Shown here: piece by piece, positions 1 to 64,000 of the stretch
How positions within the stretch are numbered: the stretch's first letter is position 1
Layout of the letters: every line of letters begins with the position of its first letter
From: Paeniglutamicibacter sulfureus
Lineage (GTDB): Bacteria > Actinomycetota > Actinomycetes > Actinomycetales > Micrococcaceae
Assembly: GCF_030512175.1 (NCBI RefSeq)
Contig: NZ_JAULBL010000002.1
Coordinates: forward strand, 99,689-163,688
DNA: 64,000 bases
Direction: 5' to 3'
Notes under the pieces: generated by a model
Databases searched by the model: none
Seen by the model: the letters and a program-made list of their open reading frames with translations, nothing else
Told to the model about the DNA's origin: nothing
Translations under genes and position numbers: made by a program

Positions 1-37
1 TCGTTCAAATCAGCGCGCCCGGCAGGAGCTTTTCTTC

Positions 38-313
38 ATGGCGGATGTCCGGCCGCCACTGCTTCAACGAGTAGGCCGAAGGCACCTGCTGGGGGCAACG
101 GCCACGTGCGTCCTCTCGACCACCGGTTGTGGGCCTGCGGCGCGGGGCCGACTCACCACCCAACCTCGAAGGTCGCCCCGAACGGCCACGGTGTCATTGA
201 CGCGGACCGGTATCCCTTCAGGGCTGCTCGCTGTCCAAGAGACAGGGGAAGAGCTCATGGACACCGCCGCGGTCCCGGCATGGATCACCACTGCTGTTGA
301 AGGCCTGGGCTAG
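38..313 (+). CDS. small hypothetical protein with lipoprotein-like N-terminus
   Basis: A 91-residue frame starts at ATG after a good ribosome site (CAGGAG, 8 bases upstream). Its N-terminus has an Arg-Arg pair followed by a short apolar stretch ending in TTGC, resembling a Tat-type lipoprotein signal. The rest has no recognisable fold and is Arg/Thr-rich. It may be a decayed or truncated exported protein (I considered a Rieske-like lipoprotein) or a chance frame. It converges on the multicopper oxidase gene. I do not recognise it. Confidence 0.28.
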   Translation: MADVRPPLLQRVGRRHLLGATATCVLSTTGCGPAARGRLTTQPRRSPRTATVSLTRTGIPSGLLAVQETGEELMDTAAVPAWITTAVEGLG

Positions 314-354
314 GGGACCCGCCCCGTAGCCATTGCGGCGCCGGAGGCTTCGTT

Positions 355-1881
355 CTACCTGAGGTAGGAGAAGACTCCCATCATGCCGCGTTCGGCGTGG
401 AAGGCGTTGTGGCAATGGGTGAGCCATTGTCCGGGGTTATCGGCGTCGAACTGGACCGTGACCGTTTCCTTGGGCAGGACAATGACTGTGTCCTTGCGCG
501 CCCCGGTTTCCCCAATCTGGAAGGTGTGGCCGTGGATATGCATCGGGTGCCACATCTCGGTGTCGTTGACGAACTTCACCTCCACCCGTTCACCGGCCTG
601 GATGTCAAAGGCCTTCTCGAAGGGTTTGGTCATGTCGAATCGGTGGCCGTTGATACCCCAGTCATAGTTCGCCATCCCGCCGGTCAGCCGCAGCTCATGG
701 ACCCGGTCCGGCGCCTTGGCAGCCAGCCGCACGGCCGGGTCCGCGGTGAGCTGGCCACCGTGGACAACCTTGCCCGTCAAGGACTTCGGGAGGTCCACTC
801 TCGCCGGGACGTCACCGGTGCCGGTGGAGAGAAGTCCGTAGGCCATTTGGGCTTTGCCCTCGGCCAACGCCACTACGGGGGTGTAGCCGGCACCGACGGT
901 CAAAAGCGCATCGATGCGTTCGCCCATGCCCAGGACGATGGCATCAGCATCGGTGTGCTCGACGGGGAAGCCGTCGGTGTGGGTCACTGTGAGTTGCTGG
1001 TTCGGGACCCCGATCCGGTAGGCGGTGTCGCCGGCGGCATTGATGATGCGCAGCCGGATGCGGTCACCCGGTTCCGCCTTGAAGGTCTCCGGCTTTTCGG
1101 CGCTGGCGCCGTTGAAGAGATGCAGCGGGTAGGCAACGTCGCCGGCGTCCCCGCCCAGGAAATCACTGGTGGCACCCATGAGCATGTGGCCCATAACCAT
1201 CGGACCATTGTCGCCGCCGTGGCCCATGGCGCCCATGTCTCCCATGCCCTTGGACAGTTCCTTGATGACGTCGTCAGGGGTCCCGGTGACGCCGTCGAGC
1301 CAGTCATCCAGGACGATCACCCACTCCTTGTCGTACGTCAACGGTTCCTGCGGGTCGTCGATGATCAAGGCACCATAGAGTGCCCGTTCGCGCTGCATCT
1401 CCACGTGCGAGTGGTACCAATAGGTGCCCGGGTGCGGCAACTTGAAATCGTAGAGGTATTCGGTGCCGGCATCTACAGGTTCCTGGGTAAGGCCCGGCAC
1501 GCCGTCGGCATCATTGCGCATGGCGAGCCCATGCCAGTGGATGCTGGTGGATTCGGTGAGTTTGTTGGCGACGGTGACGGTGAGCTGGTCACCGACCGAG
1601 CCCCGCAGGGTCGGTGCGACGAGGGAACCGTTGTATCCCCACGTGGTGATGTCCGTCCCTGCCCGGGTGGTGGACAAAGGCCCTGCGGTGAGGGTTTGGC
1701 TGACGGTCTTTCCGGTGCTGGCCCGCTGGGCTTCGGCTGCGGAGATGAGCGGGTCCGTGGGCAGGATGCGAGAGACCCCCGCGGGGGCGGTCGGAGTGGG
1801 CGCGCATGCGGCCAAGGCCGCCACGGCGGTCGTCGCCACGGAAAGGCCCAGGAAGGAGCGCCGGTTCAATTGATAGGTCAT
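355..1881 (-). CDS. Tat-exported multicopper oxidase (copper resistance/laccase type)
   Basis: A 508-residue three-domain multicopper oxidase, probably oxidising Cu(I) or organic substrates outside the membrane. The start at 1881 is chosen because AAGGA lies 8 bases upstream and the protein then opens with a Tat signal (NRRSFLGLS) and an Ala-Ala-Cys lipobox near residue 26. All four copper ligand clusters are visible: HWHG near 115, WYHSH near 155, HPMHIHGH near 445 and HCHNAFH near 489. A Met/His/Gly-rich segment around residue 235 resembles the methionine-rich inserts of CueO-type enzymes. It is the last gene of the minus-strand copper cluster led by the CopB ATPase, although a strong hairpin lies between it and the DUF305 gene, so it may also have its own promoter. 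Confidence 0.93.
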   Translation of the reverse strand: MTYQLNRRSFLGLSVATTAVAALAACAPTPTAPAGVSRILPTDPLISAAEAQRASTGKTVSQTLTAGPLSTTRAGTDITTWGYNGSLVAPTLRGSVGDQLTVTVANKLTESTSIHWHGLAMRNDADGVPGLTQEPVDAGTEYLYDFKLPHPGTYWYHSHVEMQRERALYGALIIDDPQEPLTYDKEWVIVLDDWLDGVTGTPDDVIKELSKGMGDMGAMGHGGDNGPMVMGHMLMGATSDFLGGDAGDVAYPLHLFNGASAEKPETFKAEPGDRIRLRIINAAGDTAYRIGVPNQQLTVTHTDGFPVEHTDADAIVLGMGERIDALLTVGAGYTPVVALAEGKAQMAYGLLSTGTGDVPARVDLPKSLTGKVVHGGQLTADPAVRLAAKAPDRVHELRLTGGMANYDWGINGHRFDMTKPFEKAFDIQAGERVEVKFVNDTEMWHPMHIHGHTFQIGETGARKDTVIVLPKETVTVQFDADNPGQWLTHCHNAFHAERGMMGVFSYLR

Positions 1882-2030
1882 GAGTGAATCCTTCAAGAAT
1901 ATATGTTCAGACGAGGAACGAACGGGGAGATATGGCAGCGACCGAGCGCTGAAGCACAGGGATATCCTCCGGGCACAGCAAAGAGGCATGCGGGATTAAG
2001 CCCGGTCGTACCCGGCGGGGAAGAAGGGGT

Positions 2031-2068
2031 GCGGTGGTGGTTCCGAAACATCTCGGAACCACCACCGC
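2031..2068 (-). terminator. strong hairpin downstream of the DUF305 gene
   Basis: Perfect 16-bp inverted repeat (arms 2031-2046 and 2053-2068, six-base loop) 22 bp past the stop of the DUF305 gene on the minus strand. There is no U-run after the stem, which is common for actinobacterial terminators. It could cause partial termination between the DUF305 and oxidase genes. Confidence 0.6.
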
Positions 2069-2089
2069 AAAAGGCAGGAGCGAGGGTCG

Positions 2090-2698
2090 CTAGAGGGTGG
2101 CGAGAAGGTCCTTCATGTCCTTGATCTCGGCTTCCTGGGAGGAAACGATGTCCTTAGCCAGGGCCCCGGCGTCCGCGTTCTGGCCGCCGGTGACCTCGGT
2201 CTGGGCCATCTTCACGGCCCCTTCGTGATGGGCGATCATTTGGGTCAGGAACAGCTTGGTGGCCTCGGCGCCCTGGGCGGACTTGAGCTTGTCCAGGTCG
2301 GCGTCGGTCATCATGCCGTCCATGCCGTGGTCTCCGGCCATGGCGGTCGGTTCGGACCACCCGGTGAGCCAATCGGTCATTTTTTGGATTTCGGGGGCCT
2401 GCGCGGCCTTGATGTCCTGGGCCAGTTTCTCGATCTGGGGGTCCAGGTCCGACTTTTCTAGCATAATGTCGCTCATCTCCACCGCTTGGACGTGGTGGGG
2501 AATCATCATTTGGGCGAACATCGTGTCAGCGGCATTGTGCTGCGCGTTGGTGGCGGGTGTTTGGCTGCCGGAGGTGGCGGTGGGGCTTTGGTCCATGCCT
2601 TCCATCTCATTGCCGGACCCGGCACCGCATCCGGTCAAGGCGATCGCGGCGGCCAGGGCGGTGGTTGTGAGGGCTGCAAATTTCTTCAAGGGGATCAT
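2090..2698 (-). CDS. DUF305 family lipoprotein (metal-binding, copper-associated)
   Basis: A 202-residue secreted lipoprotein with signal peptide and lipobox LTGC (lipidated Cys24). Two DUF305 repeats are evident: MIPHH at about 65-69 and MIAHH at about 154-158, each followed by a Met/Glu-rich helix, the ferritin-like helical arrangement of this family. DUF305 proteins are often linked to copper genes and are thought to bind metal through these His-His pairs; the exact role is not established. It lies between a DUF6153 protein and a multicopper oxidase on the same strand, in line with periplasmic/cell-surface copper handling. Confidence 0.9.
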   Translation of the reverse strand: MIPLKKFAALTTTALAAAIALTGCGAGSGNEMEGMDQSPTATSGSQTPATNAQHNAADTMFAQMMIPHHVQAVEMSDIMLEKSDLDPQIEKLAQDIKAAQAPEIQKMTDWLTGWSEPTAMAGDHGMDGMMTDADLDKLKSAQGAEATKLFLTQMIAHHEGAVKMAQTEVTGGQNADAGALAKDIVSSQEAEIKDMKDLLATL

Positions 2699-2790
2699 TC
2701 CTTCGCTAAAAAGTTTCTCGCGGTAAACGGCACCCCGTGGGGCACCCGGTTGAGGGACCTGTCACCGAGGTGGCAGGTAACATCATCGGT

Positions 2791-3282
2791 TTACGTTCGA
2801 AGGATCGAGAGTTCGGCCAACGAGGGAGGATCGGGAATTCGGCCCCCCGATTTGGGTCCCGGGGCGCTGGTGAATGCCGTTACCGTGGGTGTCCAAGCGA
2901 GTATCCGCGGCGGAGGAAGGTTCGGCAGCTCTGGTCCGAAAGCGGGAACGCACATTTCGTGGCTGCCCATGCTGTGGCCGTCGGAGGGGAATCCGTCACA
3001 GCCCATCGGCATCCCCTGGGGTGCAGACAGGAGCGCGTCGGCAACCAGATGGGTCGCCGGGAGAATGTCAGTGGATGCCGCGTGGTTCGGCTCCATGGCT
3101 TGCACGGTGGGAGATGTTGCCGCGGCCCGGCTGGGCATCGATGCCGACTCCATGGCCGTTACTTGGATCCCGCCGAGGACATGCATGCCCAGGAGGCCGG
3201 CGACAATGGCAAGCACCATGGCCACCAAGCCGAGCGTGGACAGGAAGGAACCCCTGGCAGACGGGGCTGGGGTCGTGCGCAC
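2791..3282 (-). CDS. DUF6153-like small membrane/secreted protein
   Basis: A 163-residue protein starting at GTG with GGAAGGA upstream. One N-terminal hydrophobic segment (about residues 13-38, containing GLLGMHVLGG) is followed by a polar tail rich in Pro, His and Met. This layout and the GLLGMHVLG core match what I know of DUF6153 proteins, often found beside actinobacterial copper genes; function unknown. A second member of the same type lies at 7680-8129. The position directly downstream of the CopB-type ATPase suggests a shared transcript and a copper-related role. Confidence 0.7.
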   Translation of the reverse strand: MRTTPAPSARGSFLSTLGLVAMVLAIVAGLLGMHVLGGIQVTAMESASMPSRAAATSPTVQAMEPNHAASTDILPATHLVADALLSAPQGMPMGCDGFPSDGHSMGSHEMCVPAFGPELPNLPPPRILAWTPTVTAFTSAPGPKSGGRIPDPPSLAELSILRT

Positions 3283-3370
3283 GGCGGGGTCCTTCCTGTG
3301 GATGTCCGGAGGTGGTGGGTTAGTTGTGTATCTTACGGGTGCAGGCTGGGTGAATCCTCGGATTCCGGTA

Positions 3371-5470
3371 TCAGCGGGCGTCGGCGGGGTTGAGCCTGAG
3401 CCGGCGCAGCAATTGGGCGTTCAGTGCGACCACGATGGTGGACAGGGACATCAGCACCGCGCCGGCTGCAGGGGAGAGTACGATGCCGGCGAAAGCGAAC
3501 ACCCCGGCGGCCAAGGGTACGGAAATGATGTTGTAGCCGGTGGCCCACACTAGGTTCTGCCACATTTTCCGGTAGCTGGCATGGGAGAGATCCACCATGG
3601 ACAACACGGCCCTGGGGTCGTTGCCGGCCAACACCACCCCGGCCGATTCCATGGCAACGTCCGTGCCGGCCCCGATCGCGATCCCGACCTCGGCACGGGC
3701 CAGGGCCGGGGCGTCGTTGACGCCGTCACCGACCATGGCCACCTTGAGCCCGCGGCCCTGCAGTTCGGCAACCTTCTGGTCCTTGTCCTGGGGCAGGACC
3801 TCGGCAAAAACCTCATCAATGTGCAGTTCGGTGGCCACGGCCTGGGCCACCTGACGTGCATCCCCGGTGATCATGGCGACCTTGATGCCGCGGTCCTGCA
3901 GGGCCTGGACGGCTTGGCGGGATTCGTCCCGGACCTCGTCTTCCAGGGCGACGGCCCCGATCACGACTCCGTCGCGAATCACGTGCAACACCGAGGCGCC
4001 CCGCTCCTTCCAACCTCTTGTTGCCATCGCGATGCGCTCGGGCTCGGTCAGGTTCAGTTCCGCCAACAGGGCGGGCCCGCCCACGGCGAGGGCCGTGCCG
4101 CCAACGGTTGCCTGGACCCCGCGGCCGGTCATGGAACGGAAATCCGTGGCCGTCAGCACGGGTGCACCCGCGAGTTGGGCGGCGTTGACGATGGCGCGAG
4201 CCACGGGGTGTTCGCTGTCGGACTCGACGGCGGCGGCGAGGGCCAACAGGTCATCGGTCAACAGGCCATCGATCGTCTCGACATCGGTGAGTGCCGGTTC
4301 GCCCTTGGTCAGGGTGCCGGTCTTGTCGAACAAGACCACATCGATGGTGCGCATCCGTTCCAGGGCCATGCGGTTCTTGATCAGCACGCCCGCCCGGGCG
4401 GCCCGCTCCGTGGAGATGGCAATCACCAGCGGGATGGCCAGCCCCAGGGCATGCGGGCAGGCAATGACCAGGACCGTCACGGTGCGAGTCACCGCATCCG
4501 GGATACTGCCCAGCAGCGACCAGACAATGAAGGTGATGGCTCCGGCGCCGGCGGCAAAGTAAAACAGGAACGCAGCGGCCCGGTCTGCCAGCGCCTGGGC
4601 CCGGGAGGTGGATGACTGGGCCTCGGCCACCAGTCGCTGGATCCCTGCCAGTGCGGTGTCGTCCCCGACGGCTGAGACCTTCAAGCGCAGGGAGCTGTCG
4701 GTGGCAACGGTCCCTGCCACCACGGGGTCCCCGACGGTGCGGGGGACGGTTTTTGACTCCCCGGTGATCATCGACTCATCCACCTCGGCGGAACCCTCGG
4801 TGATCACGCCGTCGGCAGGCATCCGCGCGCCCGAGCGCACCAGGACGACATCCCCGGCCACCAGTTCGGTGAGGCTGATGGTTTCCGTGCCGCCGTCGAT
4901 GACCCGCTCTGCCTCATCGGGGAGCAGTGCCGCCAGCGCGTCCAGGGCGCCGCGGGCCGAACCCAATGCCCGCATTTCGATCCAGTGCCCCAGCAGCATG
5001 ATGGCCACCAGCAAGGCCAGTTCCCACCAGAAATCCAGGTCGAAACCGCCCAAGCCCAGGCTTGTCACCCAAGAGGCGGTGAACGCCACGGTGATGGCCA
5101 TGGAAATCAGCAGCATCATGCCCGGTTGCCGGGCCTTGATTTCCTGCCATCCGCCCCGGAGGAACGGTTGGCCCCCATAGAAGAAGATGACGGTGCCCAA
5201 GATCGGGGCAATCCATGGTGCGCCGGAGAATTGCGGCGGGACGTATCCCAGCAGGTGCCCGACCATGGGGCTGAAGTACACCACCGGAACCGACAGTGCC
5301 AAGGTCAACCAGAACCGGTTCTTGAACATGGCGGTGCTGTGCCCGGCATGCTGGCCCTGGGTGTGGACCGCATGGTCATCATGATCCATCTCCCCGTGAC
5401 CCATGGCCGCGTGATCCATGCCCGGCACCGAATCCTGACGCACGTGCCCGGGGTTGCGCTCTTCCATCAT
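3371..5470 (-). CDS. copB: CopB-type copper-translocating P1B-ATPase
   Basis: A 699-residue heavy-metal P-type ATPase exporting copper across the membrane. The first 45 residues are rich in His and Met rather than carrying a CxxC domain. The membrane metal site is CPH (338-340), the P1B-3/CopB signature, unlike the CPC motif of the CopA at 17880. TGES is at 236-239, the phosphorylated Asp in DKTGT at 382, then SEHP and GDGVNDAPALA. AAGGAG lies directly before two tandem ATGs; the second (5467) has better spacing. A CsoR-type palindrome sits in its promoter (5554-5570). It leads a probable operon with DUF6153, DUF305 and possibly the multicopper oxidase. Confidence 0.95.
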   Translation of the reverse strand: MMEERNPGHVRQDSVPGMDHAAMGHGEMDHDDHAVHTQGQHAGHSTAMFKNRFWLTLALSVPVVYFSPMVGHLLGYVPPQFSGAPWIAPILGTVIFFYGGQPFLRGGWQEIKARQPGMMLLISMAITVAFTASWVTSLGLGGFDLDFWWELALLVAIMLLGHWIEMRALGSARGALDALAALLPDEAERVIDGGTETISLTELVAGDVVLVRSGARMPADGVITEGSAEVDESMITGESKTVPRTVGDPVVAGTVATDSSLRLKVSAVGDDTALAGIQRLVAEAQSSTSRAQALADRAAAFLFYFAAGAGAITFIVWSLLGSIPDAVTRTVTVLVIACPHALGLAIPLVIAISTERAARAGVLIKNRMALERMRTIDVVLFDKTGTLTKGEPALTDVETIDGLLTDDLLALAAAVESDSEHPVARAIVNAAQLAGAPVLTATDFRSMTGRGVQATVGGTALAVGGPALLAELNLTEPERIAMATRGWKERGASVLHVIRDGVVIGAVALEDEVRDESRQAVQALQDRGIKVAMITGDARQVAQAVATELHIDEVFAEVLPQDKDQKVAELQGRGLKVAMVGDGVNDAPALARAEVGIAIGAGTDVAMESAGVVLAGNDPRAVLSMVDLSHASYRKMWQNLVWATGYNIISVPLAAGVFAFAGIVLSPAAGAVLMSLSTIVVALNAQLLRRLRLNPADAR

Positions 5471-5550
5471 TCTCCTTCGTTGTGTACTGAACGGCCTCGG
5501 CGGCTGGACTGCCGACGACTGACATGCGAGGCTTCACTGACAACACCCCA

Positions 5551-5580
5551 AATATACCCCCACGGGGTATGTTTGTTCAA
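5551..5580 (-). promoter_or_regulatory. copB promoter with CsoR-type operator
   Basis: The palindrome ATACCCCCACGGGGTAT (5554-5570) lies between a minus-strand -35-like TTGAAC (5575-5580) and -10-like TATATT (5551-5556) with an 18-bp spacer. A repressor on the palindrome would block RNA polymerase directly. The two 7-bp half-sites are separated by 3 bp, as in the csoR promoter at 20957-20998. Copper-responsive control by the CsoR encoded at 20617 is inferred. Confidence 0.8.
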
Positions 5581-5672
5581 GTGATGATCGACCCGGAGGT
5601 CTTGGCTTTTGGCCATAGCCCGGTGCCGTAGAACATCGCTTGGCCGGGGCCCTGCGTTGCCACCCCAATCTT

Positions 5673-6356
5673 CTACGGCAGGGAAAGTTGGTAGGTGTGG
5701 ATGGGTGTCCCGTCCTTGGAATGGCGTTCCCCAACGCATGTCCAGCCCAGTTTCTTATAGAACTCCCCTGCCCCTGCTGCCCCTGCCGTGGTGACAAGCT
5801 CGGCCAGGGCTGCCCGGTCCGCCACGGCACGGTTGAGGAATTCCTCGACGAGAAGCTTTCCGATGCCCCCGCCCCGCAGGGTGGGCAGGACCACGAGCGA
5901 GGTGATCACGGCCGTTGCCGGCCGGGGGTTGGCCCCGGCAATCGGGCCGTTCGTGCGCCTCAGGATGCGGCGCAGGTACGGTCGGGCCCGGGTGCGCAGG
6001 AAGTGGAGAAGTACCCGTGGCCTGATGGAAAGTGCCATCAGTCCAGAGAGCAGGAGACCCCACTTGTGGTTGTTGAGAACATCTGCGACGTGGCGGATTT
6101 GGTTGGTTGATCCGATCAGGAAGCCGACTTGCTGCTGCTGGGCATCGCTCGTGACACCGACAAGTGCGACCCCATGATGTTGGGTGAGAAAGGTTTTCAT
6201 CCAACGCCGGACGAAGCGTTTTCCCAGGCGTGGGAACAGCCCGTCGGGCAGATACCGGATCACGTCGGAAGCCATCAAACGCAAGTCTTCTTCCGTGGCT
6301 TCCCTGATGACCACGACGGAGCGTGTGCTGGGAAATTTCGGAGGTTTCTGGCTCAT
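5673..6356 (-). CDS. GNAT-family N-acetyltransferase
   Basis: A 227-residue protein with the acetyl-CoA-binding GNAT motif A (LVVLPTLRGGGIGKLLVEE, RGGGIG at 161-166) and a C-terminal FYKKLGW motif typical of the fold. The substrate is unknown. Its ATG overlaps the stop of the upstream BNR-repeat lipoprotein by four bases (ATGA), so the two are translationally coupled. The pair sits upstream of the copper cluster on the same strand but outside the CsoR-type promoter, so a role in copper homeostasis is only suggested by position. Confidence 0.85.
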   Translation of the reverse strand: MSQKPPKFPSTRSVVVIREATEEDLRLMASDVIRYLPDGLFPRLGKRFVRRWMKTFLTQHHGVALVGVTSDAQQQQVGFLIGSTNQIRHVADVLNNHKWGLLLSGLMALSIRPRVLLHFLRTRARPYLRRILRRTNGPIAGANPRPATAVITSLVVLPTLRGGGIGKLLVEEFLNRAVADRAALAELVTTAGAAGAGEFYKKLGWTCVGERHSKDGTPIHTYQLSLP

Positions 6357-7225
6357 GGGGTTTCCTCGGTGAAGGTGGTGCCGTCATAGGTGTACTTGAC
6401 TAGGCCACGTTCCATGGCCATCCAGACGGAAATGTTTCCATCCGCGGTTCGGGTGGCGCCCATGGTAGATGGCTGGCCCACTTCGGCTTTGGTTGAGGCC
6501 CACGAAAGGCCGGCATCGTCGCTGAGATACACGCTTCCCTCGGGTGTTACGCCCACGACGGTCATCGGATCAGCAAATGCGGCCGTGAGCAGCCTCGGTC
6601 CCCCATCCGGAGTCTCCCAGGTATCTCCACTGTCAACGGATCGCCATACTCCGTCCTCGGTGGTGGCCAGAACGACGGTATTTTCGGGGCTTCCCACCAA
6701 CGCATACGGGGAAGGTGACATCGGTCCGGCGTCCGACCATTCCTTGCCGTCCACCGTCGAGCGAAGAATCCCGTCGAATCCAACAATTTGGTCGCTGGTC
6801 ACGGTCATGGCATGAAAATCGGATGACCCCTGCAAGGAGACCGGTATCCACGATTCCCCGCCATCGGTCGATTTCATCAGGCCCAGGGGATTGGGCAGAT
6901 CAATACCTGGACCGGGATGCCCGGAAGCATAGAAGGTCCCGGTCGATGAGGCAGCGAATCCCATCAGGTCGATGGTGGGGCCGATTTTCCTTGGAACGGT
7001 CTCGGTGGCGTCGAAGAGGCCGTTATGGGTAGCGAGCAGGACCCGTTGTGTTGTTTCTTCAATGCTGATGGCATGGATATGGCCAAACGGATTGGCCGGT
7101 GGCTGTTCGTCTGCATTCGAATTTGGGGTTGCACCGCACGCGGCAAGTCCCAGGGTGGCGAGTAAGGCAATTGCCGTAGCGGGCCAGATGTGGGACTGGC
7201 GAAAAATACGAGTGGGGAAAGACAT
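6353..7225 (-). CDS. F510_1955-type BNR/glycosylhydrolase-like lipoprotein
   Basis: A 290-residue exported protein: signal peptide with lipobox near LAAC (about residue 30), then repeated blocks of the type SxDGGxxW (for example STDGGESW, SVDSGDTW, SDDAGLSW), the Asp-box/BNR motifs of beta-propeller sialidase-like folds. I recall this as the F510_1955 family glycosylhydrolase of actinobacterial metal-resistance clusters; no activity is shown. Start 7225 is chosen because TGGAG lies just upstream and the signal peptide begins there; a longer frame to 7309 lacks both. It overlaps the GNAT gene by four bases. Confidence 0.75.
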   Translation of the reverse strand: MSFPTRIFRQSHIWPATAIALLATLGLAACGATPNSNADEQPPANPFGHIHAISIEETTQRVLLATHNGLFDATETVPRKIGPTIDLMGFAASSTGTFYASGHPGPGIDLPNPLGLMKSTDGGESWIPVSLQGSSDFHAMTVTSDQIVGFDGILRSTVDGKEWSDAGPMSPSPYALVGSPENTVVLATTEDGVWRSVDSGDTWETPDGGPRLLTAAFADPMTVVGVTPEGSVYLSDDAGLSWASTKAEVGQPSTMGATRTADGNISVWMAMERGLVKYTYDGTTFTEETP

Positions 7226-7679
7226 GGTTCTCCATAAATAACATCGATAAAAGGGAGCAAGCCTGCATGTGTGAAGGCTGGGGTCCCAAGGGGCACCCAG
7301 TTGGTGCATGATTGCAGCTGCCGTCGACGAACACCGTCTTTCGGCAGGCCGAGGCTACTGGGTGAGCGCTTCGTGGATTCGGGAAGCGCCTGAAATCTAA
7401 GTCATGATGCCACGCTTGACGCCGCGTAGACCAGGGATCATGGACTCCGGCATGGCACCATCGGCGGTCCCCCGGGGTGGCATCAAACCCGTTCTTCGTG
7501 CCCACGGACACCGGTCCCTGAACGAACCTGTGGTGTTTTTGCGAGATCGGCACGGTCCATGCCGGCCCACCCTCGAGGGGACAGTCTCTTCTCCTTGAAG
7601 GTGGCGTCTTGCCGGCAATAGAGGCATGCTCCCTCGCGGGAGGATCGTATCCTCAGCGTGGGCTAGGCCTATCCCCTTT
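7226..7679. other. intergenic, no gene seen
   Basis: About 450 bp between the two minus-strand genes. No frame here has a convincing start, ribosome site or motif, and no CsoR-type palindrome was found. It presumably holds the promoter of the BNR lipoprotein gene. Confidence 0.5.
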
Positions 7680-8129
7680 TTACGTGCGGCTGATCGAAAG
7701 CTGAACCAGCGACGGGGTTACACGCGAACGGATTCGGGGGAGCCAAAGAGCGGGCGGGGCGGCTAGCCCCCTCCCGGGGACAGGTTGAAACGCCCAGGTG
7801 AGAAGGTGTGAGAACAATCCGCCCAAGGATAGAGCAAGGACACACATGCCGATCAGGGTCGATTCCATACCGCTCAAGGAGCTCCCAGCAAGGGAAGCCT
7901 GGGTATCTTCGACCGGAATGTGATGCGCTACCACTGGCCATGCGGTCGTGGGTTGGGAATAACCTGTTCCGTTGTCCTGCTCGTTGACCGCGACACTGGA
8001 ACCATGAGCGGCATTGGGTACCTGATGGTCCACGCCGAGAACGTGCATGCCGAGCAGGCCCAAAGCCAGCGCAACCAGAATGAAAGCAGGTTGAAACGCC
8101 AGAGCCAAGAATGCTCGGCATTTCATCAC
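7680..8129 (-). CDS. second DUF6153-like protein
   Basis: A 149-residue protein beginning GTG-ATG (ATG at 8126 is the likelier start). An N-terminal hydrophobic segment with LLGMHVLGVDHQ matches the core of the DUF6153 protein at 2791-3282, and a second hydrophobic segment (about residues 85-110) is present. It stands alone, with no gene close by on the same strand and no operator seen upstream, so its regulation is unclear. Function unknown; a copper link is inferred only from its paralogue. Confidence 0.65.
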   Translation of the reverse strand: MMKCRAFLALAFQPAFILVALALGLLGMHVLGVDHQVPNAAHGSSVAVNEQDNGTGYSQPTTAWPVVAHHIPVEDTQASLAGSSLSGMESTLIGMCVLALSLGGLFSHLLTWAFQPVPGRGLAAPPALWLPRIRSRVTPSLVQLSISRT

Positions 8130-8599
8130 GGAGTACTCACTTCCCTGAAATTCTTATCGAACCGGCCCTAGTGCCACAACGTGCTTCCGGTTCCACGATA
8201 GTTGTCGAGTGCGGGATAGGGGCTGCAGCGACTACGATCGGCACCACCATGCCCGGCAAAAGATTGCTTATACTAAACTCTCAAACATTTTACAATAGCT
8301 CGTGCGAAAAACGGCAAACGTGCGGGGCGCTGGACGAATGCTGCTGCCCGTGCCGGAAACATTCCGGGGGGCATGTTCGCCCCGCCGTTACTGTTTTTGC
8401 AGCCCCACCGCCGAACCAAACGCCATGAGTTCCCGTTACAACCGGGAAAGGGCTAAATAATCACCTCTTCCGCCACGGGGACAACGGTCTGGCGGTGCCA
8501 TGAACGGGTCCTGTCGACGTCATCGTTGCGGTTCCCGGTGGGGGTCATCGCCATCATCTTGGTTTAGGTTGTTGAACAAGGATTTGAGATACTTGGGCC
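8130..8599. other. intergenic, no gene seen
   Basis: About 470 bp between the divergent DUF6153 gene and the mutase remnant. It has a locally AT-rich stretch (about 8260-8300) that could be a promoter. No coding signal was recognised. Confidence 0.5.
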
Positions 8600-9129
8600 A
8601 TGTCGATTGCTACCGTTCACCTGCTGCGTCATGGCGGAGTGCATAACCCGGACAGGGTCCTCTGTGGTCGAACGCCGAAGTTCCACCTTTCCGATCTAGG
8701 CCATCAAAGGGCCGTTCGGACGGCAGATTTCTGCACCGGAGAGCATGAGCCGGACGCCACAACACCCACGTGGTCTCGTCCCAGCTTGTACGGGTTCGGA
8801 AAACGGCGAAGCCCGCCTTTAGTGCCCCGCTCCTGGACCTTGTCACGGATGAGCGAATCACCGAGGCGGCGAACCGTTCCGAGGGCTTGTCCCTGTTCCA
8901 GGACCGACTGAGGGTCCTACGTCGCAAACCCATTTCGTCCATCCTGGGGGGAACCCTACCGGGACCAGATTGAACGAATGATGGCCACCGGCTGCCCATC
9001 TGAGTGACACGCCGCTCCGGCGAAGGCAAGACCCTGTGGCACAACCCGCGGAAACGCGAATGCACTCTCACCTCCGTGACTAGCCTGGACTTTGAAGATG
9101 AAAGTCCGGTCGCAGTCCGCTATACCTAA
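8600..9129 (+). pseudogene. decayed MSMEG_4193-type phosphoglycerate mutase/histidine phosphatase
   Basis: Pieces of one histidine-phosphatase gene are spread over two frames. The first frame starts with VHLLRHGGVHNPD, containing the catalytic RHG, and runs to about 8760. A second frame holds VSSQLVRVRKTAKP and DERITEAANRSEG. The first frame resumes with WGEPYRDQIERMMA and hits a stop near 9003, and the second frame ends with NPRKRECTLTSVTS. All pieces are in the order expected for the family, so this is a frameshifted relic. In other actinobacteria (for example Rv0525-Rv0529) the intact gene heads the tlpA-ccdA-resB-ccsB cluster, exactly its position here. Confidence 0.85.
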
Positions 9130-9181
9130 CCCGGCGTGGGCCTTTTGTCCAACGCTGCGAACATCCCTGGAGCTTGAGATC

Positions 9182-9808
9182 ATGACCGATCCCATCTCGT
9201 CCCAAGCACAGCGCTTGGGACGACGTACTTTCTTGCGTGCCGCACTACTTGGAGCTGCCGTGCTGCCGCTAACGGCCTGCATCGGCGAAGAAGACCCCCT
9301 GGCCAAGCAGGCCCGCGAAGGAAACAACAAGAACTACATTGCCGGCGACGGGTCAGTCCAGGAATACGGTCCGGAATCCCGCACGGCACCGGTCGAGATC
9401 AATGCGGTGGCCTATGACGGAACCACGATTGACTCGGCCGAGTGGGCCGGGCAGGCAACGGTCCTGAACTTTTGGTACGCCGCATGCGCACCGTGCCGCA
9501 TCGAGGCGCCGCACCTGGTTGAACTCAGCAAGGAGTTCGAAGGCCAGGTCGGATTCGTTGGCATCAACGTGCGTGACGAAAAGGAAGCGGCCGAGGCCTT
9601 CGAGCGCACCTTCGGCATCAAATACCCCTCCATCCAGGACACCCAGGGCGCCATCCAGTTGGCCATGACCAAGTACGTCCCGCTCAAGGCCGTGCCCACC
9701 ACCTTGGTGCTGGACAAGCAGGGACGGGTCTCCGCGCGGATCCTGGGCGTCGCTGAAAAAGCTACGCTCAAGGCACTAATCACCACGGCTCTCACCGAGT
9801 CGTTGTGA
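9182..9808 (+). CDS. TlpA/ResA-type thiol-disulfide lipoprotein
   Basis: A 208-residue thioredoxin-fold protein, predicted to keep the haem-binding CxxC of apocytochrome c reduced outside the membrane. RRTFLRAALLGAA and the lipobox LTAC (Cys33) mark export and lipidation. The active site CAPC is at 102-105 within NFWYAACAPC, and the cis-Pro region KAVPTT is near residue 177. ATG 9182 is preferred over an upstream frame because the signal peptide begins there. It overlaps ccdA (GTGA), so translation is coupled. First intact gene of the System II cytochrome c maturation operon. Confidence 0.92.
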   Translation: MTDPISSQAQRLGRRTFLRAALLGAAVLPLTACIGEEDPLAKQAREGNNKNYIAGDGSVQEYGPESRTAPVEINAVAYDGTTIDSAEWAGQATVLNFWYAACAPCRIEAPHLVELSKEFEGQVGFVGINVRDEKEAAEAFERTFGIKYPSIQDTQGAIQLAMTKYVPLKAVPTTLVLDKQGRVSARILGVAEKATLKALITTALTESL

Positions 9809-10599
9809 TCAGCCCCGTACTGGCCGGAGCCCTCATGCTGCCGGCCCAAGGAAACCCGTTTGCCGAGATCGTCCAGGACGGATCGCTGCTACTTGCAGTG
9901 CCCGTGGCCATCCTGGCCGGACTCGTGTCCTTCCTGTCCCCATGCGTGCTGCCCTTGGTGCCCGGCTACCTCGGATACGTCACAGGCCTCTCCGGCGCCG
10001 ACCTCGCCGAGCAAAAACGCGGCCGCATGGCCGCCGGCATCGGGCTGTTCATCCTCGGCTTCACCGCGGTCTTCATGCTGGCCGGAGTCGTCTTCTCACA
10101 AATCGCCGGCTGGATGATCTACAAGGGATCGTGGGTCACCCAAGTGCTGGGCCTGGTCGTGATTTTCTTGGGCGTGGTGTTCATGGGCGGATTCTCCTTC
10201 ATGCAACGCGAAGCCAAGATCCACCGCAAACCCCCCGCCGGACTGTGGGGTGCACCGGTATTGGGTGTCACTTTCGGACTCGGATGGGCACCCTGCATCG
10301 GGCCGACGCTTGCCGCCGTTCTGATCATGAGCAGTGGCCCCGACGCCAACGTTGCCAAGGGCGCCCTGCTGACCTTTTTCTACTGCATTGGCCTTGGACT
10401 GCCGTTCCTCTGCATCGCCCTGGCGATCCGCCGCGGCATGGGTGCCATGCAATTCTTCCGCCGGCACCAGCTGGCGATCATGCGCTTCGGCGGCGGCATG
10501 TTGATCCTGCTGGGAATCCTGATGGCCACCGGCCTGTGGGGCTTTTGGGTCACGCAATTGCAGGATTGGTTCACCAATGAGGTCAGGTTGCCCATCTAA
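9805..10599 (+). CDS. ccdA: cytochrome c biogenesis protein CcdA
   Basis: A 264-residue, six-helix membrane protein that passes electrons from cytoplasmic thioredoxin to the extracellular TlpA/ResA protein. The hallmark segments SPCVLPLVPGYL (Cys47) and GWAPCIGPTL (Cys164) are present. The start is GTG, overlapping the tlpA stop by four bases, and the stop overlaps the resB start by one base (TAATG). This tight packing indicates one transcript with tlpA, resB and ccsB. Confidence 0.95.
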   Translation: MISPVLAGALMLPAQGNPFAEIVQDGSLLLAVPVAILAGLVSFLSPCVLPLVPGYLGYVTGLSGADLAEQKRGRMAAGIGLFILGFTAVFMLAGVVFSQIAGWMIYKGSWVTQVLGLVVIFLGVVFMGGFSFMQREAKIHRKPPAGLWGAPVLGVTFGLGWAPCIGPTLAAVLIMSSGPDANVAKGALLTFFYCIGLGLPFLCIALAIRRGMGAMQFFRRHQLAIMRFGGGMLILLGILMATGLWGFWVTQLQDWFTNEVRLPI

Positions 10600-12218
10600 T
10601 GGCAAAAAAAGATTCCAAAAAAGACATTGCGGTCCCGGCCTTGGGCTTCGGGGGCATGCTCCGCTGGACTTGGACCCAGCTCACCAGCATGCGCACCGCG
10701 CTCTTCCTGCTGCTGCTCCTGGCCGTGGCGGCGGTGCCCGGTTCGCTTTTCCCCCAGCGCTCGGTCAACCCGGAGCAGGTGACCACCTACCTGACCAACA
10801 AGCCGACCGCCGGCGAATGGCTCGACCGCTTCCAGCTCTTCGACGTCTACTCCTCCGTCTGGTTCTCGGCCATCTACCTGTTGCTGTTCATCTCGCTGAT
10901 CGGCTGCATCCTGCCCCGGGTCAAGAAGCACGCGCAGGCGCTGCGTACGCCGCCGCCACGCACGCCCTCACGGTTGAACCGCCTCCCGCAAAACGGCACG
11001 ATCCAGATCCAGCCGGCCTCCGAGTCTGGTCTCAGCGACGGGGAAATTGTCGAGCGGGCTGCGAAGCTCCTGAAAAAGCGCGGTTACCGTTCCGAGGCCC
11101 GCACCGAGGGTGCCAGCCCGTCGGTGGGTGCGGAACGCGGGTACACCCGAGAAATCGGCAACCTGCTGTTCCACATTTCCTTGGTGGGACTCCTGGCATC
11201 GGTGGGAATCGGCGGCGCCTTCGGCTACAACGGACAGCGACTCCTGGTGGAGGGCGACACCTTCGTGAACTCCCTGGTGTCCTACGACGCGTTCACTCCC
11301 GGGACCTGGTTCCAGGAAGACTCCCTGGACCCGTATTCGGTCAAGCTCGAGAAATTTAACGTCACCTTCGACCGCGAATCCACCACGCACTTCGGCCAGC
11401 CCATCGACTTCACCGCCGAGGTGGAGACCCGCCGCAACCCGAATGCCGAACCCGAAAAGGAAACGATTCGGGTCAACCACCCCCTGCGCATCGATGGCGC
11501 CGACATGTACCTGGTCGGCAACGGGTACACACCGGTGGTCACCGTGCGAGACGGCGACGGAAACATTGCCTTCAGCGGTCCCGTGGTCTCGGTGCCGCAG
11601 GATGGCATGTACACCTCACTCATGGTCATCAAGGTCCCCGACGCCAAGCCCGAGCAGCTGGGGTTCCAGGGATTCCTGCTGCCCACCGCCATGACCGACG
11701 AGACGGGGTTCTCCATTTCCGGGGACCCGAACGCGATCAACCCGCAGCTCCAGCTGAATTCCTACTATGGGGACCTGGGTCTGGATGACGGCACGCCGCA
11801 AAACGTCTACGTGCTGGAAACCGATGAGCTCACGGAGCTCAACAGCAGAGAGCTTGAGGCCGGCGGCATCGTGCTTGGCGCCGGGCAAACCTACGAATTG
11901 CCCGACGGCAAGGGCAGCATTTCCTTTGACGGACTCAAGCGCTTCATCGGCGTGGACATCGCCTACGACCCGAGCAAGCGCCCCGTCGCGGTCTTTGCTG
12001 CCCTTTCGCTGCTGGGTCTGGGCATCTCGCTCTTTACCCCGCGCCGCCGGGCCTGGGTGAGAATCAAGACCTCCGTTGACGGCTCGGGCCGTGAAGAGCG
12101 CGTCATCGAATACGGATTGCTGGCCCGTGGCGAAGACCACGGACTTGAAGCCGAAGCCAAGGAGCTGCGCAAGCTCCTTGAACAGCAGTGGCCCGCCGTT
12201 CAGCGAGCCGGAGTCTAG
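10599..12218 (+). CDS. resB: cytochrome c biogenesis protein ResB
   Basis: A 539-residue ResB/Ccs1 protein, the System II partner of CcsB/ResC in carrying haem to apocytochrome c. A charged cytoplasmic N-terminus precedes three hydrophobic segments (about residues 27-45, 90-110 and 190-212), then a long extracytoplasmic domain and a last membrane helix near 460-480 before a cytoplasmic tail. NPEQVTTYL after the first helix is typical of the family. Its start overlaps the ccdA stop, and ccsB follows after eight bases. Confidence 0.95.
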   Translation: MAKKDSKKDIAVPALGFGGMLRWTWTQLTSMRTALFLLLLLAVAAVPGSLFPQRSVNPEQVTTYLTNKPTAGEWLDRFQLFDVYSSVWFSAIYLLLFISLIGCILPRVKKHAQALRTPPPRTPSRLNRLPQNGTIQIQPASESGLSDGEIVERAAKLLKKRGYRSEARTEGASPSVGAERGYTREIGNLLFHISLVGLLASVGIGGAFGYNGQRLLVEGDTFVNSLVSYDAFTPGTWFQEDSLDPYSVKLEKFNVTFDRESTTHFGQPIDFTAEVETRRNPNAEPEKETIRVNHPLRIDGADMYLVGNGYTPVVTVRDGDGNIAFSGPVVSVPQDGMYTSLMVIKVPDAKPEQLGFQGFLLPTAMTDETGFSISGDPNAINPQLQLNSYYGDLGLDDGTPQNVYVLETDELTELNSRELEAGGIVLGAGQTYELPDGKGSISFDGLKRFIGVDIAYDPSKRPVAVFAALSLLGLGISLFTPRRRAWVRIKTSVDGSGREERVIEYGLLARGEDHGLEAEAKELRKLLEQQWPAVQRAGV

Positions 12219-12226
12219 GAAAACGA

Positions 12227-13255
12227 ATGGAAAACGACATGCCCACGATCAACGTGGCCTTGGGGCAGTACAGCGACCTGTTCATGTTGCTGGCAGCAAT
12301 CGTCTATGCGGCAGCCTTCGTGGCCTTCGCGTGGGACCTTGCCAAGTCCAGCAAGCTCATCCGGGAGATCGACGCCGCAACGCTCGCCTCGGAAAAGAAG
12401 GTCCTCGTGGCTTCCGGTTCAGCAGGGGCTCCCCCGTCCACCGATTCAGTGGACGAACTGGTCAATGACTCGATGGACTACACCATGACCTCCGGAAGGC
12501 GCATGGCAGCGAAGGTCGCCGTCTCCCTGACCTGGCTCGGCGTGCTCATGCAGGGGTTCGCGGTGGCCGGCCGCTCCATTGCCGCGCACCGGGTGCCGTG
12601 GGGGAACATGTACGAGTTCCTTTCCACTGGCTCGTTCCTGGTGGCCCTCGTCTTCGTGCTCGTGCTGCTGAGGAAGGACCTGCGCTTCATGGGCACCTTC
12701 GTCATCGGCCTGGTCACCGTCATGCTCTGTGGCGCGACCATGGGCTTCCCGACTCCCGTGGCGCACCTGGTGCCCGCGCTGCAGAGCTACTGGTTGATCA
12801 TCCACGTCTCCATCGCGGTGCTGGCCTCCGCCCTGTTCACCATCACCTTCGCGATGAACGTGCTCCAACTGGTCCAGCACACGCGCATGGATGCCCTGGC
12901 CGCCGGAAGGAAGGACAAGATGCCGTTCATGCGCCTGGTCCCCGGCGCGGCGCCCTTGGAAAACTTCGCCTACCGCATCAACGCGGTTGCCTTTGTGATG
13001 TGGACCTTCACCTTGATAGCCGGTGCCATTTGGGCCGAGGCCGCCTGGGGCCGCTACTGGGGCTGGGACACCAAGGAAGTCTGGACCTTCGTGATCTGGG
13101 TCGTCTATGCAGGCTACCTGCACGCCCGGGCGACGGGCGGCTGGACCGGGGCACGCTCGGCGTGGTTGAGCATCATCGGCTACCTCTGCCTCGTCTTCAA
13201 CTTCACCGTCGTGAACCTCTACTTCAACGGCCTGCACTCCTACGCCGGAGTCTAA
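12227..13255 (+). CDS. ccsB: cytochrome c assembly protein CcsB/ResC
   Basis: A 342-residue haem-handling membrane protein of System II. The Trp-rich haem motif WGRYWGWDTKEVW is at 274-286, with the expected flanking histidines at 121, 193 and 299. ATG 12227 is chosen just after the resB stop; an upstream in-frame start would overlap resB. It is the last recognisable gene of the operon. The presence of the whole System II set means the host makes c-type cytochromes or this replicon carries a spare set. Confidence 0.94.
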   Translation: MENDMPTINVALGQYSDLFMLLAAIVYAAAFVAFAWDLAKSSKLIREIDAATLASEKKVLVASGSAGAPPSTDSVDELVNDSMDYTMTSGRRMAAKVAVSLTWLGVLMQGFAVAGRSIAAHRVPWGNMYEFLSTGSFLVALVFVLVLLRKDLRFMGTFVIGLVTVMLCGATMGFPTPVAHLVPALQSYWLIIHVSIAVLASALFTITFAMNVLQLVQHTRMDALAAGRKDKMPFMRLVPGAAPLENFAYRINAVAFVMWTFTLIAGAIWAEAAWGRYWGWDTKEVWTFVIWVVYAGYLHARATGGWTGARSAWLSIIGYLCLVFNFTVVNLYFNGLHSYAGV

Positions 13256-13337
13256 ACCATCGTCCGCGGGAATCATGGCGGGCCTGACCGCCTGCGAAGG
13301 CGTGCACACACGCGGGGGGCGCGGCCGTGGAGTTTCC

Positions 13338-13505
13338 CTAGGCGTTTACGTAGCCGATGATGTTCGCGACAACGGCGAGGGCCAGCACCACCGCGGCATC
13401 CGTGCACCAAAACCCGACACGCAAGAGGTTGGCCCGCTCCCTGGCAACAGGGCGTCTGTTCTGGGCCGCAACGGATTGCGCATTCGCGCCAGTAGGAGGC
13501 GATCA
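13338..13505 (-). pseudogene. possible remnant of a small membrane protein
   Basis: A minus-strand frame without a usable start codon ends with a clean hydrophobic segment (AAVVLALAVVANIIGYVNA) before TAG at 13338-13340. Codon use looks coding, with G or C favoured in third positions. An upstream in-frame TGA closes the frame near 13505, so either the 5' part was lost or a frameshift separates it. I do not recognise the family. Confidence 0.3.
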
Positions 13506-13518
13506 GACCGATGCCAGG

Positions 13519-14364
13519 TCAGCCATTGCGACGAATCCGGACATGGTCAATGCTCAGGGTCGCCGGGAACTGGGTGCTTTCGTCAGGGTCTCCCGGGTAC
13601 TCGCCCCCGACGGCGAGGTTCATCACCAGATACATCGGCTCGTCCGGCACCTGCTTACCGTCCAGTCGCCATGCCCGCCTTCCGTCGAGGACGAAATCCA
13701 GCCTGCCCGGGGACCAATCCAGGCCGATGGTGTGCCAGCCGTCGGCCAGGGAAGCGCCTTGCGGCAGGAGGTAATCCTTTCCGATGGATGGGGCCGACCT
13801 GTCCTTGGGATGCAGGTGCATCCGCAGGCGGCCAGGATCCTCGCCGGTGACTTCCAGCATGTCTATTTCGGGCCGGGAGTCCTGGCTGGCGGGAAGCAGC
13901 CAGATGGCGGGCCACAGGCCGCGGCCTGCAGGAAGGCGAAACCGGACTTCCACCGTCCCATACGTGAACGCCAGCTTGGGTGCCATATTGTAGAGCGGCG
14001 GACCGGTGGTCACCATGCCCGAAGCGAAGGCATAGCTTCTGCCGTCGGATGCGGATATCGCACTGCGCGCGGCGGTCAGGTGAAGCGCCCCTTCGGAGAC
14101 CTTGACCTGTTGCGGAAGATACCATTCAAGTTCGTTGTTGGTCGCAATGGTGCAGCCGTCGTCCTGCCACCAATGGCACGTATTCCAGAGGGCGGTATCC
14201 AGCGTATCGCCGTTGAACCCTTCGTCCAGTAGGATCCCATCCTGGGAAGCCGCGCCAGGGCGGGTTTCCAGGATGGGATCCTGGGAAGAACATCCTGCCA
14301 ACAGCAGCCCCAGCCCGATGCATCCGGCCATGGCCCCAACACGGAATTCGTTCCTCCTGCGCAT
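13519..14364 (-). CDS. GH16 family glycoside hydrolase lipoprotein
   Basis: A 281-residue secreted beta-glucanase-like enzyme. Signal peptide with lipobox LAGC (Cys25), then a GH16 jelly-roll. The catalytic motif E-I-D-x-x-E is seen as EIDMLE with Glu166, Asp168 and Glu171, and the aromatic WPAIWLLP strand precedes it. The likely substrate is an extracellular beta-glucan (laminarin, lichenan or galactan); specificity cannot be read from the sequence. It is a single gene with no close neighbour on its strand. Confidence 0.9.
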   Translation of the reverse strand: MRRRNEFRVGAMAGCIGLGLLLAGCSSQDPILETRPGAASQDGILLDEGFNGDTLDTALWNTCHWWQDDGCTIATNNELEWYLPQQVKVSEGALHLTAARSAISASDGRSYAFASGMVTTGPPLYNMAPKLAFTYGTVEVRFRLPAGRGLWPAIWLLPASQDSRPEIDMLEVTGEDPGRLRMHLHPKDRSAPSIGKDYLLPQGASLADGWHTIGLDWSPGRLDFVLDGRRAWRLDGKQVPDEPMYLVMNLAVGGEYPGDPDESTQFPATLSIDHVRIRRNG

Positions 14365-14606
14365 TTCCCGATGCTAGCCGCAGCGATCGCGCCCAGCAAT
14401 GTGTGTGCGTTGCTACCGGCCATGCATTCCTTGCAAGCTCACAGGTTTTTGCCAACGAGTCCGCGCGTGCAGAGACCCGTTACCAGGTTGGGTCTCCATC
14501 GATCAGAACACCGAACATTCCGGCCTTCGGGATACCCCGGACATGACTTTGCGGGGACTCATGGACGATCGGTATCTGACCGGCATGGGAACTCCTGCAG
14601 CTTCCG

Positions 14607-14649
14607 CCCCCACCGAACCCTTTCCGACGCGATAAGGGTTCGGTGGGGG
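14607..14649. terminator. perfect 16-bp stem hairpin
   Basis: Arms 14607-14622 and 14634-14649 are perfect complements around an 11-base loop, followed on the plus strand by GTTTGC-like sequence. No plus-strand gene ends here, so the hairpin may protect the GH16 promoter from read-through or be a relic. Confidence 0.5.
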
Positions 14650-14767
14650 TTTGCGGAGGGGAATCTACCGTCGTGTCGGCTTTCCTGCGACTAATTGTCA
14701 AAAGTGGCGTTTTGATCGCCGGCGTGATGCCAAGAACCAGCCATTTGAAAAATCCTGGTAAAAGAAA

Positions 14768-14809
14768 CGGGGCCCCCGATCGATCCTTACAGATCGATCG
14801 GGGGCCCCG
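14768..14809 (-). terminator. rho-independent terminator of the NlpC/P60 gene
   Basis: Perfect 18-bp inverted repeat (arms 14768-14785 and 14792-14809, loop of six) beginning 12 bp beyond the NlpC/P60 stop. On the minus strand the stem is followed by TTTCTTTTAC, a U-rich tract, a canonical intrinsic terminator. Confidence 0.85.
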
Positions 14810-14821
14810 GAACGCTTGTGC

Positions 14822-15688
14822 TTAGCCCTTGAGGGTGTAGTACCCGTAGAGGGGGTTGCGCGTGACATCGTGGAGCAGGGTGTCCGTCGTCGGGTTCTGG
14901 GCACCGATCATCTTGCCGCCGCCGAGGTAGATGCCGACGTGTCCGCCACCGTTCTGGAAGACCAGGTCGCCCGGCTTCGGGGAGCTGGTGCGCACGAACT
15001 GGCCCGAAGCGCGGATGGCCGAGGTGCCGCGGGCGATGTTGATGCCGTGCTGTGCGTAGACGTACTTGACGAAGCCGGAGCAGTCCCAGCCCGAGGGGGT
15101 GTTGCCGCCCCAGACGTAGGGAACGCCCCCATACTTGGCCGCAGTTGCCGCGATGCCGGAGAGGTTGGCGGTGTTCATCGAGTCGCTCTTGACCTTGGGG
15201 GCCTCGACGGCCTTAGGGGCGGAATCGCGGTTCGAGCGGGTCATCGGAGAGCTGGCGTCCGAGGCGCTGCTCGAACGGGTCACCGGAGCGGTGGACTTCG
15301 AGTTTGTGCTGGCACGGGTCACCGGAGCGGTGTCGTTGGAGCGCGGGGTAGCTTCCTCGGCCACGGCGACGACGACCGGGGCGGGTGCCGGCTTGGAGGT
15401 GAACGCTGCGCGCTCGATGTTCAAGTCCTTGGACGCCGAGACCGAAACGGCCTTGACGGCTACGCGCTCCGGGCTAAGCCCTTCAACGGGAACGGCGCTT
15501 GCTTCGCGGGAAACATCACCCTGGGCCGGAACGCCCAAAGTGAGGACGAGGCCGGATGCGGCGGCAACGACTGCTGCCTGGCGGCCAACGGATCCAGCGT
15601 TCGAGGCAACGGCCTTCGAGATGGATTCGAGGGGGTTGTTCCGAACCGGGGTCGCGCGGTGGCGGCCCAATGCTTGACGTGTAGTCAC
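14822..15688 (-). CDS. NlpC/P60 peptidoglycan endopeptidase
   Basis: A 288-residue exported cell-wall hydrolase that cleaves peptide stems of peptidoglycan. A hydrophobic signal segment (about 37-57) is followed by a low-complexity Ser/Thr/Ala/Pro linker with repeated APVTR units (about 110-160) and the C-terminal catalytic domain: Cys203 in WDCSGF and His250 in GGHVGIY, with a polar third residue near 264. The start is GTG with AGGAGAGG upstream. The leader is a ydaO-type riboswitch, so expression probably responds to c-di-AMP, as for many actinobacterial resuscitation and wall-remodelling genes. Confidence 0.92.
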   Translation of the reverse strand: MTTRQALGRHRATPVRNNPLESISKAVASNAGSVGRQAAVVAAASGLVLTLGVPAQGDVSREASAVPVEGLSPERVAVKAVSVSASKDLNIERAAFTSKPAPAPVVVAVAEEATPRSNDTAPVTRASTNSKSTAPVTRSSSASDASSPMTRSNRDSAPKAVEAPKVKSDSMNTANLSGIAATAAKYGGVPYVWGGNTPSGWDCSGFVKYVYAQHGINIARGTSAIRASGQFVRTSSPKPGDLVFQNGGGHVGIYLGGGKMIGAQNPTTDTLLHDVTRNPLYGYYTLKG

Positions 15689-15706
15689 GTAGTAATGCCT
15701 CTCCTG

Positions 15707-15835
15707 ATGCCTGCGAGGTGAGCTGTCGGGTTCGAGTGGGAGTCACTCGGCAATCCGGCCGCCAGGCCGAACCACTTAACCCCAAGGCTTCCTGTGTGGA
15801 AACCGAATGTGGGTCCCCCGCCACTGCCAAACGAG
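15707..15835 (-). promoter_or_regulatory. ydaO-type c-di-AMP riboswitch
   Basis: The leader of the NlpC/P60 gene, read on the minus strand, has the conserved blocks of this RNA: CGGGGGACCCA near the 5' side, GGGTTAAGTGG in the middle, and CCGACAGCTCACCTCGCAGG at the 3' end, just before the ribosome site. The same blocks recur ahead of the M23 gene. Binding of c-di-AMP normally turns these wall-hydrolase genes off. Boundaries are approximate. Confidence 0.85.
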
Positions 15836-15974
15836 TAATTGAACGGACACCGTGGGCTGGCAGTGCTCGGCACTTCCCGCGGCGGTGAACAGGGTGGATC
15901 CCGGGTCACTTAACTAGAATATATGAAGCTAATCCACAAGTCACGTTTTGGTCACGGAACGGTGACAATTACCG

Positions 15975-16982
15975 TTATAACCAAGCCTCGGGGTTTACCC
16001 ACTTGCCGTTGACGATGACCTCAAGGTGGACGTGGCAGCCGGTCGAGTTGCCCGTGGTGCCGACAAGCGCGACAACTTCTCCGCGCTTGACCTTCTGGCC
16101 TACCGACACCTTCAGTGCCGAATTGTGGTTGTAGCTGGTCTCCAGCCCGTTGCCATGGTCGATCTGCACGCGGTTGCCGGAGTGGCCGGCAAACTCGGAC
16201 TGCACGACCGTGCCGGCGGCGCTGGCCTTCACGGGGGTCCCGCAAGCGGCGCCGTAATCCAGCCCGTTGTGGTTCATGAAACCCGGGCCGGTCGGATTCT
16301 TCCGGAACCCGAAACGCGAAGTCAATCGCACGGTGTCCAACGGTTGGGCCAGGACCCCGCCGCTTTCGACTTTGGTGACGTCGCCGCCGGAAGCGGTCAC
16401 GACCGTTGCCAGCTTGTCTTCCTCGGTGAACTCGCTGGTCAACGAGGCCCGCTCGATCTTGACCTCGTCGTCGACCGGGGCCTTGACATCTGCGACAGCA
16501 GTCTGGGCGACACGCTTGGTATCCGAGGCAACTTCGTCGACATCCTGCCCCGGGGTGATGGCAGCGAATGCCAGGCCGGAAACGGCTGCGACGGCCGCGA
16601 TCATGTGCGCATACCCAAGTCGTGGGCGTTGCGTCCGGGGCTCGAACTTCAGGACATTGTCCAGTTCGTCGACCTCGGCCGGGGCGACAAGGGGTGCTGC
16701 GGGCGCAGCCAGGGCGACGGGAATTTCGGTGGCGGCAATTGCTTCCGCGTCCGGGGATGCGCCATAGCGCAGGCCCGCTACGAAGCGGCGGCCGATGTAC
16801 TGCACGCTGTCAGGGGTCTCGACGAAATCCGGGACCGCGCTCAGGGCGCGTCGACCGGAACGTCGGGTAGTGCTTTCACTACTCAGTGCGGTGTCCACGA
16901 TCTGCTCTAGTGAACCTTCAGCAGGCGTAGCATCAACGGGGCCGGAAGCACGGCGGCGCCCGGGAGTGTGCTGCTGAGTCAA
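15975..16982 (-). CDS. M23 family (LytM-like) metallopeptidase
   Basis: A single-pass or secreted peptidoglycan endopeptidase. A proline/Arg-rich cytoplasmic N-terminus precedes one hydrophobic segment (about 135-155) and a C-terminal M23 domain with zinc ligands in NHNGLDYG (His, Asp) and HVHLE (second His), plus the FGFRKNP lead-in. TTG at 16982 is preferred because GAGAGG lies seven bases upstream; ATG at 16997 would add five residues but overlaps that ribosome site. It has the same leader type as the NlpC/P60 gene and is probably co-regulated with it by c-di-AMP. Confidence 0.9.
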   Translation of the reverse strand: MTQQHTPGRRRASGPVDATPAEGSLEQIVDTALSSESTTRRSGRRALSAVPDFVETPDSVQYIGRRFVAGLRYGASPDAEAIAATEIPVALAAPAAPLVAPAEVDELDNVLKFEPRTQRPRLGYAHMIAAVAAVSGLAFAAITPGQDVDEVASDTKRVAQTAVADVKAPVDDEVKIERASLTSEFTEEDKLATVVTASGGDVTKVESGGVLAQPLDTVRLTSRFGFRKNPTGPGFMNHNGLDYGAACGTPVKASAAGTVVQSEFAGHSGNRVQIDHGNGLETSYNHNSALKVSVGQKVKRGEVVALVGTTGNSTGCHVHLEVIVNGKWVNPEAWL

Positions 16983-16999
16983 ATGTCTACCTCTCATGT

Positions 17000-17140
17000 A
17001 TCGCCTGCGAAGTTAGCTGTCGGATTCGAGTCATGAGATCAACTCGGCTGAGCCTACATAGTGGACTCAGCTTCACCCCAAGATCCGTGGTCCAAGACCA
17101 GGAACTGTTGAATGGGTCCTCCGCCCCCACCGGGAATTCT
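17000..17140 (-). promoter_or_regulatory. second ydaO-type c-di-AMP riboswitch
   Basis: Read on the minus strand, the leader of the M23 gene contains GCGGAGGACCCA, TTGGGGTGAAGCTGAG and CCGACAGCTAACTTCGCAGG in the order expected for the ydaO/yuaA RNA, ending directly at the gene's ribosome site. Boundaries are approximate. Confidence 0.85.
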
Positions 17141-17767
17141 TGCTCCGCGATCCGCCGGTAGGGTTATGCGAGCCGGATCGGGACGGATTTGCGTAAGTGA
17201 AACCCAACGTGTAACTCTACCGGGGTATATGCCAAAGTTATAATTCCGTTATCAGTCCATGCGGCGGACAAACGCGTGGTCTCGGTCTTCGGGCGAAAGT
17301 GAGGCCATGGGTTTCATTCGCGCGGCGAGCTTGCCTATGGCTGGTTCCGTCCTGCCCCCTTTCCGCGTGTTCATGTGTCAGAACACGTCCAATCCCTCCT
17401 TGGTCCTGCATGTATGGCAGCAACGGATCGCCGAAGTGATAGGTGATAGGTGATAGGGCAGGGAAATGCCGAGATAGCGGTTGTGAGGTTCATCCGTTTC
17501 AAGGGCAGCTCCTGGAAGAAGTCCTCATCTGCGCAGACGACGGCGTTTGCCACTTGAATTGTCGATGCTGGTCTACGCTTCCCTTTGGTGCGGACCATGA
17601 CATCTGCCCATACAAGAACCAACATGACGGTAAAAGGATCAGCCAGGACGGATGCTTCGACTGTAAACGACGCTCTGATAAGCTCTTTCTAGGCGACTGC
17701 AGGTTTTTTGAACGGAGCTTGCAGTCGCTGTACCGGTGAGACCTAAATCCTCTGGCCGGTGCACGCC
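17141..17767. other. intergenic, short tandem repeat, no gene seen
   Basis: No convincing gene. A short tandem repeat of GTGATAG (three units) lies at about 17437-17457, and a 9-bp inverted repeat around GCGACTGCA spans about 17693-17728. The promoter of the M23 transcript is expected near 17160-17230. Confidence 0.5.
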
Positions 17768-17795
17768 GTGGGACTCGATATTAATCGGGTCCCAC
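17768..17795 (-). terminator. hairpin downstream of copA
   Basis: An inverted repeat with 12-bp arms, one mismatch and an ATTA loop (GTGGGAC at one end, GTCCCAC at the other) lies about 85 bp past the copA stop on the minus strand. A U-run is lacking, so the terminator call is tentative. Confidence 0.4.
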
Positions 17796-17879
17796 ATGCG
17801 TTTAACCCCCACCACATCCTGCAATGGGACAGCGTGCGTGGGTGAGTGCCGCTACTCGAAGCTGGAGGAGCGAGCCCTC

Positions 17880-20165
17880 TTACTTGCGCCCGAAGCTGCG
17901 CAGGCGCAGCGAGTTGGCGACCACCAGCACGGAGCTGGCTGCCATCGCTGCCCCGGCGATCATCGGATTCAGGAACCCCAGTGCCGCGATCGGTATGCCG
18001 GCGGTGTTGTATGCGAACGCCCAGAACAGGTTGACCTTGATGGTTCCCAGGGTCTTGCGGGACAGCTCGATGGACTGGGCGACCTGGGTCAGGTCGTTGC
18101 CCATGATGGTCAAATCCGCAGCTTCGATGGCGACATCGGTGCCCGATCCCATGGCGATGCCCAGGTCGGCCTGGGCCAGTGCCGGTGCGTCGTTGACGCC
18201 GTCGCCGACCATTGCGACAACCTGCCCGCGTTCCTGGAGCTCGCGCACGGCGTGGGCCTTGCCGTCGGGGAAGACGTCGGCGAAGACGTCGTCCTCGGCG
18301 ATTCCGACCTGTGCGGCAACCAGCTTGGCCACCGCGGCGTTGTCGCCGGTGAGCAGCACCGGGCGCAGGCCCAGTTCCTTGAGCTTGGCAATGGCGGTGG
18401 CGGAGGATTCCTTGATGGTGTCGGTCAGGTTCACCAGTCCGGCGAGGGACCCGTCGACGCCAACCATGATGGAGGTGGCTCCGGCCTGCTGCGCTGCAGC
18501 AAGGGCGGCACGGTGCTCGTCGGTCAGTTCGATGCCGTTTTCCTTCAACCAGCTTTCCCGGCCCGCCACCACCACGCGGGTGCCGATGGTGGCGCGGACG
18601 CCGCCGCCTGGTGCGGAATTGAATCCGCGGCTCTCTTGCAACGGTGCCTTGGCGCGGGCCGCGGCGACGATGGCGTGGGCGATCGGGTGTTCGGAGCCGG
18701 ACTCGGCGGCCCCGGCCAGGGCCAGCAGCTCAGGCTCGTCGAATCCGGCGGCCGGGGTGGTGGAGGTGACTGTGAGGTTGCCCTCGGTGATGGTTCCGGT
18801 CTTGTCCAGCAGCACGGTGTCGATCTTGCGGGTGTCCTCCAGGACCTGCGGTCCGCGGATCAGGATTCCCAGCTGGGCCCCGCGACCGGTGCCCACCAGC
18901 AGCCCGATCGGGGTGGCCAGACCGAGGGCACAAGGGCAGGCGATGACCAGCACCGCGACGGAAGCGACGAATGCGGAGTGCACGTCTCCGGTGAACACCA
19001 GCCAGAGGACGAAGGTGAGCACCGCGATGACCAGCACGATCGGCACGAACACGGCGGAGATGCGGTCGGCAAGCCGGGCGATGGGCGCCTTGCCCGTCTG
19101 CGCCTCGGAGACCAGCCGGCCCATCTGGGCCAAGGTGGTGTCCGCCCCGACTCGGGTGGCGCGCACCAGCAAGGTCCCGGAGGTGTTGATGGTGGCGCCG
19201 GTGACGGTGTCGTCGGGGCCCACCTCGACGGGCACCGATTCGCCGGTGACCAGTGCAGTGTTGATGGCCGAGTGGCCGGTGACGACGAAACCGTCGGTGG
19301 CGATCTTTTCCCCGGGCCGGATGACGAACTCGTCGCCGGGAACCAGCTCGGAGGCCGCGATCTTGGTTTCCACCCCGTTGCGCAGCACCGTGGCTTCCTT
19401 GGCGCCCAGGTCCAGCAGGGACTTGAGGGCGTCGCCGGCGCGCGACTTGGCGCGGGCCTCGAGCCAGCGACCCAGCAACAGGAACGTGGCCACAACGCCG
19501 GCAGTCTCGAAGTAGAGCAGGTGCTCGCTCATGGCCATGCCGGTGTGGGCGGTCATCATGGGGTCGATGAGCAGCTGCCAGAGGGAGAAGAAGTAGGCGG
19601 CCAATACGCCGACGGACACCAGGGTGTCCATCGTGGAGGCGAGGTGGCGGGCGTTGATCGCCGCGGCGCGGTGGAATGGCCAAGCGGACCAGAAGGTCAC
19701 GGGCGTTGCCAGGACAAGTGCGACCCAGCCCCAGTGGGGGAACTGTGCCGGCGGGATCATGGAGATGATGAACAGCGGCACGGTGAAGATCGCGGCGACG
19801 ATCAGGCGCTTTTTCAGGTCGCTGCCGGCCGACTCGGCGGCGTGGTTGGTGCCGCGGATCTTGGGTGGTTCCGTTGTCCGGGCCGGCGCTTCGGTCTGCG
19901 CGGTGGTTGCCGCGGTGGCGTATTGGTCGACCTTGAGGTTTGCCTGGTAGCCGGCGGACTGTACGGTGGCGATGAGTTGTTCGTCGCTGATGTTTTCGGG
20001 GACCGTGATGCGTGCCGATTCCAGCGGCAGGTTCACGAGGGCCTCGACACCTTCGATCTTGCCGAGTTTTCGCTCGACCCGGCCCACGCAGGATGCGCAT
20101 GTCATGCCCTGGATATCCAGTTCGACGATGCGTTGGTTGGTGGGGAACGTGATGTCGTTGCTCAT
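17880..20165 (-). CDS. copA: CopA-type Cu(I) P1B-1 ATPase
   Basis: A 761-residue copper-exporting ATPase. N-terminal heavy-metal-associated domain with MTCASC (Cys23, Cys26), eight membrane segments, TGES at 307-310, the membrane metal site CPC at 410-412, the phosphorylated Asp454 in DKTGTIT and a late GDGVNDAPALA. The start at 20165 lies after the copZ gene and gives the usual short N-terminus; the frame stays open upstream but overlaps copZ. It is the third gene of csoR-copZ-copA. The CPC motif separates it functionally from the CPH-type CopB at 3371, giving the replicon both classes of copper pump. Confidence 0.97.
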   Translation of the reverse strand: MSNDITFPTNQRIVELDIQGMTCASCVGRVERKLGKIEGVEALVNLPLESARITVPENISDEQLIATVQSAGYQANLKVDQYATAATTAQTEAPARTTEPPKIRGTNHAAESAGSDLKKRLIVAAIFTVPLFIISMIPPAQFPHWGWVALVLATPVTFWSAWPFHRAAAINARHLASTMDTLVSVGVLAAYFFSLWQLLIDPMMTAHTGMAMSEHLLYFETAGVVATFLLLGRWLEARAKSRAGDALKSLLDLGAKEATVLRNGVETKIAASELVPGDEFVIRPGEKIATDGFVVTGHSAINTALVTGESVPVEVGPDDTVTGATINTSGTLLVRATRVGADTTLAQMGRLVSEAQTGKAPIARLADRISAVFVPIVLVIAVLTFVLWLVFTGDVHSAFVASVAVLVIACPCALGLATPIGLLVGTGRGAQLGILIRGPQVLEDTRKIDTVLLDKTGTITEGNLTVTSTTPAAGFDEPELLALAGAAESGSEHPIAHAIVAAARAKAPLQESRGFNSAPGGGVRATIGTRVVVAGRESWLKENGIELTDEHRAALAAAQQAGATSIMVGVDGSLAGLVNLTDTIKESSATAIAKLKELGLRPVLLTGDNAAVAKLVAAQVGIAEDDVFADVFPDGKAHAVRELQERGQVVAMVGDGVNDAPALAQADLGIAMGSGTDVAIEAADLTIMGNDLTQVAQSIELSRKTLGTIKVNLFWAFAYNTAGIPIAALGFLNPMIAGAAMAASSVLVVANSLRLRSFGRK

Positions 20166-20251
20166 GATTCCATTTCTTGTCTCGGCCGCAACGGGCGGGA
20201 GGGTCCGGATGTCAGGACCGGCCCCCGCCCCTGGGGTGAGTGGGGAGATGC

Positions 20252-20578
20252 CTAGGCGCTTGCGGAGACGAGCGTGTAGCCGGCCTCCGTCACTGCGGCT
20301 TCGAGAACAGAGTTTTCGACGGCTGAGTTGGTGGTGACGGTCGCGGTGGAGGTTCCTCCGGCAGCCAGAATGATCTCGACATTGCTGACCCCGGGGACCT
20401 CGTTGAGTTCCTCGGTGACGGAGGAGACGCAGTGGCCGCAGGTCATGCCGTCGATCTTCAGGGTGATGTTGTTCTGGTTCATGGTTTCCTCGGAGGGTTT
20501 GGTAGTGATGGTGAGGCCTTCGTTTGAGTTGCTTCCGCAGCCGCAGCCGCCGCAACCGCAGCTTGATTCGTTGCTCAT
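20252..20578 (-). CDS. copZ: CopZ-like copper chaperone with Cys-rich N-terminal extension
   Basis: A 108-residue protein. The C-terminal part is a ferredoxin-like heavy-metal domain with MTCGHC (Cys47, Cys50), which hands Cu(I) to CopA. The extra N-terminus contains four CG repeats (SCGCGGCGCGS) that could bind more copper. ATG 20578 has an excellent AAGGAG site; an internal ATG at 20482 also has GAGGAA upstream and would yield a conventional chaperone of about 76 residues, so two forms may be made. It lies between csoR and copA. Confidence 0.9.
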   Translation of the reverse strand: MSNESSCGCGGCGCGSNSNEGLTITTKPSEETMNQNNITLKIDGMTCGHCVSSVTEELNEVPGVSNVEIILAAGGTSTATVTTNSAVENSVLEAAVTEAGYTLVSASA

Positions 20579-20616
20579 GGGTTCTCCTTGTGGGGTGTTG
20601 GAAACGCGTGTGGCGG

Positions 20617-20946
20617 TTAGCGCAGCAGGCGGCCAATGGCCGTGGTGACCTCGGAAACCTTCTCGTCCACGTGGGACCGGTCCCCAGTTTGGATGCTCTG
20701 CTCCGCGGCATTCACAACGCAATGGGAAACGTGCTCTTCTAACAGGCCGAGACTGACCTTGTGCAGGGCCGCATTGATGGCCGAGATCTGCGCGAGGATG
20801 TCGATGCAGTACTTGTCCTCGTTCACCATGCGGCTGACCCCGCGAACCTGGCCTTCGATGCGGCTGAGTCGCTTCGTCAAGGCATCCTTGTGGGCCGTGT
20901 ATCCGTGCCCGACGTGCTCGTCGACCGGAAGTGCAGTGTTTTCCAT
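20617..20946 (-). CDS. csoR: CsoR copper-sensing repressor
   Basis: A 109-residue all-helical DUF156 repressor that releases DNA when it binds Cu(I). Ligands Cys47, His72 and Cys76 have exactly the Cys-His-Cys spacing (25 and 4) of mycobacterial CsoR (Cys36, His61, Cys65). The start at ATG 20946 is chosen because the predicted -10 box ends seven bases upstream, so the mRNA may be leaderless; the longer frame to 20991 runs through the operator. It should control its own operon and the copB promoter at 5551-5580. Confidence 0.95.
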   Translation of the reverse strand: MENTALPVDEHVGHGYTAHKDALTKRLSRIEGQVRGVSRMVNEDKYCIDILAQISAINAALHKVSLGLLEEHVSHCVVNAAEQSIQTGDRSHVDEKVSEVTTAIGRLLR

Positions 20947-20953
20947 ATCCCAA

Positions 20954-20998
20954 ATGATACCCCCTATGGGTATATTGTCAAGTACCCCCAAGGGGTAT
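20954..20998 (-). promoter_or_regulatory. csoR promoter with two CsoR operators
   Basis: Two palindromes lie in the promoter: ATACCCCCTATGGGTAT (20957-20973) and GTACCCCCAAGGGGTAT (20982-20998), both 17 bp with 7-bp halves and a 3-bp centre. On the minus strand a perfect -35 TTGACA (20976-20981) and a -10 TATCAT (20954-20959) stand 16 bp apart, so the first operator fills the spacer. The start codon falls about where transcription should begin. Confidence 0.88.
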
Positions 20999-21496
20999 GC
21001 TTGTCACGGCTTAGACTGATTCTCGGCCAGAAGGCCAGCGGTGCAGCGGTTGGTGCTAAGCGTGTGATCGCGGTCCCGGACTACGGGTCATTTGGTGCCA
21101 GGGTCCTCTGCACTCCGCTGGGGCATCAGTGATCACTGGCTTTTGACGGATCAGGCGTTCGGGCCGAGGTGGCGGTAGAGCGTCGCGCGGCTCCACCCGA
21201 CCAAACGTGCCGCGTCTTCCGCGGTGCGTCCCTTCAACCGGGCGTCCTTAACGATCGCGAGCTTGTCGGCGATCACCTTCGGGTCCGAGAGCGGCCGGCC
21301 GAATCGGGTGCCGGTTTGCCGGGCGGCGGCGATCCCGGCGTTGACCCGCTCCTGTTTAGGCGGAGCTTTCGGTAGCGCATGTGGAACGAACCGGTAGCAA
21401 AAATGTAAGTATCCGGTAGCGCTTCGGGGGATTCAGAGTCAGGATTGCTTTCACCCACGGCAACAGGTCGTGGACAGTGAAAGGAAACCGACCGTA

Positions 21497-23149
21497 GTGG
21501 CTGATTACAAACAAATCATGGCCCTGCTGGTGCAGGGCAATTCGTATCGGCAGGTCCAAGCGCGAGCCGGTTGCTCGCATCGAACGATCTCCAAGGCCCG
21601 CCAGGTCCTTGACGACCAGAAACTGACCACCCTTGATCAGGTCGGTGCGCTTAGCGATGAGGACCTTGACCGGCTTTTCAGCGATGGCCGCAAGAACGTG
21701 TCCAGCGAGTTCGTTCCCGTCAACATCGATGCCGTGGTGAAGGCCCGGATCGGCCGGAAAAAGCCACCGTTAAAGGTCATGTGGGCCCGCTACCTGGACA
21801 CCCCGCACACGGGCTCCGCCCGGTTTTACGGGTATGAACGGTTCTGCCAGATCGTTGCCGAGCACGTGAAGGCCAACGACCTGACCAGCCCGCTTACGCA
21901 CGAACCCGGACGCACGATGCAGGTCGACTGGGCCGGGACCAAGATGCAGCTGACCGACCCCATCACCCGGGAAACCACGAAGGTCTCGGTCTTCGTGGCG
22001 TCGTTGCCGTATTCGGGCATGATCTTCGCGTACGGGTCCCTGGACGAGAAGCTTCCAGCGTGGTGCCAGATGCACCGCAGGGCCTTTGAATATTTTCAAG
22101 GCGTGACCCAACTGGTCATTCCCGACAATGCCTCGACCGCCTCGAACCAGATCAGCCGCTATGAAAAGGCCCGGGACGTGAACCAGTCCTATGAGGCTTT
22201 CCTGGAGTATTACCAGAGCGCGGCAGTCCCGACCGGATCCTACAAGCCGCAAGAGAAAGGCCACGTCGAGGCCGGGGTGAAGATCGTGACGAACTGGATC
22301 ATCCACTATCTTGCCGACCGGCGCTTCACGACCCTGGATGAGCTCAATGAGGCCGTGGCCGAACAGATGGACATGATCAACGAACGGACGCCCTTCCGCG
22401 GTGAGCCCCGCTCCCGGCGTGAGTGGTTCGAGGAAGCCGAGCGCCCCGAGTTGATCGGCCTCCCGGATGAGCCGTGGCGGGAAGTTCAGTGGCGCAAGGC
22501 GAAGGTCTCGCGGGACTGGCACGTGCAGGTCGACACGATCAAATACTCGGTTCCGCACCAGCACGCCGGGCAGACCCTGGACGTGCGGGTGGTCGGTGAG
22601 CAGGTCACGATCCTTGCCGGCGGGGCAGTGATCGCTTCGCACCAGCGTGGGGCGCGGCGTCATTCCTACGTCACCGACGCCGACCATGCGCCGCACGGGT
22701 ATGAGGACACCTCACTGCTATGGACCCGGGCCTATTTCATCCGGCAAGCGACCAAGGTCGGCCCCTACACGGTCCAGGCTTTGACCCGGTTGCTGGAGCG
22801 GAAGAAGATCGAAGCCCAGGGCTACCGGTCGTGCTTGAACATCCTCGAGCTGGGGAAAGGCAACAACCGCAGCCTGTTGGAACAGGCCTGCCACGACCTC
22901 TGCGTGCACGACGCGAGGAACCCGATCAGCTATACCGCGGTCAAGCATCGCATCGCCGTCCTGCGTGCGGACCATGCCGGGCGTCCTGCAACTCTCGCTC
23001 CTGGCCCGGGGCCGTCCGCTGCGACGGGGAGAACGGTGGGCGTCCGGGATACCAGCCGTGCCCACCTGGACGGGATCTCGCAGTTCAGTCTCGAGGCGCT
23101 GACCAACGCAAGCCTGACCGAGCCGACGACGGGGGAAGGCCGTGCTTGA
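21497..23149 (+). CDS. istA: IS21-family transposase IstA
   Basis: About 550 residues. An N-terminal helix-turn-helix (NSYRQVQARAGCSHRTISKA) is followed by an integrase-type DDE core: QVDWAGTKMQ (first Asp), then VIPDNASTA (second Asp) and KGHVEAGVKI (Glu). The start is set at GTG 21497 after AAGGA; the frame is open further upstream to 21470. It overlaps istB by 8 bp, the usual coupling in this family. Confidence 0.93.
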   Translation: MADYKQIMALLVQGNSYRQVQARAGCSHRTISKARQVLDDQKLTTLDQVGALSDEDLDRLFSDGRKNVSSEFVPVNIDAVVKARIGRKKPPLKVMWARYLDTPHTGSARFYGYERFCQIVAEHVKANDLTSPLTHEPGRTMQVDWAGTKMQLTDPITRETTKVSVFVASLPYSGMIFAYGSLDEKLPAWCQMHRRAFEYFQGVTQLVIPDNASTASNQISRYEKARDVNQSYEAFLEYYQSAAVPTGSYKPQEKGHVEAGVKIVTNWIIHYLADRRFTTLDELNEAVAEQMDMINERTPFRGEPRSRREWFEEAERPELIGLPDEPWREVQWRKAKVSRDWHVQVDTIKYSVPHQHAGQTLDVRVVGEQVTILAGGAVIASHQRGARRHSYVTDADHAPHGYEDTSLLWTRAYFIRQATKVGPYTVQALTRLLERKKIEAQGYRSCLNILELGKGNNRSLLEQACHDLCVHDARNPISYTAVKHRIAVLRADHAGRPATLAPGPGPSAATGRTVGVRDTSRAHLDGISQFSLEALTNASLTEPTTGEGRA

Positions 23150-23915
23150 CCACCACCTGACGGAAGATGACATGGGGCTGTTTACCAGGTTGCGGATGAC
23201 CGCGTTCGGCCAGGCTGTCATCGACATGGCCAACGATCCGGCCTATGACGAATGGACGTTCTCCCGCAAGGTCCGTCACGCCTTGGACCAGGAGACCACG
23301 GCCCGGGCCCAGCGTCGGGTGGTGAAACTGCTCAAGGAGTCGAAAACGCCCAACCCGGCCGCTTGCATTGAAGAGATCCACTATCTGCCCGATAGGACGC
23401 TGAACCGGGAGGTCGTGGCACGGCTCGCGTCGTGCCAGTGGATTGAGCAGACGACGAATCTGGTGATCCTCGGGAAATCAAGTGTCGGCAAATCGTATTT
23501 GGCCCAGGCCTTGGTCAACGCGGCTTGCCGGCACGACCACACGGCACGCTACTTCCGGCTTGATGACCTGGCCAATAAGCTCGCGGTCTATCATCGGGCG
23601 GACTCCGAACGGCTGAAGTTCCTCGGAGACCTGCACGACTGCGATGTCCTGGTCCTGGATGATTTCCTGACCACGCCGATCAGCCCGGAGACTGCGAGCG
23701 AACTGCTCAATATCCTTGCAGGACGTGAACACCGGGGCGCCACGGTGGTGACGTCGCAGTTCGATCCCGAGGACTGGTACAAGTCGCTGCACGATGCGGT
23801 GATCGCCGAGTCAATCCTTAACCGCATTGTTTCCAGCAGTGAACTGATCCAGCTTGACGGGCCGAATATGCGCCGGCGCGCCCACGCCGATCAAGGAGCT
23901 GAGCCTGCAAGCTAA
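23142..23915 (+). CDS. istB: IS21-family helper ATPase IstB
   Basis: A 257-residue AAA+ ATPase with Walker A GKSSVGKS at 111-118, Walker B VLVLDDF near 167 and a later sensor region TVVTSQFDPEDWY. IstB assists IstA in target choice and strand transfer. The start is GTG, inside the end of istA. Confidence 0.93.
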   Translation: MLDHHLTEDDMGLFTRLRMTAFGQAVIDMANDPAYDEWTFSRKVRHALDQETTARAQRRVVKLLKESKTPNPAACIEEIHYLPDRTLNREVVARLASCQWIEQTTNLVILGKSSVGKSYLAQALVNAACRHDHTARYFRLDDLANKLAVYHRADSERLKFLGDLHDCDVLVLDDFLTTPISPETASELLNILAGREHRGATVVTSQFDPEDWYKSLHDAVIAESILNRIVSSSELIQLDGPNMRRRAHADQGAEPAS

Positions 23916-24403
23916 AGCGGTGGGGTGCTGGTGCGAGGGTTCGGGCACTACCGGGTCCTCGCACCAGTGCTACCGGTTCGTTCCACAGGCGTTACCGAAA
24001 GCTCCGTCCATACAGCTCCACGATCAGCTCGCGCTCGTACTCGGCCAGGGAGGCGAGCATGTTCAGCATCATCCGTCCGGTTGAGGTCGCCGGGTCGATC
24101 CCGTCCGAAATGGATCGGACGTTCACGCCGCGGTCGCGCAGCAGGTTCACGGTGTTCAGGACATCGACCAGGGAACGTCCGAGCCGGTCGACCCTCCAGA
24201 CCACCACGGTGTCCCCAGCCTCGGCGTACTCCAACAGCTTCTTCATCCCGGGCCGATCGATCGTGGTCCTGCTTCCGGAGGTGACGTCGGCGAACACGTC
24301 GCGCTTCTGCACCCCGTCCTTGAGCAGCGCGTCAAGCTGCAACTGCGCTTCCTGGCTCGAGGTGCTCACCCGCGTGTATCCCAAATGTCTCACGCCATCT
24401 TTT

Positions 24404-24472
24404 TGGCTCAAAAACCCATCGAAGCCAACAGCTCGAGACGTTTTACGGCGGGACGACTTTTCGAGACGTTTT
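24404..24472. repeat. res-like site of the split resolvase
   Basis: Just upstream of the resolvase start lie a dyad with arms TTGGCT and AGCCAA (24404-24429) and two direct copies of TCGAGACGTTTT (24433-24444 and 24461-24472). The position and the multi-subsite layout fit a serine-resolvase res site. Confidence 0.6.
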
Positions 24473-24569
24473 GCGCCCTGCCACCCCGGGCCAGGCTGGC
24501 GTTTTCCGAAGGCGACTGCACTGAGTTTCCAAAGACGTCTGCACTGCTGATGGGGACTGCAGGTGGATA

Positions 24570-24959
24570 TCAGATGTAGCTGCAGATTTGTTCCGCCTCG
24601 CAGTTTCGCGGTTCTGCCGCCTCGGCAGTGGCATATTGTCCGGCCACGGCTGCTCGTAGAGCCGTTAGTTCTGCGATTTTCCGGTCTAGATCCATGATTT
24701 GATTGCCCAGGACGTCTCGGACATGGGTACAGGGCGGGTGGCCATCATCACGGATCTGAAGGATTCCTTGGATCTGCGCCAGAGTCAGCCCTGCAATCTG
24801 GCTGCGGCGGATGAATTCAAGACGGCTGGTCGTTTCGCGCCCATACTCGCGATAGCCATTGGTGGACCGTTCAGCTGCCGGAAGCAATCCCCGGTCTTCG
24901 TAGAACCTAATTGTCTTGGTTGTCATGCCGACAGCGGCAGCAACTTCACCGATCCGCAT
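24570..24959 (-). CDS. merR: MerR-family metal-responsive regulator (MerR-like)
   Basis: A 129-residue protein with the MerR N-terminal winged helix (MRIGEVAAAVGMTTKTIRFYED), the dimerisation helix, and metal-type cysteines at 77 (PPCTHV), 120 and 126. These differ somewhat from Proteobacterial MerR but sit in the same places. It is divergent from merA with an operator between, the classic layout in which MerR twists a long-spaced promoter when Hg(II) binds. A ZntR/CadR-like specificity cannot be excluded by sequence, but the merA neighbour favours mercury. Confidence 0.85.
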   Translation of the reverse strand: MRIGEVAAAVGMTTKTIRFYEDRGLLPAAERSTNGYREYGRETTSRLEFIRRSQIAGLTLAQIQGILQIRDDGHPPCTHVRDVLGNQIMDLDRKIAELTALRAAVAGQYATAEAAEPRNCEAEQICSYI

Positions 24960-24996
24960 TGCGGGTCCTTCTTCTCAGTCCGAAAACGACTCTAAG

Positions 24997-25085
24997 CCTC
25001 CCACGGTACTGGAAAGTTGCCGGGTCCCGCCAAGCCCCATTTCACAGCTCCAGGGGGCTCTTGACCTTCCCGTGTAGTGGAAGGT
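24997..25085. promoter_or_regulatory. merR-merA divergent control region with two MerR-type dyads
   Basis: The merA-proximal dyad has arms ACCTTCC (25064-25070) and GGAAGGT (25079-25085) within a promoter whose -35 is TTGACC (25061-25066) and whose spacer is about 19-20 bp, the over-long spacing MerR regulators correct. A weaker copy, CCTCCCACGGTACTGGAAAG (24997-25016), lies next to merR and may serve its own promoter. Confidence 0.7.
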
Positions 25086-25144
25086 GCAGACTAGGGGCAC
25101 ACCGGAAGAACACCGCTGTGTTCACTAAGACTCCTGGAGGAACA

Positions 25145-26587
25145 ATGCCTGAGGCAGCACCGGATTTTGATTTGGCCGTGATCGGGTCCGGCGGCGGTGC
25201 CTTCGCCGCCGCCATCCGAGCCACCAACCTGGGCAAACGGGTGGTCATGATTGAACGCTCCACGGTGGGCGGGACCTGCGTGAACACTGGGTGTGTACCC
25301 TCCAAAGCCCTGCTGGCCGCCGCCGAGGCCAGGCATGTCGCATTGGATGCGACGGGAAGGTTCCCCGGGATCAGCACCACCGCCGCCGCGGTGGACATGG
25401 GTGCGCTGATTGACGGGAAACGCTCCCTGGTCGATGGTATGCGCTCGGATAAGTACGTGGATCTGGCCGCCGAGTACGGGTGGGACCTGCGTCAGGGTAC
25501 GGCGGTGTTCGCCGGCACCCCGGAGGAACCGGCCCTGAAGGTCAAGGGACCCAATGGCACCCGTGATTCCCTGACGGCTGCCCATTATCTGGTCGCGACA
25601 GGTTCGGCCCCGTGGGCGCCTCCGGTGCCGGGGATGGATGAGGTTGACTACCTGACCTCGACCACGGCCATGGAACTGGACGAAGTGCCCGAGTCCCTGA
25701 TCGTCTTTGGTGGCGGCTACGTGGCGCTGGAACAAGCGCATCTTTTTGCCCGCCTTGGATCCAAAGTGACCCTGCTGGCCCGCTCCCGGTTGGCCTCTCA
25801 GGAGGAACCTGAAGCCTCCCGCGCCCTGATGGGTGTCTTCGCCGACGAGGGTATTCGCGTGGTCCGCCGCGCGGCCGTGACATCGATCCGCACCAACCCG
25901 TCTGGGGCAGAAATGACTGTCACCGCCACGGTGGCCGGTGGCCAGGAGGAATTCCGCGCCGCAAAGCTGCTGGTCGCCACGGGACGCCGCGCCGTCACTC
26001 AAGGGCTCGACCTTGATGCCGTAGGCGTGAAAACCGGCGACACCGGCCAGATCCTAGTGGAGAAAACGCTGGTCAGCTCCAACCCCAGGATCTGGGCCGC
26101 CGGGGATGTAACCGGTCACCGGGAATTCGTCTACGTCGCATCCGCCCACGGAACCCTGATGGTGGAAAACGCATTCAACAACGCCGGACACCAGGTTGAC
26201 TACCGCCACCTGCCCCGAGTGACGTTCACCAGCCCGGCCCTCGCCGCGGTGGGCATGACCGACGAGGAAGCGACCCAAGCTGGCATCCGCTGCGAATGTA
26301 GGGTCCTGCCCCTGGAATATGTCCCGCGGGCACTGGTGAACCGGGACACCCGCGGGTTCATCAAGATCGTCGCCGACAGCAGCACCGGCCGCATCGTCGG
26401 GATCACCGCAGTCGGAAAGGACGCCGGGGAGCTGGCCGCTGCCGGGGTGTACATCCTCGAGGCGGGCATGACCGTGAGCCAGGTCGCGAACCTCTGGTCC
26501 CCGTATCTGACGATGGCCGAAGGCATCAAAATCGCCGCCCAGTCCTTCACCACCGATGTCTCCAAACTCTCCTGCTGTGCCTCCTGA
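25145..26587 (+). CDS. merA: mercuric reductase MerA
   Basis: A 480-residue flavin disulfide reductase converting Hg(II) to volatile Hg(0) with NADPH. FAD motif IGSGGGAFAAA near 13-23, redox pair Cys45-Cys50 in GGTCVNTGCVPSK, NAD motif FGGGYVALEQAH, and the terminal Cys-Cys pair (477-478, LSCCAS) that relays mercury into the active site. The N-terminal NmerA metal domain is absent, as in many actinobacterial enzymes. GGAGGA stands upstream of ATG 25145; a longer frame upstream runs through the promoter. No mercury transporter or lyase gene accompanies it. Confidence 0.95.
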   Translation: MPEAAPDFDLAVIGSGGGAFAAAIRATNLGKRVVMIERSTVGGTCVNTGCVPSKALLAAAEARHVALDATGRFPGISTTAAAVDMGALIDGKRSLVDGMRSDKYVDLAAEYGWDLRQGTAVFAGTPEEPALKVKGPNGTRDSLTAAHYLVATGSAPWAPPVPGMDEVDYLTSTTAMELDEVPESLIVFGGGYVALEQAHLFARLGSKVTLLARSRLASQEEPEASRALMGVFADEGIRVVRRAAVTSIRTNPSGAEMTVTATVAGGQEEFRAAKLLVATGRRAVTQGLDLDAVGVKTGDTGQILVEKTLVSSNPRIWAAGDVTGHREFVYVASAHGTLMVENAFNNAGHQVDYRHLPRVTFTSPALAAVGMTDEEATQAGIRCECRVLPLEYVPRALVNRDTRGFIKIVADSSTGRIVGITAVGKDAGELAAAGVYILEAGMTVSQVANLWSPYLTMAEGIKIAAQSFTTDVSKLSCCAS

Positions 26588-26813
26588 TTTCGCAGGAAAG
26601 CCAAAGCCCGAGGGGCACCCATCTTAGAAGGGCGATCTACCGGCGCAGGTCTTTTCCGGAACCGACTGACCCCCGTCTCAATACCTTGGAAGTGGGACAC
26701 TCCTACCAGGAATTCGAATCAGGGCGACACGCCGCCAAATTTCGTTCCATAATTAATGCCAAAAAAGCATACCAAAAGAAACGTATGAAACGAACTTTCG
26801 GTACAGTAGTCGC

Positions 26814-27410
26814 ATGGATATCGGGTACGCGCGCGTGTCAACGGCCAAACAGGATCTTGACAGGCAGCTCGACGCGCTTCGCGCCGAGGGCATCCCCGCC
26901 AAACGCATCTACGTGGACAAGAAGTCCGGGTCGACCACCAACCGGCCGGGGCTCCATGAAGCCCTGGACCACGCCCGAGATGGCGATGTGATCGTCGTAC
27001 ACACCTTGGACCGACTGGGCCGCACCGTCCGGGACACCTTGAACCTCATCCACGACCTGGCCACCCGCGGCGTGGGGGTCCGGAATCTGGCCGATCCGAT
27101 CCGCGTTGACTCGGCCAACACGGAAGACCCCATGTCCCAGCTGGCAGTTGTAATGCTGGCATTGTTCGGACAAATGGAACGAACCTATGCCATCGAACGG
27201 GCAGCACACGCCCGCGCCGTCGCCACCAGCAAGGGAAAACGCGTCGGCCGGCCCAGCGTTGTAGATCCGACAAAACTCGACTACGCGGTGCACCTGCGCG
27301 ACGAAGGTCTATCCATCAGCCAGATCGTGGAGAAAACCGGCATTACCCGATCCAGTCTCTACCGTCATCTTCCACCGCGGCCGCCAGAGAAACTGACCGC
27401 CGCGGAGTGA
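26814..27410 (+). CDS. intact serine resolvase of the mercury element
   Basis: A 198-residue resolvase/invertase: GYARVST with catalytic Ser9, HTLDRLGRT, a long dimerisation helix and a C-terminal helix-turn-helix (TGITRSSLYRHLP). It belongs to the same family as the broken resolvase at 21151-24411 but is a distinct sequence. The AT-rich upstream stretch (about 26735-26813) holds related CGTATGAAACGAAC-type motifs and may be its res site. Likely role: cointegrate resolution (TniR-like). Confidence 0.9.
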   Translation: MDIGYARVSTAKQDLDRQLDALRAEGIPAKRIYVDKKSGSTTNRPGLHEALDHARDGDVIVVHTLDRLGRTVRDTLNLIHDLATRGVGVRNLADPIRVDSANTEDPMSQLAVVMLALFGQMERTYAIERAAHARAVATSKGKRVGRPSVVDPTKLDYAVHLRDEGLSISQIVEKTGITRSSLYRHLPPRPPEKLTAAE

Positions 27411-27534
27411 CGCGACACCCACTGAAATGCAGGGGTTTGATTGCTGGTGCAGACGCCTACGGGCCGGAATGCAGCTTGGTGCAGGGGACTTCGGAAAATG
27501 ACAAGCTGATTATCGGATTGGGACTCGTGCCGAT

Positions 27535-27562
27535 GTCTCAAAAAACTTTAGGTTTTCGAGAC
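27535..27562. repeat. res-like dyad right of the mercury element; flanking DNA non-coding
   Basis: The arms GTCTCAAAAA and TTTTCGAGAC flank an 8-bp centre. The TCGAGAC core matches the repeats at 24433-24472 on the other side of the mercury element, and CGTGAACGTTTTAGC follows at about 27572. The rest of 27411-28103 shows no gene I can support. Confidence 0.5.
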
Positions 27563-28103
27563 GCAGAGGACCGTGAACGTTTTAGCAGTATGGTCCCCGA
27601 ATGAACTTTGCCGTTCTTTTGCCAGTCAGCGCTCGGATGACCAGTTCCCCAACAAATGGGCGAATCGAACAGTCACACCTGTAGCGGTTGGAGTGCAGTC
27701 AACTGCCAACTAATCCCTGAAAAGACGCCATCCTGAACAAACAATCACACCCAATACGACTGCTGTCTTCCGCGCTTACTAAGAACCGGTTTGAGGTGCT
27801 TCGCGAACGTTCTCGACCGGACATGTCGCTGATTAGTGTTGAATTTTCGGCAAACTCACAAACCCCCTACTACTTCCACGACGGCTTGAACCAGTGCTCG
27901 ACGCTCTCCTCGATGAATCGTTGAACACGCGATTCCGGCTGAGCGGAGGGGCAGCGAGAAGGACCTGAAAGGGTGGTTCTAACACCGCTGGGGGTCTACG
28001 GTGGATTGCAGAAGTTCCCAGGGCTCAGGGCGCCTGGGCCACGTGATCAATCTGTGCTCAAGCGGTATTCCGGCGGGTTCGCTGCCAGCGCACGGACGCA
28101 GGG

Positions 28104-28229
28104 ATGCCGGAGGAGCTGCGCAAGCAGGGCAGAATCATCGCCCCGGAAGCGGTAAGGATGAACAAGAAGGACCGGCAAAGATACTTTCAGACATTTGCCT
28201 ACGGGCAACCGGTGAGAAGCCAAACCTAA
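28104..28229 (+). CDS. possible short gene or gene tail, unknown
   Basis: A 41-residue frame beginning MPEELRKQGRIIAPEA and ending PVRSQT looks coding by composition and stops 11 bp before the DUF302 remnant. The frame is open upstream to about 28047 without a better start. It may be the tail of a truncated gene. Not recognised. Confidence 0.3.
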   Translation: MPEELRKQGRIIAPEAVRMNKKDRQRYFQTFAYGQPVRSQT

Positions 28230-28240
28230 GGAGAATCACA

Positions 28241-28510
28241 GTGGCCCACACCCACACAGCCACCGCCCCGGTGGGATGGGATAAAGCCGTCCGGCGAATA
28301 CGCGAGGCGATTGCTTCCCAGTGGTTCAGGGCCCTGTCCGAAATTGACGTCCGCGCCACGTTTGCAGCGAAGTTTGGTACCAAAGCCGCAAAAACCGTTG
28401 GAGACTACCTGATCTGCGGTGCGTGCACCCCGGCAGTGCAGGACATCGCCAACGACGCCGGCACCCGGCTCCGCGCAGCTCTGGTCCCCATTGCCGCGGT
28501 GTGCCGCACT
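28241..28510 (+). pseudogene. truncated DUF302 gene
   Basis: Starts at GTG after TAAGGAG and matches the intact DUF302 protein at 31017-31436 through GWDKAVRRIREAIA, EIDVRATFAAKFG and VGDYLICGACTP, then diverges just past the region equivalent to ALLPCNVVVRR. The C-terminal half is gone. The frame does not stop here but continues open into the SHOCT gene, so a chimeric product is formally possible. Intact family members are small putative copper-resistance or redox-linked proteins of unknown mechanism. Confidence 0.75.
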
Positions 28511-28744
28511 AGTCTGCCTTCATCGGTGACGCCAGGACCCGGCCAGATCCATCCCTGGTCTCACCGGACAACCAGCGGGCGGCTGGTGAGACCGCTGAAT
28601 TTTCCGAGCCGGTTTTCCACACGGCGGAACATAGCACACGTTGCCGCTCGGACAAGGTTCCCAGCCGGGTGCCACCGAGAACCGTCAACCGGTACACCGG
28701 CTGAATCACGATACCGGCCGTTGCCGCAGGAAAGGAGAAGGAAA

Positions 28745-28972
28745 ATGATGGATGGATATGGATATGGTTCGATGATGGGCTGGGTGTGGCTCTTCTGGGT
28801 GCTTCTGGTCATCGGTCTCGTCTTGCTGGGCATCCTTGCGGTGCGGTCTTTTTCAGGCGGGGCCAGCGACGGCAGGAGCGCCCGCCGGATTCTGGATGAG
28901 CGCTATGCCAGGGGTGAAATGACCACCGAAGAATACCGCGAACGCCTCAAGACCCTCAGGGACGGAACCTGA
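28745..28972 (+). CDS. small SHOCT-domain membrane protein
   Basis: 75 residues with AAAGGAGAAGG upstream of tandem ATGs. A Gly/Tyr/Met-rich start (MMDGYGYGSMMGW) leads into one membrane helix (about 13-35) and a C-terminal SHOCT motif (ARRILDERYARGEMTTEEYRERLKTL). Such proteins commonly sit next to multicopper oxidases and copper pumps in actinobacteria; their function is not known. The stop overlaps the start of the downstream oxidase (TGATG), so the two are coupled. Confidence 0.88.
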   Translation: MMDGYGYGSMMGWVWLFWVLLVIGLVLLGILAVRSFSGGASDGRSARRILDERYARGEMTTEEYRERLKTLRDGT

Positions 28973-30435
28973 TGCAGCCTCTGAGCCGTCGCGGCGCGCT
29001 GATCCTGGGAAGTCTCGGGGCAACGGCCGCAGCGACGGGTGCGGCAGGATTGCTGTGGAGCAGGGGCAGCGAGTTTCAGGCCGCCCGCGGGCAGGAGCTG
29101 GAGGAACCGCAGAACCTGCACAGCGCCGGTGGCCGGCTTCAACTGACCCTTTCAGCTGCCTCGGGAAAGGTAAGGATCGCCGGCAAGGATGCCACCGCCC
29201 TGTCCTACAACGGGTCCCTTCCCGGTCCCACCCTGTTCCTCCGGGCCGGAGACCGGCTGACCGTGACATTGGAGAACAGGCTGCGGGACCCGACCAATCT
29301 GCACGTGCACGGGCTGCATGTTTCCCCGCAGGGCAACAGCGACAATGCGTTGCTTGCCGTTGGTCCCGGCACGTCTTTTGACTATGAGTACCAGCTGCCG
29401 GCGGACCACCCGCCGGGAGTGTACTGGTACCACCCGCATCACCATGGCCTGGTCGCCGACCAGATTTTCGGCGGACTGTATGGGGCCATTGTCGTCCAGG
29501 ATGACCGGGCCATACCGTCGAGCAGGGAACGGGTTTTGGTGATCTCCGATATTTCCCTGACTTCGGGCGGAAGAATCGCCGCCGTGTCGGTGATGGAGAA
29601 GATGATGGGACGGGAAGGTGCCCTGGTTCTCGTCAACGGGCAGTTGAACCCGCGTCTGGCGGCCCGGCCGGGCGAGCGTGAACGGTGGAGGATCATCAAT
29701 GCCTGTACCGGTCGGTACCTGAAGCTTCGCCTGGATGGTCAGTCGCTGCAGGTTCTGGGTCTGGATTCCGGCCGCTTCAGGGTCCCAGCCGATGTCGAGG
29801 AGGTGCTGCTGGCCCCGGGGAACAGGGTCGATCTGTTGGTTACCGCCCAGGCAGGCACTGCCGTGCTGCGTGCCCTGCCCGTGAATAGGGGAAGCCTGGG
29901 GTCGATGATGGGCGGCAACGGGCCTCCGCGCTCACCGTTTGGCCCGTCCGGGGCGGTCCTGGCGACCTTCGCCGTCGCCGGTGCGCCCGTCGCCGCCCTC
30001 GCTCCTGTCCCCGAGCAGCAGGTGCCGCGGGACCTCCGGGCTGCGCCGGTCGCGGCCCGGCGCGAACTGGTCTTCGCCATGGGTATGGGCATGGGGCCGG
30101 GTGCCGGAATGATGGATTTCACCATCAACGGCCAGTCCTTTGACCCGGCCAGGGTCGATACCACTGTTTCGGCTGGCAGTGTCGAGGAATGGACGCTGAG
30201 GAACACCAGTCTTATGGACCACCCGGTGCATCTGCATGTGTGGCCCATGCAGATCATCGAACAGGCAGGCCTTCCCGTGGACACCCCCAGGTGGCAGGAC
30301 GTGGTCAATGTTCCGGCCCGCAGCAGCGTCAGGGTGCGGATCGCTTTCGATGACTTCACCGGAAAAACCGTTTACCACTGTCACATTCTGGATCACGAGG
30401 ACGCCGGGATGATGGGACTGATGGAAGCGCGATGA
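28972..30435 (+). CDS. second Tat-exported multicopper oxidase
   Basis: A 487-residue oxidase with a Tat signal (SRRGALILGS). Copper ligands: HVHGLH at 111-116, WYHPHHH at 152-158, HPVHLHVW from 417 and HCHILDHED from about 469. It is distinct from the oxidase at 355-1881, lacks that protein's lipobox and long Met-rich insert, and has only a short Gly/Met segment (GMGMGPGAGMM). Coupled to the SHOCT gene. Probably a periplasmic Cu(I) oxidase or laccase; no CsoR-type operator was seen upstream. Confidence 0.93.
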   Translation: MQPLSRRGALILGSLGATAAATGAAGLLWSRGSEFQAARGQELEEPQNLHSAGGRLQLTLSAASGKVRIAGKDATALSYNGSLPGPTLFLRAGDRLTVTLENRLRDPTNLHVHGLHVSPQGNSDNALLAVGPGTSFDYEYQLPADHPPGVYWYHPHHHGLVADQIFGGLYGAIVVQDDRAIPSSRERVLVISDISLTSGGRIAAVSVMEKMMGREGALVLVNGQLNPRLAARPGERERWRIINACTGRYLKLRLDGQSLQVLGLDSGRFRVPADVEEVLLAPGNRVDLLVTAQAGTAVLRALPVNRGSLGSMMGGNGPPRSPFGPSGAVLATFAVAGAPVAALAPVPEQQVPRDLRAAPVAARRELVFAMGMGMGPGAGMMDFTINGQSFDPARVDTTVSAGSVEEWTLRNTSLMDHPVHLHVWPMQIIEQAGLPVDTPRWQDVVNVPARSSVRVRIAFDDFTGKTVYHCHILDHEDAGMMGLMEAR

Positions 30436-30509
30436 ACAGATACCTTCCAGATTCCGCAACCGACGCGCCGCGCCCTCGCCGTGGGTAGTTGGCGCGGCTG
30501 GTAAAACAG

Positions 30510-30558
30510 CTTCATCAGATGGAAACACAACATGTTGTCGTGTTTCCATCTGATGAAG
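30510..30558. repeat. perfect 19-bp inverted repeat
   Basis: The arms CTTCATCAGATGGAAACAC (30510-30528) and its exact complement (30540-30558) surround an 11-base centre that itself contains AACATGTT. It lies 75 bp after the oxidase stop. It could be a terminator without a U-run, a recombinase site or a protein-binding palindrome. Confidence 0.6.
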
Positions 30559-31016
30559 AACCGTTGACAGCCTCGCGGCCGAGCAGACAGGTGGCCCAAA
30601 CTTGTGGGCAGGTCCAACATCGATGGCCCACACGGTGGAGGCTTGGCAGTGCGTGTCCATGAATCCTAACTGGCGCTTTAACCGTGATCCAGTGCGGACT
30701 CAGTAAAGCCGGCAAGAGTAGTGCGGAAGAATATGAATGAGCTGGTTCCGTTCTGGTGTCCGAAAAACAAGTGGGTTTTCGAGATGATCCGTTTTGGGCT
30801 TAGCCGCCCAACCGGACGGCGCGTGGGCGCCAACGCTCCCCATCGTTTACTCGCCTTGCGATCAGTGGTCGACGCCGGTGATGTCCTCACCACCGTCTGG
30901 CTCTTCGGCGCCGGCTGGTTCATGGTCTGAGGGACCGTCCGAGGACACCTAGCTCCGCGCAGAAACCGGCGCCAGATAGCGATGCGGGAACCGCGCCAGG
31001 GACCTTCGGTGAGAAC
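30559..31016. other. intergenic with a res-like dyad, no gene seen
   Basis: No credible gene. A short dyad (CGAAAA 30761-30766, TTTTCG 30776-30781) resembles the res-like sites at 24404-24472 and 27535-27562 and may be a further transposon relic. Confidence 0.4.
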
Positions 31017-31436
31017 CTAGATACCTACGTTTCCGGAAATTTCCTTCAATGCCGCCTGGAGCCTGGCGTCGGCTTCGTCGGCGACCTCGCGCGTGGCACC
31101 GCTCTGGCTGAGCTTCACCATGGTTTGCGGGTCAATGGCCTCGATGGTGGTTTCCGTGGCATCGGGAGCGCGACGCACCACGACATTGCATGGGAGCAGC
31201 GCGCCCAGCTGCGGTTCTGCGGTGATGCCGCGCTGGGCCAGTTGCGGGTTGCAGGCACCAAGGATGATGTAGTCCCCCACGGAGGCTCCGGCCTCCTGGC
31301 CCAGCTTTTGGGTGAAGGTCTCCTTCACGTCGATCTCCGTCAGGACACCGAATCCCTGTTCTGCCAAGGCGCCGCGTGTCCGTTCGACGGCGTCTTGCCA
31401 TGACAGCGGGACGGTGATGGCGTGGGTGTAGGTCAT
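31017..31436 (-). CDS. DUF302 family protein
   Basis: 139 residues, complete DUF302: SWQDAVERTRGALAEQGFG, LTEIDVKETFTQKLG, GDYIILGACNPQLA and LLPCNVVVRR are the family blocks, including the two single cysteines of ACNP and LPCN. CAGGAG precedes ATG 31436; the frame upstream overlaps the MFS gene. Last gene of the minus-strand sulfur operon. DUF302 proteins accompany copper and sulfur detoxification genes; their activity is unknown. A truncated homologue is at 28241. Confidence 0.9.
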   Translation of the reverse strand: MTYTHAITVPLSWQDAVERTRGALAEQGFGVLTEIDVKETFTQKLGQEAGASVGDYIILGACNPQLAQRGITAEPQLGALLPCNVVVRRAPDATETTIEAIDPQTMVKLSQSGATREVADEADARLQAALKEISGNVGI

Positions 31437-31524
31437 TGCGGTGCTCCTGGGGTTGTGGTGTGGAAGAGTGCCGTGGGGAGTTGCATGCTCCGTCATGGCA
31501 GGGGTCCTCAGTTCTTCGCTCATG

Positions 31525-32850
31525 CTACGTGTTGGTGTGATCGTGCGGAAGCATTGGGGCGGTATCAACCGCGTGGTCCGGCTGGGGGTGTGGCGGGTGC
31601 GTTTCATACATGCGGACCGCGACGGCAAGGGCCGCCGCGGCGCTGAGGGTTGCGGCCATCCAGAGTGCCGCATGCAGCCCCATGAGGTCGGCTACGATCC
31701 CGCCAATGATGGCACCGACGGCATATCCGAGGTCGCGCCAGACCCGGTAGACGCCCACCGCGCGTCCCCTCCAAGAGGGATGGGCGACGTCGCCCACGGA
31801 GGCCAGTAGCGTGGGGTAGACCATGGCGGTTCCCGCGCCGAGCAATACGGTTCCCGAGGCCCAGGCACCAAAGCCGTCCCCGAGCGCGATGATCGCCAGG
31901 GCTGTGGCCTGGACCAGCATGCCGGTGGTGATGAGGTGTTTGCGCCCGATCCGGTCCGAGAGAGCACCGGTCGCCATTTGGCCGATGCCCCAGACCCCGG
32001 GATACAGGGCGAAAAGCAGGCCGATCTGGCCCATGCTGAGATCCGAAGTGGCGAACAGGAGGGGGAACAGGCCCCAGGAGAGTCCGAAGTTCAGGTTGTT
32101 CACCAGGCCGGCCAGGCTCGCCGAGGACAAGGCAGGTTCGCGGAAGCTGGTCAGGGCAAAGACCTGGCCGTTGGCTAGGTTGGCGTCCAGGCCATGCCGG
32201 GCGGAGGCGCCCCGGGCAGCCATGTTTCCGGCATCCAGGAGGGCATGTGGGTGGGTCTCCCGGACGAAAAGGCCCGACAGCAGCAGTGCCAAGGCGGTGT
32301 AGGCGATTCCCAAGAGGAAGGGTGCCGGACGCAGCCCGTACTGCTCGGCGAGGTATCCGGCCAGCAGGGAGGTGGCGGCCACGGCCCCGTAGCCGGCGGC
32401 CTCGTTCAGGCCCATGGCCAGGCCGCGCTGTGCCGGGCCCACCAGGTCGATTTTCATGATGACGGTGGTCGACCAGGTCAGGCCCTGGTTGATGCCCAGC
32501 AGCACGTTCGCGGCGACGACCCAGCCCCAGTCCGGCGCAAGGATGAGCATCAGCGGCACCGGGATGGCGAAAAGCCACCCGGCCAGCAGCACGGGTTTGC
32601 GTCCGTAGCGGTCCGAGAGGGTCCCGGCGAACCAGTTGGAGGTCGCCTTGGCGATCCCGAAGGCCGCCACGTAGGCAAACAGGAACGTGTATCCATTCAA
32701 ACCGAACTCAGTGTGGGCGAGCAGTGGCAGGACGGTTTGTTGCTGTCCAACCATGCCCCCGACCAGCGCGTTGACCGCGACGAGCAGGGTAAACTGCGCC
32801 GCGTTGGCGCGCAAACCCAAGCTGGGGAGTGCCCTGGTGGACTGCTTCAT
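31525..32850 (-). CDS. MFS transporter of the sulfur operon
   Basis: 441 residues, about twelve hydrophobic segments, with the MFS loop motif GTLSDRYGRKPVLL after helix 2 and a second GALSDRIGRKHLI between the halves. AGGAG precedes the start. It follows the TauE/SafE permease by 54 bp. The substrate cannot be read from sequence; operon context suggests export of a sulfur compound or of a metal-thiol species. Confidence 0.88.
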   Translation of the reverse strand: MKQSTRALPSLGLRANAAQFTLLVAVNALVGGMVGQQQTVLPLLAHTEFGLNGYTFLFAYVAAFGIAKATSNWFAGTLSDRYGRKPVLLAGWLFAIPVPLMLILAPDWGWVVAANVLLGINQGLTWSTTVIMKIDLVGPAQRGLAMGLNEAAGYGAVAATSLLAGYLAEQYGLRPAPFLLGIAYTALALLLSGLFVRETHPHALLDAGNMAARGASARHGLDANLANGQVFALTSFREPALSSASLAGLVNNLNFGLSWGLFPLLFATSDLSMGQIGLLFALYPGVWGIGQMATGALSDRIGRKHLITTGMLVQATALAIIALGDGFGAWASGTVLLGAGTAMVYPTLLASVGDVAHPSWRGRAVGVYRVWRDLGYAVGAIIGGIVADLMGLHAALWMAATLSAAAALAVAVRMYETHPPHPQPDHAVDTAPMLPHDHTNT

Positions 32851-32904
32851 GCTCGGTCTCCTGGTGTGCCGGGGCTGAAGGGCCGGACGGCGATGAGCCG
32901 GCGG

Positions 32905-33801
32905 TTAGTGGGCTTCGGTTGCCGTGGTGGTGGCGGGGGACCCCAGGGACGTGCGTCGCAGGGGGCATGCGGGGATGGCAAACCAGCACAGGGCCGCGGC
33001 CGTGGCGATTGCGGTGGCCGTGAGGCCCATGATGAGGTTGGCCGGGGAGGGTAGTTCCTGGACGAGGACGAAGACGCCCATGGCCAGGACGAAGAAGCCA
33101 AAGCCCTTGCGCAGGGCCGCTTCGGGGATGCGTCCGGCCAGGCGTGCGCCGAGGAAGGAACCGAGGATCGCTGCGGCCGTGACCCCGCCGACCAGCACCC
33201 AGTCCAGGGAGACCGTGGTGAGGTAGCCGCCGAGTCCGGCAAAGGACTTCATGGCGATAACCACCAGCGAGGTGCCGACCGCGACGGGCATCGACAGGCC
33301 GCCAAGCAGGGCGAGTGCCGGGACGACGAGGAAGCCACCGCCGGCGCCCACCAGCCCGGTGACCAGGCCCACGACCAGGCCCTCGATGATGACCTTGAAT
33401 ACGGGCAGCTCGGCGTCGTGGGTGGCGCCGGTGTGGTTCTTGCGGCCGCGGATCATGGCCAGGGAGGTGGCGACCATCATGAGGGCGAAGGCGATCATGA
33501 GGATGGTTCCGGGGATGTGGCCCCCCAGCAGCCCGCCGCCGAAGGCCCCTGCCATGCCGGCTGCGCCGAAGACCAGGCCGGTGCGCCATTGCACGCGTTT
33601 CTTGCGGGCGTGGGTCACGGCGCTGACCGCGCTGGTCGCTCCAACGACGAAGAGCGAGGCGGCGATGGCTTCCTTGGGGTTCATGCCTGCGACGTAGGTG
33701 AGGATCGGGACGGTGAGGATGGACCCGCCGCCGCCGAGCAGGCCGAGGGAGATCCCGATCAGCACCGAGAGCAGGAGGGTGAGTGCGAGGGTGAGGGTCA
33801 T
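32905..33801 (-). CDS. TauE/SafE family sulfite/sulfur-anion exporter
   Basis: 298 residues with two homologous halves of hydrophobic segments, typical of TauE/SafE. The motifs LGLLGGGGSILTVPILTYVAG near 20-40 and GLVGAGGGFLVVPAL in the second half are the family's Gly-rich repeats. It probably exports sulfite or thiosulfate produced by the persulfide dioxygenase-rhodanese enzymes encoded upstream. Start at ATG 33801. Confidence 0.9.
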   Translation of the reverse strand: MTLTLALTLLLSVLIGISLGLLGGGGSILTVPILTYVAGMNPKEAIAASLFVVGATSAVSAVTHARKKRVQWRTGLVFGAAGMAGAFGGGLLGGHIPGTILMIAFALMMVATSLAMIRGRKNHTGATHDAELPVFKVIIEGLVVGLVTGLVGAGGGFLVVPALALLGGLSMPVAVGTSLVVIAMKSFAGLGGYLTTVSLDWVLVGGVTAAAILGSFLGARLAGRIPEAALRKGFGFFVLAMGVFVLVQELPSPANLIMGLTATAIATAAALCWFAIPACPLRRTSLGSPATTTATEAH

Positions 33802-33869
33802 GGAGGCAGTCCTTGCCGGGTCAGGGGTGCGGGTCGGTGTGTGGGGGCGATGCGGTCGGGGCGTTCTTG

Positions 33870-34166
33870 TTAGCTGACGGGCAGCCCGGCGCGTTGCCAG
33901 GCGATCATGCCGCCGGCCATGGTGTCTGCGGTGTAGCCAGCCCCGGTGAGGGCGTCGGCGACGCGGGCACTGCGGTTGCCGCTGCGGCAGATGACGATGA
34001 CCGGGCGGGACCGGTCGAGTTCGCCCAGACGCGTGTTCAACTCGCCCATGGGGATGTGGATGGCGCCGGGAATCATGCCCTCGGCGACTTCGAAGTCTTC
34101 ACGGACATCGAGGATCTGGTCCGTAGCACGTCGGCCGTCGGTGTCGGTGATGGTGATTTCTGGCAT
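33870..34166 (-). CDS. single-domain rhodanese
   Basis: 98 residues. Rhodanese fold with LDVREDFEVAEGMIPGAIHIP and the catalytic loop CRSGNRS (Cys60), a persulfide carrier or sulfurtransferase. ATG 34166 follows AAGGAGCA; an in-frame upstream extension has no ribosome site. It lies between the permease and the larger rhodanese in the operon. Confidence 0.92.
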   Translation of the reverse strand: MPEITITDTDGRRATDQILDVREDFEVAEGMIPGAIHIPMGELNTRLGELDRSRPVIVICRSGNRSARVADALTGAGYTADTMAGGMIAWQRAGLPVS

Positions 34167-34280
34167 GATTGCTCCTTCGGGGGCGTGTTCAAACGGTACG
34201 TGGTGGTTCCCGGGCACCGGATCCACTCGCCCCGGGCCCGGAAACCGGAGGAAAGCGATTGGCCGCGGGCCAACCGGGGG

Positions 34281-34880
34281 TTAGGACTTCTTGGCCGGAA
34301 GCTGGGCCATGACCGATTCACGGGTCGGCTCGTTCCCGGTCTTGTTCCAGGGCATCACGGCTAGGGCCTTGCCCATGGCGCAGGTGTTGGTGGCCGCGGA
34401 GAAGGTCAGGCCGGCACCGATGGCCCCTGCGACGGTGCGCAACTGCGGGGAGAGGAACTTGCCCCCGGCCAGGCCGGCCACCACGAGGGAACCGGCCACC
34501 ATGCGCACCTGGCGTTCCAGGGCCCAGCGCTTGGACCCTTCGACGGTCTGGCCGCCGGCCTGCTGGTAGGCGGGAACCCCGCCGGACAGGACATGGGCGT
34601 TGCCGAAGCCGACCGATGCGAGGTTCGTTTTGGCTTCGGTGGCGCGCACGCCGGATTGGCAGACCAGCACCACCTTGGTGTCAAGCTTGGCCGCGAGTTC
34701 TTCGGTGTGTTCGGCCAGCAACGGGAGGGGCACGTTGTAGGAGCCCTTGATATGCAGGGTTTCGAATTCGGCGGCGGATCGCACGTCCAGCACCACGACG
34801 TCGGTGCCGTTGGCGATCCAGTTCTTGAGCTCTTCGGGACTGGTGCTCTGGGGGATGGTGGATTGGGGGGTGGTGTTCAT
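34281..34880 (-). CDS. rhodanese with C-terminal DUF2892-like membrane domain
   Basis: 199 residues. N-terminal rhodanese with LDVRSAAEFETLHIKGSYNVPL and catalytic Cys74 in VCQSGVRA, then a C-terminal pair of hydrophobic helices (about 130-175), the YgaP-like layout of a membrane-tethered sulfurtransferase. The start at 34880 is chosen after the GGGCCCGCAAGCC leader; the frame upstream is open but unlikely. Part of the CstR-type operon downstream of the persulfide dioxygenase fusion. Confidence 0.9.
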   Translation of the reverse strand: MNTTPQSTIPQSTSPEELKNWIANGTDVVVLDVRSAAEFETLHIKGSYNVPLPLLAEHTEELAAKLDTKVVLVCQSGVRATEAKTNLASVGFGNAHVLSGGVPAYQQAGGQTVEGSKRWALERQVRMVAGSLVVAGLAGGKFLSPQLRTVAGAIGAGLTFSAATNTCAMGKALAVMPWNKTGNEPTRESVMAQLPAKKS

Positions 34881-34986
34881 GGCTTGCGGGCCCTTTCTGC
34901 CGGGCGTGGCGCCTGGCCGGTCCAGCATCCGGAAAAGGGGGATGCGGGACCGAGAATGAGTGGAATGGGTGGGGGTGTACGGGGCT

Positions 34987-36384
34987 TTAGGCGTCCTGCG
35001 TTTGCTTCCAGGAGGACCATCCGGCGTAGCTGCCCTCGAGCTCGATGACGTCGAACCCGGCGCGGCGCAGGGCGGAGGCGGCCACGGAGTTGCGGACCCC
35101 GGACTGGCAGTAGCTCACGATCACGCCGTCGGCCGGCAGTTGGTCGGTGTGCCAGAGCACCCGTCCGGCGTTGAGCTGTTCGGAGCCGGGAATGTGTCCG
35201 GCGGTGTGCTCGGACTTGTTGCGCACATCCAAGACGATGGCCGCATCGAACCCTGCCAGGTCGGCCGGGTCCAGGGTCTGCGGGGTGTAGGTCGGAAGAC
35301 CCTCGAACGAGGTCACATATCCGGCGACGTTGTCGATGCCCACGCGGATGAGGTGGTCCCACATCTCCATGGCGCTCTCGCTGTCCGGAGCCAAGAGCAC
35401 CAGCGGTCGCTGGTCCGTTTCCGGGTCCACGGCCCAGGCCCCGTAGCTTGCGGCTTTGGTGCCGGCGGGGATGTTCAGCGCCCCGGAGACGGTGCCCTGA
35501 TGGACCTGGGTGTGGGGGCGGGTGTCGACCACGCCGATGTCATCCGCGGCCAGGGCGGTCGCGACGTCCGCGGTGGCCAGTTCTGCCAGCGGTGCGCGTT
35601 CGCCCAGGATGGCCGGGCCCTGGCGGTTTTCGCGCTTCATGCGGCCGAAATAGGCATGTGCGTCGGGCTGCCCGTCGAGCAGGGCCTCGACGAAGCCCGC
35701 CTCGTCGTTGGCCTCCAGGTAGGGACCCCACCATGCGAAGCTGCGCTCATACCCGACCGTGGAGGACGGGATCGCGCCCAGCGCCTTGCCGCAGGCGCTG
35801 CCGGCGCCGTGCCCGGGGTAGACCTGCACGTAGTCGGGCAGGGTCAGGAACTTTTCCTGGAGGGAAACGAACAGGTCGTGGGCCCCGGCGAAGCGGGTGT
35901 CGATCCCGCCAGCGGCCTCGTCGAGCAGGTCCGGGCGGCCCAGGTCGCCGGAGAAGACGAAGTCGCCCGAGAGCAGGAAGCCCGGTTTGTCACTGAAGGC
36001 GCCGTCGGTGACCAGGAAGGAAAGGTGTTCGGGGGTGTGTCCCGGCGTGTGCAGGGCGGTGGCGGTGATGTTTCCCAGGGTGATGGTGGACTGGTCAAGG
36101 AGGCGTTCGGCTTCGAATTCGTATTGCCAGTCCGGCCCGCCCTCGCCCGAAACGTAGATTGCCGCACCGGTGGCGGCGGCAAGTTCGCGGGTCCCGGAGA
36201 GGTAGTCGGCGTGGATGTGGGTCTCGGTGACGGCGGTGATCTTCATGCCGTTTTTCGCTGCAAGGTCCTGGTACACCTGGATGTCGCGGCGGGCGTCCAC
36301 CACGAGGGCCTCGCCCTTGGCCTGGCAGCCGATGAAGTAGCTGGCCTGCGCGAGGTCTTCGTCGTAAATACGTTCCAGAAGCAT
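34987..36384 (-). CDS. persulfide dioxygenase-rhodanese fusion (CstB/ETHE1-like)
   Basis: 465 residues. The N-terminal metallo-beta-lactamase domain has the non-haem iron motif THIHADYLSG (55-64), HTPGHTPEHLSF and the GDFVFSGD loop of persulfide dioxygenases; a central degenerate rhodanese lacks an active Cys, and a C-terminal rhodanese carries Cys426 in YCQSGVRNS. Such enzymes oxidise low-molecular-weight persulfides and make thiosulfate or sulfite. First gene of the operon, after two 16-bp CstR-type palindromes. Confidence 0.93.
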   Translation of the reverse strand: MLLERIYDEDLAQASYFIGCQAKGEALVVDARRDIQVYQDLAAKNGMKITAVTETHIHADYLSGTRELAAATGAAIYVSGEGGPDWQYEFEAERLLDQSTITLGNITATALHTPGHTPEHLSFLVTDGAFSDKPGFLLSGDFVFSGDLGRPDLLDEAAGGIDTRFAGAHDLFVSLQEKFLTLPDYVQVYPGHGAGSACGKALGAIPSSTVGYERSFAWWGPYLEANDEAGFVEALLDGQPDAHAYFGRMKRENRQGPAILGERAPLAELATADVATALAADDIGVVDTRPHTQVHQGTVSGALNIPAGTKAASYGAWAVDPETDQRPLVLLAPDSESAMEMWDHLIRVGIDNVAGYVTSFEGLPTYTPQTLDPADLAGFDAAIVLDVRNKSEHTAGHIPGSEQLNAGRVLWHTDQLPADGVIVSYCQSGVRNSVAASALRRAGFDVIELEGSYAGWSSWKQTQDA

Positions 36385-36426
36385 GTCTCTCCTTGTTGAT
36401 GGTCGTGGTTGGTTCGCCTACCCTCC

Positions 36427-36485
36427 ATACCCCCAGGGGTATGAACTTCACTTCAAACGATAATACCCCTAGGGGTATGCGTCAA
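36427..36485 (-). promoter_or_regulatory. CstR-type operators and promoter of the sulfur operon
   Basis: ATACCCCCAGGGGTAT (36427-36442) and the perfect palindrome ATACCCCTAGGGGTAT (36463-36478) precede the dioxygenase gene. On the minus strand TTGACG (36480-36485) can serve as -35 with a -10 TATCGT 17 bp on, so the distal operator fills the spacer exactly. Both sites are 16 bp (2-bp centre), unlike the 17-bp copper sites. Confidence 0.85.
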
Positions 36486-36589
36486 GTCATCCGCCGTCCA
36501 GACCCCAGGGTCGCTTGCCCCACAAAAAAGCGGCGGTCGGCACCATCCGCGCTGGCGCCGCCCACTGTTCGGCATGGGATGGCCGGGGC

Positions 36590-36766
36590 TTAGCGGCCAA
36601 AGAGGCGTGCGAAGAACCCGCCCTCCTTGCCGGTCCCCTTCGGGGCGTTCGGGTCGCAGGAGCAGCGTTCATTGCGTGGCACGTGGGCCATGACCTGCTT
36701 GACGTGCTGGCCGCATCCGGACCAGGTGATTTTTTGGCATTTGCGGCATTTGGTTGCTCGGCACAT
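36590..36766 (-). CDS. Cys-rich mini-protein (putative zinc-binding)
   Basis: 58 residues with GAAGGA nine bases upstream of ATG 36766. It has seven cysteines in a pattern like a knuckle domain: CRATKCRKC, GCGQH and CSC near residue 36, followed by a basic, glycine-rich tail. I know similar small proteins as conserved hypotheticals of actinobacteria; the Cys/His pattern suggests Zn binding. It starts about 70 bp from a CstR-type operator (36835), so it may belong to the persulfide regulon. Confidence 0.8.
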   Translation of the reverse strand: MCRATKCRKCQKITWSGCGQHVKQVMAHVPRNERCSCDPNAPKGTGKEGGFFARLFGR

Positions 36767-36834
36767 GTGGCGATTCCTTCGGTTTGGGATTGTCGATGGA
36801 GGCTCGTCCCTCCCCTGGTACTCGATTATGGCAC

Positions 36835-36894
36835 ATACCCCTAGGGGTATCGAGTATCCACTGTCAACGATACCCAGGAAACCCCCCGGGGTAT
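36835..36894. promoter_or_regulatory. divergent CstR-type operators between mini-protein and cstR
   Basis: The perfect palindrome ATACCCCTAGGGGTAT (36835-36850) and the near-perfect AAACCCCCCGGGGTAT (36879-36894) lie between the two divergent genes. The second abuts a plus-strand TATACAAT that could be the -10 of cstR, implying autoregulation. Confidence 0.82.
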
Positions 36895-36931
36895 ACAATT
36901 GAGAAAAACCAACACCGGGAGGAACCCCATC

Positions 36932-37189
36932 ATGGAACTTGAAGTGGACACCATGAAGCCCGTCATCAACAGGCTCAAGCGCGCCCAAGGACAGCTCAAC
37001 GCGGTGATTCGCATGCTGGAGGAAGGCAGCGACTGCCGCGCGGTCGTCACCCAGTTGTCCGCCGCGTCCAAGGCCATCGATCGCGCCGGGTTTGCCATCA
37101 TCGCCACCGGACTGGAGCAGTGCCTCAAAAGCGAGGACCCCACGGCCGACCGTGCCGACATGGAAAAGCTCTTTCTCTCGCTGGCCTAG
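36932..37189 (+). CDS. cstR: CstR-like persulfide-sensing repressor (CsoR family)
   Basis: 85 residues, DUF156 fold. Cys35 and Cys64 are 29 residues apart, the spacing of the persulfide-reactive pair Cys31/Cys60 in staphylococcal CstR, and the position of CsoR's copper-binding His is Gly60, so copper sensing is unlikely. ATG 36932 has GGGAGGA upstream. It is divergent from the sulfur operon and flanked by four 16-bp operators. Confidence 0.9.
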   Translation: MELEVDTMKPVINRLKRAQGQLNAVIRMLEEGSDCRAVVTQLSAASKAIDRAGFAIIATGLEQCLKSEDPTADRADMEKLFLSLA

Positions 37190-37547
37190 CCCGTCGCATG
37201 GCATATTCCTGGCCGAATCGTTCAGCTCCCGAGACGGGCGGCTACCGACTCATGAATCAGCTTAAATAGTGGGTCCAACCGTCACTTGCGGCATGTTGCG
37301 CCGGCCGCCAAACGAGTTGAAACGCTGGGCACCCAGCACCTTCATCGGCATTTCTCGCGGTGACAGCTCGTTCTGCAATGGTTGCGAGCAATTTGAGGTT
37401 GAGAACCACATGCCCCGGAACGTGGCAGAACCAATCACCGAGGGCCAATTTATGCGAATGGCCAGCTACGAGGCTTGGTGCCAAGGAAAACGCCGGCACT
37501 GAAGTGGTGGCAGGAAAGCCCATCACCGCTTAGCGAGAGCACACCAT
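37190..37547. other. intergenic; weak ORF at 37269-37502 (+)
   Basis: A 77-residue plus-strand frame (ending SYEAWCQGKRRH, with FCNGCEQF inside) could be a small gene or remnant, but has no clear ribosome site and I do not recognise it. The left inverted repeat of the neighbouring Tn3-type transposase would be expected here and was not found. Confidence 0.35.
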
Positions 37548-40500
37548 TCAGTCTTCCGCGCCGTCCTCGTCGTCGTCGAGTCCGAGTGTGTCCGGATCAC
37601 GGAGCGGGCGCAGGGTGCCGCCCGCCGGCTGGGTGGCGGTGAAGCTGTAGCGGCCGAGCAGGTTGAGGTTCTTGTGTTTGAGCGGGGAGAGCCGGGCCAC
37701 GTCCTCGTCGCGGATCTCGTGGCCCTCGGTGCGGAGCTGGGCGACTGCGGCGTCGAGGTAGCGGGTCGTCCAGAGCACGACGGCATTCAGGACCAGGCCG
37801 AGCGAGCCGAGTTGGTCCTCCATCCCGTCGCGGTACGCCTGGTGAATGGTGCCCTTCTTGCCGTGGCAGATCTCCCGGGCCAACTTGTGGCGGGACTCCT
37901 GCACGGTGAGCTGCTTGTGCATTTGCCGCCGGTAGGTGTCATCCACGGGGTCCACAACGGCAAGCAGGTGCAGGGTCTTGGCGATCCGCCCGTATTCGGC
38001 GAACGCCTGGCCAAGCGGTGTGGGGCGGCCCTCGTGCCCGAACATCCGCAGCAGGTCATAGGCGCGCACCTGGTTGGTGACCAAGGAGCCGGCCACCCGC
38101 AGCATGTCCGGCCAAGCCGTGAGCACCTTGTTCACGTTCACTTTGTTGTTGCGGGCCAGTGCCTCCAACGCTCCGTATCCGTCTGCCGGCTCGGCGCCGG
38201 GCATTTGGGCCTTCCAGAACCGTTGGTCTTCGAGGTCTCTGAAGCGCGGGGAGAAGCGGTAGCCGAGCATCTTGAAAATCCCGAAGACCGTGTCGGAGTA
38301 GGAGGCATTGTCGGTGGCGACCATCTCGGGCTTCACCCCGCCGTCCAGGTTCAACAGGGCGTCCAGGATGAACAGGGAGTCACGTGGGGTGCCGGGCACC
38401 ACCATCTGCCCGATGCCGGCCACCTGGTCGTTGATCGCGTTCAGCCAGGTGACGCCCTTCTTCTTTGCGAAGTACTTCGGCGAGGGCGCGGCGTTGATAG
38501 TGCGCACGGGAACGACGAAGCGCAGGCCGTCGACGGAGGCGAGCAGGCCCTTGCCCCAGAACTGCACGATGGGCACCCTGACTTGGGCTTCGATCAGAGC
38601 GGCGTTCGCCGCGGCGATGGTGGTGGTGCGCAGGTAGTACTGGTCAACGTGGACCAGCCGGGAGCGGGTGAGCGCCTCATGGCCCGGGTTGATCACCGGG
38701 GTCATGCCGATGTTGCAGGCTTCCGAGACAAGCAGCGCGACGATCGAGGTGCTCAGGTCCTTCATCCGGGTCTTGCCATCGCCCAGGTGCACGAAGGCGT
38801 CCAGGAATCCGGTCCAGGCGTTCACCTCGAAGAGCAGGTCCGGCAGGTCGATCTTCGGGAGCATCTTCTCCACCCGTCCGCGCAGCCACGCCAGCGACTT
38901 CGGCTCCCCGAGCGCGTGAAGCTTCTCCACATTCAGTTTCGCCCTCCCGCTGGGCTGCACCTCGATGCTGATCTTCGCGTCGTCACCGGCTTCTTCGAGG
39001 CGCTCGGCCATCTGCCTCCAAGTGGCATCCAGTACCTCGAGAAGTTCCCGCAGGTGCTGCTCGGCATCCTCCTCCAGGCTCAGGCCGGCCAGGATGTCCT
39101 CGCGCACCGCCTCCCACCCCGTGCCCATGAGCAGGCGGGCGCGTGGGTCAGACCAGCGGTGCGAGGGTGAGGCGAAGATGTCCCGACGCTTCAGGGCGCG
39201 GAAGAGCTGTTCCAGGACACACACCACGTACGCGTCGCGATCCACAGTCCCCTGGGGCAGCTCGGCGTTCGCATACACTGCCTGGTGCCAGTGCGGCGGC
39301 ACGAGTTTGTCGTCGATCTCCCGGGGCAGCAGCGGCTTCTCGCCGACCTTCCGACGCGAGAGTGCCGGCAGCTTCTTCACCCCGGCCAAGATCCGTACCC
39401 CGCCGGTCGCGGCTTCCAGCGCCGAGGTCTCACCCAACAGCGACAGGAACGGCTTGACGGTGTTGTAGCGCAGTGCCAGCGCACCACGCAGTGCGGTTTG
39501 CGCCGAATCGCCGTCCTGGGGCACCAACGTCACCACGGTGGCGGCCGCGCCCGACATCACCGACCGGGGCGCGATCTCCTCCAACGCCCGCCACAGTGCA
39601 GCCACATCCACATCGCCACCGGCCTCCTCGATGGACTCCAGCTTCTCGATGAACACCTTCGCCGCCCTGGCCACAATCCGGGACGCCTTCTCCAACTGTG
39701 GCAGGGTGGACAGGCGCTGCTTGTCGGTGGAGCGCTTCGCGGTGCTGATCAGCCTGGTCGCCATCAGGATCTCGAACAGGTCAAGGGCATCATCGATCGC
39801 CTTGGCCTCCAGATGGCGCATCACCGCGGTGAGTATCGCCGTGCGCTTGGGTTCCGCGGTCCGCTCCAGCTTCGGGGCCTTGGTGCCCAGCCCGTACCGG
39901 GCCAGCACGGCGAGCCGGTTCGGCGGTATCTGTTCCAGTTTCAGCCGGCCCAGCCCGAAGGCGGCGATGTCCTCAACCCGCTGCAACGCACCCTTCATCG
40001 CGGTGCCGGTGCTCCGCGTTGGCGGTCGACGCATCCGCTCCAGTTCCGAGTACCGGGTGCCCTCCGGTGTTTTCAGCGTGGCAACCAAGTCCCCGGGCAG
40101 CGCCGGATCCGCCCGCAGGGCGGCCTTGGCAACCGTGGCGTGCAGCCGCTTCTCGGCGATGGTGCGGACCTCGGAAACCTGCCGGGCCAGCACGTTCACC
40201 CCGGGTAGCAGCACCCGGTGCCGACGCAGCCAACCCGCCGCGTGGTTGAACAACGCGACAGGTCCCTCGGCGTGCGTCCATGCCCGCCCGTGCAGGAACG
40301 CCCTGAACCTTCGGCCGTGGTCGGGGTCCTCGTACTGGTGGTAGCCGTACGCATCGCGGATCTCCCACGCGTGTTCGTACGCCGTCTTTGGCCGCTCGGT
40401 GTATTCCTTGAGGCAGGAGGGATCCTCAATCTCCAGCTGTGCCGCCAGATGCTCAACGACCGGCCACGGCACAGCCGAGGGGTCCTCCAGGAACAGCCCG

Positions 40501-40685
40501 ATGTACCGGACCGTGCACATCTGCAGGGCGAAGCCCAGGCGGTTGTGGTCGCCTCGCCGCTTCGCGATCAGGCTCCGGTCCTCGTCGTCGAGGAAGAAGA
40601 AGCGCTCCAACTCGGGCCGCGTCGGTTCCTCGGCGAACCTTCCATAGGCCTCGGCCTGTTCATCAGTCAGAAATTCCACGGGCAT
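37548..40685 (-). CDS. tnpA: Tn3-family transposase TnpA
   Basis: 1045 residues from ATG 40685, the usual size for the family. The N-terminus (MPVEFLTDEQAEAYGRF) is the DUF4158 DNA-binding region; the C-terminal DDE catalytic part includes EMVATDNASYSDTVFGIFKMLGY (Asp), LEDQRFWK and a late SNPLVHVD-like block (SRLVHVDQYYLRT). No cognate resolvase lies next to it. A possible right end, GGGGACTACTGG read inward on the minus strand (40812-40823), has no matching left end, so the transposon boundaries are unresolved. Confidence 0.93.
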   Translation of the reverse strand: MPVEFLTDEQAEAYGRFAEEPTRPELERFFFLDDEDRSLIAKRRGDHNRLGFALQMCTVRYIGLFLEDPSAVPWPVVEHLAAQLEIEDPSCLKEYTERPKTAYEHAWEIRDAYGYHQYEDPDHGRRFRAFLHGRAWTHAEGPVALFNHAAGWLRRHRVLLPGVNVLARQVSEVRTIAEKRLHATVAKAALRADPALPGDLVATLKTPEGTRYSELERMRRPPTRSTGTAMKGALQRVEDIAAFGLGRLKLEQIPPNRLAVLARYGLGTKAPKLERTAEPKRTAILTAVMRHLEAKAIDDALDLFEILMATRLISTAKRSTDKQRLSTLPQLEKASRIVARAAKVFIEKLESIEEAGGDVDVAALWRALEEIAPRSVMSGAAATVVTLVPQDGDSAQTALRGALALRYNTVKPFLSLLGETSALEAATGGVRILAGVKKLPALSRRKVGEKPLLPREIDDKLVPPHWHQAVYANAELPQGTVDRDAYVVCVLEQLFRALKRRDIFASPSHRWSDPRARLLMGTGWEAVREDILAGLSLEEDAEQHLRELLEVLDATWRQMAERLEEAGDDAKISIEVQPSGRAKLNVEKLHALGEPKSLAWLRGRVEKMLPKIDLPDLLFEVNAWTGFLDAFVHLGDGKTRMKDLSTSIVALLVSEACNIGMTPVINPGHEALTRSRLVHVDQYYLRTTTIAAANAALIEAQVRVPIVQFWGKGLLASVDGLRFVVPVRTINAAPSPKYFAKKKGVTWLNAINDQVAGIGQMVVPGTPRDSLFILDALLNLDGGVKPEMVATDNASYSDTVFGIFKMLGYRFSPRFRDLEDQRFWKAQMPGAEPADGYGALEALARNNKVNVNKVLTAWPDMLRVAGSLVTNQVRAYDLLRMFGHEGRPTPLGQAFAEYGRIAKTLHLLAVVDPVDDTYRRQMHKQLTVQESRHKLAREICHGKKGTIHQAYRDGMEDQLGSLGLVLNAVVLWTTRYLDAAVAQLRTEGHEIRDEDVARLSPLKHKNLNLLGRYSFTATQPAGGTLRPLRDPDTLGLDDDEDGAED

Positions 40686-40971
40686 GAGACTGACAATAGC
40701 CGCCCCACTAGTGATCGAAAGTCTTCCGACGAAAATCTGCACGAAACTCCGCGCAACCTGGATCGCCTGAGCTAAACAATCATGATCAAGTGCCTAGCGC
40801 CAACCGCTGTACCAGTAGTCCCCAAGGCCGGGATAGGCGCCGAGGACAACCCCTTCGGTCAGCTTCTGAAAATCACGCGGATTATTCCGAGCCGTACAGG
40901 TGACTGCCCCATGCCTTAGAGGCGTTCAGGCGGCCATCGGAATAACCCGGGAATCGGAACAATCCACGTAA

Positions 40972-41325
40972 TCCCGAGGTCGGGATTACATCGATTTGCT
41001 CTTCTTCCACGTCGAGCAGCTGCGCTACGTGGTCGTGGAACTGAAGACCGGAAAGTTCCAGCCCGAATACGCCGGCAAGCTCCAGTTCTACATTGCCCTG
41101 GTCGATGACAAGCTCCGCCGCCCGGCCCACTCCCCCACCGTGGGGATCCTGATCTGCGGAAGCCGCAACGAACACACCGTCAGGTACGCCCTGAACCAGT
41201 CCAACACCCCCATGGCCGTGTCCACCTACACGTACGAGACCCTGCCTCCCGCTGAGCAACAGGCCCTTCCCGACGCCGACGAAATCACCGCCGCCCTGGA
41301 CTGGGCAGAACCGGATAAGCCGTAA
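40972..41325 (+). pseudogene. 5'-truncated DUF1016 (YhcG-type) nuclease gene
   Basis: Reads DYIDLLFFHVEQLRYVVVELK followed by GKFQPEYAGKLQFYIALVDD: the PDDEXK nuclease core of DUF1016 proteins (Asp, then Glu-x-Lys), complete to the normal C-terminus. The N-terminal two thirds are missing: an in-frame TAA lies directly upstream at about 40969. Loss probably came with the neighbouring Tn3-type element. Confidence 0.8.
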
Positions 41326-41723
41326 CCCTGCCCCATGCGGCATTGGTTGACGCGTTTGAGGCACGGTCCCACCGCGAGTTTCGGGGAGAACCCCGGATCG
41401 TGGCACGAATGCCTCATCAAACCGCCGCCTTCAGGAAGATCCGGGTCATGACGCTCTCGAGCCGAGTCCTGACTCTGACCGGACAGCTGGAGACACTATC
41501 TGAGGCCAAGGGCGGCGCCGCCACCACCCCCTCAAGGAGGCCCAGTCATGAAGCAACTACTTCCCGGAGGTTTACATTTGACACAACGTAGGGTCTTCCC
41601 TGAGGTATTGACGTGAGGCAACAGGGGGGTGCCCCTGCCCCCGCAACACGCCGACACGCGCAGCGGGTTAAAGAATCTTTTCCATCGATCCCATGTCTTC
41701 GCATCAATTGAACCAACGCGGGT

Positions 41724-41844
41724 AAAGGTACCTTTCACACCTTTACCCCCCGTTGGTGTTGGCCATTTTAAAGCCCTAGAAGCTTGTAAACGCCCTGAAC
41801 GAGCCCCTCCGCCGATATTTCAGGCGCGGAAAAAAGGTACCTTT
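41724..41844. repeat. two copies of the AAAGGTACCTTT palindrome (left cluster)
   Basis: Perfect 12-bp copies at 41724-41735 and 41833-41844, upstream of the ribbon-helix-helix gene. The same motif is densely repeated at 44498-45547. The surrounding 41326-42025 holds no gene I can support. Confidence 0.85.
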
Positions 41845-42025
41845 CACCCACTAGGGCCCAATACCCCTGAAACACTCTCAAACCCCGGACTCGCGCGGGC
41901 AGATGGCCTTCACTGATCCGGAACTACCTAGTGGTAATTTGATGAGTAGTTGGAAACAGTTACAACCCCAACCCCTTGGCCACGCCAACACCGGCGGCCT
42001 CAGCAGGAGAGCAAAGGACAAAGAC

Positions 42026-42253
42026 ATGGCTGCATCAGGAAACCGCGGAGGCGGTCGTCGGAGTAAAGGCGAGCGCTCCTTCGTGGGTACTCGCGTCCCG
42101 GTCGAGCAACACGAAAAGCTGAAAGAGGCCGCCGCGCGGGAAAACCTCTCCATCAGCGAGTTCGTGGAGAACCTCATCGCCTCTGCTGTCGAAAGCCCGG
42201 TGCACTCCGGTGCTGGACGGAAAGGGGCAGGTCGACTAACCGTCTCAGCTTAA
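42026..42253 (+). CDS. ribbon-helix-helix DNA-binding protein
   Basis: 75 residues with AAAGGA upstream of ATG 42026. A basic N-terminus (GNRGGGRRSKGERS) leads into a MetJ/Arc-type unit: beta strand FVGTRVPVEQHEKL, then two helices with SISEFVENLIASAVE. Such proteins act as plasmid copy-number repressors, antitoxins or partition proteins. It sits between the left repeat cluster and rep, so control of replication, or binding of the AAAGGTACCTTT sites, is plausible. No toxin gene is adjacent. Confidence 0.82.
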   Translation: MAASGNRGGGRRSKGERSFVGTRVPVEQHEKLKEAAARENLSISEFVENLIASAVESPVHSGAGRKGAGRLTVSA

Positions 42254-42258
42254 AAAAT

Positions 42259-42283
42259 AAGGGCCCGCACGAAGCGGGCCCTT
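42259..42283. terminator. hairpin between the RHH gene and rep
   Basis: Perfect 10-bp stem (arms AAGGGCCCGC and GCGGGCCCTT, loop ACGAA) five bases after the RHH stop. A-rich sequence precedes the stem, so the minus strand has a U-run after it; the element probably works in both directions. Confidence 0.75.
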
Positions 42284-42449
42284 GGAAGTATGCGTTCCCC
42301 GTCTGAGTGCTTGCCGGCCTTTAGACGAAGAAACGATTCAGTTGTAGTTGAAAATGTTGTAGGCCTGCCAGCTTCCAACAATCCCATCAGCGGGCTTTTG
42401 CCTGCCATCCTCAGTAAGGATTAGTGCCATCGTACAACAGCGCCATGGG

Positions 42450-44273
42450 GTGCTGCCACCGGTGCTGTCAAAATCTTCTGGGCGAGTCGCTTCGGCTTAC
42501 CCAGAAGCCGATGCGGCTTGGTCTTCGCTCACTCCCCTGATTGCCGGGCAGCCGCGCGTCCGTATTTCGCGTGACGGCGGTAAGAACTACCCCCAACGCT
42601 TTGAGCGCGATCTCACAGAATCGCGACCCGTTCAACCGGCAGCGGTGCTGATCTACGGGCGCGACGGTTTGTGCCGGACTTTGGCGCTCGACTTTGACTC
42701 GTCGGTATCCGGTGGCGAGGCCAGGGTTGAGGCCGACGTCCGGGCGGTCACCATCTTGTTGTATGACCATGGCGCACGTTGGATCGAGGATCGATCCCCC
42801 AACGGCGGACGGCACATCTATGTTCCGTTGTCCGAGCCGATGACATTTCTCCAGGCACGCGCCATGGTTGAAGCCTTGGCGACCCGCTACCGATCCCTGG
42901 ACCCGACTCCACACCAAAACCTTCGGCATGGCTGCATCCGTACGCCCGGCGCGACGCACAAATCCGGCGGAACACAGCAGCTAGCCATGAGCTTGTCGAT
43001 GGCCATGGACGTAGCAACCAACCGCAATGCGGCTGCAGTAATGTCCCGGCTGGCCAGATCACTGCACGCCGAACTGGAGGCAGTGGCCAAAGAACGTGTG
43101 ACCACCGAACAGGTGCCGGCTGTCGCCCCCAGTGGCGCACCAGAAATCATGTCCCGTCGAATCATGGTCATTGCCACCCAGGGCACCTATGAAACCTCGC
43201 GGTACGAGAGCCCGTCAGAAGCTCGCCAGGCTGTCCTGGTGGCTGCTGCGGCTGCGGGGATGCAGCTCACTGATATCCAGCGCCGCATTCAGCAAGGCGT
43301 CTGGCCTGGGTTGGCACAGTTCTACACCCGATACTCCCCCAGCCAACGTGGGGGCAGCTTGCGCAGGGATTGGGCGAGAGCAGCCAAATTCGTGGGATCA
43401 AACCCCGGAAACAAGCATGTCCTTAAAACCAACACAAGCGAGCCATCTTCACAGGGGGGGTGGGTACAAGGCTTTGAACCCGGATCAGATAACGAGCATC
43501 GTTTCATTCGTTCCTGGCGTGGTGCCCTCGCCCTGTCCGAAACGCGCTACCAAACCAGCAGGATTGGTCTGGGACGGCGCTTGGTGCTCCGATCTTTAGG
43601 GGCTGCTGCACATATGAAGGGAAGTCGTGTCGTTGAATTCGGGGTTCGGTCGTTGGCTATTTCATCCGGTATCGAACCCACCGCCGTGGCAGCTCATCTG
43701 CGCGCTCTACGGTCCGAAGCGGACCCACTGATTCGTCACGTTGGCGAAGCGCGGGGTATCCATGGAGACCAGTATGAACTGGTGATCCCCCAACATCTTC
43801 AGGATGTGGCCGACAAGCGCTCGTGGCCAGCCGGTAAGCTTCACGCCTTACGCCCAGCTTTCAGGGAGCTGGGCTCCGCGGCCGCCTTCGTTTACGAGGC
43901 CTTGGAGGACCTACCCACAACTCCCCCGGTGAGCGACATCGTCCGACGGACCGGACTGAGTCGAAGCGCCGTCCATGGAGCCCTTGAAGTGCTCGCCGCC
44001 TGGTCCCTGGCCGAGCGGACGCCCGCGGGCTGGTCGATAACCCTTGGAACGAACCTGAACGCCGTGGCGGAGGTCCTTGGCGTCTTGGAGACTGTTCTTG
44101 AGCAGGTGATCCGCTACAAACAGCAGCGTGAGCTGTGGCGCGAATGGCTGGCACGCCGAGGCTCGGGTCTGGTCATGCTTCCCTCCCCCGAGGAAGACTA
44201 CCCCTGGGAACAATTCTGTGGGCCACCGGATGATTGGACGCTGTCTGATTTGGCGCTGCGCGCTGCCGGATAG
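42450..44273 (+). CDS. plasmid replication protein with primase-like domain (Rep)
   Basis: 607 residues from GTG 42450. The N-terminal part resembles archaeo-eukaryotic-type primase/Prim-Pol domains: LALDFDSS (metal-binding Asp pair), DRSPNGGRHIYVPL and RHGCIRTPGATHKSGG with the conserved His. The C-terminus has a winged-helix unit (VSDIVRRTGLSRSAVHGALEVL) for origin binding. No helicase Walker motif was seen. Flanked by AAAGGTACCTTT arrays and followed by parA, it is the probable replication initiator. The start is uncertain, as no clear ribosome site was found. Confidence 0.78.
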   Translation: MLPPVLSKSSGRVASAYPEADAAWSSLTPLIAGQPRVRISRDGGKNYPQRFERDLTESRPVQPAAVLIYGRDGLCRTLALDFDSSVSGGEARVEADVRAVTILLYDHGARWIEDRSPNGGRHIYVPLSEPMTFLQARAMVEALATRYRSLDPTPHQNLRHGCIRTPGATHKSGGTQQLAMSLSMAMDVATNRNAAAVMSRLARSLHAELEAVAKERVTTEQVPAVAPSGAPEIMSRRIMVIATQGTYETSRYESPSEARQAVLVAAAAAGMQLTDIQRRIQQGVWPGLAQFYTRYSPSQRGGSLRRDWARAAKFVGSNPGNKHVLKTNTSEPSSQGGWVQGFEPGSDNEHRFIRSWRGALALSETRYQTSRIGLGRRLVLRSLGAAAHMKGSRVVEFGVRSLAISSGIEPTAVAAHLRALRSEADPLIRHVGEARGIHGDQYELVIPQHLQDVADKRSWPAGKLHALRPAFRELGSAAAFVYEALEDLPTTPPVSDIVRRTGLSRSAVHGALEVLAAWSLAERTPAGWSITLGTNLNAVAEVLGVLETVLEQVIRYKQQRELWREWLARRGSGLVMLPSPEEDYPWEQFCGPPDDWTLSDLALRAAG

Positions 44274-44497
44274 GAGCTAGGTGGTGTGACGAGTTTGCCG
44301 CCACTCTCCGCGCTGCGCGATCCATCTGGTGGGCGGTTTGCGCAAATGGTGGAAAAAGCACCTTTGTTTCCCGTGACATTGTTCGATTGATCTAGAGTCG
44401 CGGTGGGACCTCGGAGGCGGGGTTCGTCCTGTCGGGAAAATGCGCCAGTTCAACTTCACTCCCCCGGCCGACAGGCACGCCCTGGAAATTCGGTGTG

Positions 44498-45547
44498 AAA
44501 GGTACCTTTCACACCGCTGACACCCCTTGGTGCGGAAATTCAGACACAAGCTCGACGTCAAATGCGTTCATGCAACGAATCAAACGATGGCACTGCGCTG
44601 CGCGATGCCCGGTAGCCCAGTGCTGGGCACCGCGCGCGAAAGGAAATCTTGTTTCCCTTGACACCGCTGGTGCCTATCCCGCGGGTGCCCCCCGCCGATT
44701 TATCACCAGTTCCCTAAAGGACCTTCAGCGCAAAGAGTACCTTTAATCCATGCGATGTACGCTGGGCCTGCGGAGACAGAAGGTACCTTTCTTCGCATTC
44801 ACAATTCCGGCCTTAACGTTGACAACGAGGATCTACACGGCGCTGTCGTGCGGCGACAGAGCAGGGCTAAAGGTGCGAATGGGCCCACTAGGCCAAGCCA
44901 GGGGGCTGCACGCTTGAGTGGTTCGTGGCCGGTCACGAACTCAGGCACCATAACCCATACCTGCCGGCGCTCATTGGTGGAAATGATGTCAATGGAACCG
45001 TGGCCGGGAATCATACGAATCGCGCTAAAGGTACCTTTAGCACTGGGGGCGCTAGAGGGGATGAAGTTGGTGGCACCTCGTCCGGCAATCGAACCCTTGG
45101 AATGAAAGGTACCTTTGTGGGCAATGGGGACCAAGGATTGCAAGGCTATAGTTCCTTCTGGGCTAACCCCACTAAGGTACCTTTCCCACTGAAGGCACTT
45201 GGGGCTTGAGCAATCTTCTGATCGACTTCGCGAGCAGTCGCTATAATCCTTCGGCACTACCGTAGAAACATGCGGATTATCTCCCGATGCGGCGGAGAGC
45301 TCCAGGGGATCGGACCCCTATTCGACTTCAACCCAGGAGTTGCTATGCCACGATTGACCACAAAGGTACCTTTACCTCTTGTGGAACCTTGGGTCTCTAA
45401 CACTCCTATGGGAATTCAATGGTGGGAAAGGACGCTTTCGTAGTAAAGGTACCCTTAAATTCTCGAACTCTCTGCGTACTAACGCGGGGAAAGGTGCCTT
45501 TTACTTCAAGCGAGCTCAATGGGCGGAATGGCACTAAAGGTACCTTT
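44498..45547. repeat. centromere/iteron-like array of AAAGGTACCTTT palindromes
   Basis: Perfect copies start at 44498, 45027, 45105, 45362 and 45536; one-mismatch copies at 44778, 45173, 45445 and 45490; a looser copy near 44733. At 44491-44516 the palindrome extends to 26 bp, and at 45024-45041 to 18 bp. The array fills the gap between rep and parA, where a plasmid parS/parC centromere or replication iterons are expected. 44274-45713 contains no gene; frames there encode repeated Lys-Gly-Thr-Phe from the motif itself. Confidence 0.88.
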
Positions 45548-45713
45548 TCTGCAATCTGTAACTTTTTCTGAAACGTTGGGCGTGGCGCGTGGCGGCGCAT
45601 GCTGTTTCACGTCTAGCGTGGCATTAACAAATGTGGGTTGCCGGCCCGTTTCGCAGAGGTATGCCCTCTGCTGGTTCGGCGACCTCTCACCAGAACAGGT
45701 CGGGGAGTAGTAG

Positions 45714-46523
45714 ATGGCATCGAGAATCATCGCGGTATGCAACCAGAAGGGCGGAGTCGGTAAGACCACGCTTGTCACCGGGCTTGCCGAAGTGTATTCC
45801 CGCGATCACGGTAAACGCGTCCTGATCATCGACGCGGATCCCCAGAAGAACACCACCTCGGCGATGGGCATTCACGATCCTGAATTCACGCTCAACGATG
45901 TTCTCTATGGGGACGAAGCAGCCAACCATAAGATCACGCCAGGAGTAGCAGGAGATGCAATCATCCCGGCGGGGGCAGCCTGGCAAGGTGACTTCCCGGA
46001 ATTGGGTGTGATTGCCTCGGAGCGCAACCTGGCCTCCCGTGAACGTGACTCGATGATGGCCCGTGAGCGTCGCCTGCACAACGCACTCAAAGGCGTAACC
46101 GATAACTACGATGTAGTGCTAATCGATTGTCCTCCATCCCTGGGTTTGCTTACTGTCAATGCGCTGACCGCCGCGACCCACGCCCTCTTTGTCAGCGAGC
46201 CACGCGTTTCATCGGTCGAAGGGCTGACCGAGATCATCACCACCGTCGCCGAGGTGCAGGAAAATTTGAACGAGAACCTGGACGTAGCCGGGATCGTGGT
46301 CAACAAGCTCCGCAGGGGTCGCACCGACCAAGAGCAGTGGGTTCGCAAGATGCGCAGCGATTATGGCGACCTGGTGCTGGATCCAGGACTGCCGGACCGT
46401 GAAATATTCGCCAAGGCCCAGGCCGCCGCTTTGCCACTAGGTAGTTATGGGCGCTCTGCAGATTTGATCCTGGACCCCCTGCGCCGTTTGGCCACTGCGG
46501 TCTGGAAAGGTACGACGGTATGA
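45714..46523 (+). CDS. parA: ParA-family partition ATPase
   Basis: 269 residues with the deviant Walker A KGGVGKT near 11-17 (QKGGVGKTTLVTG), switch I region IIDADPQKNTTSAMG and Walker B VVLIDCPPSLGLLT. No N-terminal helix-turn-helix, so it is a short (type Ib-like) ParA. GGGGAG precedes ATG 45714. It overlaps the following gene by four bases (ATGA). Together with the upstream repeats it forms a plasmid segregation cassette. Confidence 0.95.
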   Translation: MASRIIAVCNQKGGVGKTTLVTGLAEVYSRDHGKRVLIIDADPQKNTTSAMGIHDPEFTLNDVLYGDEAANHKITPGVAGDAIIPAGAAWQGDFPELGVIASERNLASRERDSMMARERRLHNALKGVTDNYDVVLIDCPPSLGLLTVNALTAATHALFVSEPRVSSVEGLTEIITTVAEVQENLNENLDVAGIVVNKLRRGRTDQEQWVRKMRSDYGDLVLDPGLPDREIFAKAQAAALPLGSYGRSADLILDPLRRLATAVWKGTTV

Positions 46524-47002
46524 CGACTAGTCCGGGCCGCGGGGGCAGCGGGGGGGATGCGCTCAGCCGGCTGAAACGCCCGAAGCTGGCCAAGGCCAAC
46601 GATCGCAGTGTAGTAGAGGAAATGACCGCCTCGGAGACTGCTTCGCCGACCATAGCGCCGGTGGAGTCGCCGGTGCATGTGGTGCCAGAACCGGCTCCTG
46701 TTGAGTTCCCTGCGCACACGTCCGGTGTCAAACCCATGCCGCAAACAGCGCCCGTGGAAGTAGACGAGAAGCGTGCTACGCCCCGGCGCAAAATGTCTTT
46801 CGCGCCCACCCAGGACGAGCACGATCGCATCCGAAGTGCGTTCATGTCCACCCGGCACCATACCCGCTATGCGACCCTGAACGACTTCCTGCGCGCCGTT
46901 GTACTCGAAGAATGCGCACGGCTGGAAGATGAACACAATGGTGGAGCAGAATTCGACTGGAAAGAGGCTGAAATTCCTAAGGGCCGCCCGCTGAGGTTCT
47001 AG
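46520..47002 (+). CDS. small ParB-type centromere-binding protein
   Basis: 160 residues. A flexible Pro/Val/Glu-rich N-terminal half (about 30-95) precedes a compact C-terminal domain (PRRKMSFAPTQDEHDRIRSAF, then a helix FLRAVVLEECARLE) that looks like a ribbon-helix-helix unit. The location in parA's operon and the small size match centromere-binding partners of short ParA proteins, which recognise repeats upstream of parA. Confidence 0.75.
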   Translation: MTTSPGRGGSGGDALSRLKRPKLAKANDRSVVEEMTASETASPTIAPVESPVHVVPEPAPVEFPAHTSGVKPMPQTAPVEVDEKRATPRRKMSFAPTQDEHDRIRSAFMSTRHHTRYATLNDFLRAVVLEECARLEDEHNGGAEFDWKEAEIPKGRPLRF

Positions 47003-47303
47003 CCTCGGATGACCCATCGGGGATACTAGCTGCCGTTGATGGCGGGGGAGTCCTTGGCGCCCGGAACGATTGCCAAGGCCCTCAACACAAAGTTCCGCAT
47101 ATCGGGGTCTTCACTGCCGATACTGCCAGGCTGCCGTTGCTTCCGGTGAACACTGCCTCCATGCCCCTGGCCGTGATTTCGGCCGCGGAGTGGTCGTAGA
47201 CACGACCCGTGCAGCGTGCGCGAAATGATCTCGCCGGCACTTCTCCTTCTGGGGATCCGGTCGATTCCAGGGGTTGAAAGGTTCAGTCCGCTAGCGTGGT
47301 GCG

Positions 47304-47522
47304 TCAGGTGCGGAGACCGGCCTCAAGGTCGTAGAGCCCATCGATCGTGCATTCATGGCGGTGCGTCAAATAGTGCCTGGCCACGTCCAGATCCTGGGTC
47401 GTGCCCTCCATATACAAGCTGCAGTTGCCGCCAACCCTGATCACGGAATGGGAGGGCAGGGCAAGGATCCTGCTCCCTATATCAAGATCGCACGTGACAT
47501 GCCCAAAACGACGTAGCTGCAG
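47304..47522 (-). pseudogene. coding-like frame without start, gene remnant
   Basis: A minus-strand frame of about 72 codons bounded by stops reads like a genuine protein tail (GHVTCDLDIGSRILALP, then VARHYLTHRHECTIDGLYDL) with strong GC bias at third positions, but has no ATG near its beginning; GTG or ATG occur only inside. A neighbouring frame also looks coding just upstream, suggesting a frameshift. Not recognised. The rest of 47003-48039 has no other gene signal. Confidence 0.35.
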
Positions 47523-47747
47523 TTATCGGCGATTGAATAGGAACTGCCCCCGGAATCAGGTCTCTCGCAAAGCACCGGTACGATTACCGGCACGGTTCAC
47601 CTGAGTCAAAGTAGCTTGCAAAGCATTCATTCTTGGCCGTCCCTATCTGCCTCAGTCCACTGGTCGGAAGCCAAGCGCTTCGATATTGTTGGGAACACCC
47701 AAATACTTGCCTCACGGCAAACAGTGTTTCTCTCTGTGGGGAACACC

Positions 47748-47779
47748 GCGGCCCCCTGGCTTTGTCTCCGGGGGGCCGC
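47748..47779 (+). terminator. GC-rich hairpin with short U-run
   Basis: Arms GCGGCCCCC (47748-47756) and GGGGGCCGC (47771-47779) are followed by ACTTTTATG on the plus strand. It may end the parA-parB transcript, though it lies about 750 bp downstream. Confidence 0.5.
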
Positions 47780-48039
47780 ACTTTTATGCCCTGGGGGCGA
47801 CGGATGAAGAGCAGTCGCTCGCCATTCTTGAGAGAACCCTGCAATTACGCGAACGCGGCCTCGCGGTCCCCGGCTTCAGCGGTGGCTTCCCGGTAGCCGG
47901 AATCGGGCCGCTCGCGGGTATCGATCATTCCAACCAGCTTCACTCCCACAAGGGCAGGGCGGACCAAAACGTTGGGAGCGGACGTATCCTAGGGTTGGCA
48001 TAAATGTTCTAAAATTTGGGTAGCAATGACAAGTATTTA

Positions 48040-48051
48040 GAACTTACGTTC
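48040..48051 (+). promoter_or_regulatory. LexA (SOS) box
   Basis: GAACTTACGTTC fits the Gram-positive LexA consensus GAAC-N4-GTTC and lies 8 bp ahead of the UmuD-like gene. Confidence 0.72.
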
Positions 48052-48058
48052 TCTTGAG

Positions 48059-48457
48059 GTGGAGGGCTCGCCGATCCCGCTCCTAGTCGCTGGAACATCC
48101 ATTCCCGCCGGGTATCCATCTCCCGCCCAGGACTATTTCTCCGGCGAAATCAATCTCTCCGACTACCTGATCCACGATAAGACGAGCACCTTTATTGTGC
48201 GCGTCTCGGGACATTCCATGCAGGGGGCGGGAATCTCGGACGGGGACGAGCTCATCGTCAACCGGGCACGAAAACCCGTGGACGGGTCTATCGTGGTGGC
48301 GATCCTTGACGGGGAAATGACCGTCAAACGTCTTCGGCTCGCCCCGCAAGGCGTGGTGCTCCAGGCCGAAAATTCCGAGTACCCGGATATTGTCGTGGGG
48401 GAGTGGGGAGCCCTGAGCGTGTGGGCAGTGGCTGAAACGTGCATCCATCGACTCTAA
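48059..48457 (+). CDS. UmuD-like S24 peptidase (LexA-type self-cleaving)
   Basis: 132 residues. S24 fold with catalytic Ser53 in SGHSMQGAGI and Lys90 in MTVKRL; a possible Ala-Gly self-cleavage site is at 11-12, so the cleavable arm is shorter than in E. coli UmuD. The start is GTG 48059. The usual partner umuC (Y-family polymerase) is absent; a recombinase follows. A LexA box directly upstream predicts SOS induction. It may process a plasmid or element-encoded repressor, or be an orphan left from a umuDC operon. Confidence 0.85.
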   Translation: MEGSPIPLLVAGTSIPAGYPSPAQDYFSGEINLSDYLIHDKTSTFIVRVSGHSMQGAGISDGDELIVNRARKPVDGSIVVAILDGEMTVKRLRLAPQGVVLQAENSEYPDIVVGEWGALSVWAVAETCIHRL

Positions 48458-48471
48458 GTGGTGCTATTCCG

Positions 48472-48613
48472 TTAAACGGGTGATTACAGCCCGCACAAGG
48501 GGTGTTATTGCCATTGTTGTCTAACGTTGACCCGACGAAAAGGGCGGAACGCTCTGGACATACCGAGTAATCCCCCGTTTAATGCAGGAATAGTGCATTA
48601 GACGGGAGATTAT
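48472..48613. repeat. three TTARACGGGNGATTAY motifs; recombination-core-like site
   Basis: Direct copy at 48472-48487 (TTAAACGGGTGATTAC), inverted copy at 48567-48582, direct copy at 48598-48613 (TTAGACGGGAGATTAT). The last two form 19-bp inverted arms (48568-48586 and 48594-48612, two mismatches) around the 7-bp centre GGAATAG, the geometry of a tyrosine-recombinase core site. The third copy contains the ribosome site GGGAG of the recombinase gene and ends 1 bp before its GTG. Confidence 0.75.
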
Positions 48614-48614
48614 T

Positions 48615-49736
48615 GTGGCTGATCGAGGAGTACCGCCGGGTTCTGCCTCGCTATCGCTTTTGCCGGGTGTCTCCTTCCTGAACGAAGCAGAATCAGTTTT
48701 CACTGCCATGCTGGAGGGCTGGCAAATGCGCCAACGTGGCGGACGGAACCTCAAAGAATCCTCCGTGCGAGGCACTGTGAGCCAGATTTCGCAGTTTCAG
48801 GCGTTTACCAATGACTGGCCCTGGAACTGGAGCGCCGCGGATTTTGACGAGTGGATGATGCATTTGGTGGCAGTCAAGCAACTGGCTCCCTCGACGATTC
48901 GCACCTACCAGTACGCGGTGAGGGAGTTTTGCAGCTACTTGTGTTCCGAGCACTACGGCTGGGTTGAAGAATGCTCCTCCCGCTTCGGTAACTACCCGTC
49001 CCAGGTCTGCCACGAGTGGAACAGCGTGGCACACCTGCAGGAATACGAGGGCCGGCCCGGGCGCCGGCCCATGAGCCGAATGGAGATCCAACAACTCCTG
49101 GACCGGGCAGATGAAAGGGTCGAGGACTGCATCGCCGCACGACGCAAGGGAGCGGTGTCGGCATACCGTGATTCCACGATGCTGAAGGTGATCTACGGGT
49201 GGGGCCTTCGCATCAACGAAGCCGTGCAGCTGGACGTCAACGACTTCTACGCCAACCCGCACCACCCGGAATTCGGGCGCTTCGGCGTCTTGCAGGTCCG
49301 CCACGGCAAATCCTCGGCGGGCTCGGCCCCCAAGCGTCGCTCGGTCATGTCCCTGCACCCGTGGGCGGTTGACGCCGTGCGCGACTATGTGGAGAACGTG
49401 TGGCCGCAAGTGCGCACCAAGGATTCCAATGCCCTGTGGGTCACCGAACGGGGAACCCGCACCAGCACGCATGAACTGCGGAAAACCTTTGGACAACTAC
49501 GTGACGGGCTGGGCCTGGAGAAGGCCCTTTCGCCGCACTGCCTGCGGCACAGTTACGTGACCCACCTGATCGAATCGGGGATCGATCCGGTCTTCGTACA
49601 GCAACAAGTAGGACACGCCTACCAATCCACCACGGCGATCTACACGGCAGTCAGCGGGGACTTCGCCAACAAAATGATGCACCAGGCACTGGCCAAGCTC
49701 TTGCCGGAATCACCCAAGACGAAAGGCGCAACATGA
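48615..49736 (+). CDS. tyrosine recombinase/integrase
   Basis: 373 residues with all catalytic residues: Arg199 (GLRINEAV), Lys232 (RHGKSS), His308 and Arg311 (HCLRHSYVTHL), His334 (VGHAYQSTT) and the nucleophile Tyr343 (AIYT). An N-terminal SAM-like core-binding domain spans about 24-145. GTG start. Its stop overlaps the start of the HTH gene by four bases, so the pair is coupled; the site at 48567-48613 is its likely substrate or operator. Confidence 0.93.
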   Translation: MADRGVPPGSASLSLLPGVSFLNEAESVFTAMLEGWQMRQRGGRNLKESSVRGTVSQISQFQAFTNDWPWNWSAADFDEWMMHLVAVKQLAPSTIRTYQYAVREFCSYLCSEHYGWVEECSSRFGNYPSQVCHEWNSVAHLQEYEGRPGRRPMSRMEIQQLLDRADERVEDCIAARRKGAVSAYRDSTMLKVIYGWGLRINEAVQLDVNDFYANPHHPEFGRFGVLQVRHGKSSAGSAPKRRSVMSLHPWAVDAVRDYVENVWPQVRTKDSNALWVTERGTRTSTHELRKTFGQLRDGLGLEKALSPHCLRHSYVTHLIESGIDPVFVQQQVGHAYQSTTAIYTAVSGDFANKMMHQALAKLLPESPKTKGAT

Positions 49737-50083
49737 AAACGATCGGGTACGAATGGCGGTTGAGGGAACTCATGGCTGCCGCGGGAATGTTCACCACCAC
49801 CAAGCTCAATCGTGAGCTAAAAGAACGCGGAATCGAGTTGTCCTCAAGCCAGGCCTACCGGCTTGCCACGGAGAAACCCGAACGGCTGAACCTGCATGTC
49901 TTGATGGCACTCATGGACATTTTCGATTGCAGCGCCGATGACCTGGTTCAACGCGTCGAACTGCGTCATTCATCTGCCAAGACAGGTACAGAGGATCAGG
50001 ACACCACGGGAACGGCGGATTTCCTGCGGAAAGAAGGGTTCCGTCCCAAGCGTGCCAACATTGTTCCCGACCATGAAGCGTGA
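49733..50083 (+). CDS. XRE-like helix-turn-helix protein of the recombinase trio
   Basis: 116 residues. The N-terminal two thirds is a Cro/C1-type fold (YEWRLRELMAAAGMFTTTKL, SSSQAYRLATEKPERLNLHVL) ending in MDIFDCSADDLV, typical of XRE regulators; the C-terminal tail is polar. The stop overlaps the next gene by 11 bp. It may act as excisionase/directionality factor or repressor of the recombinase. Confidence 0.85.
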   Translation: MKTIGYEWRLRELMAAAGMFTTTKLNRELKERGIELSSSQAYRLATEKPERLNLHVLMALMDIFDCSADDLVQRVELRHSSAKTGTEDQDTTGTADFLRKEGFRPKRANIVPDHEA

Positions 50084-52559
50084 GGACGCCCTTGACGACA
50101 TTGCCGAACTTATTCATCGGATAGAACCCGGCCTTCCCCGGCCCCGGATTCGCCAGGCCGTGGCGCGGACCATGGCAGCACGGCCCGCAATCCCCGAACT
50201 GCTCTCGGTCCTGCAGGATGACATCGGGCTTCTGACCTCCGGGGACGATACGATGCCCTCAAGCCTGGCCGGCATCATCGACCAGCTGATTCACGAAGGA
50301 GCCACCACGCTCAAACGCCCGCGATGCCACCGCTGCCACGAGCAACGCCGCCTGCCAAACCGCAGAGGAGGGCACGGCATCTGCGCTTCGTGCTATTCAC
50401 TAGACCGCCGCGTGCACATCGAGTGCTCGCGCTGCGGGCAACAGCGCAAGCGGCGCGCCTTGGTGGGCGGGCAGGAATGGTGCGGCACCTGCTGGGAAGG
50501 CCAGCTGGGGCAGGTGGAGGCCGTGTTCAGGACCGCCGTTCGCGGCAGCGGATGCGGCATCACCGCACGCCAGTTCGAGGCCGTGGCCGCGACGGTGCAC
50601 AGCACCTGGAAAGCAGGAGCCATCCTCAGGCTTTCCTTGGAATTGAACACCCGGTCCGAGCAGTGGTTCGCCCAGCCTGCGGCGGGATCAGTGTTGTTCC
50701 TGAGATTCCATGCCGCGTTGGAGAAAGCCGGCGTCAAGGTGACTCCCGTGGCATGTGGGCGGTGTGGTCGGGAAGCGACCCTGGCCAACATCCTGGGAGG
50801 ATTGCGTTGTTGTGCCAGGTGCTATTCCGCGAGCAAACGGGAAACCTGCTCCCAATGCGGGCGGGAGCAAGTACTGGTGCTGCACGCCGCTGACGGGACC
50901 GGAATCTGCCAAACGTGCATGAAGAAACTGCCCGACCGCACGGCCACATGCATCGACTGTGGGCAACGGCGGTACGTGGCCTGGAACGGACCCGACGGGC
51001 CGGTCTGTTCCAAATGTCGACCCAAGCATCGCATCGACTACTGCCCCGGATGCCAGCGGCAAAAACCGTGCTTGTTCGCCGGCACTTCCCGGGCACGGTG
51101 CCACGAGTGCTCACGCCAGAAGGAAACCTGCGCGCTCTGTGGCACACAAGTCCGAGCCGCCACCCGCAATGACCAGGGAATAGCCATCTGTGGTCGGTGC
51201 TCGCGCAAACCCGAGCCATGCTCCGACTGCGGACGGCACCGGATTGTGGTGGGCCGGGCGCAGGGGAAACCGCTTTGCGACTACTGCTACCCCAAGGACC
51301 CGGTGTCGTTTCGCGACTGCGGTCGATGCGGACGCCACGAAAACCTCCAGGTGGCCGACTTGTGTCAGCACTGCGCCGCGGACGATGAACTCGAACGACT
51401 GGTGCCCCTTGAAGCCAGGGCAAACAGCCCGGTGGCCCAAGCCATCCATGATCTCTGCCAGGATGCCAAGCCGCAGTCCATCCTTGCCGCGGCGAGGAAC
51501 TCATCCATGGGGCTACTTCGCAGCATCATGGATTCGCAGATCATACCTACCCATGAATTCCTCGACCATGCAGGGGCGGACCAGGCGACACGGGCCGTGC
51601 GCTCGCTCCTGGTTGATGCAGGATTGCTGCCGTACCGCGACAACAACCTGGCGAGGTTCGAGGAATGGATCACCCGCACGGGACAGCGAATCACGGATCC
51701 ACAACAGAGAGCGGCCTTTGTCCAGTTTGCCCGGTGGCGCCACGTGCGGGAACTACGGAAGCGGAAATCCCCAGTCCATTCCAGCCTGACGACGAGCCGC
51801 CGCCGGGAACTGCGCCTGGTCATGGAACTTCTCGAATGGCTGCAGCAGCAGAACCGGGCACTGGCCTCCCTCACACAGTCCGACATGGATCGCTGGAGAG
51901 CCAGCGGGTCGGCGGAAAGACACCGGGTCAAGCCCTTTCTCGCGTGGGCGCACGCCAACGGGATGGTCCGAAGAATCGAGATCCTCAGGAAACCCGGCAA
52001 CGCCCTTGACGTGGCCGGCACGCCAGCAAACGAACGGGCGCACCTGTTGCACGGAATCCTGGACCCCGGGTGCACCTCGCCGGTTGCCGTGCGCTTTGCC
52101 GCGGCCCTGGTGTTGCTCTTCGGCGCCGGACCACAGCAAATCGTGGAGCTGCGCGTGTCCGACATCAGCACGAACGACGAACGGGTCTACCTGAAATTGG
52201 GGAACGATCCCCTGCTCCTTCCCGATGCCTTGGTGGACCTGGCTATTGGAACCCACGAGAACCGGATGGCACCACGACTGTTTGCGCCCACCCGTGACAC
52301 CGACTGGCTTTTTCCCGGGATCAGGACCGGATATCCCCTCTCGGCATCCACGTTGATCGGAAGAATGAAGACTCTGGGAGTCTCTGCTTCCCGTGGCAGG
52401 ACAGGCGCCATGGCTGAGTTGGCCCAAGAACTGCCGCCCGCCATATTGGCACGGCTGACGGGTAACTCGACGACCACCGCGATCCGTTGGTCCAATGCCG
52501 TAGCGGCGTCAAACGCCCGGTACGCGGCACTAGCCATGCCTGCCACTCCGCTGGGCTGA
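50073..52559 (+). CDS. nine-zinc-ribbon protein with degenerate tyrosine-recombinase domain
   Basis: 828 residues from ATG 50073, overlapping the HTH gene. Residues about 85-434 hold nine tandem CxxC...CxxC zinc ribbons (first CHRCHEQ...CASC, last CGRCGRH...CQHC). The C-terminal half (about 440-828) has a SAM-like domain and a recombinase-like domain, but box I reads GAGPQQIVELRVSDI without the catalytic Arg, box II keeps only an Arg (SRGRTGAM), and the Tyr position is Trp (TAIRWSNA). It probably binds DNA as a non-catalytic partner of the upstream recombinase. I do not know a named family. Confidence 0.75.
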   Translation: MKREDALDDIAELIHRIEPGLPRPRIRQAVARTMAARPAIPELLSVLQDDIGLLTSGDDTMPSSLAGIIDQLIHEGATTLKRPRCHRCHEQRRLPNRRGGHGICASCYSLDRRVHIECSRCGQQRKRRALVGGQEWCGTCWEGQLGQVEAVFRTAVRGSGCGITARQFEAVAATVHSTWKAGAILRLSLELNTRSEQWFAQPAAGSVLFLRFHAALEKAGVKVTPVACGRCGREATLANILGGLRCCARCYSASKRETCSQCGREQVLVLHAADGTGICQTCMKKLPDRTATCIDCGQRRYVAWNGPDGPVCSKCRPKHRIDYCPGCQRQKPCLFAGTSRARCHECSRQKETCALCGTQVRAATRNDQGIAICGRCSRKPEPCSDCGRHRIVVGRAQGKPLCDYCYPKDPVSFRDCGRCGRHENLQVADLCQHCAADDELERLVPLEARANSPVAQAIHDLCQDAKPQSILAAARNSSMGLLRSIMDSQIIPTHEFLDHAGADQATRAVRSLLVDAGLLPYRDNNLARFEEWITRTGQRITDPQQRAAFVQFARWRHVRELRKRKSPVHSSLTTSRRRELRLVMELLEWLQQQNRALASLTQSDMDRWRASGSAERHRVKPFLAWAHANGMVRRIEILRKPGNALDVAGTPANERAHLLHGILDPGCTSPVAVRFAAALVLLFGAGPQQIVELRVSDISTNDERVYLKLGNDPLLLPDALVDLAIGTHENRMAPRLFAPTRDTDWLFPGIRTGYPLSASTLIGRMKTLGVSASRGRTGAMAELAQELPPAILARLTGNSTTTAIRWSNAVAASNARYAALAMPATPLG

Positions 52560-52926
52560 CCTATCAGCAGCCCTTCCATGACCGGAAGGAACGCTCACCG
52601 GGACGGTACGAGGTGGATACGGAGCGCCACCCGATTGCTGAGGCGACTCGGTATCGGACTTTATTCGAGTTTCCCAAAGGGGCCAGCAGCGTCGAGCGGA
52701 ATCAGCTCTGGCTTTCCAGCCATGGTCAAGAAAGTTAACCCCACGAGCAGTACAGAAATGGCAAGGCCAAGTTGGGCTGTATCGGCTGATGTCGCAGCGC
52801 AGGAAATCCTCCATGTCATCAAACTGCCGCATGCAGCCGGAACATGACACCGCGCAGATGAATAGTTCCCCAACAAACAACGTAGCGTTCCCCACGTGAA
52901 CGGAACCACGAGTAGTATCGTCTTTA
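52560..52926. other. intergenic after the recombinase trio, no gene seen
   Basis: No frame with a start, ribosome site and motif. I looked for a second copy of the TTARACGGGNGATTAY motif as the element's far end and did not find one. Confidence 0.45.
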
Positions 52927-52945
52927 GATATCGGCTTTCGATATC
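52927..52945. promoter_or_regulatory. operator-like palindrome upstream of padR
   Basis: GATATCGGCTTTCGATATC: perfect 7-bp arms with a 5-bp centre, 22 bp before the padR start. AT-rich palindromes of this kind are typical PadR binding sites, implying autoregulation. Confidence 0.7.
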
Positions 52946-52967
52946 ATGAAATTCTAGAGGGGTGCAA

Positions 52968-53288
52968 GTGCGTGAACTGACCCGTGCAGCCGTCCGGCTG
53001 CACATCCTGCACCATGCCGCCGAGGAGGACATTCACGGCGCATGGATGTCGGAAGAACTCTCCAACCACGGATACGCGATTTCCCCGGGAACCCTGTATC
53101 CAACCCTCCACCGAATGCAAGAGCAGGGACTGCTCACCTCCCGCACGGAAGTCATCGACGGGCGACCCCGCCGCATCTACCGAGCCACACCGCAGGGTAT
53201 CGAGGCCTTGGCCGAAGGCCGCAAGGCCGTTGCTGAGCTGGCCGCCGAGGTACTCCCCGCACCGCAAAAGGACGATGAAAATGAGTAA
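52968..53288 (+). CDS. PadR-family transcriptional regulator
   Basis: 106 residues from the second GTG (52968), which has AGAGGGG six bases upstream; the first GTG at 52962 is too close to that site. The winged helix is clear (AAVRLHILHHAAEE, ISPGTLYPTLHRMQEQGLL, RRIYRATPQG) with a short C-terminal dimerisation helix. It overlaps the permease gene by eight bases and most likely represses this two-gene operon through the palindrome at 52927; the inducer is unknown. Confidence 0.9.
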   Translation: MRELTRAAVRLHILHHAAEEDIHGAWMSEELSNHGYAISPGTLYPTLHRMQEQGLLTSRTEVIDGRPRRIYRATPQGIEALAEGRKAVAELAAEVLPAPQKDDENE

Positions 53289-54540
53289 TCAGCCAACCTT
53301 GGCGCGCAGACTGGGCACCACCGACGCGGTGGTCATCGGACTGGGATCGATGATCGGCGCGGGCGTCTTTGCCGCCTTCACCCCGGCCGCCGCGGCGGCC
53401 GGCTCAGGCCTTTTGGTGGGCCTGGTGGTGGCGGCGTTCGTCGCCTTCTGCAACGCCACATCCTCCGCCCAACTGGCAGCTGCCTATCCGACCTCTGGCG
53501 GAACCTACGTCTACGGGCGTGAACGCCTGGGCCCCTGGTCGGGGTACCTGGCCGGTTGGGGGTTCATTGTCGGCAAGACCGCCAGCGCCGCAGCAATGGC
53601 CATGACGTTCGCCGCCTACGCGGCCCCGGACGGCTGGGAACGACCGGTCGCCATCGCGGCAGTTATTGGCCTCGCGGCCGTCAACTACCGAGGAGTCACA
53701 CGCACCGCGCGGCTGACAAGAATCCTCGTTGTAATCGTCCTGATTGCCCTGGCCATTGACGTGGCGGCCGCCTGGGGAGGAAACAAACCTACGTCACCGA
53801 ACATTCTTGGTGAGGGCCTCTTGGCCCACGGGTGGTACGGGATCATGCAATCCGCCGGCCTACTCTTCTTCGCATTCGCGGGGTACGCGAGGATCGCGAC
53901 GATGGGCGAAGAAGTCCGCAACCCCAGACAGACCATTCCTCGTGCCATCGGGATTTCCTTGCTTATCACGATCATCGTTTACGCGGTAATAGCCGTGACA
54001 ATGCTGGCAACCATCGGAGCCGATGGAATCGCAGCCTCACCAACCCCCTTGGCCAGTGTCGTAGATTCAGGTACGTGGGCGTGGGCCGCACCGGTCGTAC
54101 GCGTTGGTGCTTCCGTTGCCGCATTGGGTGCGCTGTTGGCCCTGGTTGCCGGGCTGGGCCGCACCAGCCTAGCCATGGCCCGGGAACATGACCTGCCAAA
54201 TTGGCTTGCCGCCGTCCATCCCCGCTTCCAGGTCCCGCATCGTGCCGAAGTGGTCCTGGCCGTCGTGATCTGCGCCGTGATCGCCGTGGCGGATCTACGT
54301 GGTGCCATCGGGTTCTCGTCCTTTGGCGTCCTTGTCTACTACCTGGTGGCAAACATTGCCGCATTCACCCAACCAGCCGCTGATCGGCGGTACCCCAAGG
54401 TGCTGCAAGTCATCGGCGCCCTGGCATGTGTCGCACTGGTGGCGACGCTGCCACCGGCCTCAATCCTGACCGGAGTCGCCGTCTTTGTTGTCGGCATCCT
54501 GCTGCGAGTGTTTCGGCTACGCCAAATGCAAATGCGATAG
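53281..54540 (+). CDS. APC-superfamily amino acid/amine permease
   Basis: 419 residues, about twelve hydrophobic helices. The first helix carries the APC substrate motif (VVIGLGSMIGAGVFAAFTPA) and helix 6 reads LLFFAFAGYARIATMGEEVRNP. ATG 53281 lies inside the end of padR, with AAAGGACG upstream. The substrate is not readable; cationic amino acids or amines are common for this subgroup. Single-operon control by PadR suggests response to a small aromatic or toxic compound. Confidence 0.9.
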   Translation: MSNQPTLARRLGTTDAVVIGLGSMIGAGVFAAFTPAAAAAGSGLLVGLVVAAFVAFCNATSSAQLAAAYPTSGGTYVYGRERLGPWSGYLAGWGFIVGKTASAAAMAMTFAAYAAPDGWERPVAIAAVIGLAAVNYRGVTRTARLTRILVVIVLIALAIDVAAAWGGNKPTSPNILGEGLLAHGWYGIMQSAGLLFFAFAGYARIATMGEEVRNPRQTIPRAIGISLLITIIVYAVIAVTMLATIGADGIAASPTPLASVVDSGTWAWAAPVVRVGASVAALGALLALVAGLGRTSLAMAREHDLPNWLAAVHPRFQVPHRAEVVLAVVICAVIAVADLRGAIGFSSFGVLVYYLVANIAAFTQPAADRRYPKVLQVIGALACVALVATLPPASILTGVAVFVVGILLRVFRLRQMQMR

Positions 54541-54913
54541 ATAACCCGAGCGCAGGTGGCGGTCACAGGATCGTCATATTGAACACGCAATCCCACGCTG
54601 GATCGCTTTGGCCTCACCTGTTCGAGGTCGCATGGTCACCGTATTTCATGGACCAGGCGGCCTCACGTGGCTTTCTGGCACGATGCAACGACCAGCAGAA
54701 GGCTCCCCTCCGGGCAGCGGCCCGCATATCGCCGGTGCCCTGAGGCTACAGGCTGACGTGAATCAGGGGGTCCGGGCATGAAACATGTATCGCTGAAAAT
54801 AATGCGACGCTTAGCTTTGAAAGCCACAGCAGTAACGGGGGTAGCCCGGATTCCGAGACGCGATCATTCCGAAAGCCGAACCCTCACCGGGACCGTTCGA
54901 TCCTCACAGCGAG

Positions 54914-54938
54914 TGTCGTTTTCAGAAGCCGACTGTAT
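54914..54938 (+). repeat. solitary Tn402/Tn5053-like terminal repeat
   Basis: Begins TGTCGTTTTCAGAAG and is followed by a second-order repeat ending GTCGTCTGCAC at 54961. It has the same orientation as the left end of the mercury element at 24497. No inverted partner was found to its right within the window, so this is an orphan end. The rest of 54541-55075 has no gene I can support. Confidence 0.6.
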
Positions 54939-55075
54939 TAGGTTTCCAAAGTCGTCTGCACATTCTTGCGGATCAGAAGAAATTAGAAGGATCACCACGT
55001 TCGCCGCTCGACAGATGGGAATCGTTAAACGAGGGGAAATAGGCCGAGACGGCGTTTAGCCGCCACGGGATCGGA

Positions 55076-56230
55076 TCAGGGACGCAGCGAAATCGAATCG
55101 AGGGCCCGTCGGGCTTCCTGCGCGAGTTTCTCGGGCATGGGTGCGCTCTTGGCCGAGTCGGAGGCAACCTGTTGCCCCTCGTCGCTGACGACGTAGTGCC
55201 CGAAGGTCTTGACCAATTCCAGGGTCGTGGGGTCTGTGTAGCCGCTGCAGACGATGAAGTAGGAGACCAGCACCAGCGGGTAGGCCCCGGGTTCGGTGGT
55301 TGTCCTGTCCAGCTCCAGGGCAATGTCGTTATTGTGCCGTCCCTCCACACGCTCCGAAGCACCCACTGCGATGGACGCAGCCTCGCCACTGACCTCTACG
55401 AAGGAATCCCCCACCCGGAGTTTGCCCTTGCCCAGGGTCTGGTCCACCAGGGAATCATCCGCATAGGTCAGGGCGCCGGGAGTGCGGGCCACGGTGGTCA
55501 CGACACCGGAGTTGCCTTGGGCCTGTTCTGTGGCCAGGCCCGTGGGCCAGCTGCCGTCGGGTTCGTGGGGCCACTGTTCGGGGGCGGCAGCATGCAGGTA
55601 TTCGGTGAAGTTCTCGGTCGTCCCCGAATCATCGGATCGTGCGACCTCCGTCATCGGGATATCCGGCAGGGCCACGTCCGGGTTCAGGGCCTTGAGGGCC
55701 GGATCCTGCCAACTGGTGATGTTGCCGGCAAAGATCCCGGCAATCGTCTCCGCGTCGAAGTTCAGTTCCTTGATGCCGGGGAGGTTGAAGGCAATGCTGA
55801 TCGGCGAGATGTAGGCGGGGATGTTGATCGCACCTTGCGGGCCACACGCCTCCTGGGACTTGGCAACTTCCTCTTCCTTCAGGAAGGCATCGGACCCGGC
55901 AAATTGCGTGGCCCCGGCAAGCAGCCCCGCACGTCCTGCCCCGGAACCAACGGATGCGTATTGCACCTGGACGCGAGGATGCAGGAAGGCGAACCCGTTG
56001 GTCCAGGCATTCATGGCCGAGTTCTGCGCCGTCGACCCACCTCCGGTGAGGGTTCCACTCAAGGTTGACGGGTTCCGCTGCGCGGCTTCCTTCTGAGCCT
56101 CCCCCAAGGGGTAGTCGGAACCGCAGCCGGCCAGCAGCAACGTCAATCCAAGCACCGAGGCGATCGAACCCATACGGATACCTGAACGGGCGCGCTTCGG
56201 GGCAAAGGAATGGTGCGGGCCACCATGCAT
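55076..56230 (-). CDS. pstS: phosphate-binding lipoprotein PstS
   Basis: 384 residues, lipobox LLAGC (Cys36), then the phosphate-binding fold: GGGSTAQNSAMNAW, SGAGRAGLLAGATQFAGSD and VARSDDSGTTENFTEYL, the loops that wrap the phosphate ion. AGGAG precedes ATG 56230. No pstC, pstA or pstB genes are nearby, so it is an orphan binding protein beside the arsenic genes. Selective phosphate capture would reduce arsenate uptake, a plausible reason for its presence. Confidence 0.92.
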   Translation of the reverse strand: MHGGPHHSFAPKRARSGIRMGSIASVLGLTLLLAGCGSDYPLGEAQKEAAQRNPSTLSGTLTGGGSTAQNSAMNAWTNGFAFLHPRVQVQYASVGSGAGRAGLLAGATQFAGSDAFLKEEEVAKSQEACGPQGAINIPAYISPISIAFNLPGIKELNFDAETIAGIFAGNITSWQDPALKALNPDVALPDIPMTEVARSDDSGTTENFTEYLHAAAPEQWPHEPDGSWPTGLATEQAQGNSGVVTTVARTPGALTYADDSLVDQTLGKGKLRVGDSFVEVSGEAASIAVGASERVEGRHNNDIALELDRTTTEPGAYPLVLVSYFIVCSGYTDPTTLELVKTFGHYVVSDEGQQVASDSAKSAPMPEKLAQEARRALDSISLRP

Positions 56231-56364
56231 GACGTACTCCTGGGAATGAGAGGGGGTGGGTAAAGCGGTATGGGGCGCCTTGGACGAAGTCTTGGGTAGC
56301 CGTGTGGTGTGCGGCCATGGGGGTCCCGCCGGGCGGGACCCCCGTGTTCTATAGCGCGAGTTCT

Positions 56365-57852
56365 TTAGCGCGACGCAGGCTCGCCCAGCAGTTCGGCGTG
56401 GCCGTGCAGGGTTCCGGTGGCGAATCCGATGGTGACCGGCTGCGGACCGCAGCAGGCATCGGCGGTCAGTTCGGCTGCCGGTTCAGGAGTGCCACAGCAG
56501 GAATCCGGTGCCGGTTCCGTTATGCCGCAGGCGGCCGCCGGTTCGCCGACCGCCGGGGCGTCGCAGGAACCGCCCAGGTCGGTGGAGCATACGCCGGTTT
56601 CGGGCAGCTGGAGTTCGACGTTGTCGGCGGCCGCACGGTCCCCGGCCAGGGACGCGGCGATGGAGCGGACCTGCTCGTAGCCGGTGGCCATGAGGAAGGT
56701 CGGGGCACGGCCGTAGCTCTTCATCCCCACGATGTAGAAGTCGGTCTCCGGGTGGGCGAGGACCCGTTCGCCGTGGGCGGTGACGGTGCCGCAGCTGTGG
56801 AACTCCGGATCGATCAGTGGGCCCAGCGCGCTGGGTGCTTCGACGATCGCATCCAGGTCCAGGCGCAACTCGGAGAGCATGGCCAGGTCCGGGCGGAAGC
56901 CGGTGGCCGGAACCAGGAGGTCGACCACGAGGCTGCGGCCGTCGGAGAGGTTCAGCGTCAACTTCTCGCCGGTGTCCAGTGCACTGACCGAGACGTTTTC
57001 CAGGATGGTGATGTCGCCGTTCTCGACGAAGCGGCGCAGGGACGTGCCCAGCTGCCCGCGGGCCGGCAATTCGTCCGCCGCCCCGCCCCCGTAGAGCTTG
57101 ACCGGGTTCGCTTCCCCGCGCAGGCCCCAGAGGATGGTGGTGTCGGGGTGTTGCTGGCGCAACCGACCCAGGCTGATCAGCGTGTTGGCCGCGGAGTGTC
57201 CGGCGCCCAGGACCAGGATGGTCTTCCCGGCGAAGGCTTCCTTGTCCGTTCCCAGCGGATCGGGAAGCGGGGAGGTGATGAAGCCTGCGCTTCGGGCTTG
57301 GGTTTCGCCGATGGCCTCGATGCCGGAGCGGCCCACCGGATTGGAGGTGCCCCAGGTTCCGGAGGCGTCGATGACGGCCCGGCCCAGCAGATCCTCGGTG
57401 CCCGTTGCTGTTTGGGTGCGCACCAGGAAAAGGGCATCTTCGCGGCCATTGGTGCGTGTCTTGTCCACGCTCTTGCCGTCGGCCTGGATGCGGGTGACGT
57501 GGGTGACGCAGTGGCCGTAGCTGATGTTCGGGGCCAATGCCGGGTGTGCGGCCAGCGGTTCGAGGTATTCGCTGACCATGTCCGCACCGCTGGGCAGGCG
57601 GGTTTCGCGCGGTGCCTCCCAGTCCCCGGCGTAGGTGTCCGTCGGGGTTTCCAGGAGGCGGCGGGAGGCGGCGTCGATGTTGTATTTCCAGGTGGAGAAG
57701 AGCTTGATGTGTCCCCAGTCCTGGATGGCAGCGCCGGCGCTGGTTCCGGATTCGAGGATGCGGACATCCTGGTGGCGTTCGATCAGGTGTGCCGCGGCGG
57801 CCAGCCCGATGGGTCCGGCTCCGATGATGATCACGGGGTAATTCTGGTTCAT
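56365..57852 (-). CDS. arsO: ArsO-type flavin-dependent oxidoreductase with Cys-rich tail
   Basis: 495 residues. N-terminal FAD motif VIIIGAGPIGLAAAAHL and a second Rossmann motif ILVLGAGHSAANTL near 211, as in flavin monooxygenases of actinobacterial ars clusters (ArsO of Streptomyces plasmid pHZ227). The last 75 residues contain eight or nine cysteines, including two CC pairs (SCCGTPEP, DACCGPQ), which could bind As(III). Probably co-transcribed with arsC from the minus-strand ars promoter. The reaction is not established. Confidence 0.82.
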   Translation of the reverse strand: MNQNYPVIIIGAGPIGLAAAAHLIERHQDVRILESGTSAGAAIQDWGHIKLFSTWKYNIDAASRRLLETPTDTYAGDWEAPRETRLPSGADMVSEYLEPLAAHPALAPNISYGHCVTHVTRIQADGKSVDKTRTNGREDALFLVRTQTATGTEDLLGRAVIDASGTWGTSNPVGRSGIEAIGETQARSAGFITSPLPDPLGTDKEAFAGKTILVLGAGHSAANTLISLGRLRQQHPDTTILWGLRGEANPVKLYGGGAADELPARGQLGTSLRRFVENGDITILENVSVSALDTGEKLTLNLSDGRSLVVDLLVPATGFRPDLAMLSELRLDLDAIVEAPSALGPLIDPEFHSCGTVTAHGERVLAHPETDFYIVGMKSYGRAPTFLMATGYEQVRSIAASLAGDRAAADNVELQLPETGVCSTDLGGSCDAPAVGEPAAACGITEPAPDSCCGTPEPAAELTADACCGPQPVTIGFATGTLHGHAELLGEPASR

Positions 57853-57883
57853 GGTCTTCTACTCCTGGGATTCGAAGGGGGGG

Positions 57884-58330
57884 TTACTTGGTAGCGGGCA
57901 GCAGTTCGGAGATGAGCGCCTCGATGCGGGTGCGGATCTCGTCGCGGATCGGGCGGACGGCGTCCACGCCCTGGCCCGCCGGGTCATCGAGCTTCCAGTC
58001 CTCGTAGCGCTTGCCCGGGAAGATCGGGCAGGTGTCCCCGCAGCCCATGGTGATGACCACGTCGGATTCCTTCACGGCCTCGGTGGTGAGGATCTTGGGG
58101 GTTTCCCCCGCCATGTCGATGCCGACCTCGTTCATGGCCTGCACGGCTGCCGGGTTCACGGTGTCGGCAGGCTGCGAGCCGGCGGAGCGGACCTCGATCC
58201 GGCCTTCCGAGAGGCTGGAGAGGAAGGCGGCGGCCATTTGGGAGCGTCCGGCGTTGTGGACGCAGACAAACAGGACGGAAGGCTTGGTGGTGAGGTGTTC
58301 CGCGGCGGCAGGCTGGGAGGTTAGGGTCAC
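57884..58330 (-). CDS. arsC: arsenate reductase ArsC (LMW-phosphatase type), copy 1
   Basis: 148 residues from GTG 58330. Active-site P-loop VCVHNAGRSQ with the nucleophilic Cys and, further on, a Cys pair in MGCGDTC that completes the thioredoxin-type redox relay; it reduces As(V) to As(III). It differs from the copy at 63345-63761 at only three of about 135 shared residues. Divergent from arsR; the promoter between them is nearly duplicated at 62182. Confidence 0.94.
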   Translation of the reverse strand: MTLTSQPAAAEHLTTKPSVLFVCVHNAGRSQMAAAFLSSLSEGRIEVRSAGSQPADTVNPAAVQAMNEVGIDMAGETPKILTTEAVKESDVVITMGCGDTCPIFPGKRYEDWKLDDPAGQGVDAVRPIRDEIRTRIEALISELLPATK

Positions 58331-58351
58331 GTGGAATTCGCTCCAAAAGGC

Positions 58352-58408
58352 TAGGCATCGACGAGCTTCGATGTATCGAGTATGCTTTCTTATATCGACG
58401 ATTGTCAA
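58352..58408. promoter_or_regulatory. divergent ars promoter/operator between arsC and arsR
   Basis: On the minus strand TTGACA (58403-58408) and CATACT (58379-58384) stand 18 bp apart ahead of arsC. Short TCGA-centred repeats (TCGATATAAG, TCGATACATCGA) lie in and after the spacer, likely ArsR sites. An almost identical block precedes acr3. Confidence 0.75.
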
Positions 58409-58448
58409 TCTCCCGTCCGGGAGCCGTAAGGAAAGCGAGGCGAGGCAC

Positions 58449-58808
58449 ATGCCCACACAGGTTGCCACACACATCAGCGAGGCAGAAGCCCCATGCTGCG
58501 TTCCTGCGCACGGGCAGGATTCCTTGCTGGCCGTCGAGGCCGAGGCCCTGGCAGCGCGATTCAAGGCGCTGTCCGATCCGAACCGCCTGCGCATCCTGTC
58601 GATCGTTTCCGCGTCCCCGGAGGCCGAGACCTGCGTCTGCGATTTGTCCGAGCCGCTTAACCTGGGCCAACCCACCGTCTCCCACCATCTGAAGATCATG
58701 GTGGAAGCCGGGCTTCTGAACCGCGAGAAGCGCGGGGTCTGGGCCTACTACTCGCTGGTTCCCGGGGCCCTGGATTCCCTGGCCGCAACCCTGATCCCGA
58801 AGGCTTAA
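58449..58808 (+). CDS. arsR: ArsR arsenite-responsive repressor
   Basis: 119 residues. Winged helix with LSDPNRLRILSIV, the recognition part LGQPTVSHHLKIMVEAGLL and the As(III)-binding Cys pair in TCVCDLSE at the start of the DNA-binding helix; further cysteines (EAPCC) lie near the N-terminus. First gene of the plus-strand ars run and divergent from arsC/arsO. Confidence 0.93.
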   Translation: MPTQVATHISEAEAPCCVPAHGQDSLLAVEAEALAARFKALSDPNRLRILSIVSASPEAETCVCDLSEPLNLGQPTVSHHLKIMVEAGLLNREKRGVWAYYSLVPGALDSLAATLIPKA

Positions 58809-58811
58809 CCC

Positions 58812-59243
58812 ATGAGCGATATTTCACCGGCGGCCCGTCCTGCCGTCCTGTTCGTCTGCGTCAAGAACGGCGGCAAGTCCCAGATGGCCGCCGGCCTGAT
58901 GAAATTCGAGGCCGGGGACCAGGTCACCGTCACCTCGGCCGGCACGCATCCGGGGAAGGCCATCAATGCGCTCTCGGCTGAGGTCCTGCAGGACCTGGGT
59001 ATCGACATCACTGCCGAGCAGCCCAAGGCGTTGACCGAGGACAACATGCGCGCCGCCGGGCACGTGGTGGTTCTGGGCACCGAGGCCAAGGTTCCGGCCG
59101 TCGACGGCGTCGAGATCGAAATCTGGGAAACGGACGAACCTTCCCTGCGCGGCATCGAAGGCACCGAGCGCATGGAACTGGTCCGCGACGACATCCACGC
59201 ACGCGTCAAGGACCTGACCCACCGACTCATCGCGTCGCACTAA
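58812..59243 (+). CDS. LMW-phosphatase-type arsenate reductase, mycothiol-like class
   Basis: 143 residues starting four bases after arsR. The P-loop reads [16 protein letters not shown], with Lys in place of the usual Arg and no downstream cysteine pair, the features I associate with the mycothiol/mycoredoxin-dependent ArsC enzymes of Corynebacterium. It is thus mechanistically distinct from the two near-identical ArsC proteins of this island. Assignment to that class is from memory and moderate. Confidence 0.78.
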
Positions 59244-59287
59244 ACCCCCGCACACCCCGTTTCCCCCCTTTTTTGGAAGGCTTCCCC

Positions 59288-60277
59288 ATGAGCACTGGAA
59301 CCACCGAGACCATCCGCAACGTCATCATCATCGGTTCCGGCCCCGCCGGATACACCGCCGCCATCTACACTGCCCGCGCGGATTTGGCCCCACTGGTCAT
59401 CGCCGGTTCGGTGACCGCCGGTGGCGAGCTGATGAACACCACCGAAGTCGAGAACTTCCCCGGCTTCACCGAGGGCATTATGGGTCCGGACCTGATGGAG
59501 AACATGCAGAAGCAGGCCGAACGCTTCGGCGCCGAGATCCTCTTCGACGACGTCACCCACGTTGACCTGACCGGAGACGTCAAAAAGGTCACCGCCGGAA
59601 ACGGCTCCACCTACCTGGCACATACCGTCATCCTCTCCACCGGCTCGGCCTACCGCACCCTGGGCGTGCCGCACGAAAAGCGGCTCACCGGCCACGGCGT
59701 GTCCTCGTGCGCAACCTGTGACGGGTTCTTCTTCCGCGGACAAGAGATCGCCGTGATCGGCGGCGGCGACTCGGCCATGGAGGAAGCGCTCTTCCTCACC
59801 AAGTTCGCCTCCAAGGTCACCGTCGTCCACCGCCGCGACACCTTGCGCGCCTCCAAGATCATGGCCGACCGCGCACTGGCCCACCCGAAGATCGACTTCA
59901 TCTGGAACAGCACGGTCACCGACATCGAGGGCGAGGAGAAGGTCACGGGCCTGCGACTCCAGAACCTGCTCACGCACGAAACCAGCAGCCTCCCGGTGAC
60001 CGGGGTGTTCGTGGCCATCGGCAACGACCCGCGCACCGACCTGGTCGCTGACCAGGTGGAACTCACCGCGGCCGGAACCATCGCCGTGAAGGACCGCACC
60101 TCCCAGACATCCCTCCCGGGCGTCTTCGCCGCGGGGGACGTCATCGATGCGACCTACCGGCAGGCCATCACCGCCGCCGGGTCCGGCTGCGTTGCGGCCC
60201 TGGACGTCACGCACTTCCTGGCCGCTGGCGAAGAATCCGCCACAAAGACACAGGGCAGCACCGCCGCACTGGTCTAG
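59288..60277 (+). CDS. trxB: thioredoxin reductase (ArsT-like)
   Basis: 329 residues. FAD motif [13 protein letters not shown], redox pair Cys141-Cys144 in [15 protein letters not shown] motif [11 protein letters not shown] and C-terminal [21 protein letters not shown] precedes ATG 59288. In ars clusters (for example arsT of pHZ227) it regenerates reduced thioredoxin for ArsC. The MFS gene follows after two bases. Confidence 0.94.
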
Positions 60278-60279
60278 GC

Positions 60280-61536
60280 ATGGGCCTCACCCGGAGATTC
60301 ACAAGCAGGCGCGGCTACGTCGTCACCGGCCTGGGCATCGGGCAGATCCTCTCCTGGGGTTCGACCTTCTACCTGCTTGCGGTCCTGGCCGGCCCCATCG
60401 CCACGGACACCGGCTGGTCCAGCTCGCTGGTGATGGCTGGCGTCTCTGTGGGGCTGGTCATCGCGGGTCTCGGCTCGCCACGCGTCGGTGCCCTGGTGGC
60501 CGGCAATCACGGGCGCACCGTCCTGATAGCCAGCGCCCTGCTGCTGGCACTGGGTTTGGCCGTGCTCGGCTTGGCCCCGAACCTGTGGTGGTACCTCGGG
60601 GCCTGGGTGATCCTCGGATTGGGCATGAGCGGGGGACTCTACAGCGGGGCGTTCGCCGTCCTGGGACACACCTACGGCGTCTCGGCACGCTCGACCATCA
60701 ACCTCCTGACCTTGTTCGGGGGTTTCGCCAGCAGCATCTGCTGGCCACTGAGCGCCGTGCTGGTCAACGAGGTCGGGTGGCGGTGGACGGCCCTGGCCTA
60801 TGCGGGGGCACACCTGCTGATCACCGCACCCTTGTATGCGCTTACCATTCCGCGACAGCCGCTTGCACCAACGCCCGAGGGCGGATCCCGCGGTCCGAAC
60901 AGCGAGGCCCACCGGCCCGTTGCGCCTCGCTGGCCCTTGATTGTCTTGGTTGCGACCATCTCCACCCTGGGCACCTCAACCGCCGCGCTGATGTCGATGC
61001 ACATGTTCACCTTGCTGGCTGGTATCGGCATCGCCGGCACGGCGGCCGTCGTGTTGGCCGCAACGATCGGCCCCTCACAAGTCGGTGCCAGGCTCATCGA
61101 ACTGGTCATCGGGCGCAAACACCACCCCCTGTGGACCATGCTGACTGCTACCTGCGCCATGGCGGTCGCCATCAGCTTCCTCGGCCTCGGGATCATGGTG
61201 CCGGCGATCCTGGTCATTGTTTACGGGGTGGGGATTGGGCTCAGTTCCATTGCCAACGGAACAGTCCCGCTGGCACTCTTTGGTCAGGAACATTATGCCC
61301 GGATCATGGGCCGCATCGCCTTGCCTTCCCTCCTCGCCCAGGCGGCGGCACCCATCATCGGCACGGTACTGATCCAAAACCTGGGGCACAGAAACACCCT
61401 GATGGTGTTGGGCGGTGTCACGTTGCTGGCTTTCGCGCTGGCCATCTGGCTGATGTTCCTGCACCGCGGCAAGCCCAAGCCCTGCGCCCCAGCGCCAGCA
61501 TCCGAACCCTCGGGCCTCAGCGCTTTGGGTTCGTAG
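60280..61536 (+). CDS. MFS transporter of the ars operon
   Basis: 418 residues, about twelve hydrophobic segments. RRGYVVTGLGIGQILSWGSTFY and LGLGMSGGLYSGAFAVLGHTYG resemble MFS members often found in actinobacterial ars loci. It begins two bases after trxB and overlaps the convergent usp gene by 20 bp at the end. Export of an organoarsenical or arsenite is possible but not shown. Confidence 0.85.
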   Translation: MGLTRRFTSRRGYVVTGLGIGQILSWGSTFYLLAVLAGPIATDTGWSSSLVMAGVSVGLVIAGLGSPRVGALVAGNHGRTVLIASALLLALGLAVLGLAPNLWWYLGAWVILGLGMSGGLYSGAFAVLGHTYGVSARSTINLLTLFGGFASSICWPLSAVLVNEVGWRWTALAYAGAHLLITAPLYALTIPRQPLAPTPEGGSRGPNSEAHRPVAPRWPLIVLVATISTLGTSTAALMSMHMFTLLAGIGIAGTAAVVLAATIGPSQVGARLIELVIGRKHHPLWTMLTATCAMAVAISFLGLGIMVPAILVIVYGVGIGLSSIANGTVPLALFGQEHYARIMGRIALPSLLAQAAAPIIGTVLIQNLGHRNTLMVLGGVTLLAFALAIWLMFLHRGKPKPCAPAPASEPSGLSALGS

Positions 61537-62011
61537 GAATGCGGGGCACCACCAGGACGGGCCGGTGCTGGTGTGCGGCCAGGTGCGAGGCCGTGGCCCC
61601 GCCCAGCCACTCGGAGACCTGCGCCCCCACACCTGGTTTCCGGGTCCCCACGATGATCATGGATCCCCGGGATTCGGAGGCCAGACGGGCCAGGGCCTTC
61701 CACGGTTCGCCCGCCAGGATGCGCAAGGTCCACACAATTGCGCAGTCGGCCATCTGCGCCTCGATGGCGTCAAGAATGCCCAACGCATCGGCGGTCATGT
61801 CATCATCAAGGTCGCCCGGGTGCAAGGACTGGTCGGTGATGTTTCCCTTGAGATCCCACTCCGTCAAATAACTGTTGGGTTGCACAAAGGCGAAAAGGAT
61901 GGACCGGCCCAGCTGCCCGGCGAGCAGCGAGGCCTGGGCAATGACCTCGGGGTGCTGCCGGGGAACGACCCCCACCACCAGGGGCCCCGGTGCCGCATCG
62001 TTCGGGGACAT
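61517..62011 (-). CDS. universal stress protein
   Basis: 164 residues, UspA fold: LVVGVVPRQHPEVIAQASLLA at the start and the nucleotide-binding signature G-x2-G-x9-G in the last third (GTRKPGVGAQVSEWLGGATA, then HRPVLVVP). GAGGGG precedes ATG 62011. It lies between the two plus-strand ars operons, convergent with the MFS gene. Confidence 0.86.
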   Translation of the reverse strand: MSPNDAAPGPLVVGVVPRQHPEVIAQASLLAGQLGRSILFAFVQPNSYLTEWDLKGNITDQSLHPGDLDDDMTADALGILDAIEAQMADCAIVWTLRILAGEPWKALARLASESRGSMIIVGTRKPGVGAQVSEWLGGATASHLAAHQHRPVLVVPRIPTNPKR

Positions 62012-62181
62012 ATCCACCCCTCGTTCCCTCAGGTGGCCCGCCGCCTGGCGTTCAGCATGACGGCGTAAACCAGCCGCCATCAGAGTCCGGCCGCCTGGGA
62101 GAACCAGGCCGGGAAAGCCCGCGGCCCGTCCCCTGCCACAAACAGTTCAACCACAATTCACCCGGGCGACGGGTCGCGACA

Positions 62182-62246
62182 TTGACAACCGTCGATATAA
62201 GGAAGGATACTCGATGTATCGACACTCGTCGATGCCTAATCTTTTG
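62182..62246 (+). promoter_or_regulatory. ars promoter/operator of the acr3 operon
   Basis: TTGACA (62182-62187), 18-bp spacer, GATACT (62206-62211), then TCGATGTATCGA and a TCGTCGATGCCTA segment leading to the ribosome site TTTTGGAG. The whole block is nearly identical to the reverse complement of 58328-58411. Confidence 0.8.
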
Positions 62247-62259
62247 GAGTGAATTCGAC

Positions 62260-63348
62260 GTGACGCTTGACGCCCCGCCCGCCACCGAACACCTGACCGC
62301 CAAACTGTCCACCCTGGACAGATACCTGGCCGTGTGGATCCTGGCCGCCATGGCCTTCGGACTCGCCTTGGGCCGGCTCATTCCCGGCCTGGGCGCGGCC
62401 CTGGACTCCCTCCAGGTCGCCGGCGTCTCCCTGCCCATCGCTCTGGGCCTGCTGGTGATGATGTACCCGGTGCTGGCCAAGGTCCGCTACAACGAGACCG
62501 GGCGCGTGCTCAGCGACAAGAAACTCATGATCACCTCCCTGGTGATCAACTGGGTCCTGGCCCCGGCGTTCATGTTCGTGCTGGCCTGGATCTTCCTGGC
62601 CGACCTCCCCGAATACCGCACCGGGCTGATCATCGTCGGACTGGCCCGCTGCATCGCCATGGTGTTCATCTGGAACGACCTGGCCTGTGGGGACCGCGAG
62701 GCCGCCGCCGTGCTGGTCGCCATCAACTCCGTCTTCCAGGTCATCGCCTTCGGCGCCCTGGGCTGGTTCTACCTCCAGGCGCTCCCATCCTGGCTGGGCC
62801 TGCCCACCACCAGCGCCGAATTCTCCATCTGGACCATCACCCTCTCGGTCCTCGTGTTCCTCGGCATCCCGCTGGTCGCCGGGTACCTCACCCGCACCTT
62901 CGGCGAAAAGGCCAAGGGCCGGGACTGGTACGAAAACAAGTTCCTGCCCAAGATCGGCCCCTGGGCCCTCTACGGCCTGCTGTTCACCATCGTGCTGCTC
63001 TTCGCCCTCCAGGGTGACACCATCATCGCCAAGCCCCTGGACGTCGCACGCATCGCCCTGCCCCTGCTGGTCTACTTCGTCGTGGTCTTCGGAGCCTCGA
63101 TGCTCATCGGCCATGCCCTGCGCATGGGATACGCCCGCACCACCACCCTGGCGTTCACCGCCGCGGGCAACAACTTCGAACTCGCCATTGCCGTCGCCAT
63201 TGCGACCTTCGGGGTCACCAGCGGCCAGGCCCTAGCCGGGGTCGTCGGCCCGCTCATCGAGGTTCCGCTGCTCGTGGCCCTGGTCTACGTGGCCCTGTGG
63301 TCCCGCAAATTCTTCCCTTCCTTCAACCCCGCAAAGGCAAACGCATGA
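62260..63348 (+). CDS. acr3: arsenite efflux permease ACR3
   Basis: 362 residues, ten hydrophobic helices. The conserved Cys in helix 4 is present (GLARCIAMVFIWNDLACGD, Cys131 and Cys143), and GNNFELAIAVAIATFG in helix 9 holds the essential Glu. GTG start after TTTTGGAG. It exports As(III) formed by the ArsC enzymes. The stop overlaps the next arsC start (ATGA). Confidence 0.96.
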   Translation: MTLDAPPATEHLTAKLSTLDRYLAVWILAAMAFGLALGRLIPGLGAALDSLQVAGVSLPIALGLLVMMYPVLAKVRYNETGRVLSDKKLMITSLVINWVLAPAFMFVLAWIFLADLPEYRTGLIIVGLARCIAMVFIWNDLACGDREAAAVLVAINSVFQVIAFGALGWFYLQALPSWLGLPTTSAEFSIWTITLSVLVFLGIPLVAGYLTRTFGEKAKGRDWYENKFLPKIGPWALYGLLFTIVLLFALQGDTIIAKPLDVARIALPLLVYFVVVFGASMLIGHALRMGYARTTTLAFTAAGNNFELAIAVAIATFGVTSGQALAGVVGPLIEVPLLVALVYVALWSRKFFPSFNPAKANA

Positions 63349-63761
63349 ACACCACCACCAAGCCTTCCGTCCTGTTCGTCTGCGTCCACAACGCCGGACG
63401 CTCCCAAATGGCCGCCGCCTTCCTCTCCAGCCTCTCGGAAGGCCGGATCGAGGTCCGCTCCGCCGGCTCGCAGCCGGCCGACACCGTGAACCCGGCAGCC
63501 GTGCAGGCCATGAACGAGGTCGGCATCGACATGGCGGGGGAAACCCCCAAGATCCTCACGACCGAGGCCGTGAAGGAATCCGACGTCGTCATCACCATGG
63601 GCTGCGGGGACACCTGCCCGATCTTCCCGGGAAAGCGCTACGAGGACTGGCAGCTCGATGACCCGGCAGGCCAGGGAGTGGACGCCGTCCGCCCGATCCG
63701 CGACGACATCCGCGCACGCATCGAGGCGCTCATCTCCGAACTGCTACCCGCCACCAAGTAA
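63345..63761 (+). CDS. arsC: arsenate reductase ArsC, copy 2
   Basis: 138 residues with nucleophile Cys13 in VCVHNAGRSQ and Cys87/Cys91 in MGCGDTC. Almost identical in protein and DNA to the reverse-strand copy at 57884. Translationally coupled to acr3, so reduction and export are made together. Confidence 0.95.
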   Translation: MNTTTKPSVLFVCVHNAGRSQMAAAFLSSLSEGRIEVRSAGSQPADTVNPAAVQAMNEVGIDMAGETPKILTTEAVKESDVVITMGCGDTCPIFPGKRYEDWQLDDPAGQGVDAVRPIRDDIRARIEALISELLPATK

Positions 63762-63800
63762 CTGCCCCCAGGTCATACAGGCACTAGGAAGAGGACCACA

Positions 63801-64000
63801 ATGGAACAGCAGCAGACCGCCCCGGATTCCACGATGGACACCCACGTTCTCCACCGCTCGGCAGGACACCTGTCCGAACGCTATGCCGGGATTTTCGCCC
63901 CGGAGATGGTGGAGCGCTACGTCTTCGAGTCCTACGCCACACTGGGGCGCACCGCCAAGGTACGCACCTATCTCGCAACGATTTCCGTGCGCTTCGCCGA
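63801..64000 (+). CDS. three-helix-bundle N-terminus of a further ArsC-type protein (cut by window end)
   Basis: Partial: ATG 63801 with AGAGGA upstream, open to the window edge (66 codons seen). The sequence (HVLHRSAGHLSERYAGIFAP, VERYVFESYATL) is the three-helix dimerisation domain that in actinobacteria is fused ahead of LMW-phosphatase/ArsC domains. The catalytic part would lie beyond 64000. Confidence 0.75.
   Translation, partial: MEQQQTAPDSTMDTHVLHRSAGHLSERYAGIFAPEMVERYVFESYATLGRTAKVRTYLATISVRFA

Follow-up and report, generated by a model that had tools for sequence, protein, structure and literature searches.

A palindrome array upstream of parA as the probable centromere of a Micrococcaceae plasmid with an RHH-type ParB

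Plasmid pCXC100 of Leifsonia xyli subsp. cynodontis has a type Ib ParABS system, with an RHH ParB of the CB_ParB_C family (PF18064) and a centromere upstream of parAB. In the passages drawn on here, a review describes this centromere as made of direct repeats only (PMC5016525). The same passages give TP228 ParF/ParG/parH an RHH centromere binder and repeats upstream of the operon (PMC5016525). In the delta/omega/parS system of pSM19035 the ParB, omega, is also an RHH protein. Its sites, according to the sections of the source considered, are contiguous non-palindromic 7-bp repeats, of which ParA activation requires four or more in succession, and they overlap the promoters of copS and the par genes (PMC9499535).

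The 64-kb stretch of DNA analysed here (the window) encodes a Walker-type ParA ATPase of 269 aa (45714..46523, + strand; AAA_31, E 6e-44) that is 64-72% identical to the ParA of five Micrococcaceae plasmids. A small parB (46520..47002, + strand, 160 aa) comes directly after it, its start overlapping the parA stop by 4 bp. Type Ib ParBs have a flexible N-terminus that carries an arginine finger for ParA; in the window ParB this part of the protein is divergent, with position 7 occupied by Arg in all nine sequences compared, and a C-terminal RHH domain follows. As a single sequence the protein matches CB_ParB_C (PF18064) in Pfam at E 1.2e-4, below the curated cut-off; the family is matched by nine of the nine members of the ParB alignment (E<=0.01). 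The C-terminal domain is homologous to PDB 3no7 (E 2.5e-5 alone, 4e-18 as a profile), which the search tool labels "putative plasmid related protein" and which we take to be the ParB of pCXC100; the nearest 3no7 match in the plasmid collection is partial. Pfam found CB_ParB_C alone in the window ParB, with no ParB-CTPase or HTH domain at E<=0.1. Classical chromosomal parABS (HTH ParB, CTPase, 16-bp parS) has the ParA ATPase family in common with this locus, but the missing CTPase and HTH domains led us to reject assignment to the type Ia/chromosomal group. A repeat array upstream of parAB, demanded of type Ib, is present (its centromere role being putative), and the best reading of the sequence is a type I ParABS with an RHH-ParB (type Ib). 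Before parA, an alignment of 15 loci revealed the conserved elements GGCGTGGC and TAGnnT (45579..45619, + strand); a sigma-70 scan gave no promoter-like site above chance there.

The array consists of copies of AAAGGTACCTTT, a 12-bp palindrome that is, to our knowledge, unrelated to the classical parS consensus. An initial sequence-only reading had counted seven exact and four one-mismatch copies, with none elsewhere in the window, and had noted that one copy extends to a 26-bp palindrome. Both observations were borne out. A scan of the window at up to two mismatches returned these 11 and two two-mismatch copies, all 13 confined to 41724-45547, against a mean of 0.60 and a largest count of 3 in 100 dinucleotide shuffles. 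Counting beyond the window, the 4.55-Mb assembly holds 13 places at up to one mismatch, the 11 of the array and two one-mismatch sites (C9:244213 and C9:1955947), and the backward-read control pattern occurs at 8 places. Chance or base composition as the source of the array is rejected on the shuffle comparison and on a count in 395 genomes given below. A literature search with the exact 12-mer returned matches that are unrelated, judging by titles and abstract openings.

The copies had been placed around rep and upstream of parA. Nine do lie in the 1.4 kb between these genes, while two exact copies (41724..41735 and 41833..41844) stand 5' of a small RHH gene. Between rep and parA, exact copies occur at 44498-44509, the core of the perfect 26-bp palindrome (44491..44516), at 45027..45038, which widens to an 18-bp palindrome with its flanks, at 45105..45116, at 45362..45373 and, closest to parA, at 45536..45547. 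One-mismatch copies are found at 44779..44790, 45173..45184, 45445..45456 and 45490..45501, and weak two-mismatch copies at 44354..44365 and 44733..44744; a matrix trained on the array added one further weak site near 45426. From the last site to the aligned ParA start, the distance is 158-208 bp in 18 of 19 loci and 234 bp in L256.

The window lies in a 3.02-Mb contig, directly after a 100-N gap, on a gap-free segment of 208,360 bp. In a complete genome of the same species, which has no motif copy and no ParB match, the flanks of this segment are separated by about 0.88 Mb, and the segment holds the only PF03432 relaxase of its own genome. For these reasons the segment is probably a plasmid contig mis-placed by scaffolding, and the possibility of a chromosomal feature was set aside on the gap boundary, the flank mapping and the relaxase. 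The ends of the segment do not overlap each other, and the first 460 kb of the contig, scanned for tRNA genes, contained none, so that the scan does not distinguish the segment from its neighbours.

Across 395 genomes of the family, the exact 12-mer is absent from 382, occurs once in 10 and is repeated in only three (7, 11 and 6 copies); the backward control pattern occurs 0-2 times per genome. All three multi-copy genomes encode the window-type ParB, the other two versions being 70% and 52% identical to that of the window, and among 22 extracted ParBs the beta-strand RRKMS[F/L]APT is restricted to these three. As to whether the array is absent from plasmids with the same parA type, the exact 12-mer is missing in most of them, but the 19 examined carry a letter-changed homologue (L254 unclear). 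In all 19 loci whose ParA is at least 60% identical, the region before parA is enriched in palindromes (L254 again unclear), the p-values being uncorrected for the seeds tried. These arrays often consist of variants such as AATGGnnCCATT, and the motifs fall into the classes AAAGG, AATGG, ATTGG, AATGC and AATAG (AATA). For instance, L003 and L256, whose ParBs have a common YQD strand, both have the AATGC..GCATT variant. The classes intergrade: G007 (L249) has no exact 12-mer and yet seven copies at up to two mismatches. Judging from sequence, related plasmids most likely have arrays of this kind too, altered in their letters and next to a ParB variant of their own.

Locus-specific matrices gave 12.7 sites/kb upstream of parA (362 in 28.5 kb, partly the training stretch), 2.86/kb in front of RHH genes (42 sites in 14.7 kb that did not serve for training) and 0.11/kb elsewhere (18 in 168.7 kb). 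Clusters of class sites exceeded all 20 shuffles in 18 of the 19 loci with both this Rep and this Par (not in L003); where the Par locus lacks this Rep nearby, six of 15 (L008, L265, L268, L269, L283, L286) did not, and of seven Par loci with a distant Rep one (L282) has more than two class sites. The motif seeds of this test came from Par+ loci, so that group is favoured. The clusters of L271 and L277 do not adjoin parA. The negative set, 25 loci (L050-L074) of the 80 from a ParA search of genome contigs, in which the matches listed are 32-41% identical, exceeded shuffles in one case (L072, 3 sites). Among viral contigs searched with ParA there was one 50% identical ParA (L121), without a clear array, and phage records gave no match. 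Of one set of 40 fetched loci, seven (L266, L267, L270, L273, L274, L275, L278) with a missing or partial ParA were left out of the array tests. L248 (same plasmid as L003) was dropped from every array count, L257, which nearly duplicates L256, from the spacing, density, Mantel, class-site cluster and register tests, and L254 also from those of spacing and register. Some of the 19 loci form close pairs (L001/L249, L254/L255, L258/L259, L260/L262), so that the set represents fewer than 19 independent events.

The gene upstream of the main array (42450..44273, + strand, 607 aa) is called rep because of its place on these plasmids. Pfam finds HTH domains only, and of 197 plasmid records that match the protein the best 40 are annotated as MarR/HTH regulator or hypothetical protein. 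Its closeness to the array speaks for one suggestion of the sequence-only reading, iterons shared by Rep, in which case Rep would bind the palindromes at the replication origin. On co-occurrence this went unsupported: none of 14 plasmids with a related Rep (50-56% identical) and another ParA type has more than two class sites, although two of them (L009 and L011) have two each, above the shuffles' largest of 1. L009 carries TTCATGCATGAA repeats instead, mostly upstream of its own ParA. Conversely, some Par loci whose fetched stretch lacks this Rep (L006, L007, L264, L272, L276) have a related array, and in L258, L259 and L005 the outlying sites precede an RHH gene downstream of rep rather than rep itself. 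Mantel tests on the 19 loci nevertheless rank Rep first: the correlation with motif distance is highest for Rep (r 0.50, p 0.002; with ParB fixed, r 0.43, p 0.011), followed by ParB (r 0.30, p 0.014; with Rep held fixed, r 0.10, p 0.23, not significant) and ParA (r 0.26, p 0.07). Rep may simply be the better clock of plasmid ancestry. Despite the Mantel result, the comparison with Rep+Par- plasmids disfavours iterons, and we consider them extremely unlikely.

A plasmid centromere, as the sequence-only reading had also suggested, is supported instead: the array is upstream of parA and its homologues accompany this ParA and ParB. We conclude that it is very probably, on comparative grounds, the centromere (parS/parC) of a low-copy plasmid, with the RHH-type ParB at 46520 as its predicted binder. 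This conclusion draws on where the array lies, on its being confined to genomes that encode this ParB, on its occurring together with Par and not with Rep, on the class sites upstream of the RHH gene and on the 9-bp register described below.

The sequence-only reading had named two candidate binders, this ParB, which is favoured, and the small RHH protein (42026..42253, + strand, 75 aa), which is not. The latter, possibly a copy-control-like regulator, matches RHH_1 in Pfam at E 8e-4, just below the cut-off, and has weak NCBIfam matches, also below cut-off, to YlcI/YnfO (E 1e-4) and ORF56 plasmid copy control (E 0.004). Between its gene and the two palindromes upstream, an alignment of 10 loci showed a conserved block, GGTGGTAATTTC..GGAAACAGTTACAG (41930..41966, + strand). 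In 16 of 19 loci class sites precede an RHH gene, and where a locus has two such genes (L005, L259) they precede the window-type one only, as would be expected if the small protein were the main binder and the array its operator cluster. This seems very unlikely to us, however: its beta-strand does not track the motif class, FVGTR being found with the AAAGG, AATGG, ATTGG, AATGC and AATA classes, motif distance follows this protein poorly (Mantel r 0.14, p 0.13), and some arrays have no sites at their own RHH gene (L002, L004) or lie in a fetched stretch that has no RHH match (L007, L264, L272). An arrangement compatible with the centromere reading is that both proteins use the sites, ParB at the centromere and the small RHH protein at its own operator, where the two would compete. 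Both match RHH profiles or structures, and one locus-specific matrix fits the sites of the parA region as well as those at the RHH gene; with a small-protein beta-strand that does not track the motif class, we regard this as unlikely. The 42026 gene looks more like one that is regulated through the same sites than like the source of the main binder.

The proposed centromere (44354..45547) consists of strong palindromes that appear to be embedded in a degenerate 9-bp register. Of 333 spacings between palindromes, 151 are multiples of 9, where an even distribution would give 37. The register at +-18 bp gave p 0.0005, and likewise in the window alone, with control offsets not raised. In a motif-free spectral test a 9-bp period reached p<=0.02 in eight of 21 loci; it was absent in L250, L251, L252, L258, L006 and L007, among others, and was weak in the window (p 0.05). 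Window sites are 18-248 bp apart, and the weaker units in register are there by statistics alone. The AAAGG class, to which the window belongs, has a median spacing of 99 bp, and a single one of its 29 spacings is 18 bp or shorter; the relatives range from there to arrays with many 9-bp steps (42 of 304 spacings in the other loci). The pattern fits ParB dimers that stack from the strong sites outward.

The register around the palindromes is the new element of this analysis. Both here and in pCXC100 the repeats lie upstream of parAB, but in place of direct repeats (by the review's description) the window has scattered 12-bp palindromes, a degenerate 9-bp register and extra RHH-gene sites. TP228 is similar in its RHH binder and upstream repeats and differs, as far as its description in the passages considered goes, in a continuous site of direct and inverted repeats with AT-rich spacers. 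With pSM19035 the locus has in common an RHH ParB and sites beyond the centromere; here, however, strong units are mostly isolated, and the window contains no run of four or more contiguous strong units.

We suspect that the beta-ribbon of each ParB dimer sits on a single WWWGGnnCC unit. ParB binding would be nucleated at the 11-14 better palindromes, and further dimers would occupy degenerate neighbouring units in 9-bp steps, forming short nucleoprotein filaments that bridge about 1.2 kb. ParA could then bind the ParB N-termini and carry the complex over the nucleoid. By analogy with pSM19035 omega, the same ParB may act from the parA-nearest site and the two RHH-gene sites to repress parAB and the RHH gene, coupling partition to copy control. 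A broader model is tentative, and we rate it somewhat below an even chance: a cryptic (WWWGGnnCC)n centromere in 9-bp register, in which a few palindromes nucleate an RHH-ParB filament, whose unit and ParB beta-strand have co-diversified in Micrococcaceae plasmids (AAAGG, AATGG, ATTGG, AATGC, AATAG) as a lock-and-key series possibly setting compatibility, and in which this ParB also governs a copy-control-like RHH gene by way of sites of the matching class.

On how RHH-ParBs assemble a partition complex, the ParB of pSM19035 is reported, in the sections considered, to be unable to spread and to need four or more contiguous units (PMC9499535). Because the relatives described here span isolated palindromes to many 9-bp steps, a single protein family would be enough to test whether contiguity is required. 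That motif and ParB strand change in parallel suggests a specificity code for plasmid incompatibility, and such a code would be useful for building compatible vectors in Micrococcaceae.

The palindromes AAAGGTACCTTT around rep and upstream of parA form a confined array, as the sequence-only reading had proposed: seven exact, four one-mismatch and two two-mismatch copies occur in the 64-kb window, all within 41724-45547, where chance would give 0.60 (at most three in 100 shuffles of the window). The extension of one copy to a 26-bp palindrome is also real (44491-44516), and the organism's own genome holds just two more sites with up to one mismatch outside the array. Two palindromes stand first, followed by a conserved 37-bp block, GGTGGTAATTTC..GGAAACAGTTACAG (41930-41966), a small ribbon-helix-helix (RHH) gene (42026), a Rep-like gene (42450-44273), the rep-parA interval of about 1.4 kb with the remaining copies, parA (45714-46523) and parB (46520-47002). 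The block upstream of the RHH gene is kept across 10 aligned loci despite their differing palindrome classes, and is possibly an origin, leader or operator element.

Pfam matches only the C-terminal HTH of the Rep-like protein, whose N-terminal half, judged by eye, resembles a primase-polymerase (LALDFDSS, GGRHIYVPL). In front of parA lies TGTTTCACGT (45603-45612), which matches the left half-site of classical chromosomal parS; it is likewise present in the related locus L250, is absent from L251, and may be due to chance. A long Tn3-family transposase gene (1064 aa, minus strand, 37548-40742) lies just upstream of the region. At 48615-52559 a tyrosine integrase and two ORFs, one small and one large, make up a recombinase cluster; the large ORF has no Pfam match. 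pYJN5-1 (L296) has an integrase/HTH/XerD trio near rep.

The window sits in a 3.02-Mb contig and starts directly after a 100-N gap, in a gap-free segment of 208,360 bp between 100-N gaps at G000:C9:99589-99688 and 308049-308148. In a complete same-species genome, which has no motif copy and no ParB match, the left and right flanks of this gap pair map to 3.93 Mb and about 3.05 Mb, respectively. The genome's sole PF03432 relaxase falls inside the segment. We therefore infer that the segment is a plasmid placed in the chromosomal scaffold by scaffolding; its two ends share no overlap.

Related plasmids have arrays of this type, often in altered letters: palindromes are enriched within 1.5 kb before parA in 19 loci with at least 60% ParA identity (uncorrected p-values). 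Locus-specific matrices, built from the 2.2 kb preceding parA, gave AAAGGTACCTTT in the window, L250 and L251, AA(T/A)GG..CC(A/T)TT in most loci, ATTGGTACCAAT in L252, AATGC..GCATT in L003 and L256, AATA..TATT in L253 and an unclear motif in L254; AATAGTACTATT was seen in some more distant Par loci. Upstream of parA the matrices find 362 sites in 28.5 kb, a region that overlaps their training data. A further 42 fall within 14.7 kb preceding 21 RHH genes, none of it used for training, and the other 168.7 kb contain 18. Sites precede an RHH gene in 16 of 19 loci (exceptions L002, L004 and L254).

Among 395 sampled family genomes, exact AAAGGTACCTTT is absent from 382, present once in 10 and more often only in the organism's own (7), G074 (11) and G237 (6); the reversed control pattern was counted 0-2 times in each genome. 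A ParB-profile match was found in 101 of the 395, so genomes marked by the exact 12-mer are a small minority of the family. Identity to the window's proteins is 70% (ParB) and 91% (ParA) in G074, and 52% and 84% in G237. Their ParB beta-strands, RRKMSFAPT and RRKMSLAPT, are, beside the window's, the sole such strands among 22 extracted. G060 and G007 score equally or nearly equally high with the ParB profile, which included their relatives, and lack an exact copy; G007 has seven copies at up to two mismatches. The window ParB itself matches CB_ParB_C weakly (22.6 bits, cut-off 27), a family matched by 9 of 9 aligned ParBs at E<=0.01; the ParB profile hits PDB 3no7 (E 4e-18).

Sites also tend to keep a nine-base register. 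Across 18 loci, 151 of 333 adjacent spacings are multiples of 9 (37 expected if even), as are 56 of the 217 spacings of at least 30 bp (24 expected). At +-18 bp from strong sites, where overlap with them is impossible, the sub-threshold sequence scored 1.00 SD over the mean in the AAAGG class, that of the window, and 1.02 SD in 15 other loci (p 0.0005 each), with shifted-pattern controls at 0 and control offsets below 0. For the window by itself the score was 1.09 SD (p 0.0005), with p 0.009 for offsets of +-27 to 45 bp. In the AAAGG and AATGG classes the flanks show an approximate (A/T)3-GG-nn-CC pattern at each 9 bp. A motif-free spectral test of 21 loci had its average peak at 9 bp (mean z 3.45); 8 of the 21 show the signal clearly on their own (p 0.02 or less), and the window reaches p 0.05. 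At 9 bp the test was not significant in L250, L251, L252, L258, L006 and L007, among others of the 21. Several relatives thus have a strong register and the window a modest one.

The palindromes had alternatively been read as iterons bound by Rep. Co-occurrence disfavours this: more than two class sites (matches to the palindrome variants) were found in none of the 14 plasmids with the same Rep and another ParA type, L009 and L011 having two each, above their own shuffles, and 18 of 19 loci with the same Rep and window-type ParA beat all 20 shuffles (exception L003). A Mantel test nevertheless favours Rep (r 0.50 versus 0.30 for ParB), the ParB partial term given Rep not being significant. Results vary among the 15 Par loci that have no such Rep nearby: at least three class sites, above shuffles, in L006, L007, L264, L272, L276, L277, L281 and L290, two in L271, and counts not exceeding shuffles in L008, L265, L268, L269, L283 and L286. 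More than two class sites occur in one of seven distant-Rep loci (L282), and one of 25 unrelated ParA loci exceeds its shuffles (L072, 3 sites). L009 also carries nine exact TTCATGCATGAA palindromes at 6814-9353, eight of them upstream of its ParA, a candidate for another centromere.

The small RHH protein and ParB had both been named as candidate binders of the array. Evidence against the former is that its strand fails to track motif class, being FVGTR in the window, L001, L249-L253, L256 and L259 and FVGSR, FVATR, LVGTR, FVGGK or (F/Y)IGFR in the remaining loci, while the ParB strand varies along with the class in several cases.

Among the papers listed for Arthrobacter plasmid centromeres, RHH plasmid partition and pCXC100 or Leifsonia ParB, none pointed to an earlier description of the array. 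Judged by title and abstract opening, those for the first subject did not treat Arthrobacter plasmid centromeres and those matching the 12-mer were unrelated. According to a review and a 2022 study, RHH centromere binders double as repressors, omega sites are found at copS and par promoters, and pSM19035 ParB needs four contiguous repeats and does not spread (PMC5016525, PMC9499535).

The array is most likely a plasmid centromere bound by the RHH ParB, for which we infer each step from binding through movement. ParB dimers would sit on the strong palindromes, neighbouring units would then be occupied in 9-bp steps, and bridging would take place between bound stretches. ParA would drive movement, and ParB would feed back onto parAB and the RHH gene.
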